A program made the position numbers and the translations under genes. From positions 1 to 33,936 of the forward strand of contig JAFYVF010000116.1 in assembly GCA_017549265.1 (NCBI GenBank): a DNA stretch of 33,936 nt, written 5' to 3'. The stretch comes from Clostridia bacterium (GTDB lineage Bacteria > Bacillota > Clostridia > UMGS1840). Positions 1-33,936 of this stretch are shown piece by piece; position 1 is the first letter of the stretch; every line of letters starts with the position of its first letter. The notes under the pieces are model-generated. The model saw only the letters and a program-made list of their open reading frames with translations. It searched no databases and was not told where the DNA came from.

Positions 1-477
1 CAACGAGTAGACGATGCTTTAAAATGTGTGGGAATGTATGAATACCGCTTGTGGTCGCCCCATCATTTGTCGGGCGGACAGAAACAGCGAGTTGCCATTG
101 CAGGAGTGGTTGCAATGCGTCCTTCCGTGATTGTGTTAGATGAACCTACCGCCATGCTGGACCCCAAAGGCAGACGGGAAGTGGTGGAAACCATTCAGCG
201 CTTAAACCGTGATTATGGTATTACCGCTGTTCTGATTACCCATAATATGGACGAAGCGGCGTTGGCTGACCGTATTGTGGTGATGGAAGAAGGAAAAATT
301 CTGTTGGACGGAACCCCAAAAGAAATTTTTTCGGAGTATGAAATTTTAAAACATACAGGATTGGACGTTCCCCAGATTACCGCATTGTCTTACGAACTGC
401 ATAAGGCAGGTGTTCCCATTGACAGTTGTATTTTATCTGTGGATGAATTTGTGGAACAGATTACGAAGGTATTATAG
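1..477 (+). CDS. ecfA1: ECF transporter ATPase EcfA1, 5'-truncated by the window edge
   Basis: The reading frame is open from base 1, so only the C-terminal ~158 residues of an ABC ATPase are present; the Walker A region lies outside the window. Visible motifs are the ABC signature ([13 protein letters not shown]), Walker B with the catalytic Glu and D-loop ([13 protein letters not shown]) and the switch His (LITHNMDEA). The tail after the switch ([23 protein letters not shown]) is typical of EcfA subunits rather than other ABC importers. With EcfA2 and EcfT it would form the energising module of a group II ECF vitamin/micronutrient importer, which exchanges different substrate-binding S subunits. 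Its position immediately before ecfA2 and ecfT supports the EcfA1 assignment. The methionine near base 28 is internal, not the start. Confidence 0.93.
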
Positions 478-494
478 AAAAACGGTGAAAAAAA

Positions 495-1349
495 TTGAAC
501 TTAAAAGTTGAGAATTTATCATATATTTACGCACCCGGTACTCCACACGAAAAGCATGCGATAAAAGATATTTCTTTTTCGGTAGAAAGCGGAGAATTCA
601 TCGGGTTAATCGGACATTCCGGCAGCGGTAAATCCACCTTGGTGCAACAGTTAAACGGTCTGGAAAAACCAACTTCCGGTACCATTACTGTGGGAGACCG
701 TGTGATAACCGGTAAAAATGCAGATACCAAAGGTCTTTGCTTTGAAGTCGGTTTGGTATTCCAGTATCCCGAACAGCAGTTGTTTGCGGAAACTATTTAT
801 CAGGATATTGCATTCGGTCCCTCCAATATGGGCTTGTCTCAGAAGGAAATTGACCTTCGTGTGCGCACAGCGATGGAGCTGGTAGGCTTGCCGTTTTCTA
901 TGGCGGAAAAATCCCCCTTTGCTGTTTCGGGCGGACAGAAACGCCGCGTGGCAATCGCAGGAGTACTTGCAATGGAACCCGGTATTTTAATCTTAGATGA
1001 ACCTACTGCGGGACTGGATCCCAAAGGAAGAGATGAAATTTTAGACAGCATCCGAAAAATTCATAAACAAATGGGAATGACGGTTATTTTGGTATCGCAC
1101 AGTATGGAAGATGTTGCCAAATATTGTGACAGATTATTGGTGTTAAACGAGGGAGAACTTATGCTTTCGGGGACCTTAGCGGAAGTGTTCTCCCACGCAG
1201 ATGAATTAAAAAAAGTGGGACTTTCTGTGCCTCAGGTTACCCAAATGGCGCAAAAGCTCCGTGAAAAGGATATCAATCTCCCCGAGAATATTTTTACCGT
1301 ACAGGATGCATTACAAGAAATTTTGAAATTACGAGGCAAATTATGTTAA
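495..1349 (+). CDS. ecfA2: ECF transporter ATPase EcfA2
   Basis: This 284-residue protein is a full-length ABC ATPase of the ECF vitamin importer. It has Walker A (GHSGSGKSTL, near residues 39-48), a Q-loop followed by PEQQLF, the signature VSGGQKRRVAIAG, Walker B ILILDEPTAGLDP and the switch His in VSHSMEDV. The N-terminus (NLSYIYAPGTPHEKHAIKDI) and the VGLSVPQ tail are typical of EcfA2. The start is a TTG with a modest GGTGA ribosome site 6 bases upstream; no later ATG would keep the first beta strand. It begins 17 bases after ecfA1 and overlaps ecfT by 7 bases, so translation of the three subunits is probably coupled. No S subunit is encoded nearby, as expected for a shared group II module. 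Confidence 0.95.
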   Translation: MNLKVENLSYIYAPGTPHEKHAIKDISFSVESGEFIGLIGHSGSGKSTLVQQLNGLEKPTSGTITVGDRVITGKNADTKGLCFEVGLVFQYPEQQLFAETIYQDIAFGPSNMGLSQKEIDLRVRTAMELVGLPFSMAEKSPFAVSGGQKRRVAIAGVLAMEPGILILDEPTAGLDPKGRDEILDSIRKIHKQMGMTVILVSHSMEDVAKYCDRLLVLNEGELMLSGTLAEVFSHADELKKVGLSVPQVTQMAQKLREKDINLPENIFTVQDALQEILKLRGKLC

Positions 1350-2152
1350 AAGATATTACCATCGGGCAGTATTATCCGTCGGAATCGGTGGTTCATAAAC
1401 TAGACCCGAGATTAAAAATATTACTGACTTTGGCGTACATTGTTGCCATCTTCTTTATCGGTAATTTTTGGGGTTTTTTGGCACTTGGTGTAAGCTGTAT
1501 GCTACTTTCCAAAATTTCAAAAATCCCAATGAAATATTTACTCAAAAGCTTAAAACCTTTGATTGTGCTAATGGCAATTACCGCACTTCTTAATTTGTTT
1601 ATGACAGACGGGAAAGTACTGTGGCAATGGGGGATTTTTCGGATTACCGAGGAAGGAATCTCCATGGCGGCGTTTATGTTGCTCCGAGTAAGTTTTCTGG
1701 TTTTGGGAACCTCTTTTTTAACCTATACCACCACTCCCATTACCTTAACTGCGGGGATTGAAAGTTTGTTAAAACCGTTAAAGAAAATCAAAGTCCCTGC
1801 TCACGAAATTGCAATGATGATGTCCATTGCACTTCGCTTTATTCCCACTTTAATTGAAGAAACTGACAAGATTATGTCGGCTCAGAAGGCAAGGGGAGCG
1901 GCGTTATCCGAAGGCAACATTTTAAAGCGTGCCAAAGCACTGATTCCTATTCTGATTCCTTTGTTTATTTCCGCATTTCGTCGTGCTGACGAATTGGCTG
2001 TGGCGATGGAATCCCGTTGCTATCACGGTGGCGATAATCGTACGAAAATGAATTTTCTTCGGTATGGGAAAAAAGACACCGTTGCACTGCTTGTTTTTGT
2101 GTTGGTTTTTGCTGGGATTCTTTGTCTTAACCTCTTAGGAGGACTCTTATGA
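1343..2152 (+). CDS. ecfT: ECF transporter transmembrane scaffold EcfT
   Basis: This 269-residue membrane protein has about five to six hydrophobic helices (near residues 28-45, 47-62, 74-90, 103-122, 185-203 and 249-268). It is the scaffold that links the two ATPases to a substrate-binding S subunit. The cytoplasmic coupling region contains the family's paired short motifs, SAQKARG near residue 177 and MESRCY near 222, which dock onto the ATPases. The N-terminal YYPSESVVHKLDPRLKI pattern is typical of EcfT. The ATG lies inside the end of ecfA2 (7-base overlap), and the gene ends in an ATGA overlap with truA. Length is normal for the family. Confidence 0.94.
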   Translation: MLKDITIGQYYPSESVVHKLDPRLKILLTLAYIVAIFFIGNFWGFLALGVSCMLLSKISKIPMKYLLKSLKPLIVLMAITALLNLFMTDGKVLWQWGIFRITEEGISMAAFMLLRVSFLVLGTSFLTYTTTPITLTAGIESLLKPLKKIKVPAHEIAMMMSIALRFIPTLIEETDKIMSAQKARGAALSEGNILKRAKALIPILIPLFISAFRRADELAVAMESRCYHGGDNRTKMNFLRYGKKDTVALLVFVLVFAGILCLNLLGGLL

Positions 2153-2910
2153 GAAATTTATTGTTTCAGATTTCTTATGACGGCACCAATTATCATGGGT
2201 TTCAGTGTCAGGACGGACAGATTACCATTCAAAGTGAATTGGAACGTGTGTTAAATATTCTAACAAATGAAAATCTGCGGATTACAGGATGCGGCAGAAC
2301 CGATGCGGGCGTGCACGCCATTCGTTATTACTTTAATGTAAAAACCGAGTCTCCCATTCCCTGTGACCGGTTTGTGTTGGCAATGAATTCGTTGTTGCCG
2401 GATGATATTACGGTGCGAAGCTGTCGGGAAGTTCCCGAGGATTTTCACGCTCGCTTTTCACCAAAATACAAAACTTATGTATATCGGATTTTAAACAAAC
2501 GAAATCCTGAAGCACTCCGTTATCATCGAAGCTATTTTTATCCAATTATGCTGGATATAAAAAAAATGCAGGATGCTTGCAGTGTCATCATCGGGGAAAA
2601 GGATTTTCGATGCTTTATGGCATCGGGAGGTCAGGTGAAAACGACTGTCAGAAACGTGACGGAATTAAGCGTAACTCCCGTTGATGATGAAATTGAAATC
2701 CGCGTTAGCGCCAATGGATTTTTATATAATATGGTGCGTATCATTGTGGGCACATTGATTCAGATTGGTATCGGCAAAATGACCAAGGAAGAACTGGAGA
2801 AAATCATTTTTGAAAAAAATCGTACTGATGCCGGAATGACAGTGCCCCCCCACGGATTATACTTATACGATGTGTATTACGAATTAGATGAAAGGACCGG
2901 GTCTAAATGA
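2149..2910 (+). CDS. truA: tRNA pseudouridine synthase A (TruA)
   Basis: This 253-residue enzyme converts uridines 38-40 in the tRNA anticodon arm to pseudouridine. The N-terminus ISYDGTNYHGFQ and the catalytic-loop motif GCGRTDAGVHA, with the nucleophilic Asp at residue 52, identify TruA. Further family blocks are DFHARFSPKYKTYVYRI, FRCFMASGG (near 161-169) and the C-terminal NGFLYNMVRIIVGTL. Length is normal. The ATG overlaps the ecfT stop (ATGA), and the end overlaps the next gene the same way. The ecfA1-ecfA2-ecfT-truA order is widely conserved in Firmicutes, where it commonly follows the ribosomal protein genes and precedes rplM-rpsI. Here a DUF5711-like gene follows instead. Confidence 0.96.
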   Translation: MRNLLFQISYDGTNYHGFQCQDGQITIQSELERVLNILTNENLRITGCGRTDAGVHAIRYYFNVKTESPIPCDRFVLAMNSLLPDDITVRSCREVPEDFHARFSPKYKTYVYRILNKRNPEALRYHRSYFYPIMLDIKKMQDACSVIIGEKDFRCFMASGGQVKTTVRNVTELSVTPVDDEIEIRVSANGFLYNMVRIIVGTLIQIGIGKMTKEELEKIIFEKNRTDAGMTVPPHGLYLYDVYYELDERTGSK

Positions 2911-4064
2911 GAAAGAAGACTACTACCGTTGAAGAACAGCGGGAAGCCAGAAGACTTCGTCTTGCGAAAAAGAAGAAAACAAGGTTTTTAAAATGGCTGT
3001 GGATTCCTGTGGTTATTTTTCTGATACTTTTGGGAATTAACTACTTGTATGAGATCGAAGTGCTTCCCATTTATCCTCCTGCCGAAACCGCATATTACAC
3101 TTCCGGGAATCACTGTAGCGGTATTTATCTGAAGGATCAGTATTATCTGACAACTGCAGACGGTATCAAAACATTGGATATCAGAGGACGGGAAACGAAT
3201 TCTGAATTGACGGCTTCTGTTTCCACTTTTGTGAAAGCAATGAGCGAGCCTGTTTACGAAAAAAGTGATAACACTGTTTTGGTTTATGATGCTCTGGGGA
3301 CTTCAGCTTTATTGTATAATGAATCAGGTATCATTACACCTTTTAGCTTTCGTGGTAAAATATCCATTGCCCGCATGAATCACAAAGGAGATTTTGTGGT
3401 TATCGTCAATGAAGAAGGTTCCAAAGCAGCCGTGAAAGTCTATGATAATTACGGGAATGAACGCTACACCTGGTATTCCGGAACGGGATATGTGGTGGAT
3501 GCTATGATCAATCCGGATAACGATATGATGGCAGTCCTGACCAACGATGTTTCCGAAGGCGGTATTACTTCCAAAGTGTTGTATTTCCGTATGGATTCAG
3601 CGGAACCGATCAAGGGGCAGGTAATCGGTGACCACGTTGCCGGTTCTGTTTCGTATCGTGGCGGAGAAACCTTTGTTTTATGTACCGATGGTTTATACTT
3701 ACTGACCGATGGGGGAAATTTAAGCCGAATTGTGGATGTACAGGGTCGTGAACTAAGATTATTTGATTATTTTACAGACGGCTCTATATTACTTTGTTTC
3801 CAGAGTGATTCGGTGGATTCATATCAATGTGAAATTTATGACCGTAGCGGTAAACAGACAGCACAGTTTGGGTTAAATGCGTTTGTCCGTATTGGTGATA
3901 TTGCTGATGACAAATTTGTAGTTCACACGAAACGTGAATTCTACAATGTGACAAATCGTGGTAAAATTATGAAAAGTGCTGTGATGGATTACGATATTCA
4001 AAACGTAACCTACTTCCAGAACCGGATTGCCGTAATTGGTCAAGACCGCATGATGTTGAAATAA
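2907..4064 (+). CDS. Membrane-anchored beta-propeller-like protein, DUF5711 family
   Basis: This 385-residue protein has a very basic N-terminus (residues 1-28, with RLAKKKKTRF), one transmembrane helix (about 29-47, WLWIPVVIFLILLGINYLY), and a predicted extracytoplasmic remainder. That part is made of repeated short beta-strand blocks such as SEPVYEKSDNTVLVYDALG, KAAVKVYDNYGNERYTW and CEIYDRSGKQTAQFG, as in a propeller or WD40-like fold. The pattern matches the DUF5711 family of clostridial membrane proteins, which has no established function. The start ATG overlaps the truA stop by 4 bases, so the gene is read with the ecf-truA operon. No catalytic motif is visible. An envelope sensor or scaffold is an inference only. 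Confidence 0.75.
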   Translation: MRKKTTTVEEQREARRLRLAKKKKTRFLKWLWIPVVIFLILLGINYLYEIEVLPIYPPAETAYYTSGNHCSGIYLKDQYYLTTADGIKTLDIRGRETNSELTASVSTFVKAMSEPVYEKSDNTVLVYDALGTSALLYNESGIITPFSFRGKISIARMNHKGDFVVIVNEEGSKAAVKVYDNYGNERYTWYSGTGYVVDAMINPDNDMMAVLTNDVSEGGITSKVLYFRMDSAEPIKGQVIGDHVAGSVSYRGGETFVLCTDGLYLLTDGGNLSRIVDVQGRELRLFDYFTDGSILLCFQSDSVDSYQCEIYDRSGKQTAQFGLNAFVRIGDIADDKFVVHTKREFYNVTNRGKIMKSAVMDYDIQNVTYFQNRIAVIGQDRMMLK

Positions 4065-4132
4065 TTTTTCCCTATCTTGATATTACTCAAATATTTTGGA
4101 ACATTTTAATATTGTAAAAGGAGAGAATTGCT

Positions 4133-6753
<2,621 letters not shown>

Positions 6754-6776
6754 CGTTTTTGCCCGAAAATTAGGTC

Positions 6777-6805
6777 TTGATTTTTTTTTCACAATGTGTT
6801 ATAAT
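6777..6805 (+). promoter_or_regulatory. Sigma-A-type promoter upstream of the HisB-like gene
   Basis: A TTGATT -35 element (6777-6782) is followed after exactly 17 bases by a perfect TATAAT -10 (6800-6805). The spacer is T-rich. Transcription would start near 6812, about 40 bases before the HisB-like ATG at 6852, leaving room for the AGGAAAGGAA ribosome site. It likely drives the HisB-like, HAD, fumarase beta and radC genes as one unit. Confidence 0.75.
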
Positions 6806-6851
6806 ATCACTTACGTATATTCTGTGAATATATCAGGAAAGGAAAAACCTT

Positions 6852-7478
6852 ATGAAAACTACTGTTACCGTAACACGTACCACCACTGAATCCAATATGA
6901 AGGTAGCTTGTGATTTTCGTGCACTTGCAGCAGATTATCGCAAGAAAATCAACACGCCCTATCCGTTTTTAAATCATATGATTGAACATATTGCATATCG
7001 GGCAGGAATTACCGTGGAAACTAACGTAGAGTTAAATACGTTTGTGTTATCTCATGTAGTTTTTGAGGACCTTGGTATTGCATTCGGGAAAGCGCTGAAA
7101 ACTTATGTTTTGGAAAATGCTTCCCAAGGTGTAACAGGCTTTGGCGACGGTGTTGGAATCATTGATGAAGCCTACGCAGAAGCTGCCATCAGCTTTGAAG
7201 AACGCGCATATTTTAACTTTACCAATGATGCAGGTAAACTTGCGGAAACGACCGAGGGAGTTGCAACCGAGGATTTATTTGTCTTTTTGGAAGGTGTGGC
7301 ACAAGGTGCTCAGGCAACCTTACATATCAATTTAAGAAAAGGCACCAACATGCATCACATTTTTGAAGCCATTTACCGTGCGTTTGGTATTTGCTTAAAA
7401 CGTGCATTATGCTGTGATGAAACCAGAATCGGATTAACCTCCGGCGTTGCAGGAAAAATTGATTTTGTTATTGAGTAA
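6852..7478 (+). CDS. Divergent HisB-like (imidazoleglycerol-phosphate dehydratase fold) protein
   Basis: This 208-residue protein aligns along its length with imidazoleglycerol-phosphate dehydratase, the dimanganese histidine-biosynthesis enzyme. Retained features are Glu13 (TTES), His42 in FLNHMIEH, Glu72-Asp73, Asp105-Glu106 (IDEA), Glu140, His158 (TLHIN) and the second HHxxE motif (His168, His169, Glu172). The first HHxxED motif reads H68-V69-V-F-E72-D, so its second His is Val. The usual THG block is YRAG (His to Arg50), and the C-terminal phosphate-binding SSKG is missing. True HisB keeps both HHxxE motifs, so ordinary dehydratase activity is doubtful. No other histidine gene is in the window. 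A sigma-A promoter precedes it and a HAD hydrolase follows 41 bases later. It could be a repurposed enzyme or a degenerate HisB. Confidence 0.7.
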   Translation: MKTTVTVTRTTTESNMKVACDFRALAADYRKKINTPYPFLNHMIEHIAYRAGITVETNVELNTFVLSHVVFEDLGIAFGKALKTYVLENASQGVTGFGDGVGIIDEAYAEAAISFEERAYFNFTNDAGKLAETTEGVATEDLFVFLEGVAQGAQATLHINLRKGTNMHHIFEAIYRAFGICLKRALCCDETRIGLTSGVAGKIDFVIE

Positions 7479-7519
7479 TTTATCATTTTATAAACAAATA
7501 AGATAGGAGAAACATTATT

Positions 7520-8569
7520 ATGGACGACGGGCATTCCGGGAAGTTTAGTACCGTATTGTTCGATTTAGACGGTGTGATCACCGGCGAACAAGCCTATTGG
7601 AAGGCGGCAGCACTGACTGTGTATGAGTATTTTTATGAGGATTTGGAGTTAAACAGTGAATTCTGTTACGAAGAAGTGGATTCTATTATGAATACTGTTT
7701 TTTCTTATCAGGAAACCGTGGTTACTTTAAAATCTTTAGGTTTAAATTCCAATTGGGATTTGGCATATGCAGTAATTTTATCCACCGATATTTTAAAAAG
7801 TGAGGGCATTGAAGATGAAGAAATCTTTGCGATGGTGCCCGAATTTTTGGCAGACAAAAATATTTTGGCTCCGGAACTATTAGAAGTGTTGGCACAGGAA
7901 TACGAAGAAATATTCAACTACCCTGAAGGATACGCCAGAAAGGGTGGCGAGTTCTATGATGAAATCGTGAAGAAATTTCAGCATTGGTATCTGGGAGACG
8001 AAGGCTATGTAGCCCAGTATCATGAGCCGGTACCGATGGAAAAGGGGAATATCGGATTGGTGGATTCCGAAGAACCTCTTTTGGGATTATCGGAAACACA
8101 AGCCTTATTAAAAGAGCTTCATGATGCAGGCTATATGCTTGGTATCGGTAGTGGACGTCCCCGCCGGGAATTGGAACTTCCTTTGCAGAATTGGGGAGTG
8201 TTTCATTATTTTGACAAAGAAAGAATCGTTAGCTATGATGATGTTCTTTTCTGGCAAAAAGAATACCAAAAACAGCAAAACGTGGATGAAAAATTGGTGA
8301 AACCGCATCCTTTTCAGTTTGTGAAAGGTGCCTGCGGTAGCGATTTTTCTTTGGAAAAACTAAAAAATAAAGAAGACTTCAGCCATGTTTTAGTGGTGGG
8401 AGATGCACTTTGCGATTTGATTGCTGCCCACGATGCGGGATGTAAATTCTGTGCCGTATTAACAGGGGTAGACGGCAAAGATGCGCGTACATTTTTTGAA
8501 AATATGGGAGCAGATTATATTTTGGAAGATGCAACTGAGCTTCCCAAAATTCTGTTGCCGAAAGAATAA
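7520..8569 (+). CDS. HAD-superfamily hydrolase, probable phosphatase
   Basis: This 349-residue protein has all four HAD motifs: FDLDGVIT with nucleophile Asp15 and acid/base Asp17; the motif II Ser in GIGSGRP (near 208-214); a motif III Lys in KPHPF (near 261); and VVGDALCD (near 291-298). The ~180-residue segment between motifs I and II holds a large acidic, mostly helical cap, bigger than in beta-phosphoglucomutase-like members (usually ~220 residues in all). The substrate cannot be read from the sequence. AGGAGA at 7505-7510 sets the ATG at 7520. It directly follows the HisB-like gene. In E. coli HisB a HAD histidinol-phosphatase is fused to the dehydratase, but this protein belongs to a different, larger HAD group, so the resemblance may be coincidental. 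Confidence 0.8.
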   Translation: MDDGHSGKFSTVLFDLDGVITGEQAYWKAAALTVYEYFYEDLELNSEFCYEEVDSIMNTVFSYQETVVTLKSLGLNSNWDLAYAVILSTDILKSEGIEDEEIFAMVPEFLADKNILAPELLEVLAQEYEEIFNYPEGYARKGGEFYDEIVKKFQHWYLGDEGYVAQYHEPVPMEKGNIGLVDSEEPLLGLSETQALLKELHDAGYMLGIGSGRPRRELELPLQNWGVFHYFDKERIVSYDDVLFWQKEYQKQQNVDEKLVKPHPFQFVKGACGSDFSLEKLKNKEDFSHVLVVGDALCDLIAAHDAGCKFCAVLTGVDGKDARTFFENMGADYILEDATELPKILLPKE

Positions 8570-8596
8570 ATGTTTGAGAAAGGGAAGAAGGCCATT

Positions 8597-9124
8597 ATGG
8601 AAATCAAATTACACACTTCTGAAGTAGAAAAAATTAAAAACTTAAAAGCAGGGGATATGGTTCTGCTCTCCGGCGTTATTTATACAGCCCGAGATGCTGC
8701 GCATAAGAGAATGACCGATGCTTTGGCAGCAGGCGAAGAATTGCCCTTGGATATTAAAGATGCAATTATTTATTATGCAGGTCCCACCCCTCCGAAGCCG
8801 GGTGAAGTGATTGGTTCTTGCGGACCCACCACCAGCTACCGTATGGATAAATATGCGCCCACTTTGTTGGATGAAGGTCAGCTTGGTATGATCGGAAAAG
8901 GTCTCAGAAACCAGGATGTTATTGATGCAATCAAACGTAACCAGGGAATTTATTTTGCTGCAATCGGCGGTGCGGGTGCGTTAATTTCCAAATCTATCAA
9001 AAAAGCAGAAGTAATTGCTTATGAAGATTTAGGTGCAGAAGCATTGCGCAGATTAGAAGTGGAAGATTTGTCATTAACCGTTGTAATTGATAAAGACGGC
9101 AACAATCTGTATGACAGAGCTTAA
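8597..9124 (+). CDS. Class I fumarase / tartrate dehydratase beta-type subunit, without adjacent alpha
   Basis: This 175-residue protein matches the C-terminal (beta) domain of iron-sulfur class I fumarases and L(+)-tartrate dehydratases. It shows KAGDMVLLSGVIYTARDAAH, IIYYAGPTPPKPGEVIGSCG and the substrate-binding GPTTSYRMD, then GMIGKG and YFAAIGGAGALIS. The beta subunit normally pairs with an alpha subunit carrying the [4Fe-4S] cysteines, usually encoded immediately upstream. Here a HAD hydrolase is upstream and no alpha gene occurs in the window. The frame extends to an ATG at 8570, but GGGAAGAAGG at 8582-8591 and the family N-terminus (MEIKLHTS) favour 8597. It could act with a distant alpha subunit or in another hydro-lyase. 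Confidence 0.85.
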   Translation: MEIKLHTSEVEKIKNLKAGDMVLLSGVIYTARDAAHKRMTDALAAGEELPLDIKDAIIYYAGPTPPKPGEVIGSCGPTTSYRMDKYAPTLLDEGQLGMIGKGLRNQDVIDAIKRNQGIYFAAIGGAGALISKSIKKAEVIAYEDLGAEALRRLEVEDLSLTVVIDKDGNNLYDRA

Positions 9125-9821
9125 GAAAAAATCTGTATCGACCTCCACTCACGATGGGCACCGACAGAGACTTCGTGCTAAATTATTGTCGTCTCAGTTT
9201 GACTATCTTTGTCAGCATGAGCTGCTGGAACTTTTAACTTTTTATTCTATCCCCAGAAAGGATACGAATGAACTTGCTCATACCATTTTGAATTACTATG
9301 GCAATGATTTTTCTGCCGTTTTTGAGGCGAGTCCGGGAGAGCTTAAAAAGATTCCCGGTGTTGGAGAAAATACGGCAGCGCTGATTGCTTTGGTAAGTTG
9401 TATTATCCGTGAGCTTGAGAAGGAAAAACTGAAGGAAATGCAGGTGCTAAACACCACTGCAGAGATTGGCGAATATGTGATGCGACTGTTTTCGGGTCAC
9501 CGTAAAGAAGTGTTTTACGCAATCTTTTTAAATAACAGTCATAAGGTGCTTGCTTATTCTAAAATTACAGAGGGATCTGTTAACGAAATAACGGTGGAAC
9601 CTCGAAAAATTGTGGAAGAAGCACTGAAGTTTCCAAAAACCAAACAGGTGATTTTGGCCCATAATCATCCTAGCGGCAACCTTTCGCCCAGTGGTGCAGA
9701 TTTGGATACAACACGGCTGATTACACGGGCTTTGAATACTTTGGATATTCGTGTCAGAGACCATATTGTAGTGTCGGGACGGCAGTATTACAGTTTTTCG
9801 GAAAATGAATTACTGTTCTGA
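9111..9821 (+). CDS. radC: RadC family (JAB/MPN domain) protein
   Basis: This 236-residue protein has the RadC arrangement: an N-terminal helix-hairpin-helix region (HDGHRQRLRAKLL, then LKKIPGVGENTAALI near residues 80-95) and a C-terminal JAB1/MPN-like metalloprotease-type domain with AHNHPSG (His184 and His186) and a downstream Asp in SGADLD. Despite its name, a direct role in repair has not been established. Length is typical (about 225-230). A TTG at 9087 extends the frame, but the ATG at 9111, in a 14-base overlap with the fumarase beta gene, fits the family N-terminus better. Its last 34 bases overlap the convergent end of gerKB, an unusual arrangement for neighbouring genes. Confidence 0.92.
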   Translation: MTELKKKSVSTSTHDGHRQRLRAKLLSSQFDYLCQHELLELLTFYSIPRKDTNELAHTILNYYGNDFSAVFEASPGELKKIPGVGENTAALIALVSCIIRELEKEKLKEMQVLNTTAEIGEYVMRLFSGHRKEVFYAIFLNNSHKVLAYSKITEGSVNEITVEPRKIVEEALKFPKTKQVILAHNHPSGNLSPSGADLDTTRLITRALNTLDIRVRDHIVVSGRQYYSFSENELLF

Positions 9822-10981
9822 TTTCTTTTGCTTTTTTTGTTTTTTTTTGTTTTTTTTGTAAGAAAAAATAACAGCAAAGGAAGGCCTACCGTAATCGGTA
9901 AGAATATGGTAGAAATGATAGGGTAATAAGCAGATAAATCTGTTGGAATCATACCGGAACTATATAGCAAAAACATAAAAATAACAGCTGAAAATGCTGT
10001 TATTTTTTTTATTGTGAATACAACAAGGTTCCGGGGCACCCGACCGCAATCTTTGATTGCGTTATCGGGTCGGGTTCTTATTTTTTTACGGAAGCATTTT
10101 GCAGATTTCAACAACCTGCAGATTGCTTTTACACCAATCCACAGACAAAGAGCGCCATATAGAATATCGCAGAACGAATATGAAAGCGTGATGAATGACT
10201 CAGCATTTTCCACCAAAATTCCCACTTCTATCAAAGATGCGCAAAAGTATGTGGGGAACCTTGTGTTTTGTAGCACCGTTTCTCCTGCAATATTCAGATT
10301 AAAAAGATATACAAGTGTAAACAAAAAGGTGGTCAAAAGCCCTGCTTTGATAGAAATTTCCCCAATATTTTGTTGATTTTTAAAAGAATCAAAAAGAATC
10401 CATAAAAAAATAATTTCTGAAAAAGGGGAACAGAAAAGCTGCCATCCCTGACGTAAAAACTGTGATGTCATAGTGGGCAATGGTAATGTGATTTCTTTGA
10501 TTTCTCTAATTCCCAAAATCAGTAATAAAATGACGGAACCAATTACAATGGGGAGGATGATTTCTGCAAATCTCCCCATTATTTTTTCTTCTTTCAGACA
10601 AAGATAAACTGTCAGCAGTAAGACCAGTAAAATTCCCGTTGTCAACGGAAAATTGGTAGTAATGGAATACTTGATAAACTCCATATAATTGGCAATGCTC
10701 AGATAACTTGCCGCCAAACTGTAAAGCGCCAGTATAATCAGAAAAATACGATTTCCGATTTTCCCAAAACAGTTTCGGGTTACTGTGAAAAAATCACAGT
10801 TTGGATGATGGTTTACCACTTTTTGAAACAGTAAGGAAAAAACTACAAAAATCGCAAAGCTAAGCCACACGGAAAGGTAGCCGGTTTTAGGGCCTGCGCC
10901 GTTCCCGCCGATTCCGGATAACACATTTCCGAACAAAAATGCAGTCATCAGTGAAAATCCTTGTCGGTCAGTTAATTTCAT
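9788..10981 (-). CDS. gerKB: Spore germination receptor permease subunit GerKB/GerAB
   Basis: This ~397-residue multipass membrane protein of the APC superfamily is the B subunit of a GerA-type germinant receptor in the spore inner membrane, where it is thought to bind the germinant. About ten hydrophobic helices are visible, and the N-terminus (LTDRQGFSLMTAFLFGNVL) is typical. Relatives are about 365-375 residues. The extra length is partly a basic segment of ~25 residues between the last two helices, encoded over the palindrome at 10038-10075, and partly a Lys/Asn-rich tail. On the minus strand AAGAAGG precedes ATG 10981 by about 8 bases; a GTG at 10990 would overlap that ribosome site, so 10981 is preferred. 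It follows gerKC by 16 bases. Confidence 0.88.
   Translation of the reverse strand: MKLTDRQGFSLMTAFLFGNVLSGIGGNGAGPKTGYLSVWLSFAIFVVFSLLFQKVVNHHPNCDFFTVTRNCFGKIGNRIFLIILALYSLAASYLSIANYMEFIKYSITTNFPLTTGILLVLLLTVYLCLKEEKIMGRFAEIILPIVIGSVILLLILGIREIKEITLPLPTMTSQFLRQGWQLFCSPFSEIIFLWILFDSFKNQQNIGEISIKAGLLTTFLFTLVYLFNLNIAGETVLQNTRFPTYFCASLIEVGILVENAESFITLSYSFCDILYGALCLWIGVKAICRLLKSAKCFRKKIRTRPDNAIKDCGRVPRNLVVFTIKKITAFSAVIFMFLLYSSGMIPTDLSAYYPIISTIFLPITVGLPLLLFFLTKKTKKNKKSKRNQNSNSFSEKL
9977..10010 (+). terminator. Terminator-like hairpin antisense within gerKB, downstream of radC
   Basis: AATAACAGC (9980-9988) pairs perfectly with GCTGTTATT (9996-10004) across a 7-base loop, and the stem can be extended by flanking A/T bases. 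The right arm runs into an unbroken T tract ending at 10010. In the plus direction this has the form of a Rho-independent terminator, 160 bases past the radC stop, and it could end read-through from the radC operon. It lies within the gerKB coding region. On the minus strand the trailing T run is shorter, so premature termination of gerKB is possible but weaker. Confidence 0.55.
10038..10075. repeat. Interrupted palindrome inside gerKB, possible small inserted element
   Basis: ACCCGACC (10038-10045) pairs with GGTCGGGT (10068-10075). Inside it, GCAATC (10046-10051) pairs with GATTGC (10055-10060) around a 3-base loop, leaving a 7-base bulge on one side. The GC-rich arms contrast with the surrounding AT-rich gene, and a T-rich stretch follows on the plus strand (10076-10088). 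The reading frame of gerKB continues through it and encodes the basic stretch TRPDNAIKDCGRVPRNLV between the last two membrane helices. It looks like a short palindromic element inserted in frame; only one copy is in this window. Confidence 0.5.
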
Positions 10982-10997
10982 AAAAGGCACCTTCTTT

Positions 10998-11594
10998 TTA
11001 TTTCTTAATATCTTTCACTTTTGTTATCGGAAAAAAGCCGTTTTCTGACAGTGAAACAGTTGGAATATTTTGGAGATTCTCCTGATTTTTGATGATTTGA
11101 TAAAGTTTGCAATTTAAAAAGTATTTTTCTTTGCGAAGCCACTGGGTGAGAGGAATTCCAAAGGATTTGTCCTCTTGCAAAAACAAGTCGTTTTCTGTAA
11201 AGTCTGCTCGCAATACTGAAATATCAGCCGGAATCATCCGCAGATAAAACAGTTCTTCCAACCATTTTCCTTCTGGGTTTTCTTGTAATTCTTTTCCCAC
11301 TAATAATACTTTTGCCCGAAACAAATAAAGGGGCGTTTTGGAATGCTTTTCAAGGCTGAAAAATGCTTCCTCTAAAGAAGGAGCGGACACACGAATTGGC
11401 TGCGTTTTAGTCATTTCTCCGCTCTTTTGCTCCGAAACTTTTGCACAATCAGCAATGAGAATATAATTTTTTTGATGTTTTTCCAAAAACAGACCTGTTA
11501 CAACAGAAATATTCCCCAACTCATCCTGTTGGACGCAGCCGGTTTGCATACTTAAGATACTTCCTGCAAGAACCCAGATCAGAAGCCTTTTCAT
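10998..11594 (-). CDS. gerKC: Short GerAC/GerKC-type spore germination lipoprotein, N-terminal domain only
   Basis: This 198-residue protein starts with a lipoprotein signal (MKRLLIWVLAGSILSMQTGC, probable acylated Cys20). It continues with the GerAC N-terminal domain pattern (QDELGNISVVTGLFLEKH, then a KVSEQKSGE-like region and LEELFYLRMIPADISVL). GerAC proteins are usually 360-400 residues, with a C-terminal Spore_GerAC domain; here TAA at 10998 ends the protein before that domain and gerKB starts 16 bases later. The ATG overlaps the gerKA stop (ATGA), so the upstream extension of the open frame to 11849 is not real. Operon position between A and B matches the gerK order A-C-B. It may be a natural short form or the remnant of a deletion. 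Confidence 0.82.
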   Translation of the reverse strand: MKRLLIWVLAGSILSMQTGCVQQDELGNISVVTGLFLEKHQKNYILIADCAKVSEQKSGEMTKTQPIRVSAPSLEEAFFSLEKHSKTPLYLFRAKVLLVGKELQENPEGKWLEELFYLRMIPADISVLRADFTENDLFLQEDKSFGIPLTQWLRKEKYFLNCKLYQIIKNQENLQNIPTVSLSENGFFPITKVKDIKK

Positions 11595-13024
11595 TTGTAA
11601 TTTTTCACCTTGTTTTTCTTTTTTAAAAATCGGTAGGGACCACGGATATAAATATCCCAAAGATTTCCTTTTTGAGGAATCATTTGAGCCAAATAGCTTT
11701 TCCCTGCAACAGTGATATCTGAAAGGTAAGTGATAAGAGCGATGGCTCCGAAGACCACTCCGTAAATCCCCAAAAAAGATGCAGCAATCAAGATAACCAA
11801 GCGGATTAAAATCAGCGGGCCCCTCATTTGTGGCAGAACGTTGGTACAAAGTCCGCTGATTGCCACAATGATAATGGCAGGTACGGAAATAATATTTGCC
11901 TCCACAGCTGTCTGCCCCAAAATCAAAGCTCCTGCAATACTTAAAGTTTGTCCGATTGCTGAGGGAGTTCGTGTGGATGCTTCTCGTAAAATTTCAAAAA
12001 ACAAAAAGAAAATAAAAAGCTCCAACGTGGCGGAAAAGGGAACATTCATTCTGCTGGAACTGATGCTCTGCAACAATTTTTCCGGCAAAATTTCCAATTG
12101 AAATTTTACAGCTGCCAGGTAAATGGCAGGTAAAAATATTGCAATCATGAATGAAATATATCGCAACAACCGGGAAATGGAACCGTAATAAAAATTTACA
12201 CTGTAATCATCCGTGGAAGAAAAATATTCGTGAAATAAAAAGGGGAGAGTAATCACCTGCGGAGTACCATCTGCCAAAATCGCAATTCTTCCTTCCAAAA
12301 GCTTGTGACAAACCACATCAGGACGTTCAGTAGAACCGGTGGTTTTAAAGGGAGAAAAAGGCTTGTCTTTTAAGAGCTCTGCCAGTTGATTGGTGTCGGT
12401 TAATCCGTCCGTTACAATTTCATGTAAACGGTTACGGATTTTTTTGACTAATTCGGGGTGACAAACGCCGTCAAGATATGCCATAATGACGGTGGTTTTT
12501 GTTTGATTGCCTACGGTGAAATTTTCCAGTTTTAAGTGTTCGTTTTTTAGTCTTCGCATAATGAGGGCGGTGTTAAATAAAATCAGTTCGCAAAAGCCTT
12601 CCCTTGGACCTTTCAGCGTTTTTTCGTTTTCGGGTTCTGAAACGGTTCTTGTGGCAGGGAATCTTGCATTTACGGCTAACGGTGTTTTGAAACCGTCTAA
12701 GAAAAAAATCACGTCTCCGGAGAACAAACGCTGTACCAATTCGTCTATATTTTGTATGAGAACCACGTCATTGGACTGAAATACGCTGTTTTTTAAAAAT
12801 TGAAGTTGGTCTTCTTGTTGGGAAAACAATACATTTCCGATAAAAGGTTTCACCACATAATCGTTAACCAAACTGGAACCAACCAAACCGTCTGAAAATA
12901 TTGCCAGCCCTTTTGTTTCGGGAGATACAGCGTTTTCCATATAACGAAAAACAATCATACAGTTTCCTTGAAACCGTTCTTGTAATTGGGTAATATTTTC
13001 ATCCAAATTTGTACTGAAATCCAT
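11591..13024 (-). CDS. gerKA: Spore germination receptor subunit GerKA/GerAA
   Basis: This 477-residue A subunit of a GerA-type germinant receptor has a soluble N-terminal region (about 1-280) with LFSGDVIFFLDGFKTPLAVNAR near residue 87 and EGRIAILADGTPQVITLPFLF near 248. A membrane region of about four to five helices follows. The family signature EILREASTRTPSAIGQTLSI (near 343-362) and ILGQTAVEANIISVPAII are clear. Length is normal (about 480-500). On the minus strand AAAGGGGG (13033-13040) precedes the ATG by about 8 bases. The stop overlaps the gerKC start. The A-C-B order is that of Bacillus gerK and many clostridial receptors; the germinant cannot be inferred. Confidence 0.93.
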   Translation of the reverse strand: MDFSTNLDENITQLQERFQGNCMIVFRYMENAVSPETKGLAIFSDGLVGSSLVNDYVVKPFIGNVLFSQQEDQLQFLKNSVFQSNDVVLIQNIDELVQRLFSGDVIFFLDGFKTPLAVNARFPATRTVSEPENEKTLKGPREGFCELILFNTALIMRRLKNEHLKLENFTVGNQTKTTVIMAYLDGVCHPELVKKIRNRLHEIVTDGLTDTNQLAELLKDKPFSPFKTTGSTERPDVVCHKLLEGRIAILADGTPQVITLPFLFHEYFSSTDDYSVNFYYGSISRLLRYISFMIAIFLPAIYLAAVKFQLEILPEKLLQSISSSRMNVPFSATLELFIFFLFFEILREASTRTPSAIGQTLSIAGALILGQTAVEANIISVPAIIIVAISGLCTNVLPQMRGPLILIRLVILIAASFLGIYGVVFGAIALITYLSDITVAGKSYLAQMIPQKGNLWDIYIRGPYRFLKKKNKVKNYK

Positions 13025-13046
13025 AAAAAATACCCCCTTTTTTGTT

Positions 13047-13075
13047 TATTTTTAAAAAAATCAAAAAAATTATGC
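13047..13075 (-). promoter_or_regulatory. Candidate forespore sigma-G promoter for the gerK operon
   Basis: Reading the minus strand, GCATA (13075-13071) resembles the sigma-G -35 element. After 17 bases AAAAATA (13053-13047) matches the CATWHTA -10 pattern at five of seven positions. It lies 22 bases before the gerKA ATG, immediately upstream of its ribosome site. GerA-type operons are generally forespore genes under sigma-G, so the placement is plausible, but the region is so A/T-rich that a chance match is quite possible. Confidence 0.3.
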
Positions 13076-13127
13076 AAAAATTTAAAAAAATTTGAAAAAA
13101 AGTCTTCCTTTTATGAGTTTATTATGT

Positions 13128-13133
13128 TATAAT
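13128..13133 (+). promoter_or_regulatory. Candidate -10 element for asnS
   Basis: A perfect TATAAT sits 86 bases upstream of the asnS ATG in the divergent gap 13025-13218. The hexamer 17 bases upstream (TTCCTT, 13105-13110) is a poor -35. The leader is too short for a T-box, and I see no T-box-like stem or terminator in it. Confidence 0.4.
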
Positions 13134-13218
13134 AAAATATCAAATTATGGATTGATTATAATTATATACCAATCCCACCAATTTTGTAATGAAAAAAGAA
13201 TAGATATGGAGGAAGACC

Positions 13219-14610
13219 ATGCGTACCACAGAAATCAAAGAACTTTACAAAACTCACACATCCTTGGATAATCAGGAGGTGTATGTAACCGGTTGGGTAA
13301 GAACCATCCGTGATTCCAAAGCATTCGGTTTTATCGAATTAAATGACGGAACATTTTTCAAAAATATTCAGATTGTGTTCAGCCAGGATAAGTTAGACAA
13401 TTATGCTGAAATCGCTGCCTTAAACGTGGGTGCTGCATTAAGAGTAAGAGGGATTCTGTTAGAAACCCCCGAGTCCAAACAGCCTTTTGAAATTCAGGCA
13501 GAAGAAATTATCATTGAAGGTGTTTCCACTCCCGACTATCCTCTGCAGAAAAAACGTCACAGTGTAGAATACCTCCGTCAGATTGCGCATCTTCGTCCTC
13601 GCTCCAATCTGTTCTCTGCGGTATTTCGTATCCGCTCCTTAGTTGCATTTGCAATTCATCAGTTCTTTAATGAACGCGGTTTTGTGTATGTGCACACTCC
13701 CATTATCACCGGAAGTGACTGTGAGGGTGCAGGGGAAATGTTTAGAGTTACCACTTTAGATTTAAACGAACTGCCCATGCAGGATGGTAAAGTTGATTTC
13801 TCCGAAGACTTTTTCGGAAAATCCACTAACTTAACCGTTTCCGGTCAGTTGAATGTGGAAACCTATGCAATGGCGTTCAAAAAGGTTTATACCTTTGGTC
13901 CCACCTTCCGTGCAGAAAATTCCAATACCAGTCGCCATGCTGCAGAGTTCTGGATGATTGAGCCTGAAATTGCCTTTGCAGATTTAAATGACGATATGGA
14001 ATTAGCAGAAGATATGTTAAAATACATTATCCGCTATGTTTTAGAAAATGCTCCTGAAGAAATGGAATTTTTCAATAACTTTGTGGATAAGACACTGCTT
14101 GAAAGATTAAACTTTGTTGCAAATTCCGATTTTGGCAGAGTGACCTATACCGAAGCAGTTGAAATTTTAGAAAAATGCGGCGAAAAATTTGAGTATCCCG
14201 TAAAATGGGGTATTGACCTGCAGACTGAACACGAACGTTATTTAACCGAAACCGTGTTCAAAAAACCCATTTTCGTTACCGACTATCCCAAGGATATCAA
14301 AGCATTCTATATGCGTTTAAACGATGACGGTAAAACCGTTGCTGCAATGGACTGCTTAGTTCCCGGCGTTGGCGAAATCATCGGCGGTAGCCAGAGAGAA
14401 GAAAGAATGGATGTTCTTTTGGAACGTATGAAAGAAATGGGCTTAAACGAAGAAGACTACGGATTCTATCTGGATTTAAGAAAATATGGTTCCAACAAAC
14501 ATGCAGGTTACGGCTTAGGTTTTGAACGTGCAATTATGTATTTAACCGGTATGTCCAATATCCGTGACGTAATTCCGTTCCCCAGAACAGTGGGAACCGC
14601 TGAATTTTAA
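13219..14610 (+). CDS. asnS: Asparaginyl-tRNA synthetase
   Basis: This 463-residue class IIb aminoacyl-tRNA synthetase charges tRNA-Asn with asparagine in the cytoplasm. An N-terminal OB-fold anticodon-binding domain (about 15-100, [24 protein letters not shown]) is followed by the catalytic core. Class II motif 2 is in [25 protein letters not shown] (near 231-255), and motif 3 in [15 protein letters not shown] (near 432-446). The final RTVGTAEF is typical of AsnRS rather than AspRS, as is the [11 protein letters not shown] block. GGAGGAAG precedes the ATG. It is transcribed divergently from gerKA. Length and motifs are normal. Confidence 0.97.
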
Positions 14611-14647
14611 TATTACTGCCATATCTCGTTAGGAAGGATTGAATAAA

Positions 14648-15403
14648 ATGGAAATTCTTGGGTTTATTCTGTTTGTATTCGTGGTATTTTATCTGTTTCA
14701 AAAACGGTCTCTGATTCCGTACCGCAAGGGTGTGAAAGAAGTGTTAGCCGGAGATGCCTCCGTAGGCATGGAGATGCTTCGCAAGGCGTATAGCCAAGGA
14801 CTTACCCCTGCTCAACAGATTCAGGTAGCCTATGCTGAATTGAAATTCGGTGAAGTCCGGGAAGCAAAAAAAATATTGAACCTGCTTTTAATGAATTCTA
14901 AAATTAAGCCTGCCATAAAAGCTCAGGCAAGATGTATGACGGCAATCATTGCTCTGCAAAACAAAGAGCTTTCCGATGCCAAAGAAATCTTGGAAGATAT
15001 TAAAAGTGATGGTCTGGTGAATACCAACTTTTACGCTACCTATGGTTATATGGCAATTCTCACGGAAGATGAGGAATATTATACCAAGGCAAACGAAGAA
15101 GCTTATCGCTACAATCCCGAAAACACAGTAATATGTGATAACTACGGATTGTGTTTCTTCAAAAAAGGCGACCTTGAAAAAGCAAAAGAAATCTATTCTG
15201 AGTTGATGAATCAAAACCCGAATTTCCCCGAAGCATATTACAATTATGCTTGTGTTTTAGAAAAAATGGGCGATATCAAGCAAGCAGTGGAAATGCTTGG
15301 TGAAGCTTTGAATCTTGAATTTACCGGCGTTACCACCATTCAAAGAGGTGCTGTGGAAGCATATCATCAAAGCCTCAAGAATCAGTTGGAAAAAGAACAA
15401 TAG
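14648..15403 (+). CDS. Membrane-anchored TPR protein
   Basis: This 251-residue protein has one N-terminal hydrophobic helix (about residues 3-19, ILGFILFVFVVFYLF) followed by tetratricopeptide-like helical repeats through the rest. The clearest are NYGLCFFKKGDLEKAKEIYSELMNQNPNFP (near 162-191) and YNYACVLEKMGDIKQAVEMLGEALNLEF (near 195-222). AGGAAGGA at 14631-14638 favours ATG 14648 over the in-frame TTG at 14639. It lies between asnS and purL. TPRs mediate protein contacts; no partner or catalytic function can be deduced. The charged segment after the helix suggests the TPR region faces the cytoplasm. Confidence 0.75.
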   Translation: MEILGFILFVFVVFYLFQKRSLIPYRKGVKEVLAGDASVGMEMLRKAYSQGLTPAQQIQVAYAELKFGEVREAKKILNLLLMNSKIKPAIKAQARCMTAIIALQNKELSDAKEILEDIKSDGLVNTNFYATYGYMAILTEDEEYYTKANEEAYRYNPENTVICDNYGLCFFKKGDLEKAKEIYSELMNQNPNFPEAYYNYACVLEKMGDIKQAVEMLGEALNLEFTGVTTIQRGAVEAYHQSLKNQLEKEQ

Positions 15404-15427
15404 AAAGGATACAGTAGGAGTCAGATT

Positions 15428-18400
15428 ATGGAAATTTTTAGAATTTATGCAGAAAAAAAAGACGGCTTTGACATTGCAGCAAAATCCGTTTGCAAAGACT
15501 TAAGAGACAACTTAAATATCAAGGAACTGGAAAAAGTTCGTGTTTTGGTTCGTTACGATATATACGGCATCACCCAAGAAGAATACGAAAAAGCAAAATA
15601 TGTTATCTTTTCCGAACCGATGCAGGATTTCGTGTACGACGAAACTGTGGACTTAGCAGATGCCAAAACGTTTGTGATGGAATATCTACCCGGTCAGTAT
15701 GACCAGAGAGCAGACTCTGCAGCGCAGTGTGTGCAGGTTATCACCGGGAAAGAACGTCCTATTGTAAAAACCGCTACTGTGTATGCTTTCTTAGGAAATG
15801 TGTCTGATGAAAAATTAGAAGAAATCAAAAAATATCTGATTAACCCTGTAGAAGCAAGAGAAGCAAAAGCCGAAAAACCCACCACGTTGATTGATGTGGT
15901 TACTGAACCTGCAGATGTTGCTGTGATTGACGGTTTTATCACTGCAGACGAAGCAACTTTAAAACAGATGATTTCTGATTATGGATTTGCGATGGACTTT
16001 GATGATATTTGCTTCTGTCAGAAATATTTTAAAGAGGAAGAGGGCAGAAACCCCACTTTAACCGAACTTCGTATGATTGACACCTACTGGTCTGACCATT
16101 GCCGTCATACCACTTTTGCAACTCATTTAACCGACATCAAAGTAGAAGACGAACTGGTAAACGAAGTATATAACGATTATTGCAATGCAAGAATAACTCT
16201 CGGCAGAAGCAAAAAACCCATTTGCTTAATGGATATTGCTACCATTGCGGCAAAAGAACTGAAAAAAATGGGTTATCTTAAAAATTTGGATGAATCCGAA
16301 GAAATCAATGCATGTTCCATTGAGGTAGAAGCAGAAGTAAACGGCAAAAAAGAAGCTTACCTCATTATGTTCAAAAACGAAACCCATAACCATCCCACCG
16401 AAATTGAACCTTTTGGTGGTGCGGCAACTTGTTTGGGTGGAGCAATCCGTGACCCGCTGTCCGGCCGTTCCTATGTATATCAGGCAATGCGTATTACCGG
16501 TAGCGGTGATCCGAGAAAATCCTTAAAAGATACCTTACCCGGTAAACTGCCTCAAAGAAAAATCTCCAAAGTTGCAGCAAAAGGCTACAGCTCCTACGGG
16601 AACCAGATTGGTCTGGCAACCGGTTTGGTAAGAGAAGTATATGACGAAGGCTATGTTGCAAAACGTTTAGAAATCGGTGCCGTTGTTGGTGCTGTTCCCA
16701 AAGCAAGCGTAGTAAGAGAACGTCCCCAGCCCGGCGATAAAATTATTTTGTTAGGCGGTAGAACCGGACGTGACGGTTGCGGCGGTGCAACCGGTTCTTC
16801 CAAAGCGCACACTATGGAATCTTTAGAATCCTGCGGTGCAGAAGTGCAGAAGGGTAATCCTCCTGAAGAACGTAAAATCCAGCGTTTGATGAGAAAGAAA
16901 GAAGTTACCACTTTAATCAAACGTTGTAATGACTTTGGTGCAGGCGGTGTGTCTGTTGCTATCGGTGAACTTTGTGACGGTCTGGTAATTCAGCTGGACA
17001 AAGTTCCGAAAAAATACGAAGGTTTAGATGGAACTGAACTGGCAATTTCCGAGTCTCAAGAACGTATGGCTGTTGTGGTGGCAGCAAGTGATGCAGATAA
17101 ATTCATCGCTTATGCTAATGAAGAAAACTTAGAAGCAACCTTAGTTGCCGATGTTACCGACACCAATCGACTGGAAATGTACTGGAGAGGTAACAAAATT
17201 GTAAATCTGTCCAGAACCTTCTTAAATTCCAACGGTGCTTCCAAACAGGCAAAAGTTACCGTTCCCAAAATTGAACTGAAAAACGCATTATGCGGAGAAT
17301 TCTCTGACCTTAGCGAAATGCTCTCCGACTTGAATATTTGCTCTCAGAAGGGCTTGATTGAAAACTTTGACTCCACCATCGGTGCAGCAACTGTTTTAAT
17401 GCCCTTCGGCGGAAAATATGAACTGACTCCTGAAGATGTTATGGCGGCAAAAATTCCTGTAGAATACGGTGATACCACCACCGCTACCGTAATGAGCTAC
17501 GGATATAATTCCAAGCTGTCTTCTGTATCCACCTTCCACGGTGCATACTATGCGGTAATTGAATCCGTTGCAAGAATTATTGCGGCAGGTGCCAAACTGT
17601 CTGACACCTATTTAACCTTCCAGGAATATTTTGAACGTCTTCGTGATGAATCAACCCGTTGGGGTAAACCTTTTGCAGCGTTACTGGGTGCATACCACGC
17701 GCAGAAACTTTTGAAAATTGCAGCAATCGGCGGAAAAGACTCTATGTCCGGTTCCTTTAATGATATGGATGTTCCGCCCACATTGGTATCCTTTGCAATT
17801 GCACCTGTTTCTACCAAAAATATTATTTCCCGGGAAATGAAACAGAAAAATTCCAAAGTATATCTGCTGGAAACTCCTGTTTTAGAAAACGGACTCCTTG
17901 ATATGGATAAATTCCTGGAAAATATCCATTGGTTAGAAGAAAACCTGGCAAACGGTACTGTGATTTCTGCATCTGCTGTTTCTTACGGCGGTATTGCAGA
18001 AGCAGTCACCAAAATGGTGTTAGGTAACCGCATTGGTTTCACCTTTGAAAAAAATGACGGCTTATTTGATAAAAAATACGGTTCTTTCGTGGTAGAAACT
18101 GAAAAAGATTTAGACGCGACCTTAATCGGTACTACCAATGAATCTGAAACCATTGTGATGGACGGCAAAGAATACAGCTTAGCTCAGCTGTCTGACACAT
18201 TTGAAAAACCCCTGGCAAAAGTATATCCCCCTTATGCAGATGAAATTAGCGGTGAAATGGCAGATTGCGAATACAAAACTGCAAACATCGTGACTTCTTC
18301 CATCAAGGTGGCAAAACCCAAGGTGTTAATTCCTGTATTCCCCGGTTCCAACTGTGAATACGATTCTGCAAGACGCTTTGAAAAAGCAGGTGCAGAACCC

Positions 18401-19111
18401 GAAATTATGGTATTTAAAAACCTGACTGTTTCTATGTTGGAAGAATCCGTGGAAGCAATGGCGAATGCTATCGAAAAATCTCAGATTATGATGATTCCCG
18501 GCGGTTTCTCCGGTGGTGACGAGCCCGACGGTAGCGGTAAATTCATTTCCGCAGTGTTAAGAAACCCCAAAATCAAAGATGCAATCAGCAGACTTCTCTA
18601 TCAGAGAGACGGTTTGATGCTGGGTATCTGTAACGGCTTCCAGGCACTCATTAAATTAGGTCTGGTTCCTTACGGCGATATCTTAGAACCCAACGAAAAC
18701 TGGCCTACCTTAACCTTTAACACCATTCCTCGTCATATTTCGACAATGGTAGACGTAAAAGTAGCATCCAATCTGTCTCCCTGGTTAGCAAATACCAAGG
18801 TTGGCGATGTGTATAAAACTGCAATTTCTCACGGGGAAGGCAGATTCACCGCACCCAAAGCAGTGCTGGATGAACTGATTAAGAACGGTCAGGTGGCTAC
18901 TCAGTACGTTGATCCCAACGGTAAGCCCACCTATGATCCCAGATACAATCCCAACGGTTCTTTATGCTCCATTGAAGGTATCACCTCCAAAGACGGCAGA
19001 ATCTTTGGTAAAATGGGTCACTCTGAACGTATTGCAGATAGCTTGTATAAAAATATCGACGGTTCCTTCGATATGAAACTCTTTGAATCCGGCGTAGCAT
19101 ACTTCAAATAA
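15428..19111 (+). CDS. purL: Phosphoribosylformylglycinamidine synthase, single-chain PurL with glutaminase domain
   Basis: This 1227-residue enzyme converts FGAR, ATP and glutamine to FGAM, the fourth step of purine synthesis. It is the fused form, with a PurS-like N-terminal region, two AIRS-like halves and a C-terminal class I glutaminase. Visible motifs include YWSDHCRHTTF (near 219-229), NETHNHPTEIEPFGGAATC (near 317), GGRTGRDGCGGATGSSKAH (near 443) and, in the glutaminase (from about 960), FPGSNCEYDSARRF, the nucleophile Cys in LGICNGFQ (near 1068) and SHGEGRF (near 1134). A GTAGGAG site precedes the ATG by 8-9 bases. No other purine synthesis gene is in the window, though the next gene is a purine salvage enzyme. 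Confidence 0.97.
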   Translation: MEIFRIYAEKKDGFDIAAKSVCKDLRDNLNIKELEKVRVLVRYDIYGITQEEYEKAKYVIFSEPMQDFVYDETVDLADAKTFVMEYLPGQYDQRADSAAQCVQVITGKERPIVKTATVYAFLGNVSDEKLEEIKKYLINPVEAREAKAEKPTTLIDVVTEPADVAVIDGFITADEATLKQMISDYGFAMDFDDICFCQKYFKEEEGRNPTLTELRMIDTYWSDHCRHTTFATHLTDIKVEDELVNEVYNDYCNARITLGRSKKPICLMDIATIAAKELKKMGYLKNLDESEEINACSIEVEAEVNGKKEAYLIMFKNETHNHPTEIEPFGGAATCLGGAIRDPLSGRSYVYQAMRITGSGDPRKSLKDTLPGKLPQRKISKVAAKGYSSYGNQIGLATGLVREVYDEGYVAKRLEIGAVVGAVPKASVVRERPQPGDKIILLGGRTGRDGCGGATGSSKAHTMESLESCGAEVQKGNPPEERKIQRLMRKKEVTTLIKRCNDFGAGGVSVAIGELCDGLVIQLDKVPKKYEGLDGTELAISESQERMAVVVAASDADKFIAYANEENLEATLVADVTDTNRLEMYWRGNKIVNLSRTFLNSNGASKQAKVTVPKIELKNALCGEFSDLSEMLSDLNICSQKGLIENFDSTIGAATVLMPFGGKYELTPEDVMAAKIPVEYGDTTTATVMSYGYNSKLSSVSTFHGAYYAVIESVARIIAAGAKLSDTYLTFQEYFERLRDESTRWGKPFAALLGAYHAQKLLKIAAIGGKDSMSGSFNDMDVPPTLVSFAIAPVSTKNIISREMKQKNSKVYLLETPVLENGLLDMDKFLENIHWLEENLANGTVISASAVSYGGIAEAVTKMVLGNRIGFTFEKNDGLFDKKYGSFVVETEKDLDATLIGTTNESETIVMDGKEYSLAQLSDTFEKPLAKVYPPYADEISGEMADCEYKTANIVTSSIKVAKPKVLIPVFPGSNCEYDSARRFEKAGAEPEIMVFKNLTVSMLEESVEAMANAIEKSQIMMIPGGFSGGDEPDGSGKFISAVLRNPKIKDAISRLLYQRDGLMLGICNGFQALIKLGLVPYGDILEPNENWPTLTFNTIPRHISTMVDVKVASNLSPWLANTKVGDVYKTAISHGEGRFTAPKAVLDELIKNGQVATQYVDPNGKPTYDPRYNPNGSLCSIEGITSKDGRIFGKMGHSERIADSLYKNIDGSFDMKLFESGVAYFK

Positions 19112-19125
19112 AAGAGGTATTATAA

Positions 19126-19935
19126 ATGTCTAATTATCAGAAAGCAGCAGCTTTCTTACAGGAAAAAATTGACGGAGCCTACGATACCTGCGTGGTATTA
19201 GGCTCCGGCTACGGCAATTTAATCGACAAATTGCCTAATAAATTGACAATATCATACAGTGAAATCCCCGGTTTTCCTGTTTCCACAGTACCGGGGCATC
19301 GAGGAGAAATGGTCTTTGCCGAAATGAACGGAAAAAACGTGATTTTTATGTCAGGTCGTTTTCATTTTTATGAAGGTTATTCTATGAGCGAAGTAACTTT
19401 CTATGTGAGAGTATTAAAGCTCCTCGGTGTTTCCAATCTGATTCTCACCAATGCAACCGGAGGCATCAATCCCGATTTTCGTGCAGGGGATTTGGTTGTG
19501 ATTTCCGACCATATCAAATTAGGGTTACAAAGTCCCTTGTTTGGTCCCAATGACGAAACCTTTGGTCCTCGTTTTCACGATATGTCCTGCGCATATTCTA
19601 TGGAGTTGAGAGAACATTGCAAAACTGCCTTCCAAAAAGTGGGGGTTCCCTATAAAACCGGTGTGTATGTGATGACGGGCGGTCCTCAGTTTGAAACACC
19701 TGCGGAAATTCGTGCCTTTGGCATTTTAGGTGCTGATATGGTGGGAATGTCCACCGTGCCGGAAGTGATTGTTGCAAATCACTGTGGGATGAATGTACTT
19801 GGCATTTCCTTAATTACCAATTTAGCTGCAGGAATTTCCAAAGCGCCCCTTTCTCACGAAGAAGTGATGGAGGAAGGAAGAAAAGCTACCGAACTTTTTT
19901 GGAAGGTATTATCCGAACTGATGTACCTGATCTAA
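19126..19935 (+). CDS. punA: Purine nucleoside phosphorylase, trimeric type
   Basis: This 269-residue enzyme phosphorolyses purine ribonucleosides to base and ribose-1-phosphate. Its motifs are those of the trimeric PNP class, which prefers inosine and guanosine over adenosine: VVLGSGYGNL near the phosphate site, STVPGHRGEMV, SGRFHFYEGY (near 82-91), LTNATGGINPDF, MTGGPQFETPAEIR (near 184-197, with the active-site Glu), ADMVGMSTVPEV and the purine-binding Asn in SLITNLAAGI. Length is normal. It begins 14 bases after purL and ends 26 bases before the SAH hydrolase homologue. The neighbouring hydrolase would yield its nucleoside substrate if that product is inosine. Confidence 0.93.
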   Translation: MSNYQKAAAFLQEKIDGAYDTCVVLGSGYGNLIDKLPNKLTISYSEIPGFPVSTVPGHRGEMVFAEMNGKNVIFMSGRFHFYEGYSMSEVTFYVRVLKLLGVSNLILTNATGGINPDFRAGDLVVISDHIKLGLQSPLFGPNDETFGPRFHDMSCAYSMELREHCKTAFQKVGVPYKTGVYVMTGGPQFETPAEIRAFGILGADMVGMSTVPEVIVANHCGMNVLGISLITNLAAGISKAPLSHEEVMEEGRKATELFWKVLSELMYLI

Positions 19936-19961
19936 CAATGATAATATAAAGGGAAAAAGAT

Positions 19962-21185
19962 ATGAATGATTTAGTTTTAAGCGGTCAGAAGAAAATCGCC
20001 TGGGCAAAACGTTTTATGCCCGTGTTAACCGAAATTGAAAAAGACTTTGTGGAAAAACAGGTGTTTTCGGGATTAAAAATCACTGTTTGTATTCATTTAG
20101 AAGCCAAAACCGCCTGCTTTGTAAAGATGCTCAAAAACACAGGTGCCATTGTAACTGCAACCGGATGCAATCCCTTATCCACTCAGGATGATGTGTGTGA
20201 AGCACTTCGTGCAGACGGAATCCGTGTATGTGCAAAACATGGCGTTTCTATGGAAGAATACGAACGTCACCTGGAAGAGTCTTTATCCGACGGTCCTGAT
20301 TTGATTTTGGATGACGGCGGTGATTTAACCGATATTATCCACCATAAAATGCCTCATCTTGCAGACAACCTGATTGGTGGCACCGAAGAAACCACCACAG
20401 GAGTAAACCGCTTAAAAAATTTAGCACAAAAAGGTGAAATTAAATATCCCATTATCGCTGCAAACGATGCGATGATGAAATTTTTATTCGATAACCGTTA
20501 CGGAACAGGGCAGTCTGTCTGGGACGGTATCAACCGTACCACCAACTTAGTAGTTGCAGGGAAAACCGTTGTCATCGCAGGTTACGGTTGGTGCGGACGT
20601 GGTGCAGCCCTTCGTGCAAAAGGTCTTGGCGCCAAAGTGATTATTACCGAAATCGATGAAATTAAGGCGATTGAAGCGGTAATGGACGGTCACACCGTTA
20701 TGAAAATGGATGACGCTGCAAAATTAGGTGATATTTTTGTAACCTTAACAGGATGTAAAGATGTTATCACAAAAGAACATTTTAATGTGATGAAAAATGG
20801 TGCAGTGATGGCAAATGCAGGTCATTTTGATGTGGAAATCAATAAGAATGATTTACTATCTTTAAGTGTTTCTCACGAAGAAACCCGTCAGAATATTGAA
20901 ACTTATGCCCTAAAAAACGGCAACGAAATTCATCTGTTGGCTGAAGGCAGATTGGTAAACTTAGCAGCAGGGGACGGACATCCTGCCGAAATTATGGATA
21001 TGAGTTTTTCTGTGCAGGCATTGGCATTACGCTACTTAAAAGAGCATAAAGATGAATTATTGCCGGGTATGCATTATCTGCCCGAAGAAATCAACCGAAA
21101 GATTGCGAAGATTAAACTGCAATCATTGGGAGCCGGGTTGGATGAACTTAGCCCCGAGCAGAAAAGTTATTATTTTTGTGAGTAA
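19962..21185 (+). CDS. ahcY: S-adenosylhomocysteine hydrolase family protein with HxExK motif, possible S-inosylhomocysteine hydrolase
   Basis: This 407-residue NAD+-dependent enzyme is of the short archaeal/Thermotoga-type SAHH class. It has the NAD-binding glycine motif GYGWCGRGAALRAKGLGA (near 207-224), ILDDGGDLTD (near 115), GGTEETTTGVNRL and NAGHFDVEI. In canonical SAHH the adenine pocket uses HxTx(E/Q); here residues 45-49 read HLEAK, the HxExK variant. As I recall, HxExK enzymes studied from archaea prefer the inosine substrate, S-inosylhomocysteine. That fits the adjacent inosine-type PNP, but no SAH deaminase is in the window, so the exact substrate remains an inference. Either way the enzyme removes a by-product of SAM-dependent methylation. 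The ribosome site is AAAGGGAAAAAG. Confidence 0.88.
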   Translation: MNDLVLSGQKKIAWAKRFMPVLTEIEKDFVEKQVFSGLKITVCIHLEAKTACFVKMLKNTGAIVTATGCNPLSTQDDVCEALRADGIRVCAKHGVSMEEYERHLEESLSDGPDLILDDGGDLTDIIHHKMPHLADNLIGGTEETTTGVNRLKNLAQKGEIKYPIIAANDAMMKFLFDNRYGTGQSVWDGINRTTNLVVAGKTVVIAGYGWCGRGAALRAKGLGAKVIITEIDEIKAIEAVMDGHTVMKMDDAAKLGDIFVTLTGCKDVITKEHFNVMKNGAVMANAGHFDVEINKNDLLSLSVSHEETRQNIETYALKNGNEIHLLAEGRLVNLAAGDGHPAEIMDMSFSVQALALRYLKEHKDELLPGMHYLPEEINRKIAKIKLQSLGAGLDELSPEQKSYYFCE

Positions 21186-21219
21186 ATTAAAAATTTGAAA
21201 AAATTTGAGGGATGAAGTG

Positions 21220-23064
21220 ATGAAAAGCTTTTGGACTAAAAAAAATAAATTGATTTTTTGGATTTCGCTGTCTGCAATCCTGTTAATTCTTGCGCTTCTT
21301 TTGGTTATTCCGCCACTTTGTGATACCTACAATTCCGGCGTGGTTACCAAAGGAGTTCGCTATCAAGGTGCAGATATTGGCGGAAAAACCGAAGGGGAAA
21401 TTTCTGCTTTATTAGATGAAGAAATCCAGAAACCGAAGGAAATTACCGTTTTGGTTGCTGATACGACTTTGTCTTTAGACCTAAACTCTGCGGGATTTTC
21501 AATCGATAAAGAAAAAACGATGGCAGACATTATGGGTGCAGGGAAAAACGACTTTTTTGCCAATTTTGCAATTCGTTGGGGAAGTCAGGCAATTCCCACT
21601 GCAGTGATTTCCGATGAAGATGTATTTGCCACAGTTGTGGAAGTGTTGTTGGCTCAGGAAGGCTTTATGGAACAACGCTTTGATTACACCGTAAATGGTG
21701 ATGTTGCGGAAATTGTGCTTTCCGGAGATGTAGAAACCTACGATATTGAACGACTGTTTGAAGACATCAAAGGACATTACCCCAATATCCGTCAGGAGTA
21801 CACATTAGATAAAAAACCGGCACAGGCATTGACCGCTGCTGAAATTGCAGAAGGCATCAACATTCCTGTCACGAATGCCAGAATTGATGAAATAGACGGT
21901 AAAAAAGTGGTGATTCCGCATCAGACAGGTCTTTTGATTGATGAAGAAGCATTGGCAGAAATGCTGGAATCCGGCGAACTGGAATTCAGCGTTCCGGTAA
22001 CGGTTTTAAATCCTCAAGTGTATACGGATGATTTGTCTGCAGATGCATTTCCCAACCGTTTGGCAACTTATTCTACCAATTATAAAGAGTGGGAAGTAGA
22101 CCGTTCTTCCAACGTGAAATTAGCGGCACAAAAAGTAAACGGCACCGTGTTAAACAGCGGAGATATTTTCTCCTTTAACGATGTTGTTGGAAAACGAACT
22201 TATGAAAACGGTTTCAAAGATGCGAAAATCTTTTTAGCAGATAAGGTAGTTGATGGTACCGGTGGCGGTATTTGTCAGGTTTCTTCCACCATCTATCCTG
22301 CTGTGTTATACAGTGATTTGAAAATTGTGGAACGAAGAAATCACAACTTTGTGGTAGCGTATGCAAAATCAGGGATTGATGCTACCGTATCTTACGGTTC
22401 CATTGACTTTAAATTCCAGAATTCCCTCAGTAATCCCATCAAAGTGAAAGCATTTGCGGTTGACGGTGTGATGACCGTGGAAATCTGGGGAACCAAAGAA
22501 AATAATAATACCGTAGAAATCACCACCGAACATTTAGGTTCGATTGGTCGCGGTGTGAAATATGAATATAATGAAAATTTAGCTCCCGGAGAAACTGTGG
22601 TTACTCAAGCGGGATATGATGGCTTGAATGTACGTGCATACCGTATTGTAAAAGACGAAAACGGCAATGTGATTCGTACGGACGATTTGGGTGTTTCCAA
22701 CTATATTCCGTTGGTGAAAATCATTCAGACTTCTGATTTGGGATTGGTAGAAACCGGGATTCCCACCGAAATTCCGCCGGAAGAAAATCCGGAAGGAACT
22801 GAAGGTGGCGAAGAAATTTTAGATCCCGATTCCGGAGAAGGCGAAACAACAGAACCTACCACTCCGGAAAATACCGAGGATCCTGTTGTAACGCCGGTTC
22901 CCTCTACACCGGGAGAAGAATCATCTTCCGTGGAACCGAGTACCAATCCCGAAGTAACTCCTGTTCCTGAAATAACCCCGGAACCCACTGTTGTACCTGT
23001 TCCGGAAGTTCCGGAAATTCCGGAACAATCTGCGGAATCTCCTGTGGAGGTGCCTGCAGCATAA
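21220..23064 (+). CDS. Membrane-anchored VanW family protein with G5-like domain and Pro/Glu-rich tail
   Basis: This 614-residue protein has a short basic N-terminus, one transmembrane helix (about 10-32, LIFWISLSAILLILALLLVI) and a long predicted extracytoplasmic part. Residues about 45-275 contain two YoaR-type putative peptidoglycan-binding repeats (one begins VTKGVRYQGADIGGKTEGEI). The VanW domain follows (about 300-420), with GDIFSFNDVVGKRTYENGF and GTGGGICQVSSTIYPAVL, then a G5-like domain (about 433-504) and a Pro/Glu/Thr-rich tail with repeated EVTPVPE-like units. VanW family function is unknown beyond envelope association. An in-frame TTG at 21205 exists, but GAGGGATGAAG places the start at ATG 21220. 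No LPxTG anchor is visible. It directly precedes rnfC. Confidence 0.85.
   Translation: MKSFWTKKNKLIFWISLSAILLILALLLVIPPLCDTYNSGVVTKGVRYQGADIGGKTEGEISALLDEEIQKPKEITVLVADTTLSLDLNSAGFSIDKEKTMADIMGAGKNDFFANFAIRWGSQAIPTAVISDEDVFATVVEVLLAQEGFMEQRFDYTVNGDVAEIVLSGDVETYDIERLFEDIKGHYPNIRQEYTLDKKPAQALTAAEIAEGINIPVTNARIDEIDGKKVVIPHQTGLLIDEEALAEMLESGELEFSVPVTVLNPQVYTDDLSADAFPNRLATYSTNYKEWEVDRSSNVKLAAQKVNGTVLNSGDIFSFNDVVGKRTYENGFKDAKIFLADKVVDGTGGGICQVSSTIYPAVLYSDLKIVERRNHNFVVAYAKSGIDATVSYGSIDFKFQNSLSNPIKVKAFAVDGVMTVEIWGTKENNNTVEITTEHLGSIGRGVKYEYNENLAPGETVVTQAGYDGLNVRAYRIVKDENGNVIRTDDLGVSNYIPLVKIIQTSDLGLVETGIPTEIPPEENPEGTEGGEEILDPDSGEGETTEPTTPENTEDPVVTPVPSTPGEESSSVEPSTNPEVTPVPEITPEPTVVPVPEVPEIPEQSAESPVEVPAA
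23000..23025. repeat. Three TTCCGGAA palindromes at a 9-base period
   Basis: The octamer TTCCGGAA occurs at 23000-23007, 23009-23016 and 23018-23025, in register with the VPEVPEIPE part of the VanW protein's tail. It is a coding microrepeat in which codon choice is kept as well as amino acids, suggesting recent tandem duplication of a 9-base unit. Confidence 0.7.
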
Positions 23065-23093
23065 TTGCGTCATCATAAGGAGGATATAGCATT

Positions 23094-24395
23094 ATGACAC
23101 GAACATTCAGAGGAGGATTTCATCCTGCGGAGAAAAAAGAACTTACCGCAGTGAAAGAAATTGTTTCACTTGCAGTACCGAATACCGTAATTATTCCGAT
23201 GGCTCAACATATCGGCGCACCTTGTGAACCTTTGGTAAAAGTTGGAGATGAGGTGAAAATGGGGCAGAAAATCGGGGAACCGAAAGGATTTGTATCGGTT
23301 GCGGTTCATGCCTCTGTTTCCGGTAAAGTTATTGCTGTGGAAGAACGACCGCACACCGGTTTAGGAAAATGTCTGGCTGTTGTCATTGAAAATGATGGTT
23401 TGGATACTCCGGCAGAAAGCATTCTCCCCAAAGACCCCGGAAAAATGACACCGCAAGAGTTATTACATGCTATTAAAGAAGCCGGTATTGTGGGAATGGG
23501 TGGAGCAACTTTCCCCACGCACATTAAACTGTCTCCTCCGGAAGGAAAACAAGCAGATTGCGTCATTTTAAACGGAGCAGAATGTGAACCGTTTTTAACT
23601 GCTGACCATCGTATGATGTTGGAACATCCCGATGATATTATCGACGGGTTAAAAATTATGATGAAAATTCTGAATGTGCATCGTGGCTATATCGCCATAG
23701 AAGATAACAAACGGGATGCTTATCATTTATTAAAAGAAAAATGTAATGAAGAATTCGATATTGAAGTAATCTTGGTAAAAACAAAATATCCCCAGGGCAG
23801 TGAAAAGCAGTTGATTGATTCAGTGTTACGACGGGAAGTGAAATCAGGGCAGTTACCTATTGATGCAGGTGTTGTGGTGCAAAATGTGGCATCTGCTGCA
23901 CAGATATCCACATCAATCCGAACCGGAATGCCACTGATTCAAAGAGTGGTCACCGTGTCTGGTAGCGGTTGTGAAAATCCACAGAATCTGTTGGTTAGAA
24001 TTGGTACGCCGTTATCCTCTTTGGCTGAATATACCGGGACAACAGACGGCATTAAAAAAGTATTGGCAGGCGGTCCTATGATGGGAACTGCCCAGTATAC
24101 TTTGGATGCTCCCGTGATCAAAGGAACTTCCGGTCTTTTATTCTTTACCGAAAAAGAATACCATCATTATGAACCAAAAGATTGCTTAAGATGTGGCAGA
24201 TGCGTAAAGCATTGTCCCATGAGATTGATGCCTTTTATGATTATGGCAAATGCAGAACTTGGTAATTTAGACGGTGCCGTTCGGTACGGATTAAAAGATT
24301 GTATGGAATGCGGAACCTGCAGTTATATTTGTCCTTCCAGAAGACATCTGGTGCAAACCATTAAAATTGCGAAGGCAAATCTTCCGAAAAAGTAG
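23094..24395 (+). CDS. rnfC: Rnf complex subunit C, NADH-binding
   Basis: This 433-residue peripheral subunit of the membrane-bound ferredoxin:NAD+ oxidoreductase exchanges electrons with NAD(H). After an N-terminal barrel-sandwich region (HIGAPCEPLVKVGDEVKMGQ), the flavin/NADH-binding part has GIVGMGGATFPTHIKL (near 131-146) and LNGAECEPFLTADHRMM. Two [4Fe-4S] motifs follow: Cys364, 367, 370, 374 and Cys403, 406, 409, 413. A strong AAGGAGG site precedes the ATG. It opens an rnfCDGEAB cluster, the order usual in clostridia and acetogens. Whether the complex pumps Na+ or H+ is not evident from the sequence. Confidence 0.96.
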   Translation: MTRTFRGGFHPAEKKELTAVKEIVSLAVPNTVIIPMAQHIGAPCEPLVKVGDEVKMGQKIGEPKGFVSVAVHASVSGKVIAVEERPHTGLGKCLAVVIENDGLDTPAESILPKDPGKMTPQELLHAIKEAGIVGMGGATFPTHIKLSPPEGKQADCVILNGAECEPFLTADHRMMLEHPDDIIDGLKIMMKILNVHRGYIAIEDNKRDAYHLLKEKCNEEFDIEVILVKTKYPQGSEKQLIDSVLRREVKSGQLPIDAGVVVQNVASAAQISTSIRTGMPLIQRVVTVSGSGCENPQNLLVRIGTPLSSLAEYTGTTDGIKKVLAGGPMMGTAQYTLDAPVIKGTSGLLFFTEKEYHHYEPKDCLRCGRCVKHCPMRLMPFMIMANAELGNLDGAVRYGLKDCMECGTCSYICPSRRHLVQTIKIAKANLPKK

Positions 24396-24442
24396 GAGAA
24401 TCGTTTATCCGGAATTTCTGCACAGAAAGGATTATAGTAAAG

Positions 24443-24457
24443 GTGCCTTTTTGGCAC
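24443..24457 (+). other. Small hairpin in the rnfC-rnfD gap
   Basis: GTGCC (24443-24447) pairs with GGCAC (24453-24457) around a loop of five T, in the 75-base gap between rnfC and rnfD, the only sizeable gap within the cluster. It sits 13 bases before the rnfD ATG. A stem of five pairs with no following T tract is not a terminator; an RNA-processing or translation-tuning role is possible, as is chance. Confidence 0.35.
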
Positions 24458-24470
24458 ATGGGTGATTTGT

Positions 24471-25421
24471 ATGAATGAAAAATTGATTGTGTCTACTTCA
24501 CCGCATATTCAAACGAATGACGGGATTGGAAAAATTATGGGGAATGTGCTGATTGCGCTGATTCCTGCAGTGGCAGCAGCAACATGGATTTTTGGTTTAA
24601 GAGCCTTGATTCTGATTTGCATTTCCATTTGTTCTGCAATGCTGTTTGAACATTTGTGGTGTATGATTTTTAAGAAACCTACCACTATTTTTGACGGAAG
24701 TGCTGCCATCACAGGAGCACTGCTGGCTTTAACCCTGCCTGTTGGAGTGGACTGGTATATTCCTGTGGTTGGTTCTTTCTTTGCAATTATTGTGGCAAAA
24801 TGCTTGTTCGGTGGGCTTGGTAATAACTTTATCAATCCTGCTTTGGCAGGGCGTGCCTTCCTGTTGGCATCCTACTCATTGCCTATGACTACCTGGGTGC
24901 AGCCCTTCTATTATCAGGCAGAAACGGTAGATGCAGTGTCTTATGCCACTCCTTTAAAGTTAGCAAAAGCAGGGGAAGCGGTATCGCTCAGTCATTGGGA
25001 TATGTTCCTCGGTAATATGGGCGGGTGCATGGGTGAAGTTTGTGCACTGGCTCTTATCGTCGGTTTTATTTATCTTTTGGCAAGAAAAATTATTCAACCG
25101 CATGCCACTCTTTCTTATGTTGCAACCGTTGCACTGTTGGGCTGGGTTTTCGGTTATCAGGGATTGATGACAGGGGATCCTGTTGCTTCTGTGTTAACAG
25201 GTGGTGTGTTATTGGGCGGTATTTTTATGCTGACCGATTATACCACGTCTCCCACAACCGGATTGGGCAATGTCATTGCCGGTATTTTAGCAGGGGCTTT
25301 AACCACCTTTATCCGTTTGAAAGGCGGCTATCCTGAGGGTGTGTGTTATTCCATTTTATTTGTGAATATTTTGGCACCTCAGATTGATAAATTGATTCTT
25401 CCCAAAAAATACGGTGCATAA
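24471..25421 (+). CDS. rnfD: Rnf complex subunit D, flavinylated membrane subunit
   Basis: This 316-residue integral membrane subunit carries a covalent FMN and is thought to be part of the electron and ion path across the membrane. It begins with the family pattern STSPHIQTNDGIGKIM and has about nine to ten hydrophobic segments. The likely flavinylated residue is Thr160 in SYATPLKLA, and later blocks include FGGLGNNFINPALAGRAFLL (near 117) and MLTDYTTSPTTGLGNVIAGI (near 256). An upstream in-frame GTG at 24462 is less likely than ATG 24471, which is preceded by GGGTGA. The next gene's ribosome site overlaps its stop codon. Confidence 0.95.
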   Translation: MNEKLIVSTSPHIQTNDGIGKIMGNVLIALIPAVAAATWIFGLRALILICISICSAMLFEHLWCMIFKKPTTIFDGSAAITGALLALTLPVGVDWYIPVVGSFFAIIVAKCLFGGLGNNFINPALAGRAFLLASYSLPMTTWVQPFYYQAETVDAVSYATPLKLAKAGEAVSLSHWDMFLGNMGGCMGEVCALALIVGFIYLLARKIIQPHATLSYVATVALLGWVFGYQGLMTGDPVASVLTGGVLLGGIFMLTDYTTSPTTGLGNVIAGILAGALTTFIRLKGGYPEGVCYSILFVNILAPQIDKLILPKKYGA

Positions 25422-25437
25422 AGGAGGCATTTTACAG

Positions 25438-25968
25438 ATGAAAAAAGATAATATTCTTGTTTTGGCAATCAAATTATTTGTAATATGTTTCGTTGTTGCG
25501 CTGGGATTATCCGCATTAAATTATGTAACTGCACCGGTGATTGCAGAACTTACCGAAACGAAAAAGGCGGAAGCTATGGCTTCTGTTTTACCCGATTGTG
25601 AATTAGAAAAATTCAGTGATGCGGTTTATATCGGAACTGAAAACGGCGAAATTAAAGGGTACGCCGTGAACGTAATCACCAAAGAAGGGTATGGCGGAAA
25701 CATTGAAATGATTGTTGGTTTTGATGCTGATTTTCATGTGACCGGTGTGCAGTATATTTCTATGTCGGAAACTCCGGGACTGGGAACTCGTGCCAAAGAA
25801 GAACCTTTTGCATCTCAGTTTAACGGGAAACCTGCTCGTGATTTTTCCGAAATTCAAGCTATGACGGGTGCCACTATTACTTCAAAAGCGGTCAATGGCG
25901 CTATCAATCAGGCATCTGATATGGCAAAAGAAGCAGCATCTCAATTTGTAAAGGAGGGAACAAACTAA
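25438..25968 (+). CDS. rnfG: Rnf complex subunit G, FMN-binding
   Basis: This 176-residue subunit has one N-terminal membrane helix (about 8-29, LAIKLFVICFVVALGLSALNY) and an extracytoplasmic FMN-binding domain. The covalent FMN site is Thr146 in MTGATITSKAV. EGYGGNIEMIVGFD (near 83) and SETPGLGTRAKE (near 109) are characteristic. AAGGAGG at 25421-25427 sets the start at ATG 25438; the longer frame from 25414 would begin inside rnfD and is not supported. The stop abuts the rnfE ATG directly. Confidence 0.95.
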   Translation: MKKDNILVLAIKLFVICFVVALGLSALNYVTAPVIAELTETKKAEAMASVLPDCELEKFSDAVYIGTENGEIKGYAVNVITKEGYGGNIEMIVGFDADFHVTGVQYISMSETPGLGTRAKEEPFASQFNGKPARDFSEIQAMTGATITSKAVNGAINQASDMAKEAASQFVKEGTN

Positions 25969-26565
25969 ATGAAAGCATTTTTTAAAAAAATGATTCAGGA
26001 AAATCCCGTGTTTGTTCTGCTTCTGGGGATGTGTCCAACCTTAGGAACATCCACCTCGGTGGTGAACGGTTTGGGGATGGGATTATCTGCAACTTTGGTT
26101 TTAATATGTTCCAACTTTTTTATTTCCATTTTGAGAAAATTTATTCCCGACAAAATTAGAATTGCGTCCTATATTGTTATCATTGCCGGTTTTGTGACTG
26201 CAGTGGAAATGGTATTAAAAGCGTATTTACCGGAAATCTCCGAATCTTTAGGTGTGTTTATTCCCTTAATTGTGGTAAACTGTATTATTTTGGCAAGAGC
26301 GGAAAGCTTTGCCTCCAAAAACACGCCCGGCAAATCTGCTGTAGACGGTCTTTGCATGGGACTTGGATTTACGGTTGCATTGGTAATTTTATCTGCGATC
26401 CGTGAACTTCTTGGCAATGGAACGTTGGCAGGAGTTTCCGTGTTAGGAGCAAATTATCCTAAAGCAATTATGATGATTCTTCCCCCGGGAGGCTTTATCG
26501 TGTTGGGTATTGTTTTAGGTGTGATTCAGGCAATGAGAACGAAGGGAGGCACCAAACATGGTTGA
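25969..26565 (+). CDS. rnfE: Rnf complex subunit E, integral membrane
   Basis: This 198-residue membrane subunit has about six helices and the Rnf/Nqr family block NPVFVLLLGMCPTLGTSTSVVNGLGMG (near 11-37), with the conserved membrane Cys in GMCPTLGTS. A second inverted block, PLIVVNCIILARAESFASKN, lies near residue 98. RnfE and RnfA are paralogues facing opposite ways, and their Cys residues are known to hold an iron-sulfur centre in related Rnf/Nqr structures. It starts one base after the rnfG stop and overlaps rnfA by 8 bases. Confidence 0.95.
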   Translation: MKAFFKKMIQENPVFVLLLGMCPTLGTSTSVVNGLGMGLSATLVLICSNFFISILRKFIPDKIRIASYIVIIAGFVTAVEMVLKAYLPEISESLGVFIPLIVVNCIILARAESFASKNTPGKSAVDGLCMGLGFTVALVILSAIRELLGNGTLAGVSVLGANYPKAIMMILPPGGFIVLGIVLGVIQAMRTKGGTKHG

Positions 26566-27145
26566 TGTGGGGAAATTATTTTCTATTTTAATTACCACCA
26601 TTTTGGTGGAAAACTTTGTTTTGGTTAAATTTTTAGGATGTTGCCCGTTCCTTGGGGTATCCAAAAAAACAAGCACCGCGTTGGCAATGGGGATGGCAGT
26701 TACCTTTGTTATGGCATTAGCCAGTGCCATGACCTGGTTGGTAAATACCTACATCCTTGTTCCGTTTGATTTGCAGTATTTGCAGACCATTGCCTTTATT
26801 TTAGTCATTGCGGCACTTGTGCAGATTGTAGAAATGGCAATTATGAAATTAAGTCCTCCGCTCTATGCGTCTTTGGGAATTTATTTGCCTTTGATTACCA
26901 CCAACTGTGCAGTGCTGGGTGTTGCGATTTTAAACGTGCAAAAAGACTACGGTTTTATAGAAAGCGTGGTTTCGGGGATTGCAGCCGCATTAAGTTTTAC
27001 CTTGGCAATCTGGCTGTTTGCAGGCGTGAGAGAGCGTTTGGAAAATTCTAAAATACCTTCCTTTATGAAAGGGATGCCCATTGCATTGGTATCTGCCGGT
27101 TTAATAGCGATGGCATTTTTAGGATTTGCCGGTATGAAACTGTAG
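26558..27145 (+). CDS. rnfA: Rnf complex subunit A, integral membrane
   Basis: This 195-residue membrane subunit has about six helices and the family blocks ENFVLVKFLGCCPFLGVSKK (near 15-34) and YLPLITTNCAVLGVAI (near 109-124). Each holds a conserved Cys that would contribute to the intramembrane iron-sulfur centre shared with RnfE. The ATG overlaps the rnfE end by 8 bases, so the two paralogous subunits are probably translated together. The gap to rnfB is 17 bases and contains an AAAGGAA ribosome site. Confidence 0.96.
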   Translation: MVDVGKLFSILITTILVENFVLVKFLGCCPFLGVSKKTSTALAMGMAVTFVMALASAMTWLVNTYILVPFDLQYLQTIAFILVIAALVQIVEMAIMKLSPPLYASLGIYLPLITTNCAVLGVAILNVQKDYGFIESVVSGIAAALSFTLAIWLFAGVRERLENSKIPSFMKGMPIALVSAGLIAMAFLGFAGMKL

Positions 27146-27162
27146 ACGAAAGGAAATAGATT

Positions 27163-27960
27163 ATGACAAATATTTTAAGTGCAACTGTTGCAATTTCGGC
27201 TATGGGACTTATTTTTGGAGCGTTACTCGGATTTGCAGCCAAGATTTTTTATGTGAAGCAAGATGAGAAATTACCGCTGATTACCGAAGCATTACCAGGT
27301 GCTAATTGCGGGGGATGTGGATATGCCGGTTGTTCTCAGTGTGCCGCAGCGATTCTTGCAGGAGAAGCTAAGGCAAATGTTTGTCCTGTAGGCGGTAAAG
27401 AAACTGCTGCTGCTATTTCCAAAATTTTAGGTGTGGAAGCGGAAGCGTTTGAAAAAAAGGCTGCCTTTGTCCGTTGTGAAGGTTGTAGTGATGTTGCCCA
27501 AATAAAATTCCAATATGAAGGTATTTTAGATTGTGAATCTGCTGCCCGTATGATTGGCGGTGGTTATAAAGCCTGCAGTAACGGATGTTTAGGATTTGGT
27601 TCCTGCGTAAAAGTATGTAATTTTGGTGCTATCAGCATCAAAAACGGAATTGCAGTGGTGGATTTCGAGAAATGTACCGCATGCGGACAGTGTGTAAAAG
27701 CATGCCCGAAACAGCTGATCACCATTATTTCTGCAAAAGATAAATATGTGGTAAAATGCCGTAATACCGATAAAGGTGCTTTGGTAAAACAGGAATGTCA
27801 AGCCGGCTGTATCGGTTGTTCGTTATGTCAGAGAAATTGTCCGAATGAGGCAGTAAAAGTGGACCACTATCTGGCAACTATCGACCCTGAAAAATGTGTT
27901 GGTTGCGGTATTTGCTTAGAAAAATGCCCCAAGAAAATTATTAAAAAAATTACTTTATAA
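27163..27960 (+). CDS. rnfB: Rnf complex subunit B, ferredoxin-accepting iron-sulfur protein
   Basis: This 265-residue subunit receives electrons from reduced ferredoxin. One N-terminal membrane helix (about 6-27) is followed by the Fes domain with Cys49, Cys52, Cys57 and Cys74 (ANCGGCGYAGC...VCPVGG). Next comes a region with CSNGCLGFGSCVKVC, then ferredoxin-like motifs CTACGQCVKACPK, CIGCSLCQRNCPN and CVGCGICLEKCPK, giving several [4Fe-4S] clusters as in clostridial and acetogen RnfB, which carry more clusters than proteobacterial RnfB. It closes the cluster, and rlmN begins 19 bases later without an obvious terminator. Confidence 0.95.
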   Translation: MTNILSATVAISAMGLIFGALLGFAAKIFYVKQDEKLPLITEALPGANCGGCGYAGCSQCAAAILAGEAKANVCPVGGKETAAAISKILGVEAEAFEKKAAFVRCEGCSDVAQIKFQYEGILDCESAARMIGGGYKACSNGCLGFGSCVKVCNFGAISIKNGIAVVDFEKCTACGQCVKACPKQLITIISAKDKYVVKCRNTDKGALVKQECQAGCIGCSLCQRNCPNEAVKVDHYLATIDPEKCVGCGICLEKCPKKIIKKITL

Positions 27961-27979
27961 AAAAACAAGGGAAGGAATT

Positions 27980-29032
27980 ATGCGTTCTTCTATGAAACAG
28001 AATATCAAAAACTTACTTTTCTCTGAATTAGAAGAATATTTTTTAAAAAAATACCGCCAGAAGTTTCGCGCTAAACAAGTGTTTAAGTGGCTCTCTCTGG
28101 GGGTTACTTCCTTTGAAGAAATGACGGATATTTCCAAAAAAATGGCTGAGGAACTGTCGGAAGATTTTTATATTTCCAATTTAAAAGTTGTGAAAAAAGA
28201 AGTTTCAAAAGACGGTACCGTGAAGTTTTTATATGAATTGGGAGACGGCAATACGATAGAAAGCGTATTGATGGATTATAAACACGGTTACAGTATTTGT
28301 ATTTCCACTCAAGTGGGGTGCAACATGGGGTGCACCTTTTGTGCATCCACCGTGGGTGGTAAGGTGAGAGATTTAGAAGCAGGCGAAATTTTAGACCAAG
28401 TGCTTTTTACTGCCAAAGGAGAAGGGAAGCGGATTTCCAATATTGTGTTGATGGGAATCGGTGAGCCTTTGGATAACTACGAGAATGTGCTTCGCTTTTT
28501 AAAAAATGTGAATGATGAACATGGTATCAATATCGGGTATCGGCATATTTCGTTATCCACTTGCGGGTTAGTTCCCGGTATTAACCGCCTGGCAGAGGAG
28601 AATATTCCGTTGACTTTGTCGGTTTCTTTACATGCTCCTAATGATACCATTCGTAATCAAACAATGCCTGTTTCCAAAAAGTATCCGTATGGAGAACTTT
28701 TAAAAGCAGTAAAACAGTATGTGAAAAAAACAGGAAGACGTGTTTCCTTTGAATATACGTTGATTAAAGATGTGAATGATAAGCCCGAGCATGCGAAAGA
28801 GCTCATCGGGCATTTAAAAGGGATGCTTTGTCACGTGAATTTAATTCCGGTAAATCCGGCGCGGGGCAGTATGTCTCCCTCTGAAAAAAAACGAATTGCA
28901 GAATTTCAGCAGATGCTGGTGTCCGGTGGCTTAAATGCCACGGTAAGACGAACTTTGGGCACCGATATCAATGCTGCCTGTGGCCAGTTGCGGCGGGCAG
29001 AAACCAAGAGAAAGGAAGGTGAGCTGATATGA
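27980..29032 (+). CDS. rlmN: 23S rRNA/tRNA adenine-C2 methyltransferase RlmN
   Basis: This 350-residue radical-SAM enzyme methylates C2 of A2503 in 23S rRNA, and A37 of some tRNAs. The cluster-binding motif is Cys114, Cys118, Cys121 (CNMGCTFCAST). The C-terminal Cys334 in AACGQLRR is the second catalytic Cys that forms the protein-RNA adduct. Also visible are GIGEPLDNYENVLRFL, SLHAPNDTIRNQTMPV and TVRRTLGTDINAACG. Length is normal. GGGAAGGAA precedes the ATG, and the stop overlaps the phosphatase start (ATGA). It heads a conserved Firmicutes cluster with prpC-prkC-rsgA-rpe-thiN. Confidence 0.97.
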   Translation: MRSSMKQNIKNLLFSELEEYFLKKYRQKFRAKQVFKWLSLGVTSFEEMTDISKKMAEELSEDFYISNLKVVKKEVSKDGTVKFLYELGDGNTIESVLMDYKHGYSICISTQVGCNMGCTFCASTVGGKVRDLEAGEILDQVLFTAKGEGKRISNIVLMGIGEPLDNYENVLRFLKNVNDEHGINIGYRHISLSTCGLVPGINRLAEENIPLTLSVSLHAPNDTIRNQTMPVSKKYPYGELLKAVKQYVKKTGRRVSFEYTLIKDVNDKPEHAKELIGHLKGMLCHVNLIPVNPARGSMSPSEKKRIAEFQQMLVSGGLNATVRRTLGTDINAACGQLRRAETKRKEGELI

Positions 29033-29733
29033 TACACGGATTAACGGATGTTGGACAAAAACGCACTTTAAATGAAGATAGTTTTTATTTTGAAACTGGA
29101 AAAAAAGGTTTTATGATGATTGTTTCCGATGGTATGGGCGGTCATAATGCCGGTGAAATTGCCAGCACAATGGCAGTAAAAGCGCTGATAGATTATGCCA
29201 AAGAAAATGATATGTTTCGTGACCCGGAGAGTTCTTTAAGAAAAGCAATTTCTTTTGCCAACAAGAAGATTTACAAAGCCGCTTGTCGGAAAGCCTCCTT
29301 GAGCGGCATGGGAACTACACTGGTAGTGGCTGTAGGAAATTCCAAAAAAGTGTGTATCGCCAATGTGGGAGATTCCCGGGCTTACCATATTTCCAAAGAA
29401 AAAATTACTCAAATCACGCAGGATCATTCCTTTGTGTATGAACTGGTAAAAAATGGACTGATTACACCGGAGGAAGCAAAAACACATCCTCGCAGGAATG
29501 AAATTATAAAAGCACTCGGAATTGGGCCCGAAGTGTATCCGGATATTTTCTTTTTAGATACGGAGAAGACAGACAAGCTTCTCCTTTGCTCCGACGGACT
29601 CACATCCCATGTGTCGGATGAAGAAATTTTTACAATTGTTAACCGTTACAGTCGTAAGGCAGCCACCGAAGCTTTGGTGAAGCTTGCCAATGAGTACGGC
29701 GGATCAGATAATATTACAGTAGTTCTTCGGTAA
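29029..29733 (+). CDS. prpC: PP2C-type Ser/Thr protein phosphatase (PrpC/Stp)
   Basis: This 234-residue metal-dependent phosphatase would reverse phosphorylation by the kinase encoded next. Its motifs are DVGQKRTLNEDSFYF (near 6-20), the metal-binding SDGMGGHNAGEIAS (near 33-46), GTTLVVAV, ANVGDSRAY (near 111-119), TQDHSFVYELV, LLCSDGLTSHVSDEEI (near 184-199) and the final GGSDNITVVL. The metal-binding Asp residues in motifs 1, 2, 8 and 11 are all present. Length is close to the usual ~240-250. The ATG overlaps the rlmN stop. Confidence 0.96.
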   Translation: MIHGLTDVGQKRTLNEDSFYFETGKKGFMMIVSDGMGGHNAGEIASTMAVKALIDYAKENDMFRDPESSLRKAISFANKKIYKAACRKASLSGMGTTLVVAVGNSKKVCIANVGDSRAYHISKEKITQITQDHSFVYELVKNGLITPEEAKTHPRRNEIIKALGIGPEVYPDIFFLDTEKTDKLLLCSDGLTSHVSDEEIFTIVNRYSRKAATEALVKLANEYGGSDNITVVLR

Positions 29734-29767
29734 AGCCGATTTGAATTCAAAATAAGGAGATAAAAAG

Positions 29768-31762
29768 ATGATAGGAAAAATTCTGGGCGATAGATATGAG
29801 CTTTTGGAATTAATCGGCGTAGGAGGAATGTCTCGGGTATATAAGGCGAAATGTAACCTCTTAAACCGTTTTGTTGCTGTGAAAATTTTAAAGGAAGAAT
29901 ATAACGACGATAAGGAATTTATCAAGCGTTTCTATATTGAGTCACAGGCGGCTGCTTCTTTGTCCAGCCCGCACATTGTTTCTATTTATGATGTAGGAAA
30001 TGAAGAAAATCTGCATTACATAGTGCTGGAATATGTGGAAGGCGCAACCTTAAAGGATGTTATCAAGAAAAATGGCGTGTTGGCTTGGAATGTAGCGCTT
30101 AATTTCTCGTTGCAGATTCTTGCTGCATTGGAATGTGCCCATAAAAACGGGATTGTCCATCGTGATATCAAACCTCAAAACATTATTGTTACCGATGACG
30201 GTGTGCTCAAAGTAACAGATTTTGGAATTGCGAGAGCTGTGAATAGCAATGAAACCAAAAAAATTGATACCGATGTAATCGGCTCTGTTCATTATATTTC
30301 TCCTGAGCAGGCCAAAGGTATCATGATTGATGCCAGATGCGATTTATATTCTTTAGGGATTGTGATGTATGAAATGTTGACGGGGAAACTTCCTTACGAT
30401 GGAGATAACCCGGTGTCAGTTGCACTGATGCATTTAAGTTCCGAACCGATTTCCATTAAGGAATTAAATTTGGCTGTTCCCAATGAGTTGGTTCGCATTG
30501 CAACAAAAGCTATGCAGCGAGACGTTTTAAACCGTTACCAGAGTGCCAAAGAAATGTCGGAAGAATTACTGGAATTTAAAAAAGTGGAGAATCTGACCAC
30601 TAAAGAAAACGAAGATGCTTTTATCCAGGAAACCGTGGCAATGGTAAAATTAGCAAAAAAAGATTCTGAAATTGATACGTCGATTCAAGCTCAGACTCAG
30701 GAGCAGCGTAGAATTCAGCGCAAAGGTGTGATTTCTTCAAAAACAAACATACCGGAATCGGCTGACGAAGATAGTGTGGTGCAAGCTTTTGAGATACAAT
30801 CTGTAAAGCAGAAAAAAGAACCCAGTGAAAAAACGGAAAAAATTGCATTTTGGACGGCAATTGGTACTGCCACGCTCATCGTTCTTTTGCTGGTTGTTTT
30901 TGCCCTTAATTTTATCTTCAACAGTGGAACCGGTTCCCCAAAAGGAGAAGAGAAATTTGTTTTCTTAAAAGATATGCAGGGGCAGAACATTGAAGACGTC
31001 CGTGAATATCTTGAGGGAGCTGGATTTGAGTATATTATTACCGATGTGGAAGATTCCGACTATGAAAACGGATTTATCCTCAGACAGGAACCCTATGGTG
31101 ACCAGGAAATTTCAACTTCCACATTGGTGGAACTCGAAGTAGTAAAAAATGAAGACTCCGAGGAACTGATTTGGGTTCCGGATGTTCTTCAGATGCGCTA
31201 TGACCAGGCTATTAAAGAGCTGGAAGATGCCGGCTTTAAAGTCAATATGATTGAGGAAGTATCTGCAACAGACGTGAAGGTAGGTTGTGTGTTCCAGCAA
31301 AGTCCATTAGCATCGGAAAAAGCTGAAAAAGGAAGCACCGTTACCATTCGTGTTTCTGCAGGGCCTGAAATTATTGTTGTGCCGAATTTTGTTGGTATGA
31401 CAGAAGAAGAAGCGATTGCTCAGGCAAGTGAATTAGGGCTCAATCCTCGTGTGCGAGAAAAAGAAGGAACTGAAAATATTGGTGAGGTTATCAAGCAATC
31501 TATTCCGAAAAATACGGAAGTAGAGATTAACAAGAAAGAAGATAAAACAGTAGAAATTGAGTTAACAGTAGTGATTCCTAAGGAAGAAGCTGAGGTAGCT
31601 CCGTCTTCTTCTCCTGAGATTGATACTCCGCCCACAGCGACTCCAAAAGAAGGACCTGATGCACAGCCGATTGTTCCCAATGATTCTTCGGAATCTTCCA
31701 CAGACAGGGGTTCTGAGGAAACTGAGAAAGAGCAAAACTCATCAGAGGATAGTGAATCCTAA
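29768..31762 (+). CDS. prkC: Transmembrane PASTA-domain Ser/Thr protein kinase (PrkC/Stk)
   Basis: This 664-residue kinase has an intact N-terminal catalytic domain (about 1-270): G-loop IGVGGMSRVY, Lys39 in AVKIL, His131-Arg-Asp133 in HRDIKPQN, and Asp151-Phe-Gly. A charged juxtamembrane segment (about 270-355) leads to one transmembrane helix (about 358-383). Three PASTA repeats follow outside the cell (about 395-465, 470-536 and 537-605; for example VPDVLQMRYDQAIKELEDAG and VPNFVGMTEEEAIAQASELG). Such repeats bind muropeptides or lipid II fragments and link wall state to phosphorylation; in Bacillus PrkC also triggers germination. A Ser/Glu/Pro-rich tail (about 610-664) is extra relative to minimal relatives. 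A TAAGGAGA site precedes the ATG. Confidence 0.96.
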   Translation: MIGKILGDRYELLELIGVGGMSRVYKAKCNLLNRFVAVKILKEEYNDDKEFIKRFYIESQAAASLSSPHIVSIYDVGNEENLHYIVLEYVEGATLKDVIKKNGVLAWNVALNFSLQILAALECAHKNGIVHRDIKPQNIIVTDDGVLKVTDFGIARAVNSNETKKIDTDVIGSVHYISPEQAKGIMIDARCDLYSLGIVMYEMLTGKLPYDGDNPVSVALMHLSSEPISIKELNLAVPNELVRIATKAMQRDVLNRYQSAKEMSEELLEFKKVENLTTKENEDAFIQETVAMVKLAKKDSEIDTSIQAQTQEQRRIQRKGVISSKTNIPESADEDSVVQAFEIQSVKQKKEPSEKTEKIAFWTAIGTATLIVLLLVVFALNFIFNSGTGSPKGEEKFVFLKDMQGQNIEDVREYLEGAGFEYIITDVEDSDYENGFILRQEPYGDQEISTSTLVELEVVKNEDSEELIWVPDVLQMRYDQAIKELEDAGFKVNMIEEVSATDVKVGCVFQQSPLASEKAEKGSTVTIRVSAGPEIIVVPNFVGMTEEEAIAQASELGLNPRVREKEGTENIGEVIKQSIPKNTEVEINKKEDKTVEIELTVVIPKEEAEVAPSSSPEIDTPPTATPKEGPDAQPIVPNDSSESSTDRGSEETEKEQNSSEDSES

Positions 31763-31797
31763 CAGTAATACTAACGAAAAAGAGGTGTAGGTACAGT

Positions 31798-32661
31798 TTG
31801 AACGGTTTACTTACAAAAGGAATCGGCGGTTTTTATTATGTGGAAACCGAAAATGGTTGTTACGAATGTAAGGCAAGAGGAATTTTCAGAAAGAATGAAA
31901 TAACGCCTACAGTTGGTGATAGAGTAGAGATTTCGGTAGTTTCTGAAGCACAGAAAAAGGGGAGCTTAGATGCAATTTTACCCCGTAAGAATTTACTGAT
32001 TCGCCCCAGTATTGCCAATGTGGATCATTTTATCATTGTGGCTCCCGCTAAATCGCCCGATTTCGATACTTTTTTTGTGGATAAACTGTTGGTTTTTTGC
32101 GAATTGTATCAGATTGAACCGTTAATTGTGATCAATAAAACAGATTTGGAAAAGGGAGAAGCATACGGTGAGATTTATCGCCGTATCGGATATCCTGTGA
32201 TTTATACCAGCACTTTAAGCGGTGAGGGAATCGAAGATGTGAAGCAAAGCATCTTTGGCGGTATCAATGTGTTTGCAGGTTTTTCCGGAGCAGGCAAATC
32301 TTCTCTTTTGAATGAACTGATTGAAAATGCAGAATTAAAAACCGGAGAAATCAGCAAAATTACTCGTGGACGGCATACCACCCGTCATTCTGAGTTGTTT
32401 TTGATTGCACCCAACACTTATGTGGCGGATACGCCCGGCTTTTCTTCTTTGGAAATTGATTTTGCCGTTTCCAATTTGGATGAAATGTTTCCGGAATTTG
32501 GGGACACTGTTTGTCAGTTTAAAGGCTGTTCTCATACCAAAGAAAAAGGGTGCGGTGTATTGCAAGCCCTGGAGGAAGGCATGATTGCTCCTTCCAGATA
32601 CCAAAGCTACGTACAGATTTATGAAAAAATCAAAGATATTAAACCTTGGCACAAAAAGTAG
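31798..32661 (+). CDS. rsgA: Ribosome small-subunit assembly GTPase RsgA
   Basis: This 287-residue circularly permuted GTPase checks maturation of the 30S decoding centre. After an N-terminal OB-like domain (TVGDRVEISV near 38-47), the G motifs appear in permuted order: G4 NKTDLE (near 114), G1 GFSGAGKSSL (near 161-170), the switch region TRGRHTTRHSEL, and G3 DTPGF (near 212). A C-terminal zinc site is formed by Cys and His residues in CQFKGCSHTKEKGCGV. The TTG start follows AGAGGTG by about 10 bases; no earlier start fits. It lies in the usual position between prkC and rpe. Confidence 0.96.
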   Translation: MNGLLTKGIGGFYYVETENGCYECKARGIFRKNEITPTVGDRVEISVVSEAQKKGSLDAILPRKNLLIRPSIANVDHFIIVAPAKSPDFDTFFVDKLLVFCELYQIEPLIVINKTDLEKGEAYGEIYRRIGYPVIYTSTLSGEGIEDVKQSIFGGINVFAGFSGAGKSSLLNELIENAELKTGEISKITRGRHTTRHSELFLIAPNTYVADTPGFSSLEIDFAVSNLDEMFPEFGDTVCQFKGCSHTKEKGCGVLQALEEGMIAPSRYQSYVQIYEKIKDIKPWHKK

Positions 32662-32676
32662 AAAGGAGAATAAAAT

Positions 32677-33312
32677 ATGGTAAAAGTTTCCCCGTCGTTG
32701 TTGGCATCTGATTTCTCCGATTTACGTGGAGAAATCAAAGCGGTAAGTACTGCAGATTTTTTACATCTGGATGTGATGGATGGTCATTTTGTACCCAACT
32801 TAACCATTGGACCTTGTGTGATTTCGTCCATTCGCCCCCATTCTAATTTGCCCTTTGATACTCACTTGATGATTGATAATCCGTTAAAGTATATTGAACC
32901 TTTTGCGAAAGCAGGTTCTGATTATATCACTGTTCACGTGGAACAGCCCGATGATATTAGGGAATGTATCAGCAAAATTCAGAGCTATGGAAAAAAGGCT
33001 GGACTTGCCATCAGTCCCGATACAGATGCTTCTTTGTTGGAGCCTTATTTAGAGAATATTTCCATGATTACCGTGATGTCTGTATATCCCGGTTTTGGGG
33101 GACAAAAATTTATAGAATCAAGCTATCAGAAAATCCGTGAGATCAAAAAAATGATTGAAGGGAAAGATATTTTATTATCTGTTGACGGTGGCGTTGATTT
33201 TGAAAATGTTCGCAAATTAGAAGAAGCGGGTGTTACAATGGTTGTTGCCGGAAGCACTGTTTTTGGTGCCGAAAACCGTGAAAATGCCATTGAAATTTTG
33301 CGAGGAGAATAA
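32677..33312 (+). CDS. rpe: Ribulose-phosphate 3-epimerase
   Basis: This 211-residue TIM-barrel enzyme interconverts ribulose-5-phosphate and xylulose-5-phosphate in the pentose phosphate pathway. Motifs include SLLASDFSDL, HLDVMDGHFVPNLTIGP (near 31-47, with the metal-binding His and catalytic Asp), DTHLMIDNP, MSVYPGFGGQKF (near 137-148) and the second catalytic Asp in LSVDGGVDFENV (near 167-178). Length is a little under the usual ~215-225, with no gap in conserved blocks. A strong AGAAAGGAG site precedes the ATG. The start of thiN follows 4 bases after its stop. Confidence 0.96.
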   Translation: MVKVSPSLLASDFSDLRGEIKAVSTADFLHLDVMDGHFVPNLTIGPCVISSIRPHSNLPFDTHLMIDNPLKYIEPFAKAGSDYITVHVEQPDDIRECISKIQSYGKKAGLAISPDTDASLLEPYLENISMITVMSVYPGFGGQKFIESSYQKIREIKKMIEGKDILLSVDGGVDFENVRKLEEAGVTMVVAGSTVFGAENRENAIEILRGE

Positions 33313-33316
33313 TATT

Positions 33317-33934
33317 TTGAATATTTTAATCATAGCGGCAGGTGACAGTAAAAATCCAACCAAGCTATTAGAATATGCGAATGCAGCAGACTATATTATT
33401 TGCGCTGACGGAGGCTATGACCATGCCCGAGCTGTGGGAATTACGCCCGATATTTTAGTGGGTGATTTTGATTCCTTATCAGAGGAACCTGCCGATTTTT
33501 TAAGAAAAGTGAAATTGCCCGTGGAAAAAGATGAAACGGATACGCTGTATGCGTTGCGGTTTGCTTTTTCAAAAGGTGCTACGACTATTGTTGTATATGG
33601 CGGAATCGGTTCCCGTTTTGACCATAGTTATGCCAATATTTGTCTACTCCATCACGCTATGGTCCGAGATATTCCTATGGTGATAACAGATGGAAGTACA
33701 GAACTTTATCTCACGGATTCTGAGTTGCTTTTAAAAGGAAAAAAAGGAAATACCGTTTCCGTTTATGCATTTTCTGATGTTTGTGAAGGAGTTACCTTAA
33801 AAGGCTTTTACTATCCTTTGGAAAACGCTTCTTTAGAAAAATATGATATTATCGGAACCAGCAATATTGTGACGAATGATGTTGCAGAAATTTCAGTTTT
33901 GGAAGGAAATCTTCTGATTGTTTGTAACCAATAA
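33317..33934 (+). CDS. thiN: Thiamine pyrophosphokinase (ThiN)
   Basis: This 205-residue enzyme transfers pyrophosphate from ATP to thiamine to make thiamine diphosphate. Conserved blocks are CADGGYDHARAVGITPDILVGDFDSL (near 32-57), KDETDTLYALRFAFSKGAT (near 72-90) and YGGIGSRFDHSYANICLL (near 94-111); the acidic residues that bind Mg-ATP are present. The start is a TTG at 33317 preceded by CGAGGAG; the open frame upstream to 33230 lies within rpe and lacks the family's N-terminus. The stop is 2 bases before the window end, so any terminator is not visible. It is the last member of the rsgA-rpe-thiN cluster. Confidence 0.94.
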   Translation: MNILIIAAGDSKNPTKLLEYANAADYIICADGGYDHARAVGITPDILVGDFDSLSEEPADFLRKVKLPVEKDETDTLYALRFAFSKGATTIVVYGGIGSRFDHSYANICLLHHAMVRDIPMVITDGSTELYLTDSELLLKGKKGNTVSVYAFSDVCEGVTLKGFYYPLENASLEKYDIIGTSNIVTNDVAEISVLEGNLLIVCNQ

Positions 33935-33936
33935 AA

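Follow-up and report, generated by a model that had tools for sequence, protein, structure and literature searches.

Histidine synthesis is a textbook pathway and is regarded as much alike from bacteria to plants. Its imidazoleglycerol phosphate (IGP) dehydratase, IGPD, carries two Mn ions, for which the ligand table of PMC4509728 (Table 2 of that paper) lists H47, H74, H169 and E173 at one site and H73, E77, H145 and H170 at the other. Passages of the same paper assign the phosphate site to R99, K177, H55/Q51 and the C-loop residues S199 and K201; in A. thaliana, R99 and the C-loop Lys contact the phosphate of IGP. For histidinol dehydrogenase (HisD), passages of PMC11382572 give a Gln, an Asp and two His as zinc ligands, and describe HpsN as a case where the HisD fold is able to oxidise a CH2OH beside an OH. 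By title and start of abstract (a scope that most subscription papers fall outside) we found no description of a divergent HisB, an altered late pathway or an altered HisD site.

The variant dehydratase and its active site

We analyzed a window of 33,936 nucleotides (the whole stretch of contig JAFYVF010000116.1 from a Clostridia bacterium), which encodes a variant dehydratase named HisB' here (Table 1). Its PF00475 match covers residues 35-182 at 111.6 bits, well over the curated cut-off of 27 bits, whereas the 13 NCBIfam HisB equivalogs that match all stay below theirs (best NF002114, 121.1 against 189). The AF2 model, made as a monomer although the real metal site sits between subunits, has a mean pLDDT of 94.4; its superposition with the structure of A. 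thaliana IGPD2 (4mu0) covers 185 residues at an rmsd of 1.9 and a Z of 26.5. PDB ranks 1-21 are all IGPD entries (Z 23.8-26.5), the next row being at 8.2. A preliminary description of this DNA had recognized the HisB fold from end to end, and both match and superposition bear this out. The promoter that it called strong is present as a site, but with 12 -35/-10-like sites counted around hisB' against 7.8 (sd 2.5) expected, this is weak evidence for its strength. No T-box or other RNA sought in the window was found at gathering score.

Table 1. Coordinates and evidence for the features of the window and of related loci (positions without a locus name refer to the window).
Feature	Position	Strand	Evidence or remark
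Promoter-like site TTGATT-17-TATAAT, TG before -10, upstream of hisB'	6777..6805	+	10/12 matches
hisB' (variant PF00475 dehydratase, 208 aa)	6852..7478	+	ORF, PF00475 match, structure model
HAD phosphatase (349 aa, FDLDG motif), co-inherited with hisB'	7520..8569	+	HAD profile, genome co-occurrence
Fe-S hydro-lyase beta subunit, FumB/TtdB type	8570..9124	+	conserved neighbour, 53/64 loci; relevance uncertain
HisD' of own genome (moved copy)	L170:4279-5571		Q259E/D360N/H367A
HisD' annotated histidinol dehydrogenase	L151:6682-7974		Q259E/D360N/H367A
Short HisJ-like PHP protein	L190:8404-9048	-	
Short HisJ-like PHP protein	L192:6204-6875		
Short HisJ-like PHP protein	L193:8576-9253	-	

The correspondence with residues of A. 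thaliana IGPD2 comes from a profile alignment, read together with the ligands that PMC4509728 tabulates and discusses. HisB' resembles IGPD in its E21 and D108 (here E13 and D105), in R121 (R118) and in six of the eight residues that bind Mn: H47, H73, E77, H169/H170 and E173 correspond to H42, H68, E72, H168/H169 and E172, the second HHxxE thus being kept. It differs in the other two ligands (H74 is V69 and H145 is V144) and in the phosphate site, where Q51, H55, R99 and K177 map to H46, R50, G96 and R176 and the C-loop SSKG reads TSGVAG. The motif changes given in the preliminary description (H68-V69, R50, the missing SSKG, the retained H168-H169..E172) all stand. It had taken the THG His behind Arg50 for part of the dimetal site; however, that His (A. 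thaliana H55) is, like SSKG, a phosphate and not a metal ligand in PMC4509728. Its account of the remaining metal ligands overlooked the second loss, at V144, and the change of R99 to G96 is absent from it. Nor does the sequence give any indication of the one-metal enzyme it proposed, as three of the four protein ligands are left at each Mn site.

The same pattern is found throughout the relatives. One scan of genome contigs yielded 69 of them (identity 46-91%, a complete Petroclostridium chromosome among them), and in 70/70 sequences position 69 is V, L or I, position 50 is R and position 46 is H; the same picture emerged when a wider set of 99 variant rows (100 minus the antisense ORF L128, from partly overlapping genomes) was aligned with 30 canonical HisBs of clostridia. 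After thinning, 61 variants were compared with 32 canonical HisBs of clostridia and 7 other ones. Here position 69 is V39/L21/I1 in the variants against H in 32/32 clostridial and 7/7 other HisBs, and position 144 is T51/V7/A2/S1 against E in 32/32 clostridial canonical HisBs (E4/H3 in the others). The canonical eight-ligand set is therefore absent from the clade, the H74 and H145/E positions being changed in 61/61. The canonical phosphate site is not retained either: R99 is lost in 61/61 (to G, S or A), the K177 and H55 positions are both Arg in 61/61 and SxKG of canonical HisB has become SGVAG, whereas R121 is kept. Among the 7 other HisBs, Arg replaces H55 in one case, and K177 is missing in one. 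Invariant in 61/61 are E21, D108, E173 and the six metal ligands, together with E116 and E135, which are new in HisB'. Position 46 is H58/Q3 in the variants; H46 is thus unlikely as a substitute metal ligand, Q being also what A. thaliana has (Q51). R50, R118, R176 and H46 are candidate anion-binding residues of HisB'.

In a HisB tree built from bacterial sequences alone, the 61 variants form one side of a branch with 100/100 support and long stems, so that the H-V variants are indeed one clade. Canonical clostridial HisBs (L091-L120) carry Glu at the A. thaliana H145 ligand position in 30/30 cases, as do those of the thinned set.

One HisB per genome and its setting

The genome of origin (77.8% complete) has one PF00475 protein, and in 32/32 carrier genomes searched (a subset of the genomes of the 69 relatives) hisB' encodes the only one; a second, canonical hisB was found in none of them. 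We divided 291 genomes of the class with a variant profile (49 at E<=1e-85, 175 between about 3e-34 and 3e-20), which resulted in 49 genomes with HisB', 175 with canonical HisB, 67 with neither and 0 with both. All 224 genomes with PF00475 have exactly one match each. Independent occurrence would give about 29 genomes with both forms, an estimate that ignores kinship: the genomes are related and the counts non-independent. Families f2, f12, f19, f30 and f51 each contain both forms, a pattern suggestive of transfer or displacement.

The carriers have further his genes. HisG (as a fragment in the genome of origin), HisA/F and HisD are found in 33/33 variant genomes, HisD with one match each, and HisI in 32/33, the exception being the own, incomplete genome. 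A phylum sample of 398 added five variants outside the class. In three of these (L160, L162, L163) hisB' is the last gene of a hisZ-G-H-A-F-IE-D-B operon, a setting shared with IGPD; genes of L163 were called by NCBIfam cut-offs (all but HisB'), and L163 in turn served as the blastp reference for L160 and L162. The remaining two are hisD'-hisB'-HAD clusters. The placement outside a histidine operon given in the preliminary description hence applies to the window and its genus, where hisB'-HAD-fumB follows ligA and hisD lies elsewhere (G000:C109), but not to these three relatives. Its proposal of a HisB paralogue does not hold: none of the 224 genomes has a canonical hisB next to the variant, and the same residues occur at the end of otherwise complete his operons, an outcome that it had itself named as speaking against this reading. 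Because it is the sole PF00475 protein, is never found together with the canonical form and ends three his operons, HisB' is the HisB of this lineage. By its context a histidine-pathway dehydratase role of some kind is well supported, and we consider it very probable.

In the 69 variant loci HisG, HisH, HisA, HisF and HisIE are absent (0/69 each) and HisZ occurs once (1/69). A HisD ORF is seen in 66 of 69 relative loci and a HAD ORF in 62, the three without HisD being congeners of the window (L002-L004). With a stricter count of positions, which includes the window and is low where the ORF caller missed hisB' (L021, L040, L042, L044, L050), hisD is directly upstream in 63/69, HAD lies within 400 bases downstream in 58/69 and the FumB-type gene follows in 53/64. 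The latter is disfavoured as a pathway enzyme, since an alpha subunit is present in 30/33 genomes; the beta subunit gene is conserved behind the HAD gene though an alpha subunit is encoded elsewhere.

A HisC-like ORF is found in 24 of 30 canonical hisB loci of 3.4 kb (the best PF00475 scorers, not a random choice) against 0/69 variant loci, which says little alone because the other his genes are nearly absent there too. No true hisC was seen in 32 fetched stretches around early his clusters, 30 of them with a his gene and about five with all of hisZ-G-H-A-F-IE (L181, L182, L185, L188); hisC is absent as well from the three complete operons. The only HisC-like ORFs in the 32 stretches are two general class I aminotransferases, each preceded by a 163-aa ORF near the his cluster of two distant carriers (L192:13674-14849, L204:2226-3392). 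These are candidates for an imidazolepyruvate aminotransferase. HisJ exceeds its cut-off in 30 of 31 chosen canonical genomes but in 11 of 33 variant ones (among them the genome of origin), and in three variant clusters a short HisJ-like PHP protein of 215-226 aa, below the hisJ cut-off, adjoins hisZ (Table 1). Open frames with HisZ or HisG matches that run to about 550-580 aa (L183, L195, L196, L197), a 496-aa HisA frame (L197) and a 517-aa HisA-HisF frame (L160:2559-4112) suggest fusions of his genes.

HisD', the HAD phosphatase and the late pathway

The HisD of the carriers, HisD', is altered as well, at its zinc and substrate site. In the numbering of the aligned E. coli HisD (L179) it has Q259E, D360N and H367A in 72/72 rows against 0/8 canonical ones, whereas H262, E326, H327, E414 and H419 are retained. 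In L163 the protein scores 479.1 bits with the hisD model TIGR00069, whose cut-off is 243.8. All HisD' rows fall together in a single clade (SH-aLRT 100 in one tree, 96/92 in another) and are split from canonical HisD at 100/100 together with six plasmid paralogues from rhizobia and Klebsiella (L173, L174, L175, L176, L177, L178), in a tree that warns of long branches. These paralogues share E in 6/6, N in 6/6 and A in 5/6. Their neighbours in the four annotated plasmid stretches are ABC transporters, alcohol dehydrogenases and genes for hydroxy or sugar acids, so the stretches look like polyol/hydroxy-acid catabolic clusters and the hisD name is probably wrong there. This suggests substrates with a hydroxyl where the HisD substrate has its amino group; as hutC is named as a neighbour in three of the four, an imidazole compound is possible.

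The HAD phosphatase is linked to HisB' across genomes: at E<=1e-30 it is present in 48/49 variant genomes against 4/175 canonical and 1/67 HisB-less ones. Its best PDB row is 1qyi (Q8NW41, a hypothetical protein) at Z 34 with 29% identity over 335 residues, while the next rows among the HAD-IA phosphatases (phosphoglycolate phosphatase-like, beta-phosphoglucomutase-like and others) remain under Z 20. Histidinol-ppas (TIGR01656) gives weak matches in 11 of 39 members, and the likeness to a glycerol-3-phosphatase is weak too (E 8.4e-5). The idea of an obligate partner is weakened by the three complete operons, where no HAD gene is adjacent, and by variant genome G285, which has none.

Joint remodelling of HisB and HisD, a linked phosphatase and the lack of a linked hisC fit a late pathway with reordered steps, dephosphorylation coming first and dehydration following the oxidation. 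We slightly favour this order, at a probability that we would put just short of even. We infer all its reactions; the clade, its exclusivity, the operon context, the joint residue changes, the HAD linkage and the lack of hisC from the his clusters examined are observed. The pathway would be canonical as far as IGP, from which the HAD phosphatase would strip the phosphate to give imidazoleglycerol. HisD' would then oxidise imidazoleglycerol at its CH2OH in a four-electron step that gives imidazoleglycerate, HisB' would dehydrate this to imidazolepyruvate with the two-metal imidazolate/diazafulvene mechanism of IGPD, and a general aminotransferase would yield histidine. HisB' would face a carboxylate where IGPD sees a phosphate, and HisD' a 2-hydroxyl where HisD sees an amine. 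A carboxylate in place of the phosphate would explain why R99 and the C-loop Lys are missing and why positions 50 and 176 are Arg, and it could occupy the metal position left empty by H74. The different substrate of HisB' that the preliminary description had considered may apply, and gains weight from the joint HisD change and the co-inherited phosphatase. That HisB', HisD' and HAD are dedicated enzymes of a previously unrecognised step order, with HisC dispensable and with imidazoleglycerol, imidazoleglycerate and imidazolepyruvate replacing imidazoleacetol phosphate, histidinol phosphate and histidinol, is a more tentative reading.

The odds are close, though, between this order and ordinary chemistry, to which we attach a similarly guarded probability. 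HisB' would then still turn IGP into the usual products, and its active site would merely have drifted: six protein ligands would serve for eight while water, or a residue such as E116 or E135, fills in and the phosphate rests on R50, R176, R118 and H46. HisD' would be a divergent histidinol dehydrogenase and HAD a histidinol phosphatase, comparable to the HAD domain that E. coli HisB has. Such a drift agrees with the invariant acidic residues and metal ligands of the clade, the his operons that contain hisB', the occurrence of H or Q at position 46, where A. thaliana has Q, the retained HisD' residues and the passed hisD cut-off, as well as with the depletion of HisJ where HAD is present. It explains less easily why two late-pathway enzymes with different metals are altered together at metal and substrate residues, why the his clusters examined have no hisC, why HisD' groups with non-biosynthetic paralogues and why the phosphate contacts described for A. 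thaliana in PMC4509728 are gone. Against the reordered route, on the other hand, hisC might simply be unlinked, HisJ-family proteins still exceed the cut-off in a third of the variant genomes, HAD linkage has the exceptions given above, R118, R50 and R176 could still hold a phosphate, and Arg at the H55 position and a lack of K177 are each seen in one of the 7 other HisBs; moreover, the counts come from related genomes and the HisD tree carries its long-branch warning.

It might also be argued that HisB' and HisD' serve another pathway, histidine being imported or made by unknown enzymes. The altered residues and the grouping of HisD' with paralogues from catabolic-looking clusters would fit this, but HisG, HisI and HisA/F are nearly always present beside the single HisB and HisD, complete operons join hisB' to his genes and the two HisB forms exclude each other, which makes this reading improbable. 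For a decaying or mis-assembled gene nothing speaks but the altered motifs. The pattern shared by all relatives, carriers that include records not labelled MAG (L011, L027 and L063, one a complete chromosome) and purifying selection against the congener locus L002 (dN 0.064, dS 1.13, dN/dS about 0.06) rule it out, in line with the intact frame that was initially reported.

Implications for histidine biosynthesis

Annotation is directly affected. The RefSeq member of Monoglobus pectinilyticus is a 'hypothetical protein' between hisD and the HAD gene, a label that can cause a false prediction of histidine auxotrophy, and the HisD' of this species is named histidinol dehydrogenase, which may be wrong. 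No HisB-type dehydratase of the histidine pathway other than HisB' was found in this group of gut and anaerobic bacteria. In a clade that comprises 49 of the 291 sampled class genomes, both a dehydratase and a dehydrogenase have been rebuilt at their metal and substrate sites, mostly with a phosphatase of their own. Reordered steps would amount to a second route to an amino acid, whereas an unchanged order would show that the manganese site of IGPD tolerates the loss of two ligands.
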